In this document: positions 1 to 64,000 of the stretch, piece after piece | Position numbering within the stretch: the stretch's first letter is position 1 | How the letters are laid out: each line of letters opens with the position of its first letter | Assembly (NCBI GenBank): GCA_904424815.1 | Contig: CAJGBI010000002.1 | Span: 62,001-126,000 of the forward strand | Source of the DNA: Puniceicoccaceae bacterium Marseille-Q1082 | GTDB lineage: Bacteria > Verrucomicrobiota > Verrucomicrobiia > Opitutales > Intestinicryptomonadaceae | DNA length: 64,000 nt | Direction of reading: 5' to 3' | The notes under the pieces: model-generated | What the model saw: only the letters and a program-made list of their open reading frames with translations | The model's database searches: none | What the model was told of the DNA's origin: nothing | Translations under genes and position numbers: made by a program

Positions 1-241
1 TCTCTCATGGGAGGTTCGTTTTTTTGTTGGATAACGGATAACGGCGACTTTCGCGTATGTTTAATACGCTTCAACCCTTTGTTCGCTTGCGCCCCGTTTT
101 TAGCTCCAAAATCATTGCGCCAAATCGGGGAAGCTTAGGTTTGGGGAGAACGAACTCCGGAAGTGTTGACGAACCTCTCATGGGAGGTTTTTTGTGGGAA
201 TTGAAAATGGGATAGAAGCATTGGTGGAGCCAATCTTCACA
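1..241 (+). repeat. R1 repeat array, cut by the window edge, plus an R3 fragment
   Basis: Two R1 hairpins lie near positions 1-19 and 165-186: AACGAACCTC, loop TCATGG, GAGGTTCGTT, then a T run. The second has a shortened right arm. Between them is the R1 body, containing the motifs GCGTATGTTTAATACGC and GATTTGGCGCAATGATTTTG in reverse complement. Positions 205-241 match the reverse complement of the R3 element seen near 9545 and 16400. The T runs are on the plus strand here, so the array is inverted relative to those at 9.6 and 16.4 kb and would terminate transcripts entering from the left. Nothing coding is seen in 1-340. Confidence 0.8.
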
Positions 242-340
242 AGAGAGCGCCTTAAATGGAAATGCGCCCGAGCGCGGCAAATTCCTTTTCTTTATGTATA
301 TTATTGAAACATTCGTTTTTTTTGTATTATCCTCTCGATT

Positions 341-2284
341 ATGAAAAAATTTGATGTTTTTTACCGCGGCAGTTTCGCCGGAATTGGAATTTTGGCGGCC
401 GCCATTTTTACGGGGGCTTGCGCTTCGGATTCCGGAAGCGGGGATATTTCCTCGCCTTCTCAAAACAGGAAAAGCTCCGTTTCTCCGAAAGTGGCGGGCG
501 CCGTTTCAGACGCGATGCATTTCCCCTGTGAAGACGGTTCGGTAAAATTTTCGGGCGTCCTCGGCGGCGAGCTTGACGCCTCAATGAAGGGCGACATGCT
601 TTCGTGGGATGTGGACGACCTCGTCCGCCCGTTCAAGACGCGCCCCGAGAACAAACTGTGGCAGATTGAATTCTGGGGCAAATGGTTTACCTCCGCCGCG
701 CTCGCATATTCCTACGAGCCTTCCGGGCAACTCGACAAAATCCTAAAATACGCCGCTTCCGAACTCCTGAAAACCCAGGCCGCGGACGGCTCCATCACCA
801 CCTACAAGAAGGGCGCGGAATTTTCCGGCTGGGATATTTGGGGGCGCAAGTACGTACTGTTAGGATTGCTCGCCGAATACGCCAGAACGGGCGATGCCGG
901 CGTCCTCGACGCCGCAAAAAAACACGCCGACAACATAATGGCATCCGTCGGCGAAGGCAAAAAAATCGGCAATATTTGCGAAATCGGGATGTGGCAGGGA
1001 ATGGCGTCGTCGAGCCTCTTAGAACCCATGGTTCTGCTATACAAATATACCGGCGACAAAAAATACCTCGACTATTCCGAATGGATAGTCTCCTGCTGGG
1101 CAAAGGACAACCCCAAGCCGGATCTCGTCTCAAAAGCCCTCGCCGGAACTTATGTCGTTGACATGTTCGCCAAGCCCAAAAAGGGAGCGAAGGAATATAT
1201 GGACGGCGGGCTGTCGAAATCGTATGAAATGATGTCGTGCTACGAGGGACTGCTCGAGCTATACAGAATCACCGGCAATGAAAAGTACAAGCGGGCGGCC
1301 GTCAACGCCGCCAAGGCGATCGCCGAACGCGAAATCACCGTACTCGGCTCCGGCTCCATCTGGGAGCGGTGGACGGACGGCAAATTTTGCCAGCAGGAGG
1401 ATTCCGAACATTGGATGGAAACCTGCGTGAGCGCCACGTGGATAAAGTTCTGCGCGCAGCTGCTGCGCCTCACGGGAGACCCGTCCTACGCCGACGGCAT
1501 AGAGCTCGCCGCCTACAACGCCCTCGCCGCCGCCCAGCGCGCCGACGGAAAATGGTGGGCGCATTACAGCCGCATGAAGGGCGTCAGAACTCCCGCGCCC
1601 GAACAATCGGGAATGCACATGAATTGCTGCGTTGCCAGCGGCCCGCGCGCCCTGTTTCTGCTCCCGAAAATCGCCTATATGTCCGGAAGGGGAAATTCGG
1701 TCTACGTAAACCTCTACGAAAACGGATTCGGGAAAGTCGGCGTTCCGTCCGTCGACGGGAAAGTGACGCTGAAAGTATCGGGAGTGGATTTCGGCGCGGA
1801 AAAGCTGCGCGCAAAAATCTTGCTCGAAATGCCCGGGGGGCTGCATACATTCAGCGTCTGCCTGAGAATCCCGTCGTGGAGCAAAAAGACGGAAATTTCA
1901 GTGAACGGGCAAAAGGCGGCCTCCCCCGACGCGGGAATATACGCGGTTTTGAAACGCGACTGGAAGAGCGGCGACGAAATAGAAATAGAGTTCGATTCCC
2001 GCGCGTTTGTCGAGAGGGATCCGTCGAATCCGTCGCTCGTTGCCGTCCGCCGCGGCCCCTACGTCTACGCTCTCGACAGGCGCTACGACCCGTCTTTTGA
2101 CAAGCCCTTCAAGCCGGCTCTCGACGGCAACGACTTCCTGAAAAGCGCGGTTCCCGTAAAAGTTGACGGGGCGGCCTCCGCATTGAAAGTCGGAGGCATT
2201 GACGGGAAATCAAGGATATTCGTAGACTATCCATCCGCAGGGTCCACCTGGGGGAAAGATTCCGAATTCAGAGTCTGGCAATAA
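341..2284 (+). CDS. GH127-like (DUF1680) beta-L-arabinofuranosidase lipoprotein
   Basis: Probable glycoside hydrolase of the GH127 family, which removes beta-L-arabinofuranosyl residues from plant glycans using a zinc-thiolate cysteine nucleophile. The N-terminus is a lipoprotein signal (hydrophobic 11-25, lipobox TGAC with Cys27), so the enzyme is likely tethered to a membrane. Residues of about 60-430 form the alpha/alpha-barrel type catalytic domain. The Glu-x-Cys pair (E360-T-C362) and the Cys-Cys pair (C429-C430, in MNCCVASGPR) match the zinc ligands and nucleophile described for HypBA1. The C-terminal 200 residues look like beta-sandwich domains. At 647 residues the length is normal for the family. 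It appears monocistronic, between an R1 array and an R2 repeat. The substrate could differ, since GH127 relatives include GH146 and other specificities. Confidence 0.85.
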   Translation: MKKFDVFYRGSFAGIGILAAAIFTGACASDSGSGDISSPSQNRKSSVSPKVAGAVSDAMHFPCEDGSVKFSGVLGGELDASMKGDMLSWDVDDLVRPFKTRPENKLWQIEFWGKWFTSAALAYSYEPSGQLDKILKYAASELLKTQAADGSITTYKKGAEFSGWDIWGRKYVLLGLLAEYARTGDAGVLDAAKKHADNIMASVGEGKKIGNICEIGMWQGMASSSLLEPMVLLYKYTGDKKYLDYSEWIVSCWAKDNPKPDLVSKALAGTYVVDMFAKPKKGAKEYMDGGLSKSYEMMSCYEGLLELYRITGNEKYKRAAVNAAKAIAEREITVLGSGSIWERWTDGKFCQQEDSEHWMETCVSATWIKFCAQLLRLTGDPSYADGIELAAYNALAAAQRADGKWWAHYSRMKGVRTPAPEQSGMHMNCCVASGPRALFLLPKIAYMSGRGNSVYVNLYENGFGKVGVPSVDGKVTLKVSGVDFGAEKLRAKILLEMPGGLHTFSVCLRIPSWSKKTEISVNGQKAASPDAGIYAVLKRDWKSGDEIEIEFDSRAFVERDPSNPSLVAVRRGPYVYALDRRYDPSFDKPFKPALDGNDFLKSAVPVKVDGAASALKVGGIDGKSRIFVDYPSAGSTWGKDSEFRVWQ

Positions 2285-2310
2285 GCGAGGCGCGCAGCGC
2301 AACCAAGCAT

Positions 2311-2498
2311 AGCGAAGCTATAAAATAAGGCTTTCGGAAGGATAAAATGCGTTGGCATTTTATTCGGATATATACAAAACTCCATATGCGGAAACTTCGG
2401 GGGCAGGCGCATTGGCTTTGCCAATCGCCAGGGGGCTTGCCCCCTCTGCGGCAGGCGCGCCCCGCGCCCGCCCAGCGCAACCAAGCGAATCCATTTTG
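2311..2498. repeat. R2 REP-like element, copy a
   Basis: A 188-bp segment nearly identical to 9230-9426. It contains several small inverted repeats in a fixed order: AAAATGC/GCATTTT, ATTGGC/GCCAAT, AGGGGGC/GCCCCCT and a GC-rich end. It follows the GH127 gene directly. The spacing of mini-hairpins resembles REP/BIME-type extragenic elements. There is no convincing ORF. Confidence 0.8.
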
Positions 2499-2611
2499 TA
2501 GCGTGCAATACGCAAAAAAGCCGCGGCCGAAGCGTACTTGGTGCGGCAAAAGCGCGGCTTACTCCAAAACATTTTTACTTTTGGGCGAAACTGCCGCTCA
2601 GTAGAGCGTTA

Positions 2612-2666
2612 AAAAGAGTCTGCCGGCGGGAGCGCACTGGCGCGCGCGACCCAAAGCAGACTCTTT
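2612..2666. terminator. Bidirectional terminator-like hairpin
   Basis: A perfect 12-bp stem AAAAGAGTCTGC (2612-2623) pairs with GCAGACTCTTTT (2655-2666), with a 31-nt GC-rich loop. The T run at one end of the stem and A run at the other allow use in both directions. It lies between the convergent GH127 and TPR genes. Confidence 0.6.
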
Positions 2667-2724
2667 TCAAACGGGGTGTCAGCGAAAATTTCGCGCAGCC
2701 CCGCGCCAAAGCGTTCGCCAAATC

Positions 2725-4170
2725 TTACTTGCGTTTGGACTCGTAGTAATCGTTGATTTTCTTTGAGACGTCCTTGTAGGAAATATCGGCGGAATAGATT
2801 TCCTTGAACTCGTTGAACGCCTTTTCGGCTTCGCCCATTTTTTCGTAGGCGGTGGCGAGCTCGTAGATTATTTCCTTTTTGGCGTCGTTCATTATCTTCG
2901 ACTCCTTCTTGGCGATCTCGAGCTGGTCGACGGCGAGGTCGTACTTGGCGCCGAGAATGAACGCCCTGCCGAGGCCGAGGAGCGACTGGAGGCGAACCTT
3001 CGGGTTGCGCTGTGAAAGCTGGAACTGCATGATGGCGTCGTCGAGCTTGCCGTCCTCAAAAAGCAGCTGTCCGTATATGTAGCGGTAGTTGAAGTCGTTG
3101 GGATAGCGCTCGACCATCAGGCGCGCGTTTTCGAGCTTGTAGTCGTGCTCCTTCTTCGAAAGCTCTTCGAGTTCCGCCTTCGTCGCGGCGTCGTCGGGAT
3201 TTTCCTCGAGCTTGGCTTTGAGCGTCTCGATTTTGTTCTCCATGTCGGCGACGATAAAGTCGTGCTCCCACTTTTCGAGGGTGGTGTCGCCCTTGCCGAG
3301 AGGCTGCTGGCGCGCCTGCCGCACATATTCGAGCGCTTCCGAGTAGCGGCGTAGCGTGCGGAGATTGGCGCAGATTTCGCGGTAGAGATTGACGTTTTCG
3401 GGGTCGGTTTTGATTTGCTCCCTGAGCCTGTCGACCATGCGGCCGAGGGTTTCCTCGTCGCTGACGAGGCTCGCCGCCTTTTCGAGGTCGGAGGTTTCGT
3501 CGGCACTCTTGAGCTTGTCGCGGAAGTCGCCGCCCTCCTTTTCCCAGTTGCCCTTGTTCATCGTCTTTATGACGGACGCGCTGCGCGCGAGGGCCTGGGC
3601 GTCGCCGTTTGTGGGGTTGCGGCGCAAAATCTGCTCGCACACCTGGGCCGCCTCGTCGGGCTGCTTGTTTTTGACGTAGGCGTTGGCGAGAGCCAGAAGG
3701 TTCTTTTCGTTCTTGGGCTGGAACTGGGCTATGGCCATGTACGCGGACGCCGCAGTCCCCCAATATGAGAGCGATTCCGCCGCCGACGCAAGCGCCTTGA
3801 GCGCCGAGGCATTCTGCGGGCACTGGGAAAGGAGATGTTCGGCCTGCGCCATGACTTCGAGCGCCTGCCCCTTCTTAATCATCGACGGGGCTTTCATCGA
3901 AAGAACCATGCCCTGTACGTCGCCGGAGAGCTTGGCGACCGGATTGCCCTTCCCGTACTTTTTGAACTGCGCCTGGCGCATTATTTTGCGCACGTCCACA
4001 CAGGACGGATACTTCGCCAGAATCGTCGCGCAAATGTCTATGGTATATCCGGGATTTTTGTCGATCGACCTCTCGGCGGATTCAAGCTGTTTTACAAAGC
4101 GGGGATCCAAATCCTTGATTTGGGTTTCCACTATTTCTTCCGTGGGTTCTGTGGGTTCGGTTTCTGCCAT
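2725..4170 (-). CDS. Tetratricopeptide-repeat protein
   Basis: A 481-residue protein with no signal peptide or membrane segment, built of helical TPR-like units. Clear repeats are seen at about 100-200 (A..AY....QPDEAAQVCEQIL) and 230-470 (GLGRAFILGAKYDLAVDQLE, LATAYEKMGEAEKAFNEF). The N-terminus is Glu/Thr-rich. TPR proteins act as interaction scaffolds, and no specific partner can be named. It is the last gene of the lptD-scpA-orf-glmM row, 50 bp after glmM, so co-transcription is likely. After its TAA stop the transcript runs directly into GATTTGGCGAACGC (2724 down to 2711). That motif also sits at the stop codons of rplS and gdhA. Confidence 0.8.
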   Translation of the reverse strand: MAETEPTEPTEEIVETQIKDLDPRFVKQLESAERSIDKNPGYTIDICATILAKYPSCVDVRKIMRQAQFKKYGKGNPVAKLSGDVQGMVLSMKAPSMIKKGQALEVMAQAEHLLSQCPQNASALKALASAAESLSYWGTAASAYMAIAQFQPKNEKNLLALANAYVKNKQPDEAAQVCEQILRRNPTNGDAQALARSASVIKTMNKGNWEKEGGDFRDKLKSADETSDLEKAASLVSDEETLGRMVDRLREQIKTDPENVNLYREICANLRTLRRYSEALEYVRQARQQPLGKGDTTLEKWEHDFIVADMENKIETLKAKLEENPDDAATKAELEELSKKEHDYKLENARLMVERYPNDFNYRYIYGQLLFEDGKLDDAIMQFQLSQRNPKVRLQSLLGLGRAFILGAKYDLAVDQLEIAKKESKIMNDAKKEIIYELATAYEKMGEAEKAFNEFKEIYSADISYKDVSKKINDYYESKRK

Positions 4171-4220
4171 AAATAAAGCCTGTTCTTCGTTAAAGCCCGA
4201 ACGTTAAAAAAAACCGGCGG

Positions 4221-5567
4221 TTATTTCAAGTCTATTTCTGTAGCGCCGAGCAAAAAAGACATGCATTTTTGCGCCTTTTCGGGGTCGGGAGACTCCGCGA
4301 GAAGGCGGATTTTTTTCTCGGTGCCGGAGTATCTGACGAGTATGCGGCCCCTGCCGCCGAGCAAATCTTCGCACCTTTTCATGGCGGCCGAGAGGTTCGG
4401 GGCATCCTCGAACGGTATTTTCCGAGCTACGGCAACCGCCTGCGAAACGCACGGATACATGGATATCCCGCCCCTGAGCTCCGAAAGCTTTTTGCCGCTG
4501 CGCGCCATCACGGATAGCACCGCGAGCGCTGCGGCGAGCCCGTCGCCGCACGGGGATATGTCGGAAAATATGAAGTGGCCGGAATTTTCCCCGCCGACGT
4601 TGCAGCCGCGCGCGAGCATTTCCCCCATAACGAGCCTGTCGCCGATTCCGCACCTGTAAACCTTTATGCCGTCCGCCGCGAGGGATTCGTCGAGGCCGGT
4701 GTTGCTCTGAACGGTGGTGACTATCGCGTTTGAGGAGAGCGCCCCGCGCGCCATGCGCTCCCGCGCAATTAGGCCCAAAACCTCCTCGCCCTCAAGAATC
4801 GAAAACTTGTCGTCGCAGACCACCACCCTGTCGCCGTCTCCGTCGTGCGCGAAGCCAACATCCGCGCCGCAGGAGCGGCAGAGCGCCGCGAGGTTTTCGG
4901 GGTGCTGGCTGCCCACGCCGCCGTTTATGTTGAAGCCGTCCGGCGAGCTCGCCGCCCCGACAACTTTTGCGCCGTACGCCTCAAAGACCTTTGAGGACAC
5001 TCCGGAAGTGGCTCCGTTTGCCATGTCCACGGCGACGGTAAGCCCGCCGAGAAATCCGGGCTCAAAGAGCGAGCACATTTTTGCGGCGTACTCCCCGAGC
5101 GCGAATTTGCCGGCGGAAATTTCGCGCGGGGCGAAAGACTTTTTGGAATACGCGCCGAAATCGCAGGCCGTCGCGTCGGCGCGCCGCTCGATGTCGAGCT
5201 GGAAGTCGTCGCAGGCTTTTCTGGCGCGGGAGTCGAAAAACTTTATGCCGTTGTCCGAATACGGGTTGTGGGAGGCGGTAATCATCGCGCCGAGGGCTGC
5301 CTTGCGCTCCAACACCGCGTAGGCGAGCGCCGGAGTCGGCAGCACCCCCATGTCCTCTACCCTTCCACCGCGCGACGCGAAGCCCTCGCAGAACGCCGCT
5401 TTGAGGGAATCCGAAGACGCGCGGGTGTCGCAGCCGGCCACGGCAAAGCCGCCGCCGCTGTCCGCGAGCGCGTCGGCGCACGCGGCGCCGAGGTTTCTGT
5501 AAAAGGGCTCGCTGACTTCAAAGTCCCCGTACGAGCCGCGGATTCCGTCGGTTCCGAAATATTTCAT
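4221..5567 (-). CDS. glmM: Phosphoglucosamine mutase
   Basis: Converts glucosamine-6-phosphate to glucosamine-1-phosphate on the route to UDP-GlcNAc for peptidoglycan and LPS; cytoplasmic. It begins with the family N-terminus KYFGTDGIRG. The phosphoserine loop TASHNPYSDNG has Ser99, and the Mg loop HDGDGDR has Asp242/244/246. The sugar-binding GGENSGH is at 325-331 and the phosphate-binding SGTE near the C-terminus. The length of 448 is typical. The start overlaps the upstream small ORF by 4 bp (ATGA), implying translational coupling. A phosphomannomutase of the same superfamily is the alternative, but the N-terminal GTDGIRG and the length favour GlmM. Confidence 0.88.
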   Translation of the reverse strand: MKYFGTDGIRGSYGDFEVSEPFYRNLGAACADALADSGGGFAVAGCDTRASSDSLKAAFCEGFASRGGRVEDMGVLPTPALAYAVLERKAALGAMITASHNPYSDNGIKFFDSRARKACDDFQLDIERRADATACDFGAYSKKSFAPREISAGKFALGEYAAKMCSLFEPGFLGGLTVAVDMANGATSGVSSKVFEAYGAKVVGAASSPDGFNINGGVGSQHPENLAALCRSCGADVGFAHDGDGDRVVVCDDKFSILEGEEVLGLIARERMARGALSSNAIVTTVQSNTGLDESLAADGIKVYRCGIGDRLVMGEMLARGCNVGGENSGHFIFSDISPCGDGLAAALAVLSVMARSGKKLSELRGGISMYPCVSQAVAVARKIPFEDAPNLSAAMKRCEDLLGGRGRILVRYSGTEKKIRLLAESPDPEKAQKCMSFLLGATEIDLK

Positions 5568-5809
5568 TGCCGCCTCCCGCCAGGCATGTTTTTTCTCAAA
5601 ATATCCGAGAGCTCGGCGGGGGAGGTCTCTTCAAGCTCCTTTCCCCTGCGCTTCAAATCCTCGAAAGTCTTTATGACGGTCTCCGTCATGAGCTCGTGGG
5701 TTTCCTCGGTTCCGCCTATGAGCGAAAATTTTTCGGCCTGCGTGACGCGCTTGTGCCCGTCGCCGTCAAGCCCTATACCGAAAAGATGCGCCGATTTTTT
5801 CCCCGCCAT
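5564..5809 (-). CDS. Small conserved-looking protein of unknown function
   Basis: An 81-residue soluble protein that I do not recognise. It contains HLFGIGLDGDGHKRVTQAE and a helical, charged C-terminal half. The ATG at 5809 is chosen because GGGGAGGA lies 6 nt upstream. A TTG at 5815 would overlap the scpA stop but has poor spacing. Its end overlaps the glmM start (ATGA). The tight packing between scpA and glmM indicates a real, co-translated gene. Confidence 0.7.
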   Translation of the reverse strand: MAGKKSAHLFGIGLDGDGHKRVTQAEKFSLIGGTEETHELMTETVIKTFEDLKRRGKELEETSPAELSDILRKNMPGGRRQ

Positions 5810-5811
5810 TT

Positions 5812-6621
5812 TCAATCCTCCCCTGATTCCGCGCCGCCGGCCTCGCCCGACGGGGCGCCGCCGATGCGCTCGCAGTAAATTTCGCCAAAACTCTCGTCCT
5901 GCGACACGGAGAGCTTTCCGAGGCGCGAGAGCTCAAGCATGGCGATGAATGTCGCCATTATAGCGACAATGCCCGCCTTCCCGCCCTCAAAGAGCGACGA
6001 AAACGAAAACTTGTTTTCGGGGACGGACAGCAAAAACTCCATGCGGTCGGCGACTGTCACGTTTTCCTCGCGGATTTCGCCCTGCACGAGCTTTTCGGCG
6101 AGCCTCCTCAGCGCGATGTTGAAGGCGCCCCATATCTCCATTTTGTCGGAGCGTTTCAGCGGCCTCTCCGCGGCCTCGCCGCCGGCGGAAATAGCGCGCT
6201 CGCCGTAGTTGAGGCGGGCGTCTATGAGGTCTTCCAAGCCGTCCGCGGCGAGCTTCACCTTCTTGTACTCGAGAAGCTGCTCCACAAGCTGCCAGCGCGG
6301 GTCGACCTCCGAATCGGGCTCATCCTCCGACTGGACCGCGCGCTCGTCCGTGGGCAGCAGCATCCTGCTTTTTATGTACATCAGCGTAGCCGCCATCACG
6401 AAGAACTCGCCCGCCACGTCGAGCGACAGGCTCTTCATCGAGCGCAAAACGCCCATGTACTGCCGCGTCACCTCCGCTATCGGAATGTCGTAAATGTCGA
6501 TTTCGTTTTTGCGAATGAGGAACAGCAGAAGGTCGAGAGGCCCCTCGAACACGTTGAGCCTGACGGACATTTCGAGTCCGCCCGCGAGCGCGTCTTCCGA
6601 AATTGGCAGGTCGTCGGGCAT
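5812..6621 (-). CDS. scpA: Segregation and condensation protein A
   Basis: The kleisin subunit of the bacterial SMC-ScpAB condensin, bridging the SMC heads during chromosome segregation. The N-terminal kleisin signature FEGPLDLLLFLIRKNEIDIY is near residues 25-45, followed by PIAEVTRQYM and the helix AGEFFVMAATLMYIKSRMLL. The C-terminal winged-helix region binds the SMC cap. The length of 269 is usual. The C-terminus has a Gly/Glu-rich tail. No scpB or smc is visible in the window. The gene begins 4 bp after lptD ends and is followed with near-zero spacing by the small ORF. Confidence 0.93.
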   Translation of the reverse strand: MPDDLPISEDALAGGLEMSVRLNVFEGPLDLLLFLIRKNEIDIYDIPIAEVTRQYMGVLRSMKSLSLDVAGEFFVMAATLMYIKSRMLLPTDERAVQSEDEPDSEVDPRWQLVEQLLEYKKVKLAADGLEDLIDARLNYGERAISAGGEAAERPLKRSDKMEIWGAFNIALRRLAEKLVQGEIREENVTVADRMEFLLSVPENKFSFSSLFEGGKAGIVAIMATFIAMLELSRLGKLSVSQDESFGEIYCERIGGAPSGEAGGAESGED

Positions 6622-6625
6622 GAAA

Positions 6626-8923
6626 TCAGAAAATCGCCATGGAAATGCGGGCGCCGAAAGAAAAATTGTTCTGGCGCGAAGAGCCCGAGCGGTAGGAGAT
6701 CTGGTACTCGACCACCCACGAGTTGCCCAGGCGCGTCCAAAGCGTATAAGTCTGGTCGGTGAGCATGCTCAGGCGGTGGTCGTAGGCCCATCTGGCGAGG
6801 ATCCTGTACCTCTCGCTTATGCGGTACTCCGCGAGCGCGGAATACTGGGTTATTGCGCCGTCAAGATAGCTCGAAATCAAGTAGAGCGAAAACTTGTCGG
6901 AATCGAAAAGCCCGATATAGGCGTTGGTTTCCGGGACGTTGAGGTTTTCGATGTTGAAGCGGTTGTAGCAGCCGACGGTCAGCCAGCGCGCGGGAGAGAT
7001 CGAAACGTTCGTATAGAGATCCGAAAACGACGACTCTTTGAAGTCGTTCTGCGCCAGTACGCGCTTGTCGAAATTAAAGTCCTGAAATATGTCGAACCGC
7101 GCGAGCTCTCTCGAGCCGTAGGTTTCGTCGCGCGTTTCGAGGGTGTTTTTGAGGCCGATGCGCAGGGTGTTTGTCTTGAACAGGCGGTCGGTGTTGCGCA
7201 TGTCGCCGAGGTCGAGAATCGGGGGATAGGTGAAATCCTCTATGCTGATTTCGTCGATCCCGGGGATAGCGCCCGACCCCTGCGCGGCGTTGGGAATGTA
7301 GCGGTAGCTTATGACGGGAGTCATGTGGTGGCGCAAGCCGTCGATTCCCATTGTCCGGCTCTTGTACTCCCAAGTGCCCCACACGTCCATCTGCGCGTCG
7401 AAGCCTATCTGCCCGAGCAGGCGCGTATAACTTGAATTGCCGTTCTTGGGGTTGCCGTAATACGTCAGCCTGCCGCCTATCACGGGCGTTATGGTGCTCC
7501 ACGAATTGAGGCGTATGGGGCGCATCAAACCGTAATAGGCGTCAACGCGCGCGGTCTCGAAAGTCTCCGAAAGCAGCTGCTCCGGGCCGCTGTTGCGCAA
7601 GTATCCGGCGGAGGCGTACATCGTCTGGTAGACGCCCGTGTTGAAGATCTCGCCGGGCTGGAGGTCAAAGCGCGCCTCGGGCAAACGCTGCTGGACGATC
7701 TCCCAGTTGTTGGGCGCAAAGCGCGAAAACAGCGAAACCGTGTACGACGGGCCGTAATAGTCGACCTCCGCGAAGTTGTCGGGGATCTGGTCGCCGTAAA
7801 AGAACTCGGGGCGGAAGTCGCGCGTGACGAATTCGTCGCTCCACCACGCGAGAGAGCCTATCACCGCTATGTTGTCGGAAACCATCTGCGCGTGGCGCAT
7901 CTGGGCGAAGAATCTGTCGTGGCCTATGCGCCTGCCGAGCGAGTCCACGCCGAGAATGTCCGCGCTTCCGTGGTCGTTTATGTAGGCGCCCTGGACAAAT
8001 CCGCGCAGCCACGTCTCGACGCCTTTGTAGTCGTAATTGAGCGCGGGGCCGAAGAGAACGGAGCGCTCGGTGTAATAGTCGAGCAAAAATCCCGGGTCGA
8101 AATTCCCTAGGCCGTTATATATTACCGTGTTTGCCAAAAACGCCCCGTAGTCGGAATTGTAGCCGACTTTTGTCTGGATGTCGAACGGGGGCTTTTCAAG
8201 GCCGTACTGTGAATAGTAGGGGGCGTAAAAAACGGGCACGGGGCCGATAGACACGATGGTGTCGTCAAATTCGAGAAGCTCCGACTGCGTGTCGTACCTT
8301 ATCTGCGAAGCGGAAGCCGTCATTGAGTACGGGGAAGGCTCGCCAATATAAACAATGGGGTTGTCGAAAGAAACTTTGTTTTTGGCGGAATTTATCTCGT
8401 CGGCCTCAACGAAAATCGGAGATGAGCCGAAGCGCGCGTGGGGGGTGGAAAGCTCTTCTTTGGAAGGGTTTAAGCGGAACGTTTCGGCGGCGACCCTCGC
8501 CTGGGCGAGCGACGCCTTTACCGAACCCGACGCCTCCGCCGCGCCCGTGTTTTGCGAGTACTTTATTTTATCCGCGCGCAGCTCGAACTTTTCGTCGTCT
8601 ATTTTTGCGTTGCCGGTAGCCACGAGGTCTCCGTCTCCGCCCTGCAAATAGTCGAACTTGTCGGCGGAAATCTCCGGAGCAGAAACCATGCGCGATAGCG
8701 GCGACTTTCCGTCCGATTTCTTCACGACGGGAACCTTTTCCCCTTCGTCCGCGGCGGCGGGCTTTGATTCGAGGCTCCTCTGGTGCGACAGCGACACCCA
8801 CGGGACGTCCGCGCGCCTGCGCGGTTTGGAATTTGCGTCCGCAGCGACCGCAGCCGACGCTCCGCAAAATCCGGCAAGCCACGCGAAGGCGAATAAAGTC
8901 CTTGATAATTTCACGCCGAACAT
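6626..8923 (-). CDS. lptD: LPS-assembly outer-membrane protein LptD-like
   Basis: The outer-membrane translocon component that inserts LPS into the outer leaflet. The start is set at ATG 8923, which gives a clean signal peptide (VKLSRTLFAFAWLAGFCGAS, ending near AVAA); an upstream TTG at 8950 is less likely. After a low-complexity linker, residues of about 75-200 form an OstA/LptA-like jellyroll (DLVATGNAKIDDEKFELRAD). The remainder is a beta-barrel starting with the typical PVFYAPYY motif. The C-terminal residue is Phe, as in many outer-membrane barrels. At about 765 residues the length fits LptD. It is first in a five-gene row leading to glmM, which makes an LPS and peptidoglycan precursor. 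Confidence 0.8.
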   Translation of the reverse strand: MFGVKLSRTLFAFAWLAGFCGASAAVAADANSKPRRRADVPWVSLSHQRSLESKPAAADEGEKVPVVKKSDGKSPLSRMVSAPEISADKFDYLQGGDGDLVATGNAKIDDEKFELRADKIKYSQNTGAAEASGSVKASLAQARVAAETFRLNPSKEELSTPHARFGSSPIFVEADEINSAKNKVSFDNPIVYIGEPSPYSMTASASQIRYDTQSELLEFDDTIVSIGPVPVFYAPYYSQYGLEKPPFDIQTKVGYNSDYGAFLANTVIYNGLGNFDPGFLLDYYTERSVLFGPALNYDYKGVETWLRGFVQGAYINDHGSADILGVDSLGRRIGHDRFFAQMRHAQMVSDNIAVIGSLAWWSDEFVTRDFRPEFFYGDQIPDNFAEVDYYGPSYTVSLFSRFAPNNWEIVQQRLPEARFDLQPGEIFNTGVYQTMYASAGYLRNSGPEQLLSETFETARVDAYYGLMRPIRLNSWSTITPVIGGRLTYYGNPKNGNSSYTRLLGQIGFDAQMDVWGTWEYKSRTMGIDGLRHHMTPVISYRYIPNAAQGSGAIPGIDEISIEDFTYPPILDLGDMRNTDRLFKTNTLRIGLKNTLETRDETYGSRELARFDIFQDFNFDKRVLAQNDFKESSFSDLYTNVSISPARWLTVGCYNRFNIENLNVPETNAYIGLFDSDKFSLYLISSYLDGAITQYSALAEYRISERYRILARWAYDHRLSMLTDQTYTLWTRLGNSWVVEYQISYRSGSSRQNNFSFGARISMAIF

Positions 8924-9122
8924 TTCTACATATAGCCCGCACCATAACAAGCTTTTTATAAAAAAATCCCGCCCGCAAGCAGATGCAGAGCCGACGCCAG
9001 ATGCGGCGCAGTTTCCGCGAAATGGCGCGCCCCTTACGGGCGCGAAACACGCCCGCCATTAAAACCCCATTGCAAAGATAGCCTTTGCCAATACTTTTTT
9101 CTCTCCCGCAATCCCCCAAAAA

Positions 9123-9211
9123 AAACAAACCTACCATAAGAGGTTCGTTAATCTTTCACTTTTTGTTTAAGAGAAAAGCAAGCTTCCCGATTTGGCGCAA
9201 TGAAAACGAAA
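9123..9211. repeat. Degenerate R1 unit
   Basis: A decayed copy of the R1 repeat: a hairpin-like stretch around ACCTACCATAAGAGGTTCGTT (9130-9152), followed by CGATTTGGCGCAATGA near 9189. It lies upstream of lptD in the long lptD-rplS gap. The remainder of 8924-9122 shows no gene. Confidence 0.55.
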
Positions 9212-9229
9212 GCTTATTTTATCCGAAGC

Positions 9230-9426
9230 GCAGCGAGGCTATAAAATAAGGCTTTCGGGAAGGATAAAATGCATTGGCATTTTATTCGGATATATACAAA
9301 ACTCCATATGCGGAAACTTCGGGGGGTAGGCGCATTGGCTTTGCCAATCGCCGCAGGGGGCTTGCCCCCTCCGCGGCAGGCGCGCCCCGCGCCCGCCCAG
9401 CGCAACCAAGCCAGCGAATCCATTTT
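9230..9426. repeat. R2 REP-like element, copy b
   Basis: Nearly identical to 2311-2498, with the same order of mini-hairpins. It differs by a few substitutions and short indels, for example CGCCGCAGGGGGC here versus CGCCAGGGGGC in copy a. It is directly followed by R3. Confidence 0.8.
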
Positions 9427-9446
9427 GGATAAAGAGCGAGGGCGGG

Positions 9447-9580
9447 CGGCAGTGCCGCTTCCATAGAAGGAGACGGCAATACCGCTTCCATTGAAGGGGG
9501 CGGCAGTGCCGCTTCCATTGAAGGGGCTGACGCCCCTTACGAAGATTGGCTTCGCCAATGCTTCTATCCCCTCCCCGTTC
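9447..9580. repeat. R3 element: short tandem motif plus two hairpins
   Basis: Three imperfect copies of a motif of about 25-30 bp (GGCAGTGCCGCTTCCATTGA) are followed by GGGGC-TGAC-GCCCC and ATTGGC-TTC-GCCAAT hairpins, then CTTCTATCCCCT. The same block precedes the R1 array at 16.3 kb and occurs in fragments at 205-241 and 39.19 kb. Confidence 0.75.
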
Positions 9581-10299
9581 CCCACAAAAAACGAACCTCC
9601 CATGAGAGGTTCGTTAATACTTCCGGAGTTCGTTCTCCCCAAACCTAAGGTTCCAGATTTGGCGCAATGATTTTGGAGATAAAAACGGGGCGCAAGCGAA
9701 ACAAAGGGTCGAAGCGTATTGAACATACGCGAGAGTCGCCGTCATCCGTCCCCCACACAAAAAAACGAACCTCCCATGAGAGGTTCGTTAACACTTCCGG
9801 AGTTCGTTCCGAAAGCCAAGGGTATCCGATTTGGCGCAATGATTTTGGAACTAAAAACGGGGCGCAAGCGAAACAAAGGGTTGAAGCGTATTGGCATACG
9901 CGGAACTCAACAGTTATCCGTTCCCAACAAAAAACGAACCTCCCATGAGAGGTTCGTTAGCACTTCCGAAGTTCGTTCCGAAAACCAAGGGTATCCGATT
10001 TGGCGCAATGATTTTGGAGCTAAAAACGGGGCGCAAGCGAAACAAAGGGTCGAAGCGTATTAAACATACGCGAAAGTCGCCGTTATCCGTTCCCCACAAA
10101 AAAACGAACCTCCCATGAGAGATTCGTTAACACTTCCGGAGTTCGTTCTGAAAACCAAGGGTTCCAGATTTGGCGCAATGATTTTGGAGCTAAAAACGGG
10201 GCGCAAGCGAAACAAAGGGTCGAAGCGTATTGAACATACGCGAGAGTCTTTGTTATCGCGCAGCAACTCGTTTTTAGCCCAAAAGCATTCGCCAAATCA
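9581..10299 (-). repeat. R1 tandem array downstream of rplS (4 hairpin units plus terminal palindrome)
   Basis: Four units of about 170 bp, with stems AACGAACCTC/GAGGTTCGTT starting at 9590, 9764, 9933 and 10103 (spacings 174, 169 and 170). Read on the minus strand, each hairpin is followed by a T run, so each is a Rho-independent-type terminator for rplS transcripts. The array ends in an imperfect palindrome of about 130 nt (10169-10299). Its left arm starts GATTTGGCGCAATG, and its right arm is the reverse complement of TGATTTGGCGAATGC. The last three bases of the array are the rplS stop codon. Confidence 0.88.
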
Positions 10300-10650
10300 G
10301 ATGCGTTTTTCTTTCACTTTGGATGCTTCGCGCCCGACGCGGTCGCGCAGGTAGTAGAGGCGCGCGCGCATCGGGACGGATTCGCGTTCGACCTCGATTT
10401 TCTCGACGTTGGGCGAGTTGACGGGGAAGACGCGCTCGACGCCCTCGCCGTAGGAAATGCGGCGGACGGTGAAGGTTTCGTGGATTCCGCTGCCCTTTCT
10501 GGCAATGACGATGCCCGCAAAAATCTGTATGCGCTCCTTGTCGCCTTCGCGAACTTTGGTGTGCACGCGGACTCCGTCGCCGATCTTGAAGTTGGCCTTG
10601 TCGGCTTTAATCTGGTCTTTCGTGATTTCTTTCAACAATTCCTGGTTCAT
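10297..10650 (-). CDS. rplS: Ribosomal protein bL19
   Basis: Large-subunit protein at the 30S-50S interface. At 117 residues it has the family core [48 protein letters not shown] and the C-terminal [15 protein letters not shown]. The ATG overlaps the trmD stop by 4 bp, indicating coupled translation. Its TGA stop lies at the very edge of the R1 palindrome, so the repeat supplies or abuts the stop codon. Confidence 0.96.
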
Positions 10651-11345
10651 TGCTTTGTTTCCTTTGCTTTAAATATGTCCTGTCTGCGCTCCTTTGTCTT
10701 TTCCACCTGCCGTTCTACGCGCCAGCGCTCTATCGCCGCGTGGTTGCCCGACATTAGAACGTCGGGAACTTTCATTCCCCGAAATTCCGCCGGCCTCGTA
10801 TATTGTGGAAAAGCGAGAAGATTGCCGTTAAAAGAGTCGTACGTCAAGGAATTTTCTTCGCCCAAAACGCCTTTTACATATCTGGCGGCCGCGTCGGCCA
10901 GAACTGCGGCGGGGAGGGTTCCGTTGGTCAGCACGTAATCGCCTATCGAAATTTCTCTGTCTATTACGGCGTCGCGGATCCGCTGGTCGATGCCTTCGTA
11001 GTGGCCACTGAGGATTATCAGGTGGCCCGCGCGGGAGAGTTCGGAAGCGATTTTCGGGGATAGTTTTTCGCCGTCCGGGCACATATAGACGCGGGTGCAG
11101 CCGGGGGTTTGCAATGCCTCGATTGCGGCAAACACGGGCTCGGGCTTCATGACCATTCCGGGGCCGCCGCCGAACGGCCTGTCGTCGGTGACTTTGTGTG
11201 CGCCCTCCGCCCAGTCGCGAATGTTGTGGACTTTGAGGTCGAGAATCCCCGCCGCCTGCGCGCGCGCCAGCATGCTCTCGTTCAGAAAGCCGGAGAGCAT
11301 GTTGGGGAAGAGCGTCAGAAAATCTATTTTGAGGCTTGCCGGCAT
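10647..11345 (-). CDS. trmD: tRNA (guanine-N1)-methyltransferase
   Basis: Methylates G37 next to the anticodon using SAM, preventing +1 frameshifting. It has the SPOUT trefoil-knot family sequence: [27 protein letters not shown], the SAM-knot region [22 protein letters not shown] and the C-terminal helical domain ending near [17 protein letters not shown]. The length of 232 is normal. It follows rpsP by 73 bp with a strong hairpin between them. rimM, usually between rpsP and trmD, is absent. Confidence 0.95.
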
Positions 11346-11374
11346 TGGGGCGACGGGCGCGGTATGAACGCAAA

Positions 11375-11398
11375 GACCCGCCGCGCATGCGGCGGGTC
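11375..11398. promoter_or_regulatory. Strong hairpin between rpsP and trmD (possible attenuator)
   Basis: A perfect 10-bp GC-rich stem GACCCGCCGC/GCGGCGGGTC with a 4-nt loop. On the transcribed minus strand it is followed only by TTTGCG, so termination would be partial. It could lower trmD-rplS expression relative to rpsP or stabilise an mRNA end. Confidence 0.55.
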
Positions 11399-11418
11399 GG
11401 AGGTGGATTTAAGCGGCT

Positions 11419-11679
11419 CTATGCGTTGGCGGCTTCCGCCTTAGCCTTCTTGATGAGAGCTTTGACGGTGTCGGTGGGCTTGGCGCCCACGCCGAGCCAG
11501 TAGTCCGCGCGCTCGAGATTGATTTTCGACAGGACATCCTTGCCGCGGGGGCTGGGATTGTACATGCCGAGAGTTTCGACAAACTTGCCGTCGCGACGCG
11601 ACGCGCTTTCGGCCACGACTATGCGGTAAATGGGTTTGTGCGCAGCGCCGTTCCTTTGTAGTCTGATTTTAAGTGCCAT
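11419..11679 (-). CDS. rpsP: Ribosomal protein bS16
   Basis: Small-subunit assembly protein. At 86 residues it has the signature start ALKIRLQRNGAAHKPIYRIV, followed by the basic stretch and LGMYNPSPRGKD, then YWLGVGAKPTDTVKALIKKA. It is the first gene of rpsP-trmD-rplS on the minus strand. The promoter must lie in 11680-11800, but I see no clear consensus. Confidence 0.96.
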   Translation of the reverse strand: MALKIRLQRNGAAHKPIYRIVVAESASRRDGKFVETLGMYNPSPRGKDVLSKINLERADYWLGVGAKPTDTVKALIKKAKAEAANA

Positions 11680-11980
11680 ATTGTTTTGTTTTTATTATTT
11701 ATTAAGCCTTTTAAACACGCGCAAAACCCGAATTTATTAAAGCCGCTTTTTCCGCCGAGAGAACTTGACGGGAACCAAGGATAACCACCTATATCTGAAT
11801 CTTCCCCGTTTTAGGCGAAAAGAAAATTCGACGCTTGCTCCATGTTTATCTTGGTAATGCAACTCTCTTTTGAGTGTTTTTGCAAGAAAATTTTTCAGGC
11901 TCCCAAGCCGCATTTTCCTACGGGCATGGCCGCCCCTTCCGAAGCGGAATTGTCCGGCGCCGGCGGCGGGTTTTTTGCCG
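11680..11980. other. Intergenic region upstream of rpsP
   Basis: About 300 bp between rpsP and the esterase gene. It should contain the rpsP promoter. On the plus strand a short inverted repeat (ACTC...GAGT followed by TTTTT, near 11866-11880) and a GC palindrome CCGGCGCCGG followed by T6 near 11955-11976 are visible. No gene is supported. Confidence 0.5.
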
Positions 11981-12823
11981 CTACCGTCCGGCGCGCCCGG
12001 CGTTTGCCGCCTGCGAGAAAAATTTTGAGAAGAATAGCACCTGGTAGTCTATGGCGTTGTTCCAGTAGTTTGCGTCGTGCGCGCCGGGGCGCGTGATGTA
12101 GTCGTGCGGAATATTGTTGTAGAGCAGCTTTTCGTGGAGCTTTTCGTTCACGCGGTAGAAGAAATCGGAGGTTCCGCAGTCTATTATTATTTGCAGGGGG
12201 CGGGCCTTTATCTTATGAACTATGTTCATAACCGTGTGGGAATCCCATATGTCTTCGTTGTCGGCGTATTCGCCGAGGCTGTGGGCCATGTGCCAGTTGT
12301 GCGGAAACGGGCGTATATCCACGCCGCCGCTTATCGAGCCGCATGCGCCGAATACGTCGGAGCGGTTTATCCCGAGCCACAATCCCCCGTGGCCGCCCAT
12401 GCTAAGCCCCGTGATTGCGCGCCCCCCGCGCGAGGGAATCGTGCGGTATTTCGAGTCTATGAGTTTGACCAGCTCCTCCGAGACGTAGGTCTGGTATTTG
12501 AGGTTCGGATTTTTGGGGCTGTCCCAGTACCAGGCGGTGGCGCCGTCGGGGCAGACGATTATCATGTTGTAAAGGCTCGCAAGCTTTTGGAGGTCGGGCT
12601 TGATTTGCAGCCACGACGAGCAGTTGCCGCCGAATCCGTGCAGCAGGTACAACACCGGAAAGCGCGCGTCTTTGGAGCTTTCGTATGCGTCGGGCAGCAC
12701 GACAAACGCGGGTATGCTCTTGTTCATCGCGGCGCTCGGGGCGTCGATTTTTTCCACTTTCGCGGCGCACGCGAAAGCCGCGAAAGCGCAGATTGCACAC
12801 GCCGCGGAGAGGATTTTTGCCAT
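11981..12823 (-). CDS. Secreted alpha/beta-hydrolase esterase (PF00756-type, CE1-like)
   Basis: A putative esterase of the esterase-D/feruloyl and acetyl-xylan esterase superfamily, acting outside the cytoplasm. Signal peptide MAKILSAACAICAFAAFACA. The fold markers are YLLHGFGGNCSSW (oxyanion side), the nucleophile elbow GLSMGG with Ser141, an acid in IIIDCGTSD (Asp215 or Asp220) and the catalytic His249 in RPGAHD. ATG 12823 is used; an in-frame ATG at 12841 would add six residues and cannot be excluded. It is divergently arranged with the antiporter gene. The carbohydrate-rich context suggests removal of acyl groups from plant polysaccharides, but the substrate is unproven. Confidence 0.8.
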   Translation of the reverse strand: MAKILSAACAICAFAAFACAAKVEKIDAPSAAMNKSIPAFVVLPDAYESSKDARFPVLYLLHGFGGNCSSWLQIKPDLQKLASLYNMIIVCPDGATAWYWDSPKNPNLKYQTYVSEELVKLIDSKYRTIPSRGGRAITGLSMGGHGGLWLGINRSDVFGACGSISGGVDIRPFPHNWHMAHSLGEYADNEDIWDSHTVMNIVHKIKARPLQIIIDCGTSDFFYRVNEKLHEKLLYNNIPHDYITRPGAHDANYWNNAIDYQVLFFSKFFSQAANAGRAGR

Positions 12824-12938
12824 AAGTTTAAAATTTCCCATAAAATTTGTGTACATTCCGTTTTTTTGAATTAGAGTCTTTGGCAAAGAATTTTTTATTC
12901 AAGACTTTTTGTCGCGGAAACAGCCGTTTTTTAGCGCA

Positions 12939-14435
12939 ATGGAACTCACGACGGAAAATATTTTGATGATAGGGTCCGCTATGCTGATTTTCAGCATAAT
13001 GATCGTCAAGGCGGGCTTCCGCTTCGGGATTCCCTCGCTGCTCGTGTTTCTGGCCGCCGGCATGTTCATGGGGGTGGACGGGCTTGGAATATCTTTCAGC
13101 AACTATTCGACGGCGCAGTTCATCGGCATAATGTCGCTTTCGATTATCCTGTTTTCGGGCGGCGTGGACACGAGCTTTTCCGACATAAAGCCCGTCCTCC
13201 TGCCCGGGGTGGTGCTCGCAACGTTCGGGGTTATGCTTACGGCGGCCTTCACGGGCGTGTTCATATGGATTGTGGCGTCGTGGTTCGGGCTGAGCTTCAC
13301 GCTCCCGCAATCCCTGCTGCTCGCCTCGGTGATGTCCTCAACCGATTCCGCGTCGGTATTTGCCCTCCTGCGCTCAAAAGGGCTCGCGCTCAAGGAGAAT
13401 CTCCGCCCGCTGCTCGAGCTCGAGAGCGGAAGCAACGATCCCATGGCGTTCCTGCTCGCAATGGCGACCATCGCCTACATCAATGTCGGGGAGCTCTCCT
13501 ACGAGGGAATCGCCAACTTCGGCATACAGATAGCGGTCGGCGTGCTGGTGGGCGTTGTGGCGGCAAAAATCATAGTGTGGGTCGTCAACCACATAAACCT
13601 TTCAAACCAGTCGCTGTATTCGGTGTTCATTTTCGCGTGCGTGCTGTTTGTCTATTCGGTCACCGACGCGCTCAGGGGCAACGGGTATCTGGCGGTATAC
13701 CTGGCGGGGCTTGTTGTTGGCAACAGCCGAATGATCCACAAGCGCAACATCACGCGCTTCTTCGAGGACTTCACATGGCTGTGGCAGATAGTGATGTTTC
13801 TCACGCTCGGGCTGCTCGTCAACCCCAAGGAGCTCCTGCCCGTGGCGGGAATGGGGCTTGCGGTAGGGGCGTTTATGATAATCTTCGGCAGGCCGCTTAG
13901 CGTTATACTCTGCCTTGCGCCGTTCCGCAAATTTTCCAGAAACGCGGTCAACTACGTCTCGTGGGTGGGGCTGCGCGGGGCGGTGCCGATAGTGTTTGCA
14001 ACATACCTTTTGACTTACGAGGTGGAGCAGGCGCAGACGATGTTCAACATAGTGTTTTTCATAACGATTCTCTCGCTCGTCGTCCAGGGAATGACGGTGC
14101 CGGCCATGGCGCGCATTTTGGGCGTGGACGACAAGACGCCTCCCGACGCCACCGCTTTCGGGGTGGAACTGCCGGAAGAGATAAAGTCAGCCATGGCGGA
14201 AATCGAGGTGACGCCCGAAATCCTCGCGGCGGGAGACACTCTATCAAGCTTCAAACTGCCGGAGCACACGCTCGTAATGATGGTGCGGCGCGGCACGTCG
14301 TTCTTTATTCCCAAAGGCGGGACAAAGCTCGCGGCGGGCGACAAGCTGCTTGTCATAAGCGACAAAGACGAAGACTTGAAGTCGGCGTTCGAAAAAATGG
14401 GCGTCACCCAGTACATGTGGGACAGGCGCGCGTAG
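12939..14435 (+). CDS. K+/H+ antiporter, NhaP2/CvrA type (CPA1)
   Basis: An inner-membrane monovalent cation/proton antiporter. About 12 hydrophobic helices span residues 10-400. Family signatures are SSTDSASVFALLRSKG, the ion-site-type SGSNDPMAFLL and WVGLRGAVPIVFATYLL. A C-terminal cytosolic TrkA_C-like domain (about 430-490: LVMMVRRGTSFFIPKGGTKL, GDKLLVISD) suggests nucleotide or ion gating. ATG 12939 is preferred over a TTG ten codons upstream, giving 498 residues. It is monocistronic, and a GC hairpin follows. Confidence 0.87.
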   Translation: MELTTENILMIGSAMLIFSIMIVKAGFRFGIPSLLVFLAAGMFMGVDGLGISFSNYSTAQFIGIMSLSIILFSGGVDTSFSDIKPVLLPGVVLATFGVMLTAAFTGVFIWIVASWFGLSFTLPQSLLLASVMSSTDSASVFALLRSKGLALKENLRPLLELESGSNDPMAFLLAMATIAYINVGELSYEGIANFGIQIAVGVLVGVVAAKIIVWVVNHINLSNQSLYSVFIFACVLFVYSVTDALRGNGYLAVYLAGLVVGNSRMIHKRNITRFFEDFTWLWQIVMFLTLGLLVNPKELLPVAGMGLAVGAFMIIFGRPLSVILCLAPFRKFSRNAVNYVSWVGLRGAVPIVFATYLLTYEVEQAQTMFNIVFFITILSLVVQGMTVPAMARILGVDDKTPPDATAFGVELPEEIKSAMAEIEVTPEILAAGDTLSSFKLPEHTLVMMVRRGTSFFIPKGGTKLAAGDKLLVISDKDEDLKSAFEKMGVTQYMWDRRA

Positions 14436-14455
14436 CGGAAATTCCGGCGCGCAGG

Positions 14456-14492
14456 CGGCGCGGGATTGCCGTCGGCGCTTGCTGCCGCGCCG
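14456..14492 (+). terminator. Weak terminator after the antiporter gene
   Basis: Stem CGGCGCGG/CCGCGCCG with a 21-nt loop, followed by TTTAACTATTTT. The T run is imperfect. Confidence 0.4.
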
Positions 14493-14605
14493 TTTAACTA
14501 TTTTGACCGATATTTGAATTGCAATGAATTATTCCCCAGATTTTGGGGAGGCACCGGCAAAATGGATTGAATCATTTTGCCGTTTTCGCAAAAATCTCCG
14601 CCGAA

Positions 14606-15526
14606 ATGAAAAACTACGGCGAATACGTAAAAAGGCTCGGCAGGCTTTTCAGGGAAGCCGCGCGGATTCCCTTCGGCGCGCAGGCAACCTCCGGCGCGGC
14701 TTTCGGCGGCTCGTTCGCTCCGGACACCGAAACATTTTGCAAAACGTGCGACCCGAGGTTTTGGAAAATGCGCAAAAAGGCCCTTATTTTCGCCCCGCAC
14801 CCCGACGACGAGGCAATGTCCGGAGGGCTCGCGCTGCGGCTAATGCGCGAATGCGGCTTTGAAGTGAAGGATGTCGCCGTGACCCTGGGCTCCAACAAGG
14901 CGCGCAGGCCCGGAAGGCGCGCCGAGCTCAGGGAATGCTGCAAACGCCTGTCGTGGGAGCTCGAAATCTGCGGCGGCGGCGAAGGATTCGACAGAATAGT
15001 GCCCTCCTCGCGCGGCTCCCGCGAGTGGAAATCCGCCGCGAAAGAAATCGCCGGAATAATCTCGCGCGAAAATCCCGCGGCCATTTTCGCCCCGCACAAA
15101 AACGACTGGAACAAGACCCATTGCGGGGTATCGCTGCTCGTGGCGGACGCGCTTGAAATTCTCGGAGCCTCCTATCGCGGAATGCTGTTTGAAACCGAGT
15201 ATTGGGGCGCGATGAAATCCCCCAACCTCATGGTGGAAATTCCGTCCGACATACTCGCCGCGCAGGTGGAAGCGACCTCGTGCCACACAAAGGAGGTGGA
15301 GCGCAACCCCTACCATATCAGGATTCCGTCGTGGATGTCCGACAATGTCCGCAGGGGCGGAGAGCTCGTCGGGGGCCAGGGAGTGGCCGTTCCGGACTTC
15401 GACTTCGCCGTGCTTTTCAGGGCGAAAATCCGCTCTGCGCGCGGGTGGAAAAGCGCCTTTAAAAGCCGCTTTCTGCCCGCGTCGGAAAACGCCGCAACCC
15501 TATTTGCAAAACAGCCATGGAAATAA
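14606..15526 (+). CDS. PIG-L family N-deacetylase
   Basis: A LmbE/PIG-L metal-dependent deacetylase, a family that removes N-acetyl groups from GlcNAc-type sugars. The Zn-binding motif APHPDDE is near residues 64-70 and the second His motif lies in NKTHCGVS. The ATG at 14606 gives about 306 residues; an in-frame TTG at 14543 would add 21 unconvincing residues. There is no signal peptide. The 3' end overlaps nagB by 10 bp, so the two are translated together, and Bacteroidetes-type proteins are known in which NagB and PIG-L domains are fused. A joint role in amino-sugar deacetylation followed by deamination is the simplest inference. Confidence 0.8.
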   Translation: MKNYGEYVKRLGRLFREAARIPFGAQATSGAAFGGSFAPDTETFCKTCDPRFWKMRKKALIFAPHPDDEAMSGGLALRLMRECGFEVKDVAVTLGSNKARRPGRRAELRECCKRLSWELEICGGGEGFDRIVPSSRGSREWKSAAKEIAGIISRENPAAIFAPHKNDWNKTHCGVSLLVADALEILGASYRGMLFETEYWGAMKSPNLMVEIPSDILAAQVEATSCHTKEVERNPYHIRIPSWMSDNVRRGGELVGGQGVAVPDFDFAVLFRAKIRSARGWKSAFKSRFLPASENAATLFAKQPWK

Positions 15527-16287
15527 TAATATCTGAAAATCCCGCCGAGGCCTCCGCAAAAGCCGCGGAAGCCGTAAAGATGCAGATTCTCGCCAAGCGC
15601 TCGAGCGTGCTTGGGCTCGCGACGGGCGGAACGGTGATAGGGCTCTACGGCAAGCTTGCGGAAATGTGCGGCAGGGGGGAGGTGTCGTTCAAAAAAGTTT
15701 CGACGTTCAACCTCGACGAATATGTGGGAATGCCCGCCTCCGACCCGAATTCCTACCGCTCGTTCATGGAAAAACATCTATTTTCAAAAATAGACGTCGA
15801 CCGCTCGAATACACATATTCCCGACGGCTGCGCCGAAAATATCCGCGCCTACTGCGTCCAGTACGAAAACAAAATAAGGCTTTGCGGGGGAATAGATTTG
15901 CAGGTGTTGGGAATAGGCTCCGACGGGCACATCGGCTTCAACGAGCCGTCGTCGTCGCTGGGCTCGCGCACGCGCGTGAAAACCCTGACCGAAAAAACCC
16001 GCGCCGACAACTCCAGGTTTTTCGGCGGCGACATCTCGAAAGTTCCCATGCACGCCGTGACAATGGGAATCGGCACGATACTCGACTCCCGCGAGATCCT
16101 GCTGCTGGCGTTCGGCGAAGGCAAAGCTGAAGCCGTCGCACGAATGGCGGAGGGGCCGGTCACGGCAACTGTCCCCGCGAGCGCCCTGCAACTCCACCCG
16201 AACGTCAAAGTTTTTCTCGACGAACCGGCGGCCTCCAAGCTGGCAAATAAAGCTTACTATAAATACGTATACGCCAACAAACCATAA
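15517..16287 (+). CDS. nagB: Glucosamine-6-phosphate deaminase
   Basis: Converts GlcN-6-P to fructose-6-P and ammonia. The family residues are in place: TFNLDEYVG (Asp67) and GIGSDGHIGFNEP with Asp136, His138 and Glu143, matching Asp72/Asp141/His143/Glu148 of E. coli NagB. The length of 256 is slightly short. The product connects with glmM (reverse flux) and the released ammonia with gdhA. It overlaps the PIG-L gene; R3 and R1 repeats follow. Confidence 0.9.
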   Translation: MEIIISENPAEASAKAAEAVKMQILAKRSSVLGLATGGTVIGLYGKLAEMCGRGEVSFKKVSTFNLDEYVGMPASDPNSYRSFMEKHLFSKIDVDRSNTHIPDGCAENIRAYCVQYENKIRLCGGIDLQVLGIGSDGHIGFNEPSSSLGSRTRVKTLTEKTRADNSRFFGGDISKVPMHAVTMGIGTILDSREILLLAFGEGKAEAVARMAEGPVTATVPASALQLHPNVKVFLDEPAASKLANKAYYKYVYANKP

Positions 16288-16328
16288 CACAGGACATCAA
16301 GACGCAAATAGGCGCAAGGCGCGCCAAG

Positions 16329-16435
16329 CGGCAGTGCCGATTCCATTGAGAGGGCGGCAGCGCCACTTCCATAGAAGGGGCTGACGCCCCTTACGAAGAT
16401 TGGCTTCGCCAATGCTTCTATCCCCTCCCGTCCCC
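16329..16435. repeat. R3 element, copy 2
   Basis: Two imperfect copies of the GGCAGTGCCG-type motif, followed by GGGGC-TGAC-GCCCC and ATTGGC-TTC-GCCAAT hairpins and CTTCTATCCCCT. It matches 9480-9580 closely and again precedes an R1 array. Confidence 0.75.
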
Positions 16436-16980
16436 CACAAAAAACGAACCTCCCATGAGAGGTTCGTCAACACTTCCGGAGTTCGTTCTCCCCAAACCTA
16501 AGCTTCACAGATTTGGCGCAATGATTTTGGAGATAAAAACGGGGCGCAAGCGAAACAAAGGGTTGATGCGTATTAAACATACGCGAAAGTCGCCGTTATC
16601 CGTTATCCAACAAAAAAACGAACCTCCCATGAGAGGTTCGCTAACACTTCCGGAGTTCGTTCCGAAAAACCAAGGATATCCGATTTGGCGCAATGATTTT
16701 GGAGCTAAAAACGGGGCGCAAGCGAAACAAAGGGTTGAAACGTATTGAACATACGCGAGAGTCGCCGTCATCCGTCCCCCACAAAAAACGAACCTCCCAT
16801 GAGAGGTTCGCTAACACTTCAGGAGTTCGTTCCGAAAACCGCAGGTTCCCGATTTGGCGCAATGATTTTGGAGCTAAAAACGGGGCGCAAGCGAAACAAA
16901 GGGTCGAAGCGTATTGAACATACGCGAGAGTCTTTGTTATCGCGCAGCAACTCGTTTTTAGCCCAAAAGCATTCGCCAAA

Positions 16981-16983
<3 letters not shown>
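16436..16983 (-). repeat. R1 tandem array downstream of gdhA (3 hairpin units plus terminal palindrome)
   Basis: Hairpin stems start at 16443, 16617 and 16787 (spacings 174 and 170), each with a minus-strand T run. The distal 131 bp, from GATTTGGCGCAATG to the gdhA stop, is identical to the end of the array at rplS. The array ends at 16983 with the gdhA TGA stop. Confidence 0.88.
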
Positions 16984-18396
<1,413 letters not shown>

Positions 18397-18428
18397 TCAA
18401 CACAGATTCCCGAAAAACGCGCATTTAT

Positions 18429-18516
18429 TACATTTTTGTACATATTTTTGGGCTTATAAAAAGTTTTTTAGAGACAAAAATCCGCCAAAAAGCGATAAAC
18501 ATACATTTTTGTCCAT
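18429..18516. promoter_or_regulatory. Repeated dyad in the gdhA-deoR intergenic region (candidate operator)
   Basis: The 15-mer TACATTTTTGTACAT (18429-18443) recurs as TACATTTTTGTCCAT (18502-18516). The first copy contains the dyad TACA-TTTT-TGTA. The 361-bp AT-rich gap between the divergent gdhA and regulator genes must hold both promoters. The sites may bind the adjacent regulator, which is inferred from position only. Confidence 0.4.
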
Positions 18517-18685
18517 TTATTCAAAAGAGGAAATAAAGCGGCGGCGGTTAAAATTCTTAAATTGCCAAACGGCGCAAAAACTCCCGCGCCTCGTTTTGAA
18601 TTGCCGATATTTTGCCATATCGTTTTGAGCGCGCGGATGATAATTCTCTTGACGCCAATTATTCGGAATTGACAATAAATATATT

Positions 18686-19438
18686 ATGTTAGCCCGCCAA
18701 AGACAACGACTGATTCTCAACATGCTCGAGAATTCCCCGAGCCTAAGGACAATCGAACTCGCGAAGTATTTTGAAGTGACGGACGAAACCATACGCCGCG
18801 ACCTCGAAACCCTCGACGCCGAAAACAAGCTCATCCGCACGCACGGCGGGGCGCTCAGAATCGAAAAGCGCTCGTCGGAGCTTCCGCTCCAAAAGCGGCT
18901 CAGCGAAAACCGCGCCGCCAAGCAGGAAATCGCAAAAAAGGCGGTTTCGCTCGTAGGGGAGTCCGACACGATATTTCTCGACGCAAGCTCCACGGTGCTG
19001 ACATTCGCGGAGTCGCTGCCGGACATCGGAATCACGGTGATTACGAACGCGCACGACTGCGTTGTTCCGCTCATGGCAAAAGACAATGTGGACGTCATAA
19101 CGACGGGCGGCAAACTCGACAGGGTAAGCCACAGCTACTGCGGAATATCCGCACTGTCGCTCATGAAGAGATTTTCGATAGACAAGGCGTTTTTCTCGTG
19201 CAACGGGCTAGACCTCGAGCGCGGCGCGAGCGAAGTCGCCGAAATCCACGCCGAGTTCAAAGAAAATTCCCTATCCGTGTGCCGCGAGAAAATCCTGCTC
19301 TGCGACTCCTCAAAACTCGGAGTGCGCAGTTTGAGGTTCTTCTGCGACCTCAATTCTATAGACACTGTGATTACAGATTCCTCCGCCGACCCCGAATTTC
19401 TCGAAAAGCTCCGAGGGGCGGGCGTCAACGTGCTCTGA
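18686..19438 (+). CDS. DeoR/GlpR-family transcriptional repressor
   Basis: A 250-residue regulator. The N-terminal winged helix (about 1-55) has the DeoR signature TIELAKYFEVTDETIRRDL. The C-terminal DeoRC sugar-phosphate sensor (about 75-230) contains IFLDASSTV, VITNAHDCVVPL, ITTGGKLDR and FFSCNGLD. DeoR regulators usually respond to phosphorylated sugars. Neighbouring nagB makes amino-sugar phosphates a plausible but unproven effector. It is divergent from gdhA. Confidence 0.88.
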   Translation: MLARQRQRLILNMLENSPSLRTIELAKYFEVTDETIRRDLETLDAENKLIRTHGGALRIEKRSSELPLQKRLSENRAAKQEIAKKAVSLVGESDTIFLDASSTVLTFAESLPDIGITVITNAHDCVVPLMAKDNVDVITTGGKLDRVSHSYCGISALSLMKRFSIDKAFFSCNGLDLERGASEVAEIHAEFKENSLSVCREKILLCDSSKLGVRSLRFFCDLNSIDTVITDSSADPEFLEKLRGAGVNVL

Positions 19439-19453
19439 CAATCAAGCGGGCGC

Positions 19454-19480
19454 AAAAAAGCGGCGGGGATTCCCGCCGCT
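19454..19480 (-). terminator. Rho-independent terminator (minus strand)
   Basis: Stem AGCGGCGGG/CCCGCCGCT (19459-19467 and 19472-19480), loop GATT. The A6 at 19454-19459 becomes a T tract on the minus strand, so it serves the small membrane protein gene. It also lies just after the regulator stop. Confidence 0.7.
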
Positions 19481-19496
19481 GTCGGTTCCGGAAAAT

Positions 19497-19793
19497 TCAA
19501 AACACGCAAAACGCGCAAAAGGCGGCGTACGCCGCGGCGACTGCCGTGAGCGACGATATTATAAGCGCGTTCCCGAACAGGCGGCGCATGCGCGCGAGCC
19601 TTCTGAATTCCGCCTCGCCAAGCTTGCCCGCTCCGGTTGCCGTAAATTTGCGCATGTCGTCGGAGCGGTAGTTCAGAACGTAAAAGCGGCGCATTAGAAA
19701 CGCCGCGGACAAAACCAGAATCAGGGGAAGCGCAATCCCGGGAGAAAACAAAATCCGCAGGAAATCGAAATCTTCAAAAATATTTTCGGACAC
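19497..19793 (-). CDS. Small two-helix membrane protein of unknown function
   Basis: A 98-residue protein I do not recognise. Hydrophobic segments at about 16-36 and 73-97 are separated by a basic, Arg-rich loop (MRRFYVLNYRSDDMRKF and RRLARMRRLF), predicting a hairpin inner-membrane topology with a cytoplasmic loop. It lies between two minus-strand terminators, so it is probably a separate unit from the large upstream gene. The codon choice looks native. Confidence 0.6.
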   Translation of the reverse strand: MSENIFEDFDFLRILFSPGIALPLILVLSAAFLMRRFYVLNYRSDDMRKFTATGAGKLGEAEFRRLARMRRLFGNALIISSLTAVAAAYAAFCAFCVF

Positions 19794-19816
19794 CGCTCGC
19801 CCCGTTTCGAGAGAAA

Positions 19817-19843
19817 GGGCGGCGGGAGTTGCGCCCGCCGCCC
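19817..19843 (-). terminator. Terminator after the giant beta-helix gene (minus strand)
   Basis: Stem GGGCGGCGGG/CCCGCCGCCC with a 7-nt loop. On the minus strand it is followed by TTTCTCTC. It sits 8 bp past the stop codon. Confidence 0.65.
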
Positions 19844-19850
19844 CGGGCTG

Positions 19851-22800
19851 TCATCTATGAAAATTTCCGCGCCTGCGCGCAGCCGCGAAAGCGAGCGAAA
19901 GGGCCCCGAGAACAGCCGCGTAGACGGAGGGTTCGGGAATCTGCCCGCCGATGCTGACGAGGCTCGCCGCGTCGTCGTACGCGGCAAGCCACTCGCGCCC
20001 TGCCTCGTCGAACACCGTAAATAGCGCCCCGTCTTCGAGCGCGCTGACCACCACGGACTCGTCGGTGAAGATATCGGACATGTCGAACTCGAAACTGTCG
20101 CCCTGAGAGAATGTTTCGTTGCCGAAAGCTATGGAAAGTTCCCCGAAAACCGTGCCGTCCACGAGGTACACGGTCGAAGACGAATCCACCGAGAGCGTTT
20201 CGACATCGAAAGAGTTGGCGAAGAACACGGAGCTGCCGCCGGAAATCTCCACCGCGTCCGCGCCGGAGATGCTGCCCATGAACACCCCGCTGTACGCCGC
20301 GCCGTCCGCGCCGAACGCCACCCTGCTCTGCCCGTCGACGGACGCGCCGCCCGCGCCGCCGCCGTACACCGTGCCCGCAAAGCTCGATGAGCCCGAGAAC
20401 ACAACTTCCGCGTCGCCGCCGACCACGGAGCCCGCCCCGTAGCCGCCCGCATAAATGTCGCCGGATATGCTGCCTCCGGAAACCGACAATCTTACATTGC
20501 CCACGGTTCCCGAAGCTCCGTCTTCGGCGTATATGCCGCCGTAGACGTCGCCCGCAACTTCGGCGTTTGAGAGCGTCACCGACACGTCCGAAACTTTGGA
20601 GTCCGCGGAAAATCCCACGGAGGAGTCCGCGTAGGCGTAGCCGCCCGCGTATATCGAGCCCGTAGAGCTTCCGGTGACGGAGATTTTTATCGAATTGCCT
20701 GCGGCCGAAACGCTGGCGCCCTGCTTGTACGCCTCGCCGTTGTAGAGGTATGCGCCGTAAATGTCGCCGACCGACGAGTTCTCAACTAAAACCGTAGCGT
20801 TGCCGTACGAGATGCCCGACGCCCCGCCGGAGTTGCCCTGCACTCCGCCCGCAGCCACGATGGAAGTTGCGGAGGAGCCGCGCACGACGGTGTTGATGTC
20901 GCCGTTGACGCGCGCGTTGCCGTAATTGTATCCGCCGGCGTATATCGCCTTTACGGAGGCGCCGTTTTCCACGGTCACGTTGATGTCTCCGTTCACGACG
21001 GCCTCGCCGCCCGTCGAAAATATGGTGGTTATTTTATTTTCGACGGACGCATTGGCGCCCGAAACATTGAGATTGATACCGCCCGTTTCCACTCTCGCCG
21101 AATCCGCAACGTCCACGACGTGCACGGCCTCGGAATAGGGCTCGAGAGTATCGGGAACCTGCGCCGTAATTTTGGAGGATATGCCGACGTCGACGCTGCC
21201 GATTTTAAGCGAGCTCCCCTCTCCGGAGGCGGAGGCTATGCGGAGCCGGTCGCGGGCGGAGGATATGTCGACGTCGAGCGCGTCTATCGAGAGCGACGCC
21301 CCGTTTTCGACCGAGACCCTCTCGGAGCCGAGCGTGTTGTTGACGGACATTGAGCCGCCGGTTACGGAGAGCGACCCCCTGTAATCCGCCATCGAAGAAT
21401 TGACTACAAGCCCGCCGGCGCCGTTTTTGACTATGCGCTGCTTTTCGTCGAAGCTCGCGATGGAGTCGAGCGACTTGTCGGATTTGTCCATGCCGGCGTC
21501 GCCTATCGTCACCGTCGCGCCGTCGTTTGCGGTAAACGTCACCGACGACGGATTGGAGGCGGAGCCGATATACATAAAACCTCCGGACGCCGCCGTGTTG
21601 CCTGAGTGCAAAACGTCTTTGTTGGCGACTATTTCGAGGGAGGCGTTGTCCCTTATGTAGACCGCGCCGCCCTGATTTGCCGCGCTGTTGCCGGAAAATT
21701 CGACGTCCGCCATAACCGCCGAGGACTCGAGGGAATTGTCGTCCTTCGAGTGGTGGTATATCGCTACCGCCCCGCCGGAATCCGCAGAGTTGCCCTTGAA
21801 TTTCGAGTCTTTCACCGAGAGGGTTGAACCCGTCTTGACGTTGCGGGTCACGGCTATCGCCCCGCCCTTGCCCTTGACGACGGAATTTCCCTCGAACGCG
21901 GCGCCGTCGATGTCAACTTCCGAATCCGCCACGAGCATCACGCCGCCCTCTACTTCGGAATTGGGAGACTGATCGCCCGTCTTGAAATAATTGCCCGATG
22001 CGGAGAAATTCTTGAAAGACGCGGAAGACTCGTAGACCTTCACCGCCCCGCCCTGCATTGTGCCGCTGTCGATGACAACCTTGTTGTCCGATACGTCGAG
22101 GTTTTCAAAAACCCTCTCGGCGTCCCTTCCCTGGGCGAGGAAGAGAAGCCCGCCCTGTATGTATCCGCCCTGCGCGACGGAGTTGCCGGAAATTTCCCCG
22201 CTTTTTACATGCAGATTCGAGTTGCCGATTTGGAAGAAGCGCGCTGAAGAATTGTTGCCGACGACATTGAAGCTGTCTATTGCGACGCTTCCGGTTCCGC
22301 CCCACGCGACGCCGGACGCCCTCTCCTGTCCCTCCCAGCGGAATTCGCCTATGTTTATCGAGGACGACCCGTTGGCGTTCACGGTTTCGCCGACAAACTT
22401 ATCGACGTTGACAACCGCCGAATTGCTCGCGGAAAGCGATTTTGAGCCGAGCGTATTGTTTATGTTCAGCGTCCCGCCCGATGCGGAAACCGCCGAACCC
22501 GCCATATATTCCATCGAGGAATTTACGGTTAGGACGCCGTCGCCGGACTTGGAGAAGGAGCCGTTTCCGCCGCTTGCGATAGAGTCGCTTCCGGCGGTTC
22601 CGTCGCCGATTGTGACGGCGGCGCCGCCTTTGACATTGACGGACACGCCGCCCTTGTCGCCGATGTAGGCAAAGCCTCCGCCCGCGTCGGACGCCTCCGA
22701 TCCTACCAGAACCCGGTTGCCGGACATAACCGCGTCTTTATTGTAAGTAAGGCTCACGGATTTGCCCTCCGCGTAAATCGCGCCGCCCTTGCCGTCTTCC

Positions 22801-24200
22801 GAGGCGACAACCCTGTTGCCGGTGAAAACCGCGTCCACAAACTGCATGGAGGCGTTTTCGGAGTAGACCGCACCTCCCTTGCCGACCGCGGCCGTCACGG
22901 AATTGCCCGAGAACACCGCTGAAGTCGAGCCGGAGCCGTCCTTGTTGATTACGGTCTCGCCCCCGTTGTCGTTTCTAACGGAGAGCGCGCCGCCCCTGCC
23001 TTCGCCCGAGGCGGCTACACTGTTGTTTTCAAATGACGTATCGCCCCTGAACCACATGTGGCCGCTGTTGTTTATATATGCGGCGCCTCCCTCGGCGGAC
23101 GCGCCCTCCGCCGAATTGCCCCTGAAAGTCTGGGCGTTTATGTTCGTTGAATAGGCGTTGTCGGCGTACATCGCGCCGCCTTGCGCGCTTCCTTCGGAGG
23201 ATACGGCTCTGTTGCCCTCAAAGAGCGAAGTCCCGTTGGCGCCGTAATTGGAGCCGACCAGATAGAGCGCGCCTCCGCGGGCGTATTCGCTCCCGACCGC
23301 CGAATTGTCCGTGAAAGTCACGTTTTTGAGCGAAAGGCTGTTGGCGTTGCGCGCGATTCCCGCGCCTTCGTCAATCACGCCCACGAATGCGACGCCCCCG
23401 CCGAACGCTCCGGATCCTTCTGCCGAATTGCCCGAAAAAGCGGAATCGCTCACGGAAAGTTTCGCGGCGGCTTTGTCGGCCGCCCACTTTTCGCCAGAAG
23501 CGTAGATCGCGCCGCCGCCGGAGCTTGACTCGTTTTTGCTGACCGCCCTGTTGCCCTCAAATGAGGAGCCGGAAATAACATTCTGCGTCGAAGTCGCGCC
23601 GTTGAAGAGCACGACCGCTCCGCCCTGGGCGCCGTTGCCCTCGGCGACATTGCCGGAAAATTCGGAGCTTGAAACCGAGAGCTTCTGCCCCGCGCCGGCG
23701 GAGTATATCGCGCCGCCCTGCGAGTTTGCCCCCTTGCCGCTGTCGGTAGCCTCCCCGACAGTTTCCGCCCTGTTTCCGGAAAACGTCGAATCCGCAACCG
23801 TCAGCTCGGAGTTTCTGGCAGTCACGGCGGCGCCGGCGGCACCCGTTCCGGACGCGGGCGCGTTCGTTCCGGACGACGTGTTGGATTCAAACGCGGTTCC
23901 GCTCACTGCCAGCTTGGAGCCTCCCTCCGCGTAGAGGACGCCGCCGGGCCCCCATTCTCCGACGGTGGAATTGCCTTTGAAATTGCTGTCGGCAACCGCC
24001 AAGTCCGCGCCCGAAGCCGAAACCAAACCGCCTTGCACGCTCGCATACGGGCGTTCGAGGGCGTTTTCCTGAAATTTGCCGTTTGTTATGCCTACCTTGC
24101 CGTTGGAGGTTCCCGCGGAATTCGTCACTTCGAACTGCGCGCGGGGCGTAAAAAAGGCTAACTGCCTGGAAAATAAACAAATAATACAACTATCTTGCAA
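19851..24200 (-). CDS. Giant Pmp-like beta-helix surface protein with PEP-CTERM tail
   Basis: A 1449-residue Ser/Gly/Asn-rich protein. Residues of about 30-900 hold many units combining FxxN (FSGN, FEGN, FTDN) with GGAI/GGAL/GGAV, the pair that defines chlamydial polymorphic membrane protein repeats and a parallel beta-helix. The C-terminus is a PEP-CTERM signal: IPEPS, a hydrophobic helix AAVLGALSLAFAAA and RRRG. It lacks the autotransporter barrel of chlamydial Pmps, so anchoring or processing should follow the exosortase route. Odd 5' end: the only start in frame is a TTG (24200) and no ATG-initiated signal peptide is present. The bases upstream encode a hydrophobic stretch (FFAVFVCL) open to a stop at 24252. 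The true N-terminus may therefore be frameshifted or non-canonical. Function is probably adhesion or a surface layer, by inference. Confidence 0.75.
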   Translation of the reverse strand: MQDSCIICLFSRQLAFFTPRAQFEVTNSAGTSNGKVGITNGKFQENALERPYASVQGGLVSASGADLAVADSNFKGNSTVGEWGPGGVLYAEGGSKLAVSGTAFESNTSSGTNAPASGTGAAGAAVTARNSELTVADSTFSGNRAETVGEATDSGKGANSQGGAIYSAGAGQKLSVSSSEFSGNVAEGNGAQGGAVVLFNGATSTQNVISGSSFEGNRAVSKNESSSGGGAIYASGEKWAADKAAAKLSVSDSAFSGNSAEGSGAFGGGVAFVGVIDEGAGIARNANSLSLKNVTFTDNSAVGSEYARGGALYLVGSNYGANGTSLFEGNRAVSSEGSAQGGAMYADNAYSTNINAQTFRGNSAEGASAEGGAAYINNSGHMWFRGDTSFENNSVAASGEGRGGALSVRNDNGGETVINKDGSGSTSAVFSGNSVTAAVGKGGAVYSENASMQFVDAVFTGNRVVASEDGKGGAIYAEGKSVSLTYNKDAVMSGNRVLVGSEASDAGGGFAYIGDKGGVSVNVKGGAAVTIGDGTAGSDSIASGGNGSFSKSGDGVLTVNSSMEYMAGSAVSASGGTLNINNTLGSKSLSASNSAVVNVDKFVGETVNANGSSSINIGEFRWEGQERASGVAWGGTGSVAIDSFNVVGNNSSARFFQIGNSNLHVKSGEISGNSVAQGGYIQGGLLFLAQGRDAERVFENLDVSDNKVVIDSGTMQGGAVKVYESSASFKNFSASGNYFKTGDQSPNSEVEGGVMLVADSEVDIDGAAFEGNSVVKGKGGAIAVTRNVKTGSTLSVKDSKFKGNSADSGGAVAIYHHSKDDNSLESSAVMADVEFSGNSAANQGGAVYIRDNASLEIVANKDVLHSGNTAASGGFMYIGSASNPSSVTFTANDGATVTIGDAGMDKSDKSLDSIASFDEKQRIVKNGAGGLVVNSSMADYRGSLSVTGGSMSVNNTLGSERVSVENGASLSIDALDVDISSARDRLRIASASGEGSSLKIGSVDVGISSKITAQVPDTLEPYSEAVHVVDVADSARVETGGINLNVSGANASVENKITTIFSTGGEAVVNGDINVTVENGASVKAIYAGGYNYGNARVNGDINTVVRGSSATSIVAAGGVQGNSGGASGISYGNATVLVENSSVGDIYGAYLYNGEAYKQGASVSAAGNSIKISVTGSSTGSIYAGGYAYADSSVGFSADSKVSDVSVTLSNAEVAGDVYGGIYAEDGASGTVGNVRLSVSGGSISGDIYAGGYGAGSVVGGDAEVVFSGSSSFAGTVYGGGAGGASVDGQSRVAFGADGAAYSGVFMGSISGADAVEISGGSSVFFANSFDVETLSVDSSSTVYLVDGTVFGELSIAFGNETFSQGDSFEFDMSDIFTDESVVVSALEDGALFTVFDEAGREWLAAYDDAASLVSIGGQIPEPSVYAAVLGALSLAFAAARRRGNFHR

Positions 24201-24252
24201 ACAGACAAAAACCGCAAAAAATAGAAAACAATATAAAAAATAAACGGACGTT

Positions 24253-24281
24253 TAAATGTACAATGCAAATAAATTTGTCAA
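24253..24281 (-). promoter_or_regulatory. Possible promoter for the giant beta-helix gene
   Basis: On the minus strand TTGACA (24281-24276) is a perfect -35 box. A poor -10 (CATTTA) lies 17 nt downstream in a very AT-rich stretch. The transcript would start just upstream of the hydrophobic coding stretch. Confidence 0.3.
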
Positions 24282-24724
24282 GTACTTTTAATGGTTTTCT
24301 TTGTATTTTTGATTGACTATTGATTTAAGGCTCCTACAAAATAATATCGGAATTTACCGCAATGCTCCCCCGGACACGCGCAAGACCAAATTCAGGCGTT
24401 TCAAAACTTCTCCAATCGGCTGCCCGTAAAAATCGCCATTTTTTCCGCCGGCCGCATGACGCAAAATTCCAACTCCCGCGGCAAAAACCCGTTTTCACCC
24501 CAAAATCTGCGTACGCCCGCGCCGCGCCGAACGCTTCTCAGTAAAGCGTCACACCGCAAGCGACGCCCGCCGTTAACGCCTCGCAGTCCGGCGGGACGGC
24601 TGCGGATTCCGCCGCCGATTTTTACGGCAGGCGGGGGGAAAGAAAAAACGCTCAATCGCAAGAGCCTGCGGGCTTTTTGGGCTTCGGCGCGCGCGGCGCA
24701 ACCATAGCCGGGCTTGAACCGCCG
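24282..24724. other. Intergenic region, no gene seen
   Basis: About 440 bp between the two beta-helix genes, AT-rich near the giant gene and GC-rich near 24500-24720. Only shadow reading frames without signals are present. Confidence 0.5.
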
Positions 24725-26155
24725 CTACCAGAAGCGCAGGCTTTCGAGGAGGGATTTTTCGGGAATCTTGCAAATCCTCCTTATGTCCGCCTCCGAACCT
24801 TTGAAATGCTCGGAAATTATCCTGTCGCGCAGGGAGAAGTCTCCCCTATCCGCTATGAAAATTTTGTCCGTATCGTTGCCGAGAAACGCGCGCATTTTTT
24901 CCACGGCGTTTTCGGAATCCGCGAATATCGCCGCCTCCGGCTTGTTGCGGTTGAAGACCAAATACTGGTCTCTGAATACGTAAAACGTATTGGACTCCAT
25001 TTTCGCCGTGTGCGTCTGGTTGCTGTACACGCTCGAGCCCCAGAAGAAATTGTCCTTTATCAGAAGCCCAGACACCGGCTTCCCCTCGTAGGAGAGAAGC
25101 GCCGCGTCCCTGGCTTCGGGCGTGGAAAATTCGTTTTCGCCCGCCTCAAAGCTCCTGTTTGAGGAAAATTCGCAGTCCGAATACCTGGCGGTTCCCTTGC
25201 GGGAGCGCACAAAGTGCTCGAAAGCCTGGCGGCACCTGATGAAGGTATTGCCGACAAACTTCACGTTTTCTATCAGCATGTCGCCATTGCCTATGCCCTG
25301 TATGGTCGCCCCGCAATCGTACGTGCGCGAAACCGTGCAGCCCTCGACAAGGTTGTTTGAGCACGGCCTCTTGTCCGAAACCCAGAACTCGAAGCCGTTT
25401 CCGAGCCTCACCCAGTGCGGATAGCCGAGCTGCACCGAACCTCCAATGAGGTCCACGTCCATGTTCCTGAACTTGCAGCCCCACGCGCGGGCGACGCCGT
25501 GGATGCCGAAGCCCTTTACGGCGACGGAGTCGACCTCGCAGTTTTCGAGGTTTGAGATCCCCACGCCGCTCGTCGAAAACGCAATCTTCGCGCCGCCGGA
25601 CGACGGATTTTCCTTGGAGCGGAAATAGAGGTAGCGGAAGTTTTCCGATTTTTCCTGGACATTAACCCTGTTAACTTCGCCCGACACCCAGAAGTCGCCG
25701 TAGGCGTTGAGCGCGTTGTATCTCCTCACGAGGTGCCCGTAAACCTTGTCTTTCGCCATGTCGTAGACCGCGCCGATATTGTTGCGCTTGCCCTCTGCGA
25801 AATACCCCTCGAAATTTTCGGGCTTTGTGAGGTCTATGCGCCAAACGTCGTTTGCGAGCCTCTCCCACGCCGCGGGATTTTTTACGATTTTAAGACCGCT
25901 TATGACGGGCTTTGCGCCCTCGCCGTAGGCTCCGATTTTGCAGTTTTTGAATCCGGAAATCGCTCCGTAAAACACGTCGCCGCGCTTCAAAAAAATCTCG
26001 GCGTTTTCCGACGGGGCGGCGGCTATCGTCTTAAACGGCGCGGCCTCCGAGCCGTCGTTGGAATCGCTTCCCCCCGAAGACGACACATAGTACGGTTTTC
26101 CGAAAGCGCACGCGCACGCGGCGAGCGCAATAATATGCAGTAGCGCAAATTTCAT
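24725..26155 (-). CDS. Secreted right-handed parallel beta-helix protein
   Basis: 476 residues. ATG 26155 is chosen because AGGAGG lies 8 nt upstream and a signal peptide follows (MKFALLHIIALAACACAFG). A start 43 codons further upstream lacks both. The mature protein begins YYVSSSGGSDSNDGSEAAPF, the usual N-cap of pectate-lyase-like beta-helices in which a Thr/Ile-rich first coil follows. Later coils are rich in Asn and Cys (NNLVEGCTVSRTYDCG, ENVKFVGNTFIRC). Such folds are polysaccharide lyases, hydrolases or binding proteins. No catalytic site can be assigned with confidence. Confidence 0.75.
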   Translation of the reverse strand: MKFALLHIIALAACACAFGKPYYVSSSGGSDSNDGSEAAPFKTIAAAPSENAEIFLKRGDVFYGAISGFKNCKIGAYGEGAKPVISGLKIVKNPAAWERLANDVWRIDLTKPENFEGYFAEGKRNNIGAVYDMAKDKVYGHLVRRYNALNAYGDFWVSGEVNRVNVQEKSENFRYLYFRSKENPSSGGAKIAFSTSGVGISNLENCEVDSVAVKGFGIHGVARAWGCKFRNMDVDLIGGSVQLGYPHWVRLGNGFEFWVSDKRPCSNNLVEGCTVSRTYDCGATIQGIGNGDMLIENVKFVGNTFIRCRQAFEHFVRSRKGTARYSDCEFSSNRSFEAGENEFSTPEARDAALLSYEGKPVSGLLIKDNFFWGSSVYSNQTHTAKMESNTFYVFRDQYLVFNRNKPEAAIFADSENAVEKMRAFLGNDTDKIFIADRGDFSLRDRIISEHFKGSEADIRRICKIPEKSLLESLRFW

Positions 26156-26657
26156 AAAATTTCCTCCTGGATTTTCTCGGGGCGCGCCCGAATTGTCCGG
26201 AAGATAATAGCAAAACCGCGCCGCCGCGCAAAGGATAAAAATCGGAAATATTAAAAAACATTCGCACGCTGCGCCGCGCAGCACACCACGCGGCGCCGAA
26301 ACCGCAGATTTGCGACTTTGTTTTCCCCGCTTCGCGCCGATGCGCGAAAACAGCCCCCCCTACTCCCCGAACGCGCCGCGAAAACCCGCGTTAAAAAAAC
26401 AGCTTCCCGCGCAGCGCGGCAAAAATTTCAGCGCGAATTGCGTTCACTCCCAAAGCGCAGGCAAAACGGCGCCGGACTTTCCCCGCCCTCTTCGGGGAAA
26501 ACAAGCTTTCGCGCGCGCCGGCCCTAACTTTCCACGATGGCGGAAATCCGCGGCGGCAATATCGAATTCCGCAATTTTTTTAATAAAAAATGTTGACTGG
26601 CGACAAGTTAGTGCGTTAACTGTTTAAACCATTTTACAACCCGCGTATTTTAAAATT
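26156..26657. other. Intergenic region between divergent genes
   Basis: Holds the promoters of the beta-helix gene and the isomerase-like gene. TTGACT (26593-26598) with TTAACT 17 bp later is a weak plus-strand promoter candidate, 37 bp before the isomerase start. Nothing else is recognised. Confidence 0.4.
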
Positions 26658-28181
26658 ATGAAAAGAATAATCCTTACGATATGCGCGTTCGCCCTGTGCG
26701 GCTGGGCGTTCGCCGCCCCGCAAAATTCGGTCGAAAGGCGCAAGCCGCTCACCGCGAAAGTCGGCATCGTCGGCGTGGGCCTCGACACCTACTGGAAACA
26801 GTTCGACGGCCTGCGCGACGTCATGCTCAAAAAGCTCGATACGTTCGAGGCGAAAGTCAAGGCAAACGGAGTTGAAACCGTCTCGTTCGGGCTGGTGGAC
26901 AACGCCGAAAGCGCGCGCAAGGCGCTCGACGAAATGAAGCGCGCAAACCTCGACCTGCTCTTTGTCGACATGGTGACCTACGCCACTTCCGCGACTTTTG
27001 CGGCAGTCGCGCGCGAAATGAGCGTGCCGATAGTGCTCGTCGCCCTCCAGCCGGAGAGCGCGATGCCATACGAAAGAGCGACGACTTTCATACAGCTCTG
27101 CAACGACGACCTCTGCGCGGTTCCGGAATTTGCGGACGTGGCGATCCGCATGGGCAACCCAGTGGACGACATTATAATCGGAATGCGGCAGGGCGACAAG
27201 CTCGCGGACGCGGAAATCGCCAAATGGTGCTCCGTCGCAAAAGTCCTGCACGACCTGCGCAACGCGCGGATAGGGCTGATGGGGCATGTGCTGGAGGCGA
27301 TGTACGACATGCACACCGACCCAACCGCCGTCGCCGCCGCTTTCGGCTGCCACGTCGCCCTCTGCGAGCCCGACGAAATTCTCAAACACTATCTGGAAGA
27401 CGACAAGGAGGCGGTTGAAGCAATGAAGAAGCGGATTCTCTCATTCTTCGACACGCCCGATCCGGTTTCGGATCCGGTAACACAAAAGCTCACCGACAGG
27501 GATCTCGACGTGGCGGCGAGGGCGGCGGTTGCGCTCGAAAAATTCGCAGCCGAACGCAAGCTCGACGGGCTGGCGTACTACTACGAAGCCCTGCCAAACT
27601 CCAAAATGCGCGAGCTCGTCACAAACCTCATAGTCGGCAATTCCCTGCTGACGGCCGCCGGCTTCCCCATGTGCGGCGAATTCGACATCAAAAACTGCAT
27701 AGCAATGATGATAATGGACAGGCTCGAAATAGGCGGCAGCTTCGCGGAATTCCACCCGATAGACTTCAACGCCGACACGGTGCTCGTTGGGCACGACGGC
27801 CCGCACCACCTCAACATCGCCGACGGCAAGCCCGTTTTGAGGTCGCTGAAAAAATACCACGGCAAGCCGGGCGCCGGCGCGGGGGTGGAATTCAAGATAA
27901 AAGAGGGGCCGATTACGATTCTTTCGATAGGCGTAAAGGCCGACGGCAAGTTCAAGTTTGTAGTCGCGGAAGGGGAATCCGTGGCGGGCGCCATTCCGCC
28001 TACCGGAAACACGAACACCCACGCGAAATTCAAGCCCGACGTGCGCACCTTCCTCCGCAGCTGGTGCCTTGAAGGACCGACACATCACTTCGCGCTCGGA
28101 GTCGGCCACCATGCGGACGAAATCCAGAAGATCGCCAAAGTTCTCGGCATAGAGTGCGTGAACGTCACGGCGGGCAAGTAA
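26658..28181 (+). CDS. L-arabinose/L-fucose isomerase-family protein with a signal peptide
   Basis: 507 residues. The body resembles AraA/FucI-family sugar isomerases: a Rossmann-like N-domain (KVGIVGVGLDTYWKQFDGL) and probable metal ligands E341 (CGEFD), E364 (FAEFHP), H379 (VGHDGPHH) and H476/H477 (EGPTHH). The spacings are close to E306/E333/H350/H450 of E. coli AraA. VVAEGESV and the C-terminal IEC region also fit. Unusually the protein begins with a Sec-type signal peptide (MKRIILTICAFALCGWAFA, cut near AAPQ), which cytoplasmic isomerases lack. It could be a periplasmic isomerase or a repurposed sugar-binding relative. It is monocistronic with a strong terminator. Confidence 0.78.
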   Translation: MKRIILTICAFALCGWAFAAPQNSVERRKPLTAKVGIVGVGLDTYWKQFDGLRDVMLKKLDTFEAKVKANGVETVSFGLVDNAESARKALDEMKRANLDLLFVDMVTYATSATFAAVAREMSVPIVLVALQPESAMPYERATTFIQLCNDDLCAVPEFADVAIRMGNPVDDIIIGMRQGDKLADAEIAKWCSVAKVLHDLRNARIGLMGHVLEAMYDMHTDPTAVAAAFGCHVALCEPDEILKHYLEDDKEAVEAMKKRILSFFDTPDPVSDPVTQKLTDRDLDVAARAAVALEKFAAERKLDGLAYYYEALPNSKMRELVTNLIVGNSLLTAAGFPMCGEFDIKNCIAMMIMDRLEIGGSFAEFHPIDFNADTVLVGHDGPHHLNIADGKPVLRSLKKYHGKPGAGAGVEFKIKEGPITILSIGVKADGKFKFVVAEGESVAGAIPPTGNTNTHAKFKPDVRTFLRSWCLEGPTHHFALGVGHHADEIQKIAKVLGIECVNVTAGK

Positions 28182-28201
28182 ACAAACCGCCATGGCAAAA
28201 G

Positions 28202-28235
28202 CGGGAGCATGCGCAATGCGGCTCCCGTTTTTTTT
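28202..28235 (+). terminator. Rho-independent terminator after the isomerase-like gene
   Basis: Stem CGGGAGC/GCTCCCG with a 12-nt loop that can itself pair, followed by eight T. It lies 20 bp after the stop and rules out starting the next gene at 28209. Confidence 0.85.
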
Positions 28236-28364
28236 GCGCCGCCTGCCGGACAATTTCGCAAAAAGGCGTTGCAATCGCCGAATCCGAAAGGGTATCGTTT
28301 TACCCTATGCGAAACGCGGCGGCTGTCCGCGCGCCGGTTTTTGCGTCTGCAAACTTCGAAATAT

Positions 28365-29012
28365 ATGGACGAATATTTCAAATACGGGGCGGCGGAGATC
28401 GCGCACCTGAAAAACGCCGACCCCAGAATGGCGGAAGCCGTGGAAAAAATCGGGCGGGTTAAGAGGCGCGTCATTCCCGACCTATTCGAGGCGTTGGCAA
28501 ACTGCATCGTAGGGCAGCAAATATCGACAAAGGCGCACGAAACGATATGGCTTAAAATGCGCGGGGCCGTCGGCAGAATAACTCCGGAAATTATCGCCGC
28601 CATGCCGCCGGAAGAAATAAAGAAATTCGGAATATCGTTCAGAAAAGTCTCGTACATGAAATCCGCCGCGCAAAAAATTCTGGACGGGCGGTTTGATATT
28701 GAGGCCCTAAACGGAATGGACGACGGCGAAGTGCGCGCCAAACTTTGCGAGCTTGACGGGGTCGGGGCGTGGACCGCGGAGATGCTGATGATATTTTCCA
28801 TGCGCCGGCCGGACGTGCTCAGCTACGGCGACTACGCCATCCTGCGCGGGCTGCGGATGCTCTACTGCCACAGGGAAATCGGCAAAAAACTGTTCGAAAA
28901 ATACCGCAGGCGCTTTTCCCCCTATTGCAGCGTGGCAAGCCTATATTTGTGGGAGATCGCGGGAGGGGCAATCGCGGGGCTCAAAGACCGCGCCCCTTGC
29001 AAAAAGGCGTAG
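28365..29012 (+). CDS. DNA-3-methyladenine glycosylase II-like (HhH-GPD)
   Basis: A base-excision repair glycosylase of the AlkA group, removing alkylated purines. The 215-residue protein has the N-terminal FEALANCIVGQQIS helix, the helix-hairpin-helix LDGVGAWTAEM (130-140) and the catalytic Asp156 in SYGDYAILRGL. There is no iron-sulfur cluster motif. The start at ATG 28365 keeps the family N-terminus; a longer in-frame start falls inside the upstream terminator. It lacks the extra N-terminal domain of E. coli AlkA, as in short AlkA forms. Confidence 0.87.
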   Translation: MDEYFKYGAAEIAHLKNADPRMAEAVEKIGRVKRRVIPDLFEALANCIVGQQISTKAHETIWLKMRGAVGRITPEIIAAMPPEEIKKFGISFRKVSYMKSAAQKILDGRFDIEALNGMDDGEVRAKLCELDGVGAWTAEMLMIFSMRRPDVLSYGDYAILRGLRMLYCHREIGKKLFEKYRRRFSPYCSVASLYLWEIAGGAIAGLKDRAPCKKA

Positions 29013-29537
29013 CTTGCAATGCAAAGCATTGCCGCGGCGAGAAATTTCCGGCGGCTTTTCCGCAAACCGCAAATTTCTCCCGACGCTAAAAAAGTTCCGC
29101 AAATATGCCCCGCGCGGCGGCGAAACTGCAAAGGCACACCGCGCGGAAAGAAAAAATTTATACCATGGCGCAAAATGCCCGATATGCGCCGTCCCGCCGG
29201 AAAATTTCCGGACCCTTCATTGTTTCCGGAAAAACGCGCAAGCAGTCTGCAATACGCCAAACAACGCCAAATGGGACGCACCCTCCTGAAACGTTTTCCG
29301 AAGAAAGGCAATTTTTTAAGTCCTCCGCATATTGATCCTTAGAGGCGGAGCGATTCATTAGTGATTTTACTTACATCGCAATATCAAAACCGCCGCACAT
29401 GGGGCGTGGAAACAATGCCGCGAAAAAAAATGGCAAGGCGCGCGCCGATTTTACATTCAAACACAATAAAATCCGGACAATAAAAGCGCTTTTGGGCAAT
29501 ACGCGCATCTGAACGCCTAAAAACTCCGCTTCTGCCG
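29013..29537. other. Intergenic region, no gene seen
   Basis: About 520 bp between convergent genes. GC-rich shadow frames only, and no RNA structure or repeat family recognised apart from the terminator that follows. Confidence 0.5.
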
Positions 29538-29568
29538 CAAAAAAACGCCCGCGTTTAAGCGGGCGTTT
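29538..29568 (-). terminator. Rho-independent terminator of the pilus-like operon
   Basis: A perfect stem AAACGCCCGC/GCGGGCGTTT with loop GTTTAA. The A7 at 29539-29545 gives a T tract on the minus strand. It lies 25 bp past the secretin stop. Confidence 0.88.
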
Positions 29569-29592
29569 CTCTTCAAGTTATTCAAACCGATA

Positions 29593-32421
29593 TTAGCGGG
29601 TCGAACCGGCTTCGGCTTCGTCCTCGAGGATGCGGTGAACCGCGCCGCCGGGGGATACGATAACCGGATTCTGGTAGACGCTGCCGGGACGCATATCCTG
29701 GAACTGTTCGCGGCCGACGCTGCCTCCGGGGGAAATCCTGTTGGCGGTGACGAATATGAGCAGATTCCTCTTCTGGCGGGATTCGCCCTTCGAACGGAAG
29801 AGCCTGCCAATCCACGGAATGTCGGAGAGAACCGGAACGCTGTCGTTGACAGTGCGGACTTCTTCGCGGGTCAAGCCGCCCATGACAACCGTCGCGCCGT
29901 CGAACACCGTAACGGTGGTCTTGACTTCCCTGATGGAGAACACGGGCTGGATGAAGCCGGAGGGAACAGTGACCGTCGTGCCGGAGGAGATAGCGACCGC
30001 GACGCCGCCGTACTCCATGAAGCCTTCAAATTCGGTCACATTCGGGTTGAGGACGAGGTTGATGCTGTCGTCTTCTTCGACGTTCGGGGTGACTTCCATG
30101 GTGACACCGACGTCAACCGAGGTGAAGTCCTGAGGAGTACCGGGGGTGATGGTAACACCCGCCGAGGAGGAGGTCGTGCCGGCGACAGTCGTCGAGGACG
30201 AACCTACGTTTGACTGGACGTCGCCCCAAGATTCGGGGTATCTCATGCGCTGCGAAACGGTGATGGAAGCCGTGCTGCCGGAAATGACCGTCACCTTCGG
30301 GGCGCAGAGCAGGTCGGAACCCTGGCGCTGTTCGAGGGCGTCGACGATAAGGCTCACGTCGTAGCCGTTGATGACGCCGAGAACCGTGTTGGCCGCTTGA
30401 GCCGCGCCGGAAGCCATATTTATAGTCGAGGGGAGAACCGGAACGACGGGGTCTACCGTATAAGGATTGGGAACATCCGCGGTGACTTCGTTCGCAGGTT
30501 TGAGAATGGTGATGGGAGTCGAACCGGCGCTCTGGCTCGTTATGGTGCTGGCGAGCGTGCGGTTATTATAGGTGGAGATCATGCCAGTCGTGTTTCTGCC
30601 GGCAGTCGAGAAAAGCGTGCTGTAAGAACCGTCGGCATTTTTCTTCGAGACATTCCAGTTGAAGCCGAGTTCCTTCAAGACGCCCTGGTTGACTTCCATG
30701 AATTTGGCTTCGATTTCAACCTGCTTGGTTTCGCTGTATCTCAGGAGGATGTTGCGAACTTTGTCGAGGTTGCGGCGGGTGTTGGTCACCCAGAGTTTCG
30801 AACCGTCGAACGCGAGGGTCGCGCCGGGGCCGAATTCAACGCCGGCCTTGATGAGGAAGTTCTTAATGGCGTCTTCCTTGCCGTCGCCGCCCGCGGACGC
30901 CGCGCTCGAACCGCCGCCGCCGAAGGGATTGCCGGAATCGCCGGAATCGCCGACCGCAGCCTTAAAGCCGATCATGCGCATAACGGTGGAAGTCGGGAGC
31001 GGGAAGTCGAGCGTGTCCATAGACGCCACGCTGTTGTCCATGGCCTTGCGGACGACGATGGTGTCCTTTTCAATGTCGTACTGGAAGCCCGCCTGCTGCG
31101 TGACCCAGTCGAGTATCTGGCCGAGGGAGAGATCGCGGAGAGTGAGGACTACCGGCTTTGCTTCGGCGGCGTTGTCGCCAAAGAGAACGATGTTCACGCC
31201 CTTCTTCGCGTCGTTGGACTTGTCGTATTCTACAGAGAGAATGGAGAGGGTGTTGATCGCCTGGGCGAGCGTCACGCCGGGAGCGGGGAAGCTCACGTTG
31301 GGGATTATGATGTCGGAGAGTTTCCTGTCTATGACCGAATCCGCCCTTGCGCCGCCCCTGTCAACCGTGGTGCCGGTGTAGACCTGCGGACGCTGCCAAG
31401 ACTTGCTGACTTCGTCCATCATGGACTCGCGGGTGGCCAGGTAGGTCATGCGGCCGCGGTCGGCGAGTTTTTCGGAGATGAGGCGCTGGTAGGCCTTTGC
31501 CTGAATATTGTCCGCGTCGAGTGTTTCAATCTGGCGGAAAGTGGCGCGCGCGCCCTGATAGTCGCCATACAGATACTGCCTGCGGCCCTTTTCGAGAAGG
31601 TTTTCAATCTTCTTCTGGCGCGTGGCGTAGTCGGGGCTGATGTCGGCGATAGTGTTGTTATAGGGGTTCTTGGTGAACTCGTCAACCTCTTCGACAAAAG
31701 CGGCTCCGGCGGACTTGCTTTCCTCGGCGGCGGCGTATTCCGCGGCAAAAGACTTGGCGGCCGCGGTGTCCTTTTCAGACATGGCGATCTTCGCGCGGGA
31801 CTTCGCCATCACAGCCTTGGCCCTGTTGAGCTCTGCGCGGACTTCGTCGGATATCGGCGAATACGCGTCTTCGGGAAGTTTTTCACCAGCGAAAGCGAGC
31901 TTGCGGGAAGCCTCTTCCCAGTTGCCTTCGTCCATGAGGTCGTAGGCTTCGTCAATCAAATCGTATGCGGCGATGACCTGGAGCTGCTGCTTGCGGACGG
32001 CTTCCGACATGGCGGCGTCCACGGGTTCGACCTTGGCCTGCGCCTCGCCAGCCTCGGCGGCTGCGGGGGCTTCCGCGGCTTCGGCTTCTTCCGCCGCGCC
32101 GGCTTCCTGTGCCTTATTGACGACTTTCGCGCCGCCCGCGAGAACGGGGGCTTCGCCCTTGGCCTGGCGTTCAATGTCCTTGTTTACATCGGCGAGCATG
32201 CGCTGTACGCCCGCGTCGTTCGGGGCGATCTTCAGAAGCTCTTCAAGCGACTGCTTGGAAGCTTTCAGGTCGCCCGAATCGCGAGCCTGTACGGCCGCGA
32301 CCATAAGACGGATTTTCTCTTGGGTCTGATCCGGCTTGGCATAGCCGAGGCTTGCCGCCGCGGCGGAAGCTAATATCGCCGCGGCAAATGCCGCTTTTCG
32401 TTGGATTCTGTTTATTTTCAT
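29593..32421 (-). CDS. Amuc_1098-family secretin (type IV pilus-like outer-membrane channel)
   Basis: The outer-membrane gate of a T4P/T2SS-like machine. 942 residues. Signal peptide MKINRIQRKAAFAAAILASA, cut near GYA. Residues 30-330 are helical and TPR-like, with an Ala/Glu-rich linker. Residues of about 350-450 form the N-domain (TLRDLSLGQILDWVTQQAG). Residues 530-900 form the secretin core, with EIEAKFMEVNQGVLKELG and a C-terminal PVLSDIPWIGRLFRSK...RNLLIFVTANRI motif. It is the last gene of the Amuc_1102-1098-type operon, 70 bp after the Amuc_1099 homologue. The long helical N-terminus is typical of the Verrucomicrobial version. Confidence 0.92.
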   Translation of the reverse strand: MKINRIQRKAAFAAAILASAAAASLGYAKPDQTQEKIRLMVAAVQARDSGDLKASKQSLEELLKIAPNDAGVQRMLADVNKDIERQAKGEAPVLAGGAKVVNKAQEAGAAEEAEAAEAPAAAEAGEAQAKVEPVDAAMSEAVRKQQLQVIAAYDLIDEAYDLMDEGNWEEASRKLAFAGEKLPEDAYSPISDEVRAELNRAKAVMAKSRAKIAMSEKDTAAAKSFAAEYAAAEESKSAGAAFVEEVDEFTKNPYNNTIADISPDYATRQKKIENLLEKGRRQYLYGDYQGARATFRQIETLDADNIQAKAYQRLISEKLADRGRMTYLATRESMMDEVSKSWQRPQVYTGTTVDRGGARADSVIDRKLSDIIIPNVSFPAPGVTLAQAINTLSILSVEYDKSNDAKKGVNIVLFGDNAAEAKPVVLTLRDLSLGQILDWVTQQAGFQYDIEKDTIVVRKAMDNSVASMDTLDFPLPTSTVMRMIGFKAAVGDSGDSGNPFGGGGSSAASAGGDGKEDAIKNFLIKAGVEFGPGATLAFDGSKLWVTNTRRNLDKVRNILLRYSETKQVEIEAKFMEVNQGVLKELGFNWNVSKKNADGSYSTLFSTAGRNTTGMISTYNNRTLASTITSQSAGSTPITILKPANEVTADVPNPYTVDPVVPVLPSTINMASGAAQAANTVLGVINGYDVSLIVDALEQRQGSDLLCAPKVTVISGSTASITVSQRMRYPESWGDVQSNVGSSSTTVAGTTSSSAGVTITPGTPQDFTSVDVGVTMEVTPNVEEDDSINLVLNPNVTEFEGFMEYGGVAVAISSGTTVTVPSGFIQPVFSIREVKTTVTVFDGATVVMGGLTREEVRTVNDSVPVLSDIPWIGRLFRSKGESRQKRNLLIFVTANRISPGGSVGREQFQDMRPGSVYQNPVIVSPGGAVHRILEDEAEAGSTR

Positions 32422-32491
32422 ATTCGCTGTATTTATAATTTGTTAAATTGACGTTAACAACTTTGCGGGGTTTTTAAAGAATATTTTTCAA

Positions 32492-33358
32492 TTATTTGAC
32501 GGGAGAGACTCCCGCCGCCGACAGATTCATGATTTGGGGCTCGATATCGGCGTTGTCCGGAACCATTTCAATCACGGCGTTGCCTTTATCGAAGTCGATC
32601 GACTTTACATTGTAAGTCGCCGTCCCTATTTTGCGGCTCTCTCCGGGCGCCTTTACGTGCCACACGGAACCGTCGGGAGCGGAAAATGAAATGCGGCGGC
32701 GGTCGTCTATGACTGTCTCCTTGTTGGAATATATTGTCACATCCTTGCCGAGAGCCTTGTCGAAGAGAACGACGGTCACAATGTCCGATATGGTGTTGTT
32801 CTTGTCGTTCTTGACGCGCTTTATCTCAAACTTTTTCGGGGTTAGGCCCAGCTTTATCTTCTTGCCGGTGGAAGGAGCGTCCGCGATGATCTCCTCGTTG
32901 AGTTTTCCGATAAACGAGAGGTTTTTCACGGTGTCGACGAACTGTATCACCGGCTCCTTTTTCGTGCCGAAGTAGCCGAGGTATTTTATCGGATAGGGCT
33001 CGTTGGAAACCCCGACGTATTTCAGGGCGAAAGACTGGCGCGCCACCTCTTTGTAATACGGCGACTCCGTCATGAAATTGCCCTTTTTGTCGACCCATAT
33101 CTGGGGGGGCGTGAAAACCTGGAAGAACCATTTGCCCTCCTCGTCCTGCGCGCGGACTTCGGGCCACTCTATGGAAGTGACTTGCAGGGCGGGAACGACT
33201 ATGTTTTTCCACGCTATGCCGGAGGGCTGCTTTTGCTCGAGGCTTTCGACGCGCCCGCGGAGCAGTTCGCCCTTTGGCGCGTTCATGAAGTAGAAAGCGC
33301 ACGACGCGCCTGCGGCTATTACGGCTATTGCAAAAAATATCTTATCGTAGTGTTTCAT
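32492..33358 (-). CDS. Amuc_1099-family pilus-like system protein
   Basis: A 288-residue protein with one N-terminal membrane helix (KIFFAIAVIAAGASCAFYFM) and a periplasmic domain dominated by beta strands (PQIWVDKKGNFM, VTIYSNKETVIDDRRRISF). It holds the position of Amuc_1099 between Amuc_1100 and the secretin. Its role in the machine is not known; position and topology suggest a PilP-like link between the inner-membrane platform and the secretin. It begins 15 bp after the Amuc_1100-like stop. Confidence 0.82.
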   Translation of the reverse strand: MKHYDKIFFAIAVIAAGASCAFYFMNAPKGELLRGRVESLEQKQPSGIAWKNIVVPALQVTSIEWPEVRAQDEEGKWFFQVFTPPQIWVDKKGNFMTESPYYKEVARQSFALKYVGVSNEPYPIKYLGYFGTKKEPVIQFVDTVKNLSFIGKLNEEIIADAPSTGKKIKLGLTPKKFEIKRVKNDKNNTISDIVTVVLFDKALGKDVTIYSNKETVIDDRRRISFSAPDGSVWHVKAPGESRKIGTATYNVKSIDFDKGNAVIEMVPDNADIEPQIMNLSAAGVSPVK

Positions 33359-33373
33359 CTCAGTGCCGTGCCT

Positions 33374-34468
33374 TTATTGTTTCTTGGAATTTGCGGAATC
33401 CGCCTTGCCCTCGGGGCCGGCCTTTTTGTCGGCGCCTTTCTTGGGGGCGTCCTTGACGACTTCCACGTATTCTATCACTACCGTAAATTCGGAAATGTTG
33501 TCCGTTACGACGGGAACTTTGTTCTCGTCTATGACGGGGGCGGCGGGAGCGTTTTCGTCGCCCTCTTCGGAATCGGTCGAAGCGAAGGCGTCCGCGGCGT
33601 CGGAAATTTCCTCTTCAAGAGCCTCCTCGGAATTGGGGGGCGCTATCAGCGAGAGATCCGCGGGCTTCACGTCAATGCTGCGGACGACGAGCATCGCATC
33701 GAAATCCTTGAGCTGGTTGAGGAACCTGCGCAATACGTCGGTGTGGCCGGCGAACACGAAGCGGTAGGCGAGCGTATTGAGGCTGCCGGGCTTGCGCGCG
33801 GTGATGTTTTCGTCTATCTTAAAGTTGTCTCCGCGGATCGCGCCCGAACTGTTGCGCGAATTCGCCCTTACGCGGCGCGTGTTGCGGGGATTTTCCTTTA
33901 TGCCCTCCTCGGGGAGAATCTCCCTCTGGACGTTGATGATGGACATGGGCGATTCCTGCGATTTGCAGTTGAAGAGCTTCTGGTTTATGTAGTCGAGCAC
34001 GCAAACCTGCTTCCAGATCACCGGCAAAGCGGCGTCCTTCGGGGAATCGGCGTTGGGGGCCACATACTTTTTGTAGCCGAAATCCATGTCGTCGGGCACG
34101 TATATGTCGCGCTTTTTTGCCTCTGCGCGCCATGTGTTTACCATGCCGCGCAAAACTTCGCGCAACTGGAAGCCTTCCTCCGCGGTGAGCGGCTTGAAGA
34201 TGTGCTCGCTTTCGCGGGTAAGATCCTTTTCGAGATCGAGAAGGTGCTTTTCGAGCTCCTTGATGTTCTTCTGCGAGGCGTCGATGGAAGGCTGCGTCGG
34301 GTCGGTGGCGAGGGTTTCGTCGTACTGGCGCATTGTACGGTTAAGCTTGGCGAGCGCGTCCTTGTCTTTCTTAAAAAGAACGACGTCGTACGCGACGCCC
34401 GCCGCGAACAGCGCGAGCAGCGCGAACATCGCGACGAAAAATATAGGGTATTTTTTAAAGTATTTCAT
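33374..34468 (-). CDS. Amuc_1100-family pilus-like protein
   Basis: A 364-residue homologue by order and architecture of Akkermansia Amuc_1100, the outer-membrane-associated protein reported to signal through TLR2. N-terminal membrane helix FFVMFALLALFAAGVAYDVV-type at 9-28, then a coiled coil (DASQKNIKELEKHLLDLEKD) and a PilO-like alpha/beta domain (YRFVFAGHTDVLRRFLNQLK). The C-terminus has an acidic stretch and a Lys-rich tail. The PilO-like layout supports a periplasmic alignment role. It begins 19 bp after the PilM-like gene. Confidence 0.85.
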   Translation of the reverse strand: MKYFKKYPIFFVAMFALLALFAAGVAYDVVLFKKDKDALAKLNRTMRQYDETLATDPTQPSIDASQKNIKELEKHLLDLEKDLTRESEHIFKPLTAEEGFQLREVLRGMVNTWRAEAKKRDIYVPDDMDFGYKKYVAPNADSPKDAALPVIWKQVCVLDYINQKLFNCKSQESPMSIINVQREILPEEGIKENPRNTRRVRANSRNSSGAIRGDNFKIDENITARKPGSLNTLAYRFVFAGHTDVLRRFLNQLKDFDAMLVVRSIDVKPADLSLIAPPNSEEALEEEISDAADAFASTDSEEGDENAPAAPVIDENKVPVVTDNISEFTVVIEYVEVVKDAPKKGADKKAGPEGKADSANSKKQ

Positions 34469-34487
34469 TTGCCAAAAAGTTTGACAG

Positions 34488-36122
34488 TTATATGGGCTTG
34501 TCGGGATTCACCACGAGAGTGAAGTCGAACTTCAAAATGCGCGGGTTCGACGGGTCGGTGCGCACGTTTTCAAACGACTTCAAAAATTCGGAGCTCACAA
34601 AGGAGTTGAGGAGCTTCGTGATTCTGTCGATGGCTTTCTTTGTGTCGTACTCCTGGGGATTTTCGGGGTTGAAATCCCTTATGAGAAGCCTGCCGGTCAG
34701 CTCAAGCTTGTATTCCTGAACGCCGTTCTTGGATGTGCGGTGGACTCTCATGTTGTCGAGCCACACGTCCTTCTGCTCCATCAGGCGCTTTTCTATGTCG
34801 ATAAAGAGGTTTATCCAGTTGGACTTCGATTTCGCGAGCCCTTCAAGGCCGTTGATCTTGGTTTCGAGGGAGCTCGCTGTTTCGCCGTTCTTTTTAAATT
34901 CCGCGGCGCGCTCTTCTATCGGAAGCATCATCGACTGGAATTTTTTGGCGGCTTCCTCCTCCTGCGCGACCGACTTCGAGAACAGGAACATCGGAGGCAG
35001 GGTGGCAGCGAACAGAACCGCCGCGCCGATTATCATGAGCGGGCGGGTTTTCGCGAAAGCGGTCTCCTCGACAATGTGCTTCGGCAGGAGGTTGACGCTC
35101 ATCAGGCCCGGCATGACCATGCGGGCGGCCTCGCCGATAATCTCGCTGACCTGCGGGGCGCAGTCGGAGAGCAATTGCTGGTTCACGCGGGGGCTTACGG
35201 AGACGTTCGAGAGCGCGTCGAAATACTCGACGCTCATCTTTTGGTCTTCGGCGAGAAATTCAGCAAATCCCGGAATGAGGGAGCCGCGGCCGCAAAGGTA
35301 GATTTTTGAGGGCGCCGCAACGCGGGAGGTGCGCCTGTAATTTACGATGGAGCGCTTTATTTCCACTCCTATCCTGCGCATCACGGAGTTCGCGCCGTTT
35401 GTAAAGTGTTCCGCGCCCGCGCTCGACGACAGGGCGGCGTTGGCAAAGAATCCGCGCTTGAGCTCCTCGGCGGTGGAAAAATCCCTGCCGAGCGAGTCGG
35501 CCACCGCCTGGGTGAGCGAATTTCCGCCGACCGGAATGCTGCGCACAAACACGCCGTCCTCGCGGGCGATCATCAAGTTCGTGAAGCGCGAGCCGACGTT
35601 CATTATTATGACGTCGTTTTCAAGGCCGCAATATTTCCAGGCGTTGTAGTCGAGAATTGAGGAGGCCTCTATGGATTCCGGAATTATTCCCGCCCGCGAG
35701 AGCGCGGCGCAAAATTCGTCCGCCGCGGAAGACTTCATCGACGTGAGGAAGATTTCGGTCTCCACTCCGTCGTCGGAAATCACCTCGTAATCCCAGGAGA
35801 CTTCGCCTATCGGATAGGGTATGTTTTTCTCCGCCTCGAATTCGATGACCTCGGCGCGGCGCGCCTCTTCGACATGGGGTATTTTGATCGTCTTTGTCAA
35901 AAGGAGCATCGAGGGGGCGATTACTGTCGCCTTGCCCGAAACTCTCATCATTTTCAGCGTCGCCGCCAGTTCCGCGAGCCATTCGTCCTGGTTTGAATAG
36001 TCGTACTTCAGTTCCTGCACCTGAAAACTTTCCAAAACAAGGCGGCCGGCGGAAACTCCGAACTCCGACGCGCTGACGTGGGTGGCTCCGCAGTTTATTA
36101 TAAGCTTGCTTTTAGAACTCAT
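34488..36122 (-). CDS. Amuc_1101-family PilM-like ATPase fused to a PilN-like region
   Basis: 544 residues. Residues 1-340 form an actin-like PilM/FtsA-type domain (KLIINCGATHVSASEFG, IIMNVGSRFTNLMIARED, IYLCGRGSLIPGFAEFLA). A membrane helix at about 358-378 (PLMIIGAAVLFAATLPPMFL) leads into a coiled coil and a periplasmic ferredoxin-like domain, that is, a PilN-like part. It therefore joins the cytoplasmic platform to the periplasmic complex in one chain. It lies in the middle of the operon between the Amuc_1102 and Amuc_1100 homologues. Confidence 0.87.
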   Translation of the reverse strand: MSSKSKLIINCGATHVSASEFGVSAGRLVLESFQVQELKYDYSNQDEWLAELAATLKMMRVSGKATVIAPSMLLLTKTIKIPHVEEARRAEVIEFEAEKNIPYPIGEVSWDYEVISDDGVETEIFLTSMKSSAADEFCAALSRAGIIPESIEASSILDYNAWKYCGLENDVIIMNVGSRFTNLMIAREDGVFVRSIPVGGNSLTQAVADSLGRDFSTAEELKRGFFANAALSSSAGAEHFTNGANSVMRRIGVEIKRSIVNYRRTSRVAAPSKIYLCGRGSLIPGFAEFLAEDQKMSVEYFDALSNVSVSPRVNQQLLSDCAPQVSEIIGEAARMVMPGLMSVNLLPKHIVEETAFAKTRPLMIIGAAVLFAATLPPMFLFSKSVAQEEEAAKKFQSMMLPIEERAAEFKKNGETASSLETKINGLEGLAKSKSNWINLFIDIEKRLMEQKDVWLDNMRVHRTSKNGVQEYKLELTGRLLIRDFNPENPQEYDTKKAIDRITKLLNSFVSSEFLKSFENVRTDPSNPRILKFDFTLVVNPDKPI

Positions 36123-36225
36123 CTTAATGAATGGGGTAAGATAAATCGGGAATAAAAATAAATCTAATACGCTTTGCGCCCCTTAGTAAAGCATTTTTTA
36201 AATCGGCGGCGCAAAAAGTGGCAAG

Positions 36226-36264
36226 GGGCGCGCAAGGCGCTATTTTGCACGCCCTTGCGCGCCC
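36226..36264. promoter_or_regulatory. Long GC hairpin between Amuc_1102-like and pilM-like genes
   Basis: A perfect 12-bp stem GGGCGCGCAAGG/CCTTGCGCGCCC with a 15-nt loop, 13 bp after the Amuc_1102-like stop. For minus-strand transcription the T run precedes the stem and only a TTTTT 8 nt later follows. It may be a partial terminator or an mRNA 3'-end stabiliser rather than a full stop. Confidence 0.5.
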
Positions 36265-36276
36265 GAAAAAAAACGG

Positions 36277-36951
36277 CTATTTCAGGGGCAGATAGTTCGG
36301 CACTATCGGAGACTTCGAATACTCGTACATCTGCACGTTAAACGGGCATTCGGGAAGCGTCATCAACACGCCCTGGTTCACCTTCGAGGACTTCTCGACG
36401 AGCTTCATGAACGACTCGTAAACAGTTTTGGGATCGTCATTCTTGTAAATGTTTCTGGAGAGCATCGTTTTCATGTTCTGCTTCGAGAGCTCTATCGGCG
36501 TGCCGTTGATGGAAATTTCTATCTTCCATGCGAAGGGCTCGGCGGACAGCCTGTAAATGTCGTACGCCTCGGAGGGAATGTAGAAAACCACGGGGATTTT
36601 CTTGTTGACCTCTATCGCGAAAAGCTTCGCCTTCGCGCGCAAAACGATCAAGCTGTCGAGCGAGCGTTTGTCGGTTGCCATTTGGTCCTTGTAAACGAGC
36701 GTCAAGTCTACGTCGACATTGCGGATCCATTTCTGGTTATTGGCCTTGTTGTCGGGATTTTCCTTGGCGAACAGCGGAATCTCTATGCGCGTCCACTGGC
36801 CGGTCGAATTGGCGATGGCGTTAGGCTGCAGGCGCTTGGCGTCGAGCTTCGTGTGCTGGATTATGATGGGGTCGTCCTTGGGAGCGGCAAAAGCGACGGC
36901 GGCTGCCGTCGCGGCCACAAAAGCGATAAAAGTGCGTTTAATGGGATTCAT
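36277..36951 (-). CDS. Amuc_1102-family pilus-like protein
   Basis: A 224-residue secreted protein. Signal peptide NPIKRTFIAFVAATAAAVAFA, then a compact domain with RIEIPLFAKENPDNKANNQK, VVFYIPSEAYDIY and IEISINGTPIEL. It is first of the five genes, as in Akkermansia. The function is unknown beyond association with this operon. A 154-bp gap with a GC hairpin separates it from the pilM-like gene, so levels may differ. Confidence 0.83.
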   Translation of the reverse strand: MNPIKRTFIAFVAATAAAVAFAAPKDDPIIIQHTKLDAKRLQPNAIANSTGQWTRIEIPLFAKENPDNKANNQKWIRNVDVDLTLVYKDQMATDKRSLDSLIVLRAKAKLFAIEVNKKIPVVFYIPSEAYDIYRLSAEPFAWKIEISINGTPIELSKQNMKTMLSRNIYKNDDPKTVYESFMKLVEKSSKVNQGVLMTLPECPFNVQMYEYSKSPIVPNYLPLK

Positions 36952-37024
36952 GCAAATGATTGAAACTTAAAACCTGAAAACTTCAAGCTTTTTTTAGAAG
37001 CGCGCCGGCCGGCCGCCGGCAAGC

Positions 37025-37900
37025 CTATCCTCGCGCGCCGGAAGGGCTCTCCGCCAGTCCGGCGGCAAGCTTTCTAACCTCCGAAAGCCTCTCATCCAAT
37101 CCGGAATTTTCCGGAAATTCCACCTTTCTAAATCCGCATTCCTCGTGGAATATCCTGAAAACGCTCCCGTCGAAATTCGCAGCGTACGCGCTCTGGCATC
37201 CTCCGCCGAGCGACGACAAAAACTCCCTCTCAAGCGCGAAAGCCTCCCCTGTTTGCGCGTGCGCGAGCGGGCGGAGCTCCGGCGCGTCCGCCGACCTGCA
37301 CTGGAGCGCTATTATCCCCTGCCCCACGGCGGGAACGCACAAGTCGAGCTTCAAAACGCGGAATTCCACGCCCTCGAAAGACTCTATCCCCAGCCTCGAA
37401 AGCCCCGCCTGCGAAAGCACCGAAGCGTCCGCGGCGCCCCCCGCGAGCTTTTTGAGGCGCGTGTGAACATTGCCCCTGAACTCCGTCCAAACGGACTGCG
37501 GGAATATCCTTTTGAGCTGCGCCCTCCTACGCGGGCTGCCCGACGCTATGAGCGCCGGAACCTGCACTCCGGAGCGGATTACCAGCGTGTCGGCGCATTC
37601 GTCGCGCGGAAGGCAGCCGGCGATCTCGAGGCCCTCAGGGCATTCGGTCGGCAAATCCTTCGCGCTGTGGACCGCAATGTCAGCCTCGCCCGCCAGAAGC
37701 GCGTCCTCTATCTCCTTTGTAAAAAGCCCCTTTCCGCCGAACTTTTCGAGCGACCAATCCTGCCGCCTGTCGCCGGATGTCTTTATTTCAACAATTTCAA
37801 ACTCCGCTCCGGAAATGCGCGCTCCGAGATATTCGGCGGCCATTCGCGCCTGCACGAGCGCCAAAGGGCTGGAACGGGTTGCGAGTCTTATCTTTTTCAT
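37025..37900 (-). CDS. hemC: Porphobilinogen deaminase (hydroxymethylbilane synthase)
   Basis: Polymerises four porphobilinogens to hydroxymethylbilane in tetrapyrrole synthesis. 291 residues. It shows RLATRSSPLALVQA, the catalytic Asp82 in VHSAKDLPT, the arginine-rich ASGSPRRRAQL and the dipyrromethane attachment Cys235 in LGGGCQSAYA. No other hem gene is in the window. It ends 73 bp before the pilus-like operon without an obvious terminator, so read-through into it is possible. Confidence 0.93.
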   Translation of the reverse strand: MKKIRLATRSSPLALVQARMAAEYLGARISGAEFEIVEIKTSGDRRQDWSLEKFGGKGLFTKEIEDALLAGEADIAVHSAKDLPTECPEGLEIAGCLPRDECADTLVIRSGVQVPALIASGSPRRRAQLKRIFPQSVWTEFRGNVHTRLKKLAGGAADASVLSQAGLSRLGIESFEGVEFRVLKLDLCVPAVGQGIIALQCRSADAPELRPLAHAQTGEAFALEREFLSSLGGGCQSAYAANFDGSVFRIFHEECGFRKVEFPENSGLDERLSEVRKLAAGLAESPSGARG

Positions 37901-37978
37901 GCAAAAAACGCGGCGGAAGACGGAAAAATCCGCCCTTCAAAAGGCTCCGCGCCGCCGCAGGCGCGGAACTTCAAAAAC

Positions 37979-38013
37979 TAAAAAAAAGACCCGGCCGACG
38001 ATTCGGCCGAGTC
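37979..38013 (-). terminator. Terminator of ilvC (minus strand)
   Basis: Stem GACCCGGCCGA/TCGGCCGAGTC (one G-U on the transcribed strand), loop CGAT. The A-rich run 37979-37987 becomes the T tract. It lies 20 bp past the ilvC stop. Confidence 0.8.
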
Positions 38014-38032
38014 CGCTTTTCAAAATGAATTC

Positions 38033-39121
38033 TTATTTCTTGCCCTTCTTGGCGGGAGCCTTCGCCGCCTTGGCCTTGGGAGCCTCGACGACCGCGGAAT
38101 AGGACGCCTGCGCGCCCTTAATGTTCTGCTTGGCAGCCCACGGCATGAGCGAACGGAGGCGCTGGCCAACCTTTTCGATCGGGTGCTTTTCGCCGTCCGC
38201 AAGAAGCTTGTTGTACTTCTTGAGACCGCCCTTGTACTCGGCGACCCATTCTTTGACAAACTTGCCCGACTGGATCTCCTTGAGAATCTTTTCCATCTCC
38301 TTCTTGGTCTTGTCGGTGATGACGCGCGGGCCGCGGGTGACGTCGCCGTACTTGGCGGTCTCCGAAATGGAGAACCTCATGCCGGAAATGCCGCTCTGGT
38401 TGATGAGGTCGACGATAAGCTTGAGCTCATGGCAGCATTCGAAATACGCCATCTCGGGCTTGTAGCCGGCCTTCACGAGGGTCTCAAAACCCGCCTGAAT
38501 GAGCGCGCTTACTCCGCCGCAGAGAACGGCCTGCTCGCCGAAGAGGTCGGTTTCCATCTCTTCCTTGAAAGTCGTCTCTATGACGCCCGCGCGGGTCGCA
38601 CCGATTCCGTCCGCCCATGCGAGAGCAATCGCCTTGGCGTCCTTGCCGCCCTGCGCCACCGCGATGAGCGCCGGAACGCCCTTGTTTTCGAGATACTGCG
38701 AGCGCACCGTGTGCCCGGGCCCCTTGGGAGCCACCATTATGACATTCACGCCCGCCGGAACCTTGATGAGGCCGGAGTGTATCGAAAGCCCGTGGAGGAA
38801 TACGAGCGTCTTGCCCTTCGCAAGATTCGGAGCGATGTCCTTTTCATATATGTCCGCCTGGCGCATGTCCGGAACGGCAACCATAATGACGTCCGCCGCC
38901 TTCACCGCATCGGCGGTGGGGAGAACCTTGAAGCCCTGCTTCTTGGCGACCTCAATCGACTTGCTCTTGGGATAAAGGCCGACCACCACATTGTAGCCGC
39001 TGTCCTTGAGGTTCAGCGCGTGAGCATGGCCCTGCGAGCCGTAGCCGATCACCGCGAGCGTTTTATTTTTCAGGACGTTTTTATTCGCGTCCTTCTCCTT
39101 GTATACCTTAGCTGGTGCCAT
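38033..39121 (-). CDS. ilvC: Ketol-acid reductoisomerase (class I)
   Basis: The second step of valine/isoleucine synthesis, NADPH- and Mg-dependent. 362 residues. It has the Rossmann motif [15 protein letters not shown], the catalytic PKGPGHTVR, the Mg site [12 protein letters not shown] and the C-terminal E-x3-E-type [13 protein letters not shown]. The last 15 residues are an Ala/Lys tail. AGGGA lies 7 nt before the ATG. It stands alone without ilvB/H/D. Confidence 0.96.
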
Positions 39122-39191
39122 ATTTTTTCCCTGTTAAAAAAATTTTAATTAACGAACTATGAACACCCCCCAAAAAATTGCAACTATTTTA

Positions 39192-39250
39192 TTGAAGGGG
39201 GGCATAGCCCCCCTTACGGAGATTGCCTCCGGCAATTCCCCTATCCCCCG
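39192..39250. repeat. Degenerate R3 element
   Basis: GGGGGGC-ATA-GCCCCCC followed by a GATTGCC...GGCAAT hairpin and CCCTATCCCCC, a divergent relative of the R3 block. The surrounding 39122-39548 shows no gene. Confidence 0.55.
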
Positions 39251-39548
39251 CAACGGTAGACCGCCTGGCATCATATTCATAAAAACGCTTCCGGCAACAT
39301 CTCATTCCAGAGAGAATAAACGCCGTTTTAATTTCGCCGCAAAAATCCAACCGCCGCGCAACGCCGCTTTAATCCATACCCCGCCAATCTCGAAACCCGG
39401 CATACTTAAACCGTTGCGGAATAGAAAAGCCGTTTATCTGCTTTTGCGCCGCGCGCAAACAAATAAACGGCTAATGAAACTTGGGTTTCGGGGTTTACTT
39501 TGGTATATAGCCAATCTATTTCTTTTTAACCGCTATTATCCGTAGCCA

Positions 39549-39623
39549 CAGAGGGGATAGGCGTATTGCAAGACAATCGCCGCAAGGGGGTTCCGCCCCT
39601 ATGGCCGGCACGCCCCGTGCCCG
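39549..39623. repeat. Degenerate R2 element
   Basis: Resembles the right half of R2: AGGCGTATTG...CAATCGCCGCAAGGGGG...CCGGCACGCCCCGTGCCCGTC. It abuts the stop of the SGNH hydrolase gene. Confidence 0.5.
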
Positions 39624-41009
39624 TCATTTTAACGGGATTATTTCGTAGAAATGCGTTTTGGTTTCTGCGGCGGCGTAGGCGTCGTTTTGAAGGGCGAAGA
39701 CTTCCTCGAGCATTTGTTTTTCTCGGGGTTTATTTTTCAGGTAAAATTCGAGGGCGAATTTTCCGTAGCCGTAAGCTTTGCCGCTTTCGAGGATTTCGCG
39801 CGCGGCGGCGGCGCACTTTTGGACGTCGGAGAAGTCGGATATTTTGCCTTTGAGGAGAAAGTGTTCTACGAAGTAGAGGTTGCGCTGGGCGGCGTATTTG
39901 CCGCGGATTTCGGAGCATATTTTTGCGACTTTTTCCGCCTGGGCGTACTGGGGGGTTTTATCGTTGCCGGAGAGGTTTACGCCCGCGCCGAGTTCGGAGG
40001 CTGAATAGGTTCCGACGCAGGCGCCGTCTATGCGGACTTCGTAGGAGCCCTTGGCGAGCCCTTTGACTTTGAGGATTTCGCGGTTGAAGTTTTCCTGAAA
40101 ATCCGTGCGCGCCTCGGCCGGGTCGGCGTTTTTCGAGAGTACGACGGGGAGGGAAAATTCCAGCAGCTTGAATGACACGCCGCCGTCGCGCGATTTGAGC
40201 TCCGAGATGTCGCAGTTTTCGAGAAGGGCCGCCTGCGGATTTTCGCCAGCGATTACGGAGACTTTGGAGACAACGGGGCTTTCGCGGGCGTCGGAAAGGT
40301 ATTTTTGCGCCATCGCGAATCCGCCCGCGGAAGAGGGGTGAACCCTGTCGGAGCCGATTATGGTGGCGGAGGGGTCGGACTTTTGGAGCGCCTCGTTGAT
40401 GTCTTGCAGGGCGGACCAAATGTCGGCCACAATGACATTTTTGCGGGAGGCCGCGATTTTTGCGCCAATCTCGCCGTACCGTTTCAGGGCGCCGTTTACG
40501 CCGACGTTTGCGGGCGCCTTTATTTTTGCGGTCTGGTCGTAAATCGACGGGGTAAACAATACTAAGGTGCGGGAATTTTTGGAGAGCGCGTCGACGACTT
40601 TTTCAAGATTTTCGGCATACCTTTTGTCCGTTTCCGCAATCCGCTTTTCCCTATCGGCGGAAGAGAGTTTGGAGTCGGCGGCATAGAGGTTGCGGTTGCA
40701 GTCGTTCATGCCGATCATCAGAAACGAAACGCTCGGGCGGGATTTCAGGATTTCGGAATCCATGCGGCGCAGCAGGCCGCCCGCCGAATCACCGCCTATG
40801 CCGAGGTTCAGAAACTTTGCGCGCATGTCTGGATATCGGGTAATATAATAGAGCATTATGTGCTCAACAGCGTGCCCGCCGTGGGTGATGCTGTCGCCTA
40901 CAAAAGCGACGGTGTCGCCCGATTTCAAAACGGGCGAAGAAATTTTGCCGGTGGCGAAAGCCGACGCGGAGAGCGCCGACAGAACGAACGCAAAAATAAA
41001 TCTTTTCAT
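39624..41009 (-). CDS. Secreted SGNH/GDSL hydrolase
   Basis: A 461-residue exported esterase-like protein. Signal peptide MKRFIFAFVLSALSASAFA. The SGNH blocks are present: Ser40 in GDSITHGG, the oxyanion Gly in LGIGGDSAGG, Asn102 in IGMND, and the Asp221/His224 pair in DRVHPS. Residues 240-461 form an extra C-terminal region of beta then helical character. Family members deacetylate polysaccharides such as rhamnogalacturonan or xylan. The neighbouring GH106 gene makes a pectin-type substrate plausible. It is divergent from GH106. Confidence 0.85.
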   Translation of the reverse strand: MKRFIFAFVLSALSASAFATGKISSPVLKSGDTVAFVGDSITHGGHAVEHIMLYYITRYPDMRAKFLNLGIGGDSAGGLLRRMDSEILKSRPSVSFLMIGMNDCNRNLYAADSKLSSADREKRIAETDKRYAENLEKVVDALSKNSRTLVLFTPSIYDQTAKIKAPANVGVNGALKRYGEIGAKIAASRKNVIVADIWSALQDINEALQKSDPSATIIGSDRVHPSSAGGFAMAQKYLSDARESPVVSKVSVIAGENPQAALLENCDISELKSRDGGVSFKLLEFSLPVVLSKNADPAEARTDFQENFNREILKVKGLAKGSYEVRIDGACVGTYSASELGAGVNLSGNDKTPQYAQAEKVAKICSEIRGKYAAQRNLYFVEHFLLKGKISDFSDVQKCAAAAREILESGKAYGYGKFALEFYLKNKPREKQMLEEVFALQNDAYAAAETKTHFYEIIPLK

Positions 41010-41117
41010 GAGCTAAAATCTTAAACGGAAGCGAATGCAGGTCAAGTATCAAACTTCGTTTTATTTTTCAAACAATCTCATGCAAAAACCAACAATTCCT
41101 ATAATATTCAAAATATA

Positions 41118-41146
41118 TTGACACACCCGCGCGCAAAATTTAGTTT
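41118..41146 (+). promoter_or_regulatory. Possible promoter of the GH106 gene
   Basis: TTGACA (41118-41123), a 17-bp spacer and TAGTTT (41141-41146). This is 34 bp upstream of a start preceded by a strong GGAGG ribosome binding site. Confidence 0.4.
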
Positions 41147-41179
41147 TGTCAAACATAATACTTTTACGGAGGAAACGAT

Positions 41180-44100
41180 ATGATACGGGAAAAATTCGGG
41201 AAGCTGGCGGCTTTTGCCGCATTCGCTTCGGTTCAACTACCCGCGCTCGCGGGAAGCATGGAGGGCGACTTCAAAAACCCGCCGCCCGACGCGCGCGCCG
41301 AAACGTGGTGGCACTTCACCACAAACCATATAACAAAGGAGGGCATCACGCGCGACCTCGAGGCTATGAAGGACATCGGCTATTCGGCGGCGCACATCTT
41401 CATGGCAAACTGCTACGGTAAAATTCCCGACGTCCCCGACGCGCAGATAATGACCCCTCTATGGCGCGGGCTCATGCAACACGCGGGCTCGGAAGCCAAG
41501 AGGCTGGGGCTGTCGCTCGGCGTCCACAACTGCCCGGGGTGGTCGAGCTCCGGCGGCCCGTGGATAAAGCCGGAGGATTCGATGAAATGCCTCGTCCACA
41601 CCCAAAAACGGGTAAGGGCGGGCGAAACCGCGCCGATAGTCCTGCCGAAGCCGCCGGATTACAAAGGGTTTTACCGCGACATCGCAGTCCTCGCGCTGCC
41701 GGCGCAAGAGACGCTGCCGGAGCCGAAAATTTCGTCGTCGCCCGAGCTCGCGGGCTGCGAAAAACTCTCCGGAGGCTCCGACAATCCCCCGTGCCTGCTG
41801 CCGATAGAAAAGGAGGGCGGGAAAGTTTCTATTTTCCTCGAATATCCGGAAACTGTGGAGGCGCGGACGGCGGAATTTGCGTTTGAGGGCGACAGAATCC
41901 ACTTCACGGCGGAGATATTTTCCTCCGAAGACGGCAAAAATTTCAGCAAAGCCGGCGCGATAAGCTACAAGAGCCCGCAGGACAAGGGCACGCCGAAATT
42001 CGCCCCCCTCGGAGGGGAAAAACCCGCGAGGGGAAAATTTTTCAGGGTAGATTTTTCGCACAACAAGACGTTCTCGTGGGAAACCTCGCAAGGCCCGATG
42101 CGGCTGAAAACCCTGCGGCTTTCGGGCGAAGTTTCCGTCGACAACGCAGCCGCCGCAAATTCGTCGCAGAACTCGTTCGCCTACGCGCCGCCGCGGAGCG
42201 GCGCGCAGGCGAAGGCTCCGGCTCTCTCCGAGATAATCGACCTGACCGGCAAGATGTCGCCCGACGGCAGGCTCGGCTGGAAGCCCGAAGGCGGCGACTG
42301 GATAATCCTGCGCATAGGCTACACGTCCACGGGCAGAATGAACGCCCCGACGACATACAAGGGTTTGGAATGCGACAAGCTCTCAAAGCGCGGGCTCGAC
42401 GCGCACTGGCCGAACTACATGGCGATAATGGAGGCCGACCTCGGAAAGGGGACGCTCAAATACGCCACCATAGACTCCTTCGAGGTGGGCGGGCAAAACT
42501 GGACGGAGGACTTCGCCGCCGAGTTCAAAAAGCGGCGCGGATACGATGCGGTAAAGTGGCTGCCGGCGGCTCTCGGGTACGCGGTAGAAAGCCCCGCAAA
42601 ATCCGCGCGCTTCCTCTACGACTTCCAGTGCACGGTCTCCGACCTCTTCGCCGAAAACTATTTCGACTACTTCACCGAGCTCTGCCACAAAAACGGAATG
42701 CTCTCGATTCTCGAGGCGTACGGCGGGCCGTTCGACAATCTGAGGTGCACGCGCTCGGCGGACATTCCCGCGAGCGAATTCTGGCTTAGCGGAGGCACTA
42801 CCGGCAGGCACGCGGCGTCGGCCGCCAACTTCCACGGCAGGCGCGCGGCGGGCGCGGAATCGTTCACAACCGGCTGGGGCTCCGACGGCTACTGGCGGCA
42901 GTATCCGCGGATGCTGAAAACCTCCGGCGACGCGATGTGGGCCGAGGGCACGAACGCCCTGATAATCCACAGCTACGTCCACCAGCCGTTTGTCAACGCG
43001 CGCCCCGGGCTCGCGCTGGGGCCGCACGGCTCGCACATAAACGCAAACACGACGTGGTGGAACGACGGCAAAGCGTGGGTCGGCTACATAAACCGCGCGC
43101 AAACGCTCTTGCAGCGCGGGCGCACGCCTTCCGACGCGCTGATTCTCGCGGGGGAATCGCGCCCCAATGTCCGCACCGGAAACCAAAATTACGACAAGCC
43201 GCTGCTCGAAGCCGGCTACTTCTTCGACTTCTGCTCCTCCGACGACCTCGCGGACTCCATACGCCTGGAGAACGGGAAAATCGTCGCCCCGTCCGGCGTG
43301 AAGTATTCAGTGTTTTCGCTCGGCGGCGAGAGAAACCCTACCCTGCGGACGCTCAAAGCCGTCAAAAAAATGCTCGACGCGGGGGTTTGCGTATGCGGCG
43401 AACGCCCGCTCGGCAGCCCGTCGCTCTCCGACGACGACGCCGAATACGCAAAACTCGTCGGGGAAATCTGGGGCGCCGACGCGGGCTCGAAATCCCCGCG
43501 CAAAGTAGGGAACGGAACGCTCTATCCCGAAAATTCCGCCGCGCGCGCCCTCGCCGATTTGAAAATCGTCCCCGCGCTGAAAACGCCGGACGGCTTCCGC
43601 TCAACCGCGCGCTCCGGCGGAGGCGCCGACATATTTTTTATCTCCAACCGCTTAAAGTCGCAAAATTCCGGAGTCTTCCGCCTCCGCTCGGACGGCGAAA
43701 AATCTCCCGAAATATGGGACGCCGCCACCGGCGAAATATCCCCCGCCCCGCAGTGGGAATACTCCGGCGGCTCGGTGAACGTAGCCCTAAACTTCGCTCC
43801 GGAAGAGTCTAAATTCGTGGTGTTGCGCAAGGGCGGAAAAACCGCGCATTTCCGCGAATTTTCGCCGAAGCTCTCCACCTCCGCATCGGAACAATCCCCT
43901 ATCGAAATCATAGAGGCCGAATACAGGCTTATGGACTCAAACGGCGGCGGCAAGGACGTGAAGGAGATTTTGCAAAAGGCGGCGGGCGCCCCGTTCAAAG
44001 TCTCCAACAAACTGCTCGGCGACCCATTCCCGAACAAGTATAAGGAGCTTCATTTCAAATACAGAACCGGCGGGCGCGAATTTGAGGAAACCCTCCGCGA

Positions 44101-44824
44101 GGGCGTGGAATACTACTGGAAGGGAATGGAGTGGAAGACGCCGCCCGCCATATCCCCCGCGATTGTCGGAGGCGAGCCGGCGGTCGCATTCGGCGCGGAC
44201 GGCTCGGCGGAGGGGACGCTCTCGGACGGTTCGAAATTCTCCGTCAAAGCCGAAAATCTTCCGAAGCCGATAGACCTGTCCTCCGGCTGGACGGTCGAAT
44301 TCGCAAAAGACCTCGGCGCGCCCGAGGGTAAAGTGCGCTTCGACAGGCTCGAATCGTGGACGGAAAGGCCGGAGCCCGGAATAAAGTATTTTTCGGGAAC
44401 CGCCAAATACGAAAAGTCTTTCGGCGTGCCGCCGGAATTTTTCGCGAAAAACCGCAGGATAATACTCTCGCTCGGCGAAGTGCGCGAAACCGCGAGGGTC
44501 TCGGTGAACGGAAAGGACGCGGGCGTCCTCTGGAAAATTCCCTACGAGGCGGACATAACGGAACTCCTGAAAGAGGGGGAAAACACCGTGGAGGTGTCCG
44601 CGACAAACCTCTGGTACAACAGGCTGGTCGGCGACGACATAAAATCTCCGAGAAAGCCCCTGACGACGCCCCAATGGATTCTCGACGGCAAATCCCGCCC
44701 AGACGACGGCTCGCGCCACACTTTCACGCTGAGCAAAGGCTGGGATGAAAATTCAAAGCTCGAGCCGTCCGGCCTCATCGGCCCCGTACGGCTGCGCTCC
44801 GTCGAAATCTCAAAAGCCGAATAG
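41180..44824 (+). CDS. GH106-like alpha-L-rhamnosidase, secreted
   Basis: 1214 residues. Signal peptide IREKFGKLAAFAAFASVQLPALAG. The mature N-terminus PPPDARAETWWHFTTNHITK followed by GITRDLEAMKDIGYSAAHIF is the GH106 hallmark start of the catalytic barrel. Further family regions are LGVHNCPGWSSSGGPWI and DSFEVGGQNWTEDF, a catalytic-acid-type region. The C-terminus has a galactose-binding-like beta-sandwich (FSGTAKYEKSF, RVSVNGKDAGVLWKIPYEAD, NTVEVSATNLWYNRLVGDD). GGAGG lies 8 nt upstream of the ATG. It probably releases rhamnose from pectin or rhamnogalacturonan. A terminator follows. Confidence 0.86.
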   Translation: MIREKFGKLAAFAAFASVQLPALAGSMEGDFKNPPPDARAETWWHFTTNHITKEGITRDLEAMKDIGYSAAHIFMANCYGKIPDVPDAQIMTPLWRGLMQHAGSEAKRLGLSLGVHNCPGWSSSGGPWIKPEDSMKCLVHTQKRVRAGETAPIVLPKPPDYKGFYRDIAVLALPAQETLPEPKISSSPELAGCEKLSGGSDNPPCLLPIEKEGGKVSIFLEYPETVEARTAEFAFEGDRIHFTAEIFSSEDGKNFSKAGAISYKSPQDKGTPKFAPLGGEKPARGKFFRVDFSHNKTFSWETSQGPMRLKTLRLSGEVSVDNAAAANSSQNSFAYAPPRSGAQAKAPALSEIIDLTGKMSPDGRLGWKPEGGDWIILRIGYTSTGRMNAPTTYKGLECDKLSKRGLDAHWPNYMAIMEADLGKGTLKYATIDSFEVGGQNWTEDFAAEFKKRRGYDAVKWLPAALGYAVESPAKSARFLYDFQCTVSDLFAENYFDYFTELCHKNGMLSILEAYGGPFDNLRCTRSADIPASEFWLSGGTTGRHAASAANFHGRRAAGAESFTTGWGSDGYWRQYPRMLKTSGDAMWAEGTNALIIHSYVHQPFVNARPGLALGPHGSHINANTTWWNDGKAWVGYINRAQTLLQRGRTPSDALILAGESRPNVRTGNQNYDKPLLEAGYFFDFCSSDDLADSIRLENGKIVAPSGVKYSVFSLGGERNPTLRTLKAVKKMLDAGVCVCGERPLGSPSLSDDDAEYAKLVGEIWGADAGSKSPRKVGNGTLYPENSAARALADLKIVPALKTPDGFRSTARSGGGADIFFISNRLKSQNSGVFRLRSDGEKSPEIWDAATGEISPAPQWEYSGGSVNVALNFAPEESKFVVLRKGGKTAHFREFSPKLSTSASEQSPIEIIEAEYRLMDSNGGGKDVKEILQKAAGAPFKVSNKLLGDPFPNKYKELHFKYRTGGREFEETLREGVEYYWKGMEWKTPPAISPAIVGGEPAVAFGADGSAEGTLSDGSKFSVKAENLPKPIDLSSGWTVEFAKDLGAPEGKVRFDRLESWTERPEPGIKYFSGTAKYEKSFGVPPEFFAKNRRIILSLGEVRETARVSVNGKDAGVLWKIPYEADITELLKEGENTVEVSATNLWYNRLVGDDIKSPRKPLTTPQWILDGKSRPDDGSRHTFTLSKGWDENSKLEPSGLIGPVRLRSVEISKAE

Positions 44825-44857
44825 CGCGGCCGGAAATTTCAATAGCCTTTCAATTCC

Positions 44858-44888
44858 AAGCCCCGCGGATTTTCCCCGCGGGGCTTTT
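44858..44888 (+). terminator. Terminator after the GH106 gene
   Basis: A perfect 11-bp stem AAGCCCCGCGG/CCGCGGGGCTT with a 7-nt loop, ending in TTTT. It lies 34 bp past the stop. Confidence 0.8.
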
Positions 44889-44975
44889 CCGCGCCCGTAA
44901 AAAATACGGACGGAAAAACCGCGCGAAAAAATTTCGGGAATTGCAATCGGAAAAGGTTTTCGCGAAAATCCCTGC

Positions 44976-46220
44976 ATGTTAAAAATAAAACGCCTTTCGG
45001 CATTCTGCGCGCTCGCTGCGGCCGGCGCGGTTTCGTGCTTCGGTGGAAGCTCTGCGGAGGAGGCAATGTGGAACTCCGCGTGGACGCGCTTTTTCAGCCC
45101 CAAAACGGAGGTGTTCTACGACCTCATCACCTCCTACGACCCGCAAAAATCCCTCGAATTTGTCCCGACCGCCGGAGAGATAGAAAGGCTTTCCAAAGTC
45201 AACCCCAACGGCTATTCAACGGGAATGGAGGACGGCATGATTCTCGGCGGAATAATGATGTGCGCGGTTCTCGACAAATACGAGACGACGAAAGACCCGT
45301 CGCTCAAAAAATTCGCCGACGCTATCGCGCGCGGAATGGCAAGGTGCGCCCTCTCGCCCAAGGCGCGCGGGTTCGTCGCCAGGGCCGTGAGCGTCTCCGA
45401 CGGGCGGTCTTTCTTCCCGTCCACTTCGCGCGACCAGTACACGCACTGCGTCCACGGGCTGTACAAGTACTTCAAAAGCCCGCTCGCGACCGCCGAAGGC
45501 AAAAAGCTCGCCGCCGAAATATGCGCCGCCATAGCCGACAGAATGCTCGAAAACGTCAGGCCCGGGACGAATTACGACGCCCTCAACGCGGACGGCTCGC
45601 CGTCGACCCGCGGGCTTTCGAGAATGTGGAATGTCGCCCCCCACGAGGCCGCCCGCCTGCCGATGATATACGCGGTCGCCAACTTTATGACGGGCGACGA
45701 AAAGTACGAAAGGGAATGCAAAAAATACGCGGCGGAGGCTGTCGCCCAATCGAAAAAATTTTCGCGCAATATGGCGCCGTGGGCGCAGCTGCAAATGCAG
45801 GCCTCCCTCGAAGTACTGCGGGACTTCGCGGAGACGGACGCGCAGCGGGAGGAAATCGTCGGTATTATGCGCGAAGTCTCCAAGCTCGCCGCCGAAAGGC
45901 TGCGCGGGGCGGTTTCGGGACTCCTCGACCCAAAGCTCGACCTCTACCGCCTGCCGCCGAACCCGCAAAAAATGCCGCTCTCGCCCGAGGGCAAACCCGA
46001 TATCGGGGAATTTTTTGAAGGGCCGCACCGCAAGGCGAGATATTTCGGGGAAATGGCGCTGACAATGCTCGCGCTCGGCGGCGGCGGACTCGACAAGAGC
46101 TCTGCAAAACTTCTCGCCGAGCCGTTCGGGAAAATCGACTACGGCAGAATGACGAGCTGCGCCGTGCTCTTCCACCTCGCGACATACTGGAGCGCTAAAA
46201 AGGCGGGCGCGCTGGAATAG
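44976..46220 (+). CDS. Secreted helical protein of unknown function
   Basis: 414 residues. Signal peptide or lipobox-like start (RLSAFCALAAAGAVSCFGG, possible lipid Cys at VSC). The rest is helix-rich with repeating pairs (GGIMMCAVLDKYETTK, ARLPMIYAVANFMTGDEKY, MAPWAQLQMQASLEVLRDFA), suggesting an alpha/alpha barrel as in glycosidases and lyases. No catalytic signature is recognised. It lies between GH106 and a beta-helix lipoprotein, so a role in glycan degradation is likely by context only. Confidence 0.65.
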   Translation: MLKIKRLSAFCALAAAGAVSCFGGSSAEEAMWNSAWTRFFSPKTEVFYDLITSYDPQKSLEFVPTAGEIERLSKVNPNGYSTGMEDGMILGGIMMCAVLDKYETTKDPSLKKFADAIARGMARCALSPKARGFVARAVSVSDGRSFFPSTSRDQYTHCVHGLYKYFKSPLATAEGKKLAAEICAAIADRMLENVRPGTNYDALNADGSPSTRGLSRMWNVAPHEAARLPMIYAVANFMTGDEKYERECKKYAAEAVAQSKKFSRNMAPWAQLQMQASLEVLRDFAETDAQREEIVGIMREVSKLAAERLRGAVSGLLDPKLDLYRLPPNPQKMPLSPEGKPDIGEFFEGPHRKARYFGEMALTMLALGGGGLDKSSAKLLAEPFGKIDYGRMTSCAVLFHLATYWSAKKAGALE

Positions 46221-46236
46221 CGGAAAAGAACCCCCC

Positions 46237-48354
46237 TCACCGCCGCACGGAAGCGCCGGAATCTTTCGCGCCGGCGGCCCGCAGTACGTTGCCGGCCGCG
46301 ACGACATCCTCAGCCTTCGCGGACGCCAAAACCCCGCACTCGGCGGGGAAGCGAGCGGTTACGGTATTGTTTACGATACGCGCGCCCTTCACGTCGCCCA
46401 CAAACACGCAAGCCGCATAGCTTTCGGCAGAGTCGGATGAAATCTCGATTTCGTTGTCCCTGAACACGAGATTCTCCCCTACGTTCGCGAGCCACGCGAG
46501 CCCGCGCAGATTCTTAAAGCGGTTTTTCTCCACCAGAATGTCGCCCGACGCGCACCTCGCGGGCGCCTTGAAGCCGCTCTCGGGATCCACCGTCGCTCCG
46601 GAAAATATTTCGGCTACCCACCCGAGAGTTTTGTCCGATTTCCCGTTGCAGTTTTCAAAAACGCACCCGCGAACCACGGCGTTGGAGCACCCGCCGCCCT
46701 CCGCCCATTTGTCGACGGTGTACGCCAGCTGGAATTTCAGCGGTATGGACGGGCCGTTTGCAAAGCGGCAGTTTTCCACGGTGACGTTCTTGCCCTGAAA
46801 AATGGCGCGCCCGTAGAAATTTTCAAACGCGCAGCCCCTCACGAGAATATTGCCGGTGGCCGCCGAACTCTTGGAGACCCAAAATCCCGCGCCCTTTTGC
46901 TCCGGCAGGGGGGAGTCGAGCTCCAAAATCTCCCCCCTTACCTCCGATACGCGCGCGGAATACCCCGCGGGAGAGCAGTCGCCGTAAAAGAGCTCCAAAA
47001 CGTCGCCAGCCTCGGCTCCGAAGTAGCGGTTGCCCCTCTTGTTCGATATCCTCAAAACCCTGTCGGAAACTTTCTCGGCAAAAGTCATGCGGTCGTGCAG
47101 GTTTATTATGTCGTCCTGATTCATCGAAAACGCGCAATTTATTATTTTGCAATACCCGAGGGAATCCGCCGAGTGTATGACGTCCGCAGTGGAAGTGCAC
47201 GGCCGCCTGGCGCCGCCCTTGGGCGGGACGACGTTGAAATTCTCAAGCTTCCAATACTTTTGCGAGCCGGCTATGTGCACGGCCATTCCGCGGCAGGAAT
47301 ACACGTCTATGTCTTCAAGGCTCAGGTGGGCGTTGGAATCGAGGTTGAAGGCGTTTTTGCCGTAATAGTAGTGCATGAGCCTGTACATTCCGCCGACTTT
47401 CGCCGCCCTGTGGTTGTATGCGCCGGCCCTTTCGGTGAATTTGCCGTCATAGGCGTCCGAGACGGGGACGCCCTCCGCCTTCGTCGAATGGTATATGCGC
47501 GCCCTGTTCGGAGAGAGCCATTCGCTCTTGGCGCCGAAATGCCCCTCCGACGGCCCGAACCAGAAAGCCGCGCCCTCGCAGAATCCGTCGAGGGTGTCGG
47601 ACACGGGCATCATCACCTGCACGGGCATCGGCCTGCCGTAAAGCGGATACTTTTCATAGCCGAGGAACTCGACGTCGAAATACGGGGGCTTTCCGCCCTC
47701 GGCGGGCTTTTTGTCAGTTATTCTCACAAACGCGCCGAGCGGGTCGGTTTCCCAGTCCCAGTCGATTTTCAGGCCGGATATGCGGACGCGCAGACAGTTT
47801 TTCACCATAAAATTCGCGGCGTCCTCCACGACCGCATGCTGCGGGAGCAGCGAAAGATCGCTCGGCCTGCGGAACACGAGCGTCGCCCCGCGCCCGTCGA
47901 TTTCAAAGTCTTCAAAACCGTCCACCTCAATGCCCCTGCTCCCGAAACACCTGTACGTCCCCGGAGCGAGCGCGAGCTTCGACGCCCCCGTTTTCCTGCA
48001 ATGGGCCAGCGCCCTGTTTATCGCCGCCGCGCAGTCGTCGTTTGCCTCGTCAAACCCGAAATCCGCCGCGAAAACCGTCGCCGGATTTTTCGGCCTCGGC
48101 GGTTCAACCTCGAAATCGGGCGCGCCCGACGGCAGATTCGGGAATCCGCCGCCATACCGCGCGCAATCCGCCCCGTACGGGAAATACGTCAACCCTCCGG
48201 ATTCCGCGGCGCCCCTCGGCGCGTCGGCGAGTACGGACTCCGGCGCGCTCTCCGAAGCGGGCCCGGGCTGCGGAAAATCCGCGCACCCGCACAAAAATGG
48301 CAGCGCGGCGGCGGAAGCGAATATGGCGTTTTTAATGGCGGCCGTTATTTTCAT
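46237..48354 (-). CDS. Right-handed beta-helix lipoprotein, possibly GH110-like
   Basis: 705 residues. ATG 48354 gives a lipoprotein signal (MKITAAIKNAIFASAAALPF, lipobox LCGC, Cys24). The 62 upstream in-frame residues are Arg/Cys-rich noise. Residues of about 95-180 form the Pro-rich entrance and first coils (ANDDCAAAINRALAHCRKTG, the N-cap of pectinase-like helices). Later coils include NQDDIINLHDR, similar in spirit to acidic sites of GH110 exo-alpha-galactosidases, plus many CxFENxxG turns. It may be GH110 or another beta-helix glycosidase. It converges on the preceding gene with only 16 bp between them. Confidence 0.65.
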   Translation of the reverse strand: MKITAAIKNAIFASAAALPFLCGCADFPQPGPASESAPESVLADAPRGAAESGGLTYFPYGADCARYGGGFPNLPSGAPDFEVEPPRPKNPATVFAADFGFDEANDDCAAAINRALAHCRKTGASKLALAPGTYRCFGSRGIEVDGFEDFEIDGRGATLVFRRPSDLSLLPQHAVVEDAANFMVKNCLRVRISGLKIDWDWETDPLGAFVRITDKKPAEGGKPPYFDVEFLGYEKYPLYGRPMPVQVMMPVSDTLDGFCEGAAFWFGPSEGHFGAKSEWLSPNRARIYHSTKAEGVPVSDAYDGKFTERAGAYNHRAAKVGGMYRLMHYYYGKNAFNLDSNAHLSLEDIDVYSCRGMAVHIAGSQKYWKLENFNVVPPKGGARRPCTSTADVIHSADSLGYCKIINCAFSMNQDDIINLHDRMTFAEKVSDRVLRISNKRGNRYFGAEAGDVLELFYGDCSPAGYSARVSEVRGEILELDSPLPEQKGAGFWVSKSSAATGNILVRGCAFENFYGRAIFQGKNVTVENCRFANGPSIPLKFQLAYTVDKWAEGGGCSNAVVRGCVFENCNGKSDKTLGWVAEIFSGATVDPESGFKAPARCASGDILVEKNRFKNLRGLAWLANVGENLVFRDNEIEISSDSAESYAACVFVGDVKGARIVNNTVTARFPAECGVLASAKAEDVVAAGNVLRAAGAKDSGASVRR

Positions 48355-48647
48355 GGCAACCGTTATAATATGCGCGCCGCGGCGGGCAATATTTTTCGGA
48401 CATGCGCAAATCCGCGCTTGCCGCGCAAGCCGACACCCGCAAATTTTCCAGCCCAAAAAAGCCCCCCCTCTCCCGCGCAAACTTTCGCCCATAGCGTCTT
48501 CCGCAAATCCGCTTTTGGAGCGGCAGGCAGGCTTGCGCATCTTATCCTTGATTTTAAATTTTGCCGCGGCAATATGTCCGGATTTATCAAACCTGTCGGA
48601 GGTAAATCCGCAACCTTAGAACCCGGACTTCGGGCGAAGGGTTAAAT

Positions 48648-49853
48648 ATGAACAACGCTCAAAAATGGAAACTGAATAAAAGAGAAATAACGATAATCGC
48701 GGTTCTGACCGTTTTGACGGCCCTGGAACCGCTCAGCATAGACGCGTACCTGTCGTCGTTTATAGACATATCCGAGACGCTGAACGCGCCCGTCTATAAA
48801 GTCCAGGCCTCCCTTTCGGTATTTTTGGGAGGGTTCGCGGTCGGGCAGCTCTTCTGGGGGCCGCTGTCAGACAGGATAGGGAGGAGGCTCCCCATACTGG
48901 CGTCGCTCGCGCTGTTTTCGGCGGTTTCGTTTGCCTGCGCGGCGGCGGGCGACATCGAAACGTTCTGGATTGCGAGATTTTTCCAGGCGTTTTTCGGCTG
49001 CGCGCCCGTCGTGATTTCGCGCGCGGTAATCACCGACGCTTTCCCGTCGGGCAAAATACTGCTCGCCTTTGCCATACTGTCGATGGCGCAGAGCGTGGCG
49101 CCGATCGCCGGCCCCGCCGCCGGAAACATGATAAGGGAGCTTCTTTCGTGGAGGCACATATTCTGCGCCACGGGAATCGCGGGAATCCTGTCGGCGATCT
49201 GCACATTCCTGTTTTTAAAGGAGACGCGTTCCGGCAGCGCCGAAAGGGGCGGATTTTTCGCCGGCTGCGCCGAGGCGCTGCGGAATCGGGCTTTCGTTTC
49301 GGGGAGCGTCGCCGGAAGCGCGGTATACGTCGCGCTGATGGCGTACATATCCAATTCGTCGGTGATATTCATGCGCGAGTTCGGCGTGGGCGGAAGCGCG
49401 TTTTCGGCGATATTCATGGCCAATTCCGCGGCGATAATCGGGGGCTCCTTCTTCATTTCGGGAAAGAGCGGCCAAAACAGGTCCGAAGCCTATTTGAAAA
49501 TTTCGTTTGCGGGCATGGCGGCACTCTCCGCCGCGCTCGTCGGCGTTTCGCTGTTCGCGAAAAACCCGTGGGCGGCGGCCGCGATACTCTTTTGCGAGAT
49601 GTTCGCGCTGGGCGCGCTATTTCCGATTACGACAAACCTCGCCCTTAAACCCTTTTCGGGGTCGGATAAAAGCGGCACGGCGTCGTCGCTGTTCGGATTT
49701 TTCCAGCTGGCCTCCGCGTTTCTGTTTACGGCGGCGGCCAACCGGCTCTTCGACGCCCCCCTCGCGCTGGTGTCGGCGTCGCTGCTTGCGTGTTCCGTCG
49801 TTGGAATAGCTCCCTACGCGATGCGGCGCAAAGGCGTGCAGAGCCGCCCCTGA
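48648..49853 (+). CDS. MFS exporter, Bcr/CflA type
   Basis: A 401-residue inner-membrane drug/H+ antiporter-like protein with 12 helices. Family marks: ALEPLSIDAYLSSF (helix 1), QLFWGPLSDRIGRRLPIL (motif A), ARFFQAFFGCAPVVISRAVI (the Bcr-type motif after helix 4), and MAQSVAPIAGPAAGNMI (motif C-like). Substrates of this group include bicyclomycin, chloramphenicol and sulfonamides; the one here is unknown. It stands alone and converges on the acyltransferase gene. Confidence 0.85.
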   Translation: MNNAQKWKLNKREITIIAVLTVLTALEPLSIDAYLSSFIDISETLNAPVYKVQASLSVFLGGFAVGQLFWGPLSDRIGRRLPILASLALFSAVSFACAAAGDIETFWIARFFQAFFGCAPVVISRAVITDAFPSGKILLAFAILSMAQSVAPIAGPAAGNMIRELLSWRHIFCATGIAGILSAICTFLFLKETRSGSAERGGFFAGCAEALRNRAFVSGSVAGSAVYVALMAYISNSSVIFMREFGVGGSAFSAIFMANSAAIIGGSFFISGKSGQNRSEAYLKISFAGMAALSAALVGVSLFAKNPWAAAAILFCEMFALGALFPITTNLALKPFSGSDKSGTASSLFGFFQLASAFLFTAAANRLFDAPLALVSASLLACSVVGIAPYAMRRKGVQSRP

Positions 49854-49961
49854 AATTCCCCGCGCGCAGAATGGCGGAAGGGGCAAACAGCCCGTTCGCT
49901 CGCCGACGCCGCGCGCCGCGCGGGAAACATCCCGACGAAAGCGGAAAGCGCGCCGGATTCC

Positions 49962-50627
49962 TCAGATTCCGTCGGAGCGCAGAAAATCCGCCCCCAGCTG
50001 CTCGGGGTCCTTCCCCGCGCGCCGCGCGGCTTCGGCGAGTTCCGCGTAGTTTTCGAATTCCAGAACCGACACAGTCGCGCGCGAAAACGGCTTGGGCAGA
50101 ATAAACTTGTCCCACGTCGCCCCGATCGTCCAGTACGACGACGGGGTTATGCGCAGAAAAAGTATCCGCGCCCCGCTAGCCTTTGCCACGGGAAGAAATC
50201 CCGGCTTGCATTGGTAGCGCGGCCCCCTCGGGCCGTCGGGAGTTATGAAAATGTCGGAAGTCCCGCGCAAGGTTTCGACCATCGAAATTATGGCGTGCGC
50301 CCCGCGCCTCTTGCTCGAGCCCCGCACCGTCCCTATGCCCAAAAACCTGAAAAACGCGCAGAGCCACGCGCCGTCGCGGCTGGCGCTGACGAGCCCTGAC
50401 ATCGGCAGCCGCGGGCGGAAAATATATTTGCACATAGGCAGAAAGAAAATCCTGTTGTGCCATGCCAGCCCTATGAGCCTGCGCGGATCTTTAAGCCTTG
50501 CGAGCGCCGCCGCGTCCTCGGCTTCGAGGCGCACGGTGGCCTGCCACAGGCGCACCGCGAGATAAACCGGAAAGAGCAAGACGTAGTGCCTCCATGTTGG
50601 CTGCGATATGTCCGTATGCGGTTCCAT
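49962..50627 (-). CDS. Lysophospholipid-acyltransferase-family protein (DUF374)
   Basis: 221 residues with no signal peptide; one or two hydrophobic N-terminal segments (YVLLFPVYLAVRLW). It carries LAWHNRIFFLPM, the region matching the HX4D acyltransferase site, and FITPDGPRGPRYQCKPGFLP, diagnostic of the DUF374 group. Members acylate lipid A-type or phospholipid acceptors at the inner membrane. It could serve the LPS made for LptD; the acceptor is unknown. Confidence 0.8.
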   Translation of the reverse strand: MEPHTDISQPTWRHYVLLFPVYLAVRLWQATVRLEAEDAAALARLKDPRRLIGLAWHNRIFFLPMCKYIFRPRLPMSGLVSASRDGAWLCAFFRFLGIGTVRGSSKRRGAHAIISMVETLRGTSDIFITPDGPRGPRYQCKPGFLPVAKASGARILFLRITPSSYWTIGATWDKFILPKPFSRATVSVLEFENYAELAEAARRAGKDPEQLGADFLRSDGI

Positions 50628-50797
50628 GAAAGAGACGTTTTATGTTTTTTGCCGCGCGGAAGTCGAATATAAAATGCCGGCGCCCCGCGGAAAGCGCGGC
50701 GGAACCGCGCCGAAACGGGCAACGCAAAAATAAAAAATTTCAAAAAACGAATTGACAGCAACCCCGCAATATGCCTGAATAACATTTCAAAACTCGA

Positions 50798-50874
50798 GGG
50801 GTGGTAGTTCAGTTGGTTAGAACGCCTGCCTGTCACGCAGGAGGTCGCGAGTTCGAGTCTCGTCCATCCCGCCA
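50798..50874 (+). tRNA. tRNA-Asp (anticodon GTC), CCA encoded
   Basis: A 77-nt cloverleaf. Acceptor GGGGTGG/CCATCCC (one G-T), anticodon stem CCTGC/GCAGG with GTC at 50832-50834, T arm with GTTCGAGTC, discriminator G and a genomically encoded CCA. The 170 bp upstream holds its promoter. Confidence 0.97.
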
Positions 50875-50880
50875 CTTGAA

Positions 50881-50913
50881 AAAAACGCAATCCGAAAGGG
50901 TTGCGTTTTTTTT
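50881..50913 (+). terminator. Terminator of tRNA-Asp
   Basis: AAAAACGCAA paired with TTGCGTTTTT around a CCGAAAGG-type loop, followed by further T. An ISL3 element begins at the very next base. Confidence 0.85.
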
Positions 50914-51204
50914 GGGTCAACACCAAAGGTTGTGGAATAGGTTGATTTTTTAGATTTGCCTTTCATAGATTCACCCCGCATTCCACGAGGACTCTCAGTC
51001 TGTAATTTTCAAAGTTTCTGTATCCATAGGCTCTGCGTTGTATCAACTTCATCTTGCGGTGGAAGCCCTCCGTTATTCCGTTATTTTTTGTAAATCTCCA
51101 CATTCTTATTATCGGCGCAAACCATTCGCTTATCGTTTCCGCAAGCTTCCCAAACTCTGTCGGCGCTTCGTATTTCATTATCTTCATCATTTCCTTTAAC
51201 TTTC

Positions 51205-52503
51205 GGGTCAATACCAAAGGTTGTGGAATAGGTTGATTTTTTAGATTTGCCTTTCATAGATTCACCCCGCATTCCACGAGGACTCTCAGTCTGTAATTTT
51301 CAAAGTTTCTGTATCCATAGGCTCTGCGTTGTATCAACTTCATCTTGCGGTGGAAGCCTTCCGTAATTCCGTTATTTTTTGTAAATCTCCACATTCTTAT
51401 TATCGGCGCAAACCATTCGCTTATCGTTTCCGCAAGCTTCCCAAACTCTGTCGGCGCTTCGTATTTCATTATCTTCATCATTTCCTTTAACTTTCTTATG
51501 TTATCCCTGCATTGCTTTGCCGTCTGACTCTTTTTATTCAATAGTCCGCATAATCGCTCCTTAAATTCGTACGCAAGCTCTATTGCCGGATTTCCCCTAA
51601 AAAAGCTTTTAAGCCGCTCCATCTCTTGCGCTTTTAGCCTCTCTCTCCTTTTCCGCAAAGGATAAGTAATCTTTCTCTTCCACTTTACTTCTTCCTGCGC
51701 ACTCTTGCAAAATTCCATAAAGTGGTTGAGCACTAATCGTATCACATGAAACCTATCCGCTACTATCTTCGCCCTCGGAAAACATCTCCTTACGATACTT
51801 CGATATCCGCTCGATAAATCCATGCACACTACCTTCACATTTTCCCTGCCTTTGTATGACATTAGCGCGCCTGCTATATCGCTATGTCTCTTCCCTTTAA
51901 TAACATCGTATACCCTGTGGTGCGATAAGTCGGCTATTGTCGTCGCAAACTTGTAACCCTTGTGGATTGTGTGTTCGTCTATCCCTATAATTTCAGGACA
52001 AGGATAGTTGATTTGCTCTTTGAGCTTTTGCTCGTACCTACTGTGGATTGCCCGCTCAACCGTGCTTGCAGATATGCGGTAAATCCGAGCAATAGCCTTA
52101 TTGCAAACGTTCCGAGCGTATTCACTTACGAGCCTGTTTTTGAACCTCTCCGAGTGACGAGCGTAAGGCCTTACTCCCTCAAGCCTTTCGCGAAAGACCC
52201 TTCCGCAATCGAGACACTTGTAACGCTTGCATTTTACCTTGAGATGATAAATAGCTCCGTTTTCAGAGACGTGCTTAATATAACGCCAGTAGGAATCGTA
52301 ATGAATCAAACGATGCGACCCACATAAGCAGTCGGGTATACCCGACTGCTTATGCTCAACTTCCGCAAGCGAAAAGTCTTGACTAACTCTTACCGTCCTG
52401 AGTATCTTATAACCCTTGATTAACACATTGGGCATTGTAGAACATTTTTTATTCTCTTTGCCCTCTTTTTTTTCTCTCATTCCACAATCTTTGACGTAGA
52501 GCG
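51205..52503 (-). mobile_element. ISL3-family element B, intact, with 8-bp target duplication
   Basis: 1299 bp, from GGGTCAATACCAAAGG to ...TTTGACGTAGAGCG. It is flanked by the direct repeat TAACTTTC (51197-51204 and 52504-52511). An 8-bp duplication is the value known for ISL3. It is inserted within the transposase gene of its sister copy, and the near-identity of the two shows recent transposition. Confidence 0.93.
51254..52480 (-). CDS. ISL3-family transposase (copy B)
   Basis: 408 residues, complete. An N-terminal zinc-ribbon pair (CLCGSHRL, YKCLDCGRVF), a helix-turn-helix around VSEYARNVCNKAIARIYRIS, and a DDE_Tnp_ISL3 catalytic domain: IIGIDEHTIHKG (first Asp), VVCMDLSSGYRSIV and IVADRFHVIRLV (second Asp region), NNGITEGFHRKMK (Glu). 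The ATG 52480 lies close to the right terminal repeat, as usual. It is the only intact transposase in the window and could mobilise the related copies. Confidence 0.93.
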   Translation of the reverse strand: MREKKEGKENKKCSTMPNVLIKGYKILRTVRVSQDFSLAEVEHKQSGIPDCLCGSHRLIHYDSYWRYIKHVSENGAIYHLKVKCKRYKCLDCGRVFRERLEGVRPYARHSERFKNRLVSEYARNVCNKAIARIYRISASTVERAIHSRYEQKLKEQINYPCPEIIGIDEHTIHKGYKFATTIADLSHHRVYDVIKGKRHSDIAGALMSYKGRENVKVVCMDLSSGYRSIVRRCFPRAKIVADRFHVIRLVLNHFMEFCKSAQEEVKWKRKITYPLRKRRERLKAQEMERLKSFFRGNPAIELAYEFKERLCGLLNKKSQTAKQCRDNIRKLKEMMKIMKYEAPTEFGKLAETISEWFAPIIRMWRFTKNNGITEGFHRKMKLIQRRAYGYRNFENYRLRVLVECGVNL

Positions 52504-53519
52504 TAACTTTCTTATGTTATCCCTGCATTGCTTTGCCGTCTGACTCTTTTTATTCAATAGTCCGCATAATCGCTCCTTAAATTCGTACGCAAGCTCTATT
52601 GCCGGATTTCCCCTAAAAAAGCTTTTAAGCCGCTCCATCTCTTGCGCTTTTAGCCTCTCTCTCCTTTTCCGCAATGGATAAGTAAGCGATCTCTTCCACT
52701 TCACTTCTTCCTGCGCACTCTTGCAAAATTCCATAAAGTGATAAAGCACTAATCGTATCACATGAAACCTATCCGCTACTATCTTCGCCCTCGGAAAACA
52801 TCTCCTTACGATACTTCGATATCCGCTCGATAAATCCATGCACACTACCTTCACATTTTCCCTGCCTTTGTACGACATTAGCGCGCCTGCTATATCGATA
52901 TGTCTCTTCCCTTTAATAACATCGTATACCCTGTGGTGCGATAAGTCGGCTATCGTAGTCGCAAACTTGTAACCCTTGTGGATTGTGTGCTCGTCTATTC
53001 CTATAATTTCAGGACAAGGATAGTTGATTTGCTCTTTGAGCTTTTGCTCGTACCTACTGTGGATTGCCCGCTCAACCGTGCTTGCAGATATGCGGTAAAT
53101 CCGGACAATAGCCTTATTGCAAACGTTCCGAGCGTATTCACTTACGAGCCTGTTTTTGAACCTCTCCGAGTGACGAGCGTAAGGCCTTACTCCCTCAAGC
53201 CTTTCGCGAAAGACCCTTCCGCAATCGAGACACTTGTAACGCTTGCATTTTACATTGAGATGATAAATAGCTCCGTTTTCAGAGACGTGCTTAATATAAC
53301 GCCGGTAGGAATCGTAATGTATCAAACGATGCGACCCGCATAAGCAGTCGGGTATACCCGACTGCTTATGCTCAACTTCCGCAAGCGAAAAGTCTTGACC
53401 AACTCTTACCGTCCTGAGTATCTTGTAACCCTTGATTAACACATTGGGCATTGTAGAACATTTTTTATTCTCTTTGCCCTCTTTTTTTTCTCCCATTCCA
53501 CAATCTTTGACGTAGAGCG

Positions 53520-53570
53520 ATTTTAATGAAAGACGCCGCATAGAACCAAGACCCTCAATCTGTAATTTTC
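53520..53570. repeat. 51-bp fragment of an ISL3 type-D element
   Basis: Identical to 53593-53643, the segment just inside the left end of element D. It represents a remnant D-type copy lacking its outermost 22 bp, caught between A/C and D. Its last bases TAATTTTC resemble the TAACTTTC target of copy B. Confidence 0.75.
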
Positions 53571-54851
53571 GGGTCAACACCAAAGAGAGTGGATTTTAAT
53601 GAAAGACGCCGCATAGAACCAAGACCCTCAATCTGTAATTTTCGAAGTTTCGATAACCGTAAGCCATTCGTTGTATCAGTTTCATTTTCCTGTGGAAGCC
53701 CTCGGTTATTCCGTTATTTTTCGTAAATCTCCACATTCGGATTATCGGCGTAAACCAGTCGCTTATCGTCTCTGCTAGCCGCTCAAACTCTTGCGTCGCT
53801 TCGTATTTCATCTGTTTCATCATTGTTTTCAGTTCCTTTATATTCCTCATACATTCCTGTGCCGTTTGATGTTTTCTGTTCAGCAACTCGCATAACCTTT
53901 CCTTAAACTCGTAAGCCAGCTTTATCGCGGGATTGTTCTCAAAAAACTTTTCCAATCGCTCAACCTCTTCGGTGTTCAATCTATCTCCACGTTTTCGCAA
54001 TGGGTATGTCAACTTTCTATTCCATTTTACTTCTTCTTGGGCTTGTTTGCAAAATTCCATAAAGTGATACAACACCAATCTTATAACGTGGAACCTGTCC
54101 GCCACTATTTTTGCTTTCGGGAAACACCGCCTTACTATGCTTCGGTAGCTGCTGCTTAAATCCATACACACAACTTTTACTCTATCTCTCCCCTTGTAGC
54201 TCATCAACTTGCTTTCCACTAAGTTGCGCGATTTGCCTTCTATCACATCGTATACCCTGTGATGCGTTAAATCCGCTATCGTTGTTGCAAACTTATATCC
54301 CTTGTGTATCGTGTGTTCATCTATTCCGATGATTGATGGACATTCATAGCTTACTTGCTCCTTGACCTTTATTTCAAACCGTTCGTGGATTACCCGCTCC
54401 ACTGTGCTTTACGATATCCCCAATCTTTTCGATATCTTCTTGTTCGTCGCCCCGTCAAGGTATTTGTCGATGATTTCATCCTTGGCGTTCTCAGATATTC
54501 GCTTGTTGCTTTTCAACCCACGTATCGGCTCTCGATAAATACTCCCGCATTTCGGACACCGGTATCGACGCGCCTTTATGATTACATCGTATATCCGCCC
54601 GTCTATCGACGCTACCTTCGCCTTCCTGTAATAGTGGTCGTAAAACACAACCCCGCTGTGCCCGCAACCGCGACAAAACGGTATACCGTCTTGTTTGTAT
54701 TCCAACCTCGCAAAAAAGTCTCGACCTTTTCGCCAACTTCGTATTACTCTATAAAAACTAAACAACATCAGAGGCATTGTAGGACTTTCGTCCTCTTTGC
54801 CTCCCTTTTTTTCTTCTTCTACCCTCATCCCACTATCTTTGACGATGAGCG
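53571..54851 (-). mobile_element. ISL3-family element D (related, diverged)
   Basis: 1281 bp, from GGGTCAACACCAAAGAGAGTGG to ...CTATCTTTGACGATGAGCG. The terminal repeats share the core CAAAGA(G/T)AGTGG. Transposase and ends are clearly related to A, B and C but diverged. The flanks TAATTTTC and TAAATGGG are not a duplication, so a deletion or recombination followed insertion. Confidence 0.8.
53596..54828 (-). pseudogene. ISL3-family transposase D, in-frame stop codon
   Basis: The frame starting at ATG 54828 (RVEEEKKGGKEDESPTMPLM) has the zinc ribbon (CRGCGHSG, YRCPKCGSIY) and an HTH. At 54409-54411 it meets TAA within I-S-stop-S-T-V-E-R, where copies B and C read I-S-A-S-T-V-E-R. The remaining 268 residues continue in the same frame with all the DDE motifs (IGIDEHTIHKG, VADRFHVIRLV, NNGITEGFHRKMK). 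It is therefore inactivated by one nonsense codon unless read through. Confidence 0.85.
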
Positions 54852-54854
54852 TAA

Positions 54855-55385
54855 ATGGGTAAAAATCACAAGGGTGCGATACTGACGCTGGTAGAGCGGC
54901 GAAGCAAATATCTATGTGCAACTTACTTATCGGGGAAGGATGCGAAAGCTACGAAAAATGGCGTAATAAAGTTATTGCGCGGAATGAATGTGAAAACGAT
55001 AACCTTTGATAACGGCAAGGAGTTTGCTTATCACGAAGATATAAGTAAAAAATTAAGGAGTGAAATATACTTTGCACACCCATACACTTCTTACGAAAGA
55101 GCTCTCAATGAATACACAAATAGATTGTTGAGACAGTACTTTCCAAAGGGAATGGATTTGAGAAAAGCTACGGAAAGGGAACTAAAGGAACTAAAATTTG
55201 CATTGAATGAGATCAACTCTCGACCGCGAAAGAGTTTAAATTGGAAGAGTCCAAGCGATTATCTTCACGAACTAAAGTGCGCCGCCCCTAGGGGGCAATT
55301 AGTAAATGAATCAATAACTTTAATCTTTACAAACAATCAACAATATCTAAAAACATCTATTGCCAGTTATGCACTGGCGTTTTGA
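54855..55385 (+). pseudogene. IS30-family transposase, 5'-truncated
   Basis: 176 residues matching the C-terminal catalytic half of IS30 transposases: GKNHKGAILTLVERRSKYL, TITFDNGKEFAYHEDI (second Asp) and YERALNEYTNRLLRQYFPKG (Glu), followed by NSRPRKSLNWKSP. The N-terminal HTH and first Asp are missing because element D ends 3 bp upstream. The last 25 residues look frame-drifted. The rest of the IS is not found elsewhere in the window. Confidence 0.85.
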
Positions 55386-55453
55386 AAATAAATAGTATTG
55401 CCTTGTGATACTGTAGTATTTTTAATTGATATTAAAGTTAATCCTTTGTGCAT

Positions 55454-56542
55454 ATGAGAATTTTGTCTATAGTAGTAATCCTATCCTGTTCACTAACTCT
55501 ACAAGCGAATTATTATGTTTCAATTGGGGACAACTCAGATGTAAATAATTCAATCGTTTCTACGGGAGGAGGAAATAATTATTATAATAAATCCTTAAAT
55601 GAAGTTATATCTGATACAAGCTATTCCACGGATCCGCTTTTAAAGGGATTTGTGTATATGTTAAAAAAATATCAACAAAACCAATTAACGGGACAGGGGC
55701 ATGTGGACGCTTTTAGACAGATAAAAGCAAATACACCCTATGCAAATATAAGCTTAAAGGTATCTATTTTTGACGGAACTAATGGTATTATATTTTTGGA
55801 TGTGATATCAGAAACTAAGCGCTTTCAAACATTTACACCCATGTCCATTCAAAATGGAGAGTGGACAATAAATGGCAATTTATTAAAGAATAGCAACATT
55901 ATAGGAATATTTACTACACTTTTAAATTATGGTAGACAAATTACCCCTACCGAATTTGAAGAATATAAAAATTTTCTTAAAACGTTACCTCCAGACATAT
56001 CATATCCTGTATTTACAAAGATTACGCATGATACTGCAAAAATTCCAGCTTTTGTAATAACTTATTATACACATAAAGGAGAAACTGTAAGAAAAGTCTC
56101 TGAGTACTTTAAAAGTTTCATTGCTGCTTATAAGAGCAAAGATTCAAGTTTTTATTCTTATTGGGATAAAAAAGAAAGAGAGACTTTGGAAAAAATAAAT
56201 AAGGCGAAGAATAGAATGCTTACATTGGAAAGCCCTATATTATCACAATTAGAAAAATGTAATAAAAATGGGTATAATATCTTAGGAATTTCAGAAATTG
56301 GAACAATAATTATATTATATACGGCAACTGATAATGGAGACTTCTTCCCATTTTTCTTGCGTAAGTATTCTTCAGGTGAGCTTAAATTCGTAGCTTCATC
56401 GTCCTATGGGGGATGTTCCATATATATGATTTCCTTTTTTACTTCCCCGGGGTTTAAAGATAGCTTTCAATTAAGTCCTTCAATATTTTCAATCACTAAA
56501 GATAAAGCAAATGCAATAAATTCATTTTTAAAACAAAATTGA
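55454..56542 (+). CDS. Secreted orphan protein in the AT-rich island
   Basis: 362 residues, not recognised. Signal peptide RILSIVVILSCSLTLQA, cut before NYYVS. The mature part is Ser/Tyr/Asn/Lys-rich and mostly beta, with a charged helical middle (YWDKKERETLEKINKAKNRM). ATG 55454 is preferred to a GTG two codons earlier. Base composition is strikingly AT-rich compared with the host genes, and the codon use (AAA, ATA, TTA) differs, pointing to horizontal acquisition. Confidence 0.6.
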   Translation: MRILSIVVILSCSLTLQANYYVSIGDNSDVNNSIVSTGGGNNYYNKSLNEVISDTSYSTDPLLKGFVYMLKKYQQNQLTGQGHVDAFRQIKANTPYANISLKVSIFDGTNGIIFLDVISETKRFQTFTPMSIQNGEWTINGNLLKNSNIIGIFTTLLNYGRQITPTEFEEYKNFLKTLPPDISYPVFTKITHDTAKIPAFVITYYTHKGETVRKVSEYFKSFIAAYKSKDSSFYSYWDKKERETLEKINKAKNRMLTLESPILSQLEKCNKNGYNILGISEIGTIIILYTATDNGDFFPFFLRKYSSGELKFVASSSYGGCSIYMISFFTSPGFKDSFQLSPSIFSITKDKANAINSFLKQN

Positions 56543-56629
56543 ATTGTGTTTATTCTGTAAAAAAGAGGACTTGATGGTTGAGTGAAGTTTGTTCATGCAG
56601 TTGCGGAGGGGATCTCTATTTTCGGGCTG

Positions 56630-56901
56630 TTAGGGGTTAGTCATTTCTATGAATAACCTTTCAAACTGAAGTGGGCTTTGGGACTTAAAGCCGTTTGCAA
56701 GTTTTATTACAACGTATCCCGTCGGGGACTCCTCCACATCAAGCGGTACTCTTTCCTGACCGTTTGGAAAGAAACCAACACCGCTGCCGTTGAGCCTATA
56801 AAAATCGTGTGCTTGCAAAGCACATCTTCGGAGATCTCCACAACTCCACTCTTAAAGCCAATTCTTGCGAGTATATCGCCTTTCATGAAAAGATATTTCA
56901 A
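56630..56901 (-). pseudogene. Frameshifted small ORF of unknown function
   Basis: Two overlapping frames appear to be one broken gene. The upstream frame starts at ATG 56901 (KGDILARIGFKSGVVEISED). Near 56818 a second frame continues with FYRLNGSGVGFFPNGQERVP and VPLDVEESPTGYVVIKLANG to a stop at 56630. Beta-strand-like and not recognised. The low confidence reflects the short length. Confidence 0.35.
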
Positions 56902-56929
56902 GCGCTCAAAATTTTCCCTAATTTTTGCT

Positions 56930-57202
56930 TTATAGATGGACTATTTTATTCAAGCGCTCTTTTAGCATATTCAACTGTAATCGGTAGGGAGTGTTTGCCG
57001 CATTTTCAGGGGATCTAAAGTTAAATTTCTGTATGTCCTCCGCGTATCTTAGCCGCTTTAAAAAATTTGTAGCTTCAAGTGACAGCCCTTCCAATAGGCG
57101 CTTTTCGCGCCACAGCATACTGTGCTTTATGTCCAAGTTCTTCGCCATTTTTCTAAGCGATAAATTATTTTCGCATTTAGTCCAAGCGCGATATCGCGCC
57201 AT
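56930..57202 (-). CDS. Small putative HTH protein
   Basis: A 90-residue basic protein. NLSLRKMAKNLDIKHSMLWR resembles a helix-turn-helix, followed by helices (LSLEATNFLKRLRYAEDIQK). The ATG directly follows the TAG of the preceding 34-residue ORF with no gap, as in compact phage or plasmid operons. The family is not recognised. Confidence 0.4.
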   Translation of the reverse strand: MARYRAWTKCENNLSLRKMAKNLDIKHSMLWREKRLLEGLSLEATNFLKRLRYAEDIQKFNFRSPENAANTPYRLQLNMLKERLNKIVHL

Positions 57203-57307
57203 CTATAAAATGCCTTCCCTTGAGAGGGGGGCCTTCTTCTCATTGGCTTTTATACAATCGGAACATATAAGTTTAAAGGGCGGGGTTATTCCCCAAAGTT
57301 TTTGCAT
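57203..57307 (-). CDS. Very small ORF (34 residues) with a CxxC pair
   Basis: MQKLWGITPPFKLICSDCIK followed by a Lys-rich end, stop TAG at 57205-57203. The CSDC pair could bind zinc. Support comes mainly from its exact abutment to the next ORF, and it may be a chance frame. Confidence 0.25.
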   Translation of the reverse strand: MQKLWGITPPFKLICSDCIKANEKKAPLSREGIL

Positions 57308-57511
57308 GGAATTCTAGGTTTTTCGAGTTATGCTCCATCGTGTAAAATACCGAATCGAATGCTTAGCCAGAAAGCTAGAAGCAACGATTAGGATTTACTC
57401 GGAGAAGTTTTGAAAATCCCTTCAAGCCAATGTTACCGTGCCGAATATCCGATAAATACTATATATATCTTGACTAGTCGAAATAATATTGTAAAATTTA
57501 ATGGTAAGGAT

Positions 57512-58377
57512 ATGAAAAAATCTCTTGTTTCACTTTGTTGGTGGTATGCATTACCTGTTTCTCGCAACCAAATGGAAATATTGATGAACTCATGCATACT
57601 TACACCGAGATTCGTTTGAAAGATTCATATCCTCCGGAAATGCGTGGGATAGGGAAGATATCAAATATTCAAACCGCTCTGACATCGAATTTCACATCAA
57701 GCAAACTTGTCGATTTTGTAAAATCGGACAGGTCATGCTTGGGTTATTTTGGATATGCTGGAGCGCCAGGACAGCCGAAATATGTATCAGTATGCCGAAA
57801 CAAAGCAGATTTTTATGAGATAAAGTTTATAAGATACAACTTTAAATATGATAAATTGGAGGTTGCGAAAGCATCGGAAATTTCGGAAGATACCGCGGAA
57901 GTTTTGCTTTCTATTTTGAAGGAGCAAATCGCAAAGAGGCAGGACTATGTACAGGGCATATTTGATGGGGCTCCTTACGAATTTGGAATAAGAAAGGCAG
58001 GCCACTTCGATTGCGCGGGCGTTAATCCGTCAGATGCAGTTTCAATTATACGTGTGATGTGCAACATTGTAAAAACCGAAAGTGTGAAAGATATAGAAGA
58101 GTTGCTGAAAAAATGGGAATCTGAATTTGTGGAATGCGTTAACGATAAATTTGTATCGCTAAATCTCTCTAAAGAGACCGCCGTAAAACTTGCCGAAACC
58201 ACTCTGGTCAGTATTTACGGCGCGGATGTGCTTAGACAAAAACCGTGGATAGTGGAGGAAAATGCCAGAAGCTTCAAAATAATGGGGTGGCCGACCGACC
58301 GGATGCTCGGGGGCGTTGCAGAGATTGAAATAAGGCGTTCGGATGGGAAAGTGATGCGCTGTGAGTATGGAAAATAA
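57512..58377 (+). pseudogene. Secreted protein with C-terminal NTF2-type immunity domain, frameshifted in the signal peptide
   Basis: The natural start is ATG 57512 with AAGGA just upstream, giving KKSLVSL. A -1 shift at about 57535 (in CTTTG) continues as LVVCITCFSQPNGNIDELMH, which completes a signal peptide. Without the shift only a TTG at 57535 opens the 280-residue frame. The C-terminal 65 residues (KLAETTLVSIYGADVLRQKP, WIVEENARSFKIMGWP, GGVAEIEIRRSDGKVMRC) match the layout of the NTF2-fold immunity-type domain (Imm-NTF2-2/YbbC-YhhH-like). The middle (60-200) is not recognised. It could be a pseudogene, a sequencing error or a phase-variable start. Confidence 0.6.
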
Positions 58378-59024
58378 AATTTAAAGTGTTTGCTTGAAAC
58401 ATTTGAAAACATTTTGCGACAAAGAAATTCCGCTTATTCTCTTATCTGTATTTTGCATGTTTCCGTGGAAAGTATCGGGGAAGCCAGTATAAGCAACCAG
58501 TCTTATAATATTTTGAATGATTCTATGTAACTGGATCCGAATGGGGAGTGTCTTAAAGGCGTTTTTATTCTTTAACAGCGTTTGGGCCTAAAAGCTATCA
58601 ATCATCAACCCACTCTTCTTCAAAAAATCATTGTAGCGTAGTTTCTCCAATTTCGTATTGTTCTCAAAAAGCACCTGAAGCGCAAAAGAAATCATGCTCG
58701 AAACACCACCGGAATAAAACCTTAACATATTTAAGAATTCGGATTCTCCATAATCATTGCAATTTTGATTTAACACATTGAAAAGTCCGAGTTCGTCCTG
58801 GAAAGCCGATTGGAGGATTTTCTATCCGCTAAATTCCAACTTACACTCACACACTCAAATTCTTTTCCGCCTTTTATTACCTAGCAGGAATACCCTGGGG
58901 GCACTCTTTAGCAAAATGCGGAAAATCGCCTTCGCTTTTTCACTTACTGCGGCTTTGTTCATAAATTGAATTGAACGGAACTGTGCGCTTTGTAATAATT
59001 TTGGAAGATTTGTATTATATAAAA
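58378..59024. other. AT-rich gap with one doubtful small ORF
   Basis: No clear gene. A 62-residue minus-strand frame (58588-58776, MLNQNCNDYGESEFLNMLRF onward, ending KKSGLMIDSF) has plausible composition but no ribosome binding site or known family, so it is not called. Base composition stays AT-rich up to hsdM. Confidence 0.4.
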
Positions 59025-60467
59025 ATGGATTTGAACTCAAAAATTACGAACAAGGCCGCGCTCATATGGGCAATAGCCGATAAGATTACCGGCGTATATA
59101 AGCCCCACGAGTACGGTAAGGTTATTTTGCCGCTTACAGTCATAAAGCGCTTTGATTCCATATTGGAGGAAACAAAATCCGATGTTTTGGCAGCCTTTGA
59201 AAAATGCCGCGACATGGATAACGATATAATGCGAAACGAAATTTTAACAAAAGCTTCCGGACATCCTTTTTATAATACGAGCAAATACACCCTGCGCACG
59301 CTTCTTGACGACCCCGACCATATAGACGACAACTTTGCCTCCTACATTAACGCCTTTTCACCAAACGTATGCGAAATCATTGAAAAATTTGAGTTTGCAA
59401 AAGACGAGCTGCCTAAAATGCGCGAATACGGACTCTTATTTACCGTATTGCAGGAATTTGGCACCGAAAAAGCCGACATGCACCCTTCGCGGGTGAGCGA
59501 CATAGAAATGGGCTACATTTTTGAGGAATTAATCCGCAAATTTTCCGAAAGCTACAATGAGGAGGCTGGGCAGCACTATACTCCGCGCGAGGTTATAGAG
59601 CTCATGGTACACATACTGTTAAATTTTGACAACGCCATGCTTTCCAGTAAGGAAGCCCGCACAATCTACGACCCCGCCTGCGGAACGGGCGGCGCGCAGG
59701 TGCTTATGAGCGTCAACGCAATCAACGGCATAAAGGGGGGGCTCGGGGCTTCCTACGCGAACGGCATCATAGCGGAATTTTCGGCAGAAGTCTCCGCGGA
59801 TTCCGCCCCGCGCCCGAACCCGCAAAAAATCGAAATCCTTTCCGACTTCAAATTCAACCCGTATCTGAGCTCAAAGGCGTTTATGGTTCCGGCGATTCTC
59901 GTATTTCTGATCTCGCTGATAGGCGGAATCCTTGCGGCGCTAAACATTGTGAGCGAAAAGGAACTCGGCACGATGGAGCAGATGAATGTGGCTCCCGTGT
60001 CGAAGACGATGTTCATAGCATCAAAGCTCTTTCCCGTATGGATTATCGGAATGGCGATCCTGTCGGCAGGGATTATTCTTGCCTACGCCGTTTACGGGCT
60101 GCTTCCGAAGGGGAGCTTTCTTCTGATCTACCTGTTTGCCGCAATCTACCTGACGGCTTTCACGGCGTTTGGGCTGGTAGTTTCCAATATTTCTTCAAGC
60201 GCGCAGCAGGCCATTCTGGTGTTCATATTTTTCATAATGATTTTCCTCCTGATGAGCGGCATTTTCACGCCGCTAAGCAGCATGCCCGCCTGGGCGCAAA
60301 ACATGACGCTGCTGAACCCGATGCGGTATATTGTGGAGGCAATCCGCGCAATTTACCTGAAAGGCGCGACGTTCTCCGACCTGCTTCCGCAATTTCTCGC
60401 GATATGCGCGTTTTCGATAGCTCTGAACATATACGCCGTCGCGTCTTTCAAAAGGAGTTCCAACTGA
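59025..60467 (+). pseudogene. Chimeric ORF: HsdM N-terminal fragment fused to an ABC-2 permease C-terminal half
   Basis: From ATG 59025 the first ~223 residues are a type I restriction-modification methylase: N-terminal helical bundle (DLNSKITNKAALIWAIADKI), YIFEELIRKFSE, AGQHYTPREVIELM and the SAM motif DPACGTGG. At about 59695 the sequence switches in frame to an ABC-2-type transporter permease (VNAINGIKGGLGASYANGII, SEKELGTMEQMNVAPVSKTM, six hydrophobic helices, LLNPMRYIVEAIRAIYLKG). The methylase lacks its NPPF/Y site and everything after motif I. The permease lacks its first membrane helix and ATPase partner. Base composition jumps from AT-rich to GC-rich at the same point. It is a recombination or deletion scar, or an assembly join. 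Confidence 0.85.
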
Positions 60468-60626
60468 CTTTCCGGGCTCCGCCGCCGCAACCCGCCCCCG
60501 CCGATTTCGGCGCGGAAAGCTCCGCCGGCAGGAGCGCGAATTTCAAAATAAGCGCGCCGCAAGCCGGCACGCCCAGCCGCATTGCCTGAAATTCCTTGAC
60601 TCGGCATGGCCTATGCCCCATTGTAA

Positions 60627-61541
60627 ATGCGGGTTTCGGTTCTCGCGGACGGCGTTTTAATCTTTCGCGCCCCAAAAAAAATGCACTGGATACCGCTCTC
60701 GTTTTTTCTGCTCATCGGGATTTCCCTGTCGGCAAGGCTCCTCCGTTCCGACGGGTTCATAGCGTTTTCGCTCCGGACCGTTCCAGCGATTTGCGCATTT
60801 ATGGGCGCAATCTTTACGCTCTGGCTCGCGGTTCTCCCGTACGTTTCAAAGTTTGTAGCATCGCCGCTTTTGATTTTGGTTCCGCCGCCCGCAATACTTG
60901 CCGCGGGATTCGCATTCCACGTATCGCGCTCCCTCAAAAGGGGAATTTCCGCGATGCGCGCAACGCTCTCGTTCGCCGCCGGATTCGCGCTTTCCCTCGC
61001 CGTCACCGCCGCCGCAATCGCGGCAAACCTTGCGGTGTATTTCAACACATGGCAGAGCTTGGAAATCCCGTCGTCGCCAAAATGCTTTCTGGAAATGCGC
61101 GCGCGGGTCGCGCTCTGTCCGGAATTCGACAGGCGCATAGCCTTTGAAAGCGGAAAGCGCGTCGGGATATGGATTGACACGTGCGGGCTGGACAAATTCG
61201 GCGTCTACAAACTGGCAAACGGCGCAATATACCTCGAAAGCGAAATCGGCTTCGGAAACTCGTACATAATAGACTCAAAAAACGAAAAAGTTTACGAGGC
61301 GCTGGGGGGCTCCGCAATAGAATTGAAAGGCGGCATGTTATGCGGAAGGGACGGCGGCGGCGGCGAGAGCGAAGTTTCCTATGAAACATACGGCGGGGAA
61401 AACGGAAATTTTAAATCGCCATCAATTCCCGCCGCAAAATTTCTGGACGGCAAAAAATTTATCGGAAGGCTGTCGCGGCGCGCCTTCCGCCCATGCGCGG
61501 AACCGGAACGCCAGCCACCCGCGCCGCAGCAAACACAGTAG
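60627..61541 (+). CDS. Membrane protein of unknown function
   Basis: 304 residues. Four hydrophobic helices lie in the first 140 (WIPLSFFLLIGISLSARLL, ICAFMGAIFTLWLAVLPYV, PLLILVPPPAILAAGFAFH, TLSFAAGFALSLAVTAAAIA). Then comes a soluble domain with WIDTCGLDKFGVYKLANGAI and a Gly/Glu-rich tail. The family is not recognised. ATG 60627 is used; ATG 60681 just before the first helix is an equally good start. GC content matches the host, so it lies outside the island. Confidence 0.6.
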   Translation: MRVSVLADGVLIFRAPKKMHWIPLSFFLLIGISLSARLLRSDGFIAFSLRTVPAICAFMGAIFTLWLAVLPYVSKFVASPLLILVPPPAILAAGFAFHVSRSLKRGISAMRATLSFAAGFALSLAVTAAAIAANLAVYFNTWQSLEIPSSPKCFLEMRARVALCPEFDRRIAFESGKRVGIWIDTCGLDKFGVYKLANGAIYLESEIGFGNSYIIDSKNEKVYEALGGSAIELKGGMLCGRDGGGGESEVSYETYGGENGNFKSPSIPAAKFLDGKKFIGRLSRRAFRPCAEPERQPPAPQQTQ

Positions 61542-61760
61542 CCGGTTAAAATTCTCCCCGCCCCAAAATCCGCCGGATATTTCTCTTGCGCCGAACAATC
61601 CAGAAAAGCGCGGCAGAGCGCCGGCCATTGGAATTTGATATTCGCCCAAACCGCGATGGGCGAACCGCAAAACTCCGCCCAGCCATTGCCAAAAAAACGG
61701 CTCCGGAAAAAAATGCTTGCCTGCCTTCCCCTCATCTACATTATTTATCGGCAATTTTCA

Positions 61761-61834
61761 GGGCGATTAGCTCAGTTGGTTAGAGCGTCTGTTTTACACA
61801 CAGGATGTCACAGGTTCGAGTCCTGTATCGCCCA
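61761..61834 (+). tRNA. tRNA-Val (anticodon TAC), CCA not encoded
   Basis: A 74-nt cloverleaf. Acceptor GGGCGAT/ATCGCCC, D arm AGCTCAGTTGGTTAGAGC, anticodon TAC at 61815-61817, T arm CAGGTTCGAGTCCTG, discriminator A followed by TTGG instead of CCA. No terminator follows within the short gap to gspK. Confidence 0.97.
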
Positions 61835-61937
61835 TTGGCGCCGAATCCGAACGCGCCTTCCGCGCCGGCGGCGTTTTTCATTTTTTCGGTTTTCGCAGGA
61901 GGCGCTGGCTACTTTTGGCGGAAAGCGCGCGGCCGGC

Positions 61938-63047
61938 TTACAGAGTGCCGCGCTCGTGGATTTTCAGGACTTTCATGGACGACGCGCGCGCTGCGGAGGA
62001 TTTTCCGCTCCCTCCGGAAGTCATAGAGCCCGACGACCCTCCGGAATTTCCGCCCGAAGATGAAGTCCCCGCCGTTCCGGACGAGGACGAATTAGTGCGC
62101 GAGCCGTCCGAGCCTCCGGAACTCCCCGACGAAGTTTCGGTTCCGTAAAACGCCACTATCTTGTATTCCGCGATTCCCCGCCGCGCCGTCACCTCTATTT
62201 TAAGCAGGCTGGCCGACGCCGCAGCCATGGCGCGCGGGACAAACCTCGCGCCCCTGTTCTCGATGTCCGAAAGGCTTTCGACCCAATACTTGCCGTCGTC
62301 CACGGTTCCGATTTCCCCGCGTATGGCGCGGTAAAGATCGGGGTCGTAGTCCTCGGATTCGAGCTCGCACAATATGGCGAGCGTTTCCTCAGACGCGGAA
62401 TTGAGATTGACTTTGGAAAAGTTTTCGAGGGAAAAGTTCTCGGAAAGAATCCTGTAAAAATCCGTCGGACTTCCGTCGGCGTCGAAAAATATCTCGTTAG
62501 CGTTTTTAACGAAGGCGAGCTCCGAAAACGACTTGAACGCCCTGTTGGGCGGGCGCGCCGCGCCCCTGTCGTAGTCGTCGTACTCCGCCCCGAACACGCC
62601 GCGCGCGTCGTCGGAATCGCACCAATCGACTATGCAGTCGGCCGCCTGCTGCGCGGACGCCGACGACATCCCCCATTCTTCAAATATCTTTACGAACTTC
62701 TCGGCGTCCATTGAGGAAATCGGTATTTTGCCGCTCTCGTCGGAGATTTTCACGTCCGCCTCGCAGCCGTCGAATTCGACGCGCCCGTCTGCGAGGGGTT
62801 TTCCCCAGCCCTGGCTCTCGGCGTAGAGCCCCCCGTCGATTTCTGCGTACTCGCGCAGGACGGCGACGGCGGCGTTCAGCGCGCTCTCCGCGTCGAGCTT
62901 CAATTCGGCCTCGAGCGCGGCGGACGCGCGCGGCTTCAGCCTCAGGGCGGCGAACTCCACAATCCCGGCGGCCACCGCCGAGGTTATTGCAATCAGCCCT
63001 AGCGTGAAAATCAGCGCCGCCGCCCCGCGAAATCTGCCGAACGTCAT
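61938..63047 (-). CDS. GspK-like minor pseudopilin / general secretion protein K
   Basis: 369 residues. ATG 63047 overlaps the gspJ-like stop (ATGA). N-terminal pseudopilin-like helix (AALIFTLGLIAITSAVAAGI), then the GspK domain with DESGKIPISSMDAEKFVKIF and QQAADCIVDWCDSDD, plus the SAM-like helical domain ending in VNLNSASEETLAILCELE. GspK caps the pseudopilus tip with GspI and GspJ. Unusually, a stretch of about 50 residues rich in Ser/Gly/Thr precedes a basic C-terminus (MKVLKIHERGTL), which standard GspK proteins lack. It is the last gene of a minus-strand operon entering from the right. Confidence 0.83.
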   Translation of the reverse strand: MTFGRFRGAAALIFTLGLIAITSAVAAGIVEFAALRLKPRASAALEAELKLDAESALNAAVAVLREYAEIDGGLYAESQGWGKPLADGRVEFDGCEADVKISDESGKIPISSMDAEKFVKIFEEWGMSSASAQQAADCIVDWCDSDDARGVFGAEYDDYDRGAARPPNRAFKSFSELAFVKNANEIFFDADGSPTDFYRILSENFSLENFSKVNLNSASEETLAILCELESEDYDPDLYRAIRGEIGTVDDGKYWVESLSDIENRGARFVPRAMAAASASLLKIEVTARRGIAEYKIVAFYGTETSSGSSGGSDGSRTNSSSSGTAGTSSSGGNSGGSSGSMTSGGSGKSSAARASSMKVLKIHERGTL

Positions 63048-63709
63048 TTTATCCCCCCGTCGGTAAAATTGTTCAGGCGCACTATGCGCTCCACGGTCTC
63101 GCCGCCGTCCTTGAAAATTATTTTCAGGTATTCGGGCATTGTGGAGCCGGTGGAAGTTTCGCGCAGGGCTGGTTCCGCCTTCCAGCCGCCGACGTCGTCG
63201 TAATAAAGATACTCGAGCCCCGCGACACGGCGCGAGACCTCGCTCCTGTACAGCGCGCAATCCTGCCCGTACTCCTCGGCGTTCACGAACTTCCAGACTA
63301 TGTAAAGCGCTCCGTCGGAGTGCTCGAGCCAGCAGAGCTTTTCGGGAGAAAAACCCGTGGGGGAGACGTAAAACGGGTGGTCGTGCGCGCACCCGAAGGC
63401 GAGCAGCCAGTCGCCCGCGCCCATGCTCTCGGGCTTTTTGGCGACAAACACGGTCTTGTCGGAGTTCGACGCGAATGTCTCGCCAAGCTTAGAGCTGTCG
63501 GAAATCGCCGACGACGAAAACGACGAGCGCAGAAAACTCTCCACCCCGTCTGCGTGGGATTTCAATCCCCCTCCCCTCTCGAGGCTCTCGGACAGGCGCG
63601 ACATGTCGAAGAGCAGCGCGGCCCCGCCGAACATCAACAGCGCGGATATGGAAATCGCGAGCACGCACTCGACAAGCGTAAAGGCGGGTCTCGGGCGGGC
63701 GGGCGTCAT
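63044..63709 (-). CDS. GspJ-like pseudopilin
   Basis: 221 residues with a type IV prepilin N-terminus: short basic leader TPARPRPA, then FTLVECVLAISISALLMF with the Glu at position +5 after the cleavage site. The C-terminal part contains VSRRVAGLEYLYYDDVGGWK, as in GspJ, and LPEYLKI-type ends. It overlaps both neighbours by 4 bp. It is a minor pseudopilin of a T2SS-like or T4P-like apparatus in the periplasm. Confidence 0.82.
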   Translation of the reverse strand: MTPARPRPAFTLVECVLAISISALLMFGGAALLFDMSRLSESLERGGGLKSHADGVESFLRSSFSSSAISDSSKLGETFASNSDKTVFVAKKPESMGAGDWLLAFGCAHDHPFYVSPTGFSPEKLCWLEHSDGALYIVWKFVNAEEYGQDCALYRSEVSRRVAGLEYLYYDDVGGWKAEPALRETSTGSTMPEYLKIIFKDGGETVERIVRLNNFTDGGIK

Positions 63710-64000
63710 CTCGCAGCCTCCATGCGCAGATCCTCGAGATAATCGGTTCTGTCGGTTATTATGTCGTCCCTCTCGGTCGAGATTTCGTACCAGCCCGGGC
63801 GCACGACAAACACCGTCCTCTTGCGCTCGAACGACCTCCCGCGCACGGTTATGTCGAGCCTGAAAAGGTCGGCGATTTCCGTCGGCTCCGCCTCGCCGCT
63901 GGCCTTCAAAATTTCGCCGTCAAACCCGTCGACGTCTATTTCGTCGGAGAGCGAGTCGTAGTCGTCCACTCCCAAAACGGCCTCCACCCCCCTGCGGAAG
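63706..64000 (-). CDS. Partial pseudopilin-like gene (GspI position), cut by the window end
   Basis: The frame is open to the window edge, so the 5' end with any prepilin helix lies outside. The visible ~98 residues include the beta-strand pairs LFRLDITVRGRSFERKRTVF and VVRPGWYEISTERDDIITDR. The stop overlaps the gspJ-like ATG (ATGA). Order I-J-K suggests a GspI homologue, but sequence alone does not prove it. Confidence 0.6.
   Translation of the reverse strand, partial: FRRGVEAVLGVDDYDSLSDEIDVDGFDGEILKASGEAEPTEIADLFRLDITVRGRSFERKRTVFVVRPGWYEISTERDDIITDRTDYLEDLRMEAAR

Follow-up and report, generated by a model that had tools for sequence, protein, structure and literature searches.

The window, i.e., the whole stretch of 64,000 nt that was analysed, carries rplS (L19) and gdhA (glutamate dehydrogenase), both identified by Pfam, and three tandem arrays of units of about 170 bp: array 1 at the left edge, array 2 at rplS and array 3 at gdhA. 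On its gene side, each array closes with a hairpin, about 130 nt long, that has its 5' base upon the stop codon. The features are as follows.

1 to 235, plus strand: end of array 1 with two terminator copies; the array runs left to a gene whose stop it abuts at G000:C2:61311.
2604 to 2724, minus strand: divergent hairpin-family member at the stop TAA (2725 to 2727) of a TPR-protein gene, with a partial model match at 2604 to 2673 and the gene-proximal arm at 2707 to 2724.
9124 to 9149, minus strand: isolated degenerate terminator hairpin of the family (terminator scan).
9590 to 9615, minus strand: terminator hairpin, array 2 copy 1 (terminator scan).
9764 to 9789, minus strand: terminator hairpin, array 2 copy 2 (terminator scan).
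9933 to 9958, minus strand: terminator hairpin, array 2 copy 3 (terminator scan).
10103 to 10128, minus strand: terminator hairpin, array 2 copy 4, rplS-proximal, with one stem change (terminator scan).
10167 to 10298, minus strand: rplS stop-codon hairpin, 132 nt, apex TCGCGTATGTTCAATACGCTTC; match to covariance model R1 at E=1.6e-27 (this copy is also in the model); folded.
10297 to 10299, minus strand: rplS stop TGA, with T from the gene and GA from the hairpin.
16443 to 16468, minus strand: terminator hairpin, array 3 copy 1 (terminator scan).
16617 to 16642, minus strand: terminator hairpin, array 3 copy 2 (terminator scan).
16787 to 16812, minus strand: terminator hairpin, array 3 copy 3, gdhA-proximal (terminator scan).
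16851 to 16982, minus strand: gdhA stop-codon hairpin, 132 nt; model match at E=1.6e-27 (this copy is also in the model); folded.
16981 to 16983, minus strand: gdhA stop TGA, with T from the gene and GA from the hairpin.

The units of about 170 bp, described in three arrays by the first-pass annotation, are real: Tandem Repeats Finder gave a period of 170 bp x 4.0 copies at 9575 to 10248 and of 172 bp x 3.0 copies at 16428 to 16932, and array 1 holds an inverted copy, with its T tract on the plus strand, in agreement with the inversion reported for that array relative to arrays 2 and 3. Positions 1 to 235 are the array end; the remainder extends leftward beyond the window (G000:C2:61310-62200). 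The count of at least nine hairpins stands for the seven in arrays 2 and 3 that the terminator scan listed; the two array 1 copies, near 1 to 27 and 168 to 193 (plus strand), were absent from the scan list and were read directly and seen as repeats. Listing by the scan alone is weak evidence, because 51 sites were found in 20 kb compared with 34 in shuffles. The seven stems in arrays 2 and 3 each have the form of an intrinsic terminator, i.e., a G+C-bearing stem-loop and then a U tract in the gene sense, and the T tracts at rplS and gdhA both run in the sense of the adjoining gene, as had been proposed.

Read in the gene sense, the stop-codon hairpin is GATTTGGCGAATGCTTTTGG...CCAAAATCATTGCGCCAAATC. 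The internal 170-bp units comprise the terminator and part of the hairpin, and the complete hairpin is found only in the last unit. Hairpins of 127–132 nt fold at -55 to -92 kcal/mol. Pairing was assessed in an alignment of 33 hairpins (29 distinct), made up of 32 host copies with both arms and one copy from the relative G008: 96.0% of the cells were paired, compared with 82.4% when shuffled and at most 45.6% when slid. Changes on both sides occurred at 21 of 45 pairs against 17.2 in shuffles (0/500 as high), and the covariation score was 0.374 versus 0.137, a level reached by 0/500 shuffles; further standard pair types numbered 35 versus 42.1 in shuffles, i.e., fewer, which counts against covariation. 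The outer arms and the apex stem are nearly invariant, and the inner stem is variable yet still paired. Rfam covariance models at the gathering score detected only tRNAs in the window and in six element loci; matches to MIR1858, STnc40 and Leu_leader fell below threshold and were taken as chance.

Array 2, used as a BLAST query against the host genome (2,696,975 bases, 3 contigs), matched 72 places that fall into 39 loci. The 9-mer GAGGTTCGT occurs 149 times in this 2.7-Mb genome versus 9 for its reversed control; a reading of the 9-mer as a DNA-uptake sequence was rejected, the readable copies (among 100 of the 149 places) being tied to the repeat family. Terminator copies number 71 in 39 intergenic regions, and in 36/39 of these the T tract has the same sense as the gene that it adjoins, which bears out the orientation genome-wide. 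An alignment of 68 of the 71 copies gave column conservation of 0.92 for the A tract, 0.98 and 0.94 for the stem and 0.84 for the spacer. RNAalifold produced a meaningless fold of this alignment, which was discarded, and the stem columns were therefore counted directly; no covariation beyond shuffles was found in the terminator stem. In the 230 nt that follow each hairpin, a terminator-like site was present for 31/45, compared with 1/33 ordinary genes and 4/160 random stretches, and at other host loci the terminator module occurs singly or few-fold among further palindromic modules in long intergenic regions.

The T-tract stems would be expected to terminate transcription in vivo. The termination role suggested by the first-pass annotation is supported by the orientation, the stem conservation and the terminator sites behind hairpins; its emphasis upon terminators within amplifying repeats did not hold as the core of the family, because the conserved part is the long stop-codon hairpin, which is present in G018, a member of another genus, nearly without detectable terminators (a terminator-like site in 3/20 G018 hairpins; antisense 2/20). 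The accessible part of one report (PMC4824070) indicates that a terminator directly behind a gene works poorly, and better with distance; this may explain the spacer hairpin ahead of the terminator.

Several other repeats were seen. Short palindromic modules, GGCGGCAGTGCCGCTTCCATTGAAGG, GGGGCTGACGCCCCTTACG and AAGATTGGCTTCGCCAATGCTTCTATCCCC, occur at 9444 to 9568 and 16328 to 16435 of the window and at many host loci; a further module of more than 200 bp with GGATAAAATGCGTTGGCATTTTATTC joins the short palindromes in mosaics that fill convergent intergenic regions, and at L041 and L047 the mosaics reach from stop to stop. A 291-bp unit, present twice with 98% identity at 50910 to 51495, stands directly behind tRNA-Asp (50798 to 50874), and a stretch of about 30 nt from it (TTTCGGGTCAACACCAAAGGTTGTGGAATAG) is also present in G017 (L189), next to a family hairpin that comes after an apparent tRNA 3' end. 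Two of the three host contigs start in or beside elements (G000:C2:1-275, G000:C3:1-253); the assembly may have altered the number of copies per array.

We examined where the hairpins lie relative to genes. The gene-proximal arm was found in the host genome 45 times at up to 2 mismatches and 52 times at up to 3, versus 8 for the reversed control at up to 3; the 45 arm ends used below leave out the 7/52 right-arm matches with 3 mismatches. Based upon gene calls from our own hexamer-based caller, not annotation, opposing genes finish at 40/45 hairpin ends, with the stop at -27 to +14 nt, and 5/45 ends lie away from any sense stop. At 21 ends the stop is formed by T from the gene and GA (or AA) from the element; at 5 an intact TAA stands just ahead of the element; at 8 the gene reads eight codons into the hairpin and stops at TAG; at 3 there is read-through via a split codon and ATT to TGA; and 3 are single cases at gene 3' ends. 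A second measure beside the gene calls, requiring an ORF of at least 120 codons with its stop at -12 to +30, gave a sense stop at 39/45 ends versus 2/32 antisense and 136/4000 random positions. Genes bearing stop hairpins include, by eye, guaA, fabF, hisG, hisF and hemB. Background stop usage in five stretches was TAA 29, TGA 22 and TAG 14.

The element differs with the frame in which the gene enters it. The GATTTGACG variant, a G-to-A change by which the third frame gains a TGA, is present in 3/3 copies in that frame and 0/42 others (p=7e-5), and the TAG-supplying inner type is present in 8/8 eight-codon readers versus 9/21 T|GA copies (p=0.006). The eight-codon tails are DLANAFGE in six genes, DLANDFGE in one and ALANAFGE in one. 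As a result of the hairpin-arm coding, the unrelated proteins at L036, L041, L043, L052, L054, L067, L068 and L080 share a C-terminal LANAFGE (7) or LANDFGE (1).

Orthologues were tabulated at 45% identity or more with the match reaching near the C terminus. For the T|GA (or T|AA) class, 19/21 genes have an orthologue in G007, G008 or G009 (more relatives were used for rplS); 17/19 share the same last codon with the protein of at least one relative, and in 15/17 the relative's stop is TAA or TAG. Since the relatives' proteins end at the same codon, the element boundary falls inside the native stop, after its T. In the read-into classes the loss of native C-terminal residues ranges from none to about a dozen. 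The element is absent at most orthologous genes of the three relatives, the hairpin model matching 2/81 orthologue loci, weakly: in the G008 orthologue of the L048 gene the match begins 33 nt behind the stop, and the match at the L171 orthologue locus is partial and away from any long ORF's stop. At pilC, read by eye, the host has a decayed hairpin and an intact terminator stem at the TGA, and in G008 the hairpin is intact, with another terminator behind it; the two may go back to one old insertion in common or to separate insertions.

Related hairpins stand at stops in other genera. Covariance model R1 matched 12 of 36 genomes, host included, and 24 were without a match; at most 94 preliminary candidates per genome were scored, so that the counts, in which both strands of one hairpin are included, are lower bounds: at least 61 in the host, 68 in G018, 60 in G030, 56 in G033, 20 in G008, 8 in G017, 4 in G015, 2 in G002, and at least 1 each in G003, G012, G023 and G027. 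A sense stop at -12 to +30 was found for 32/64 inspected R1 matches, versus 1/64 antisense, and for 32/37 of those with a 120-codon ORF; the 64 were chosen as the top-scoring fetched loci rather than at random, and include only part of the 68 G018 matches. They come from 81 rows, leaving out 6 antisense duplicates, 9 partial matches and 2 low-scoring full matches. A further hairpin family of the host differs in its outer arms (TAGGGCGCG...); one copy begins with its gene's TAG stop, another supplies the TGA of a threonyl-tRNA-synthetase-like gene (thrS, by eye), and three start 9–10 nt downstream of the first base of the stop codon. At L115, L124, L128 and L131 of G008 a separate short palindromic repeat (GGCGAAGCCCTTGACGCCCGAACTTCGTTCGGGAG and variants) was observed close behind stop codons.

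Across genomes the outer arms differ and the apex is related, with loops of 3–7 nt. The apex is UCRCGUAY-loop-RUACGCY, or nearly so, in the host, G030, G033, G012, G003 and some G008 and G015 members, and variants occur in G018, G017, G002, G023, G027 and the remaining G008 and G015 members. The exact apex pattern, a narrow one for which zero elsewhere is compatible with variants, was present in 7/273 genomes of the order: 16 in the host, 16 in G009, 182 in G030, 106 in G033 and one each in G008, G015 and G018. The 182 motifs in G030, a 1.3-Mb genome, were the highest count seen. Free folding gave poor hairpin limits in G030, G033 and G009 (stop at -15 to +30 in 4/10, 2/8 and 0/0, respectively, with an upstream ORF), and the apex-to-stop distance was therefore used instead. 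A stop lay 45–90 nt before the apex in 5/19 cases for G030 (antisense 1/19, random 65/1200) and 2/10 for G033 (antisense 1/10, random 25/800), from which the stop rule looks looser in these two genomes; for the host the same distance was found at 23/57 apexes (antisense 6/57), the read-through classes being nearer, and in G009 10/10 apexes viewed were 144–154 nt from the stop.

The elements of G009 are a long version, about 199 nt, whose two arms are a terminator-like hairpin and an apex hairpin; the inverted ends, TAAAACGTGCGAGA...TCTCGCACGTTTTA, include a TAA. By hand count, 21/28 terminal inverted repeat (TIR) pairs reach with one end into the TAA stop (-2 to -6) of an ORF 200 codons long or longer, and several of the remaining 7 are second tandem copies. 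The terminator-like site was found in sense in 15/15 elements and antisense in 1/15, these 15 coming from 16 hand-chosen loci. Many G009 elements, and only these, are flush with TA at both ends. The genes at L283, L284, L290, L291, L293, L295, L298, L302 and L303 end in FVAYRRRK or FIAYRRRK and are PEP-CTERM-like by eye. Because many of the G009 genes that carry these elements are such PEP-CTERM-like paralogues, they are not all independent, and gene-family duplication may have copied elements along. Neither of two long-spaced TIR pairs was accepted as a mobiliser: L288, with HTH- and ParB-like proteins and a Mu-type-transposase-like ORF, and L287, with an ordinary metabolic-looking gene (both by eye).

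We think it rather probable that the arrays are part of a dispersed, MITE-like family of gene-end elements, present in several Opitutales bacteria and seated on gene stops. In the mRNA sense, the host element comprises two nt that complete the stop (T|GA) and a hairpin that is imperfect, about 130 nt long and conserved at its apex; a short spacer containing GAACGAACTC then leads to a predicted intrinsic terminator. It would have spread to about 40 host genes, onto their stop codons, with replacement of the native stop and 3' end. Array growth would have copied a 170-bp piece composed of the terminator and the distal hairpin part, so that one complete hairpin stays beside the gene while spare terminators accumulate behind it. 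The spread may have occurred by transposition in trans, and the apex may be recognised by a protein. Stop codons may be targeted, or may merely be where copies survive, and we entertain both.

Survival through selection, rather than targeting, has in our judgement a little less than an even chance. Insertion would be broad, copies in genes and promoters would be purged, and a hairpin at the stop would help by blocking 3' exonucleases or by slowing or rescuing terminating ribosomes. The accessible text of PMC12306157, citing Liang et al. 2015, states that REPs of E. coli lower translation when they lie 15 nt or less from a stop, which speaks for this reading, as do the presence of a nearby stop in copies of each frame and the intact terminator stem kept by the decayed host pilC copy. 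Plain purging, however, predicts many copies deeper in the intergenic regions, which are 122–1880 nt with the element included, yet for 28/45 hairpins the distance to the stop is 2 nt or less, and translation runs into another 11.

The hairpin could instead be a cis-acting 3' UTR RNA, bound by a protein or RNase and copied via recombination rather than by a transposase; this is possible, but we consider it rather unlikely. The gene-sense strand is the better-scoring strand, the apex stem is conserved, and the loop of variable length (3–7 nt) does not fit a duplex DNA site of fixed spacing. Against an RNA role, the terminator of G009 elements is upstream of the apex hairpin, so that the apex would be mostly untranscribed, which favours a DNA-level role for the apex.

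A mobiliser was sought by domain. No Y1_Tnp (RAYT) protein was found in the host or in 12 other same-genus genomes; DDE_3, the transposase domain related to MITEs of the ERIC or IS630 type, was found in none of the host, G008, G009, G018 and G030, and once in G033. Inspection of the host elements by eye showed no clean target duplication. A REP/BIME system with a RAYT (TnpA-REP) transposase behind it would account for mosaic palindromic repeats at gene ends, and GTAG REPs are able to supply a TAG stop, as far as the accessible text of PMC3733652 goes. We disfavour it as very improbable, the elements being about 130–200 nt, not 20–40, the GTAG end being absent, and Y1_Tnp being absent from 13/13 same-genus genomes, host included. 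Integron attC sites have core ends RYYYAAC ... GTTRRRY. The hairpins resemble integron-like attC recombination sites behind genes in being imperfect, with conserved internal loops, directly behind the stop codon; these core ends are absent from the hairpins read by eye, and the genes include core rplS and gdhA, not cassettes, leaving this reading scarcely credible. That these are ordinary rplS and gdhA terminators amplified by slippage, the minimal case, would fit the 170-bp tandem copies and conserved stems, and is refuted by the genome-wide distribution, in which 39 intergenic regions share the module, mostly with the structured stop-codon hairpin, so that almost no weight is left to it.

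Beyond a gene-end element family, we offer as a speculation, which we regard as doubtful, that these hairpin elements, related at the apex and unlike in their outer arms, make up a mobile DNA class of a new kind that recognises stop codons, or is brought to them, and inserts there in one orientation in several Opitutales genera and families, rebuilding the stop in the frame that it meets and in some lineages carrying a terminator, i.e., portable gene ends. Core genes, namely rplS and gdhA (Pfam) and guaA and thrS (by eye), have stops that a repeat of constant orientation, with frame-specific adjustments, either makes or directly borders; in the host genome and G009 this repeat also carries a terminator. 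If the elements target stops, the insertion mechanism would be of a new kind; if selection placed them, a hairpin at the stop would generally affect the end of translation or mRNA decay. Either way this is a clear, testable system.

Most published accounts place mobile palindromes between genes. The literature consulted, largely papers outside subscription, gave no published element arranged in this way. Among the nearest known systems are GTAG- or CGTC-tagged REPs and BIMEs with RAYT, which are also dispersed palindromes near gene ends and in mosaics; the portions of PMC3733652 available report that GTAG REP termini often give a TAG stop and that Opitutus terrae (Verrucomicrobia) is rich in GTAG/CGTC REPs. 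The present elements differ in length (112–134 nt, mostly 127–132, and 199 in G009), in a related apex, in a stop that is mostly T|GA, in a single orientation, in ends GATTTGGCG/CGCCAAATC without GTAG, and in occurring without Y1_Tnp in the same-genus genomes searched. ERIC/RU-1 elements are palindromes of about 127 bp with inverted ends which, in the accessible part of PMC2759123, can remove the normal stop and extend the protein. In contrast, the stop position is the rule here, a terminator is attached, and no TA duplication was seen at host elements; the TA...TA ends of G009 elements do resemble MITEs of the ERIC/RU-1 type. YPAL/RU-2 of Yersinia prefers sites behind stop codons, and to our knowledge has no conserved apex family or terminator of its own. 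As described in the available sections of PMC2229807, its palindromes of about 168 bp might affect the stability of the upstream transcript, make duplications of 3–26 bp, and have targets at or beside dyads; by these duplications and dyad targets it is set apart from the stop-codon hairpins. QMITE2 at the 3' end of enhC in Coxiella burnetii supplies 33 C-terminal residues, with the stop after it, and is one case in the accessible text (PMC5896051), versus 40/45 hairpin ends at gene 3' ends here. Lastly, the stop-proximal REPs of E. coli (15 nt or less away) are alike in placing a hairpin near the stop with an effect on translation, as far as PMC12306157 is accessible; those are short, whereas the hairpins described here are long and supply the stop.
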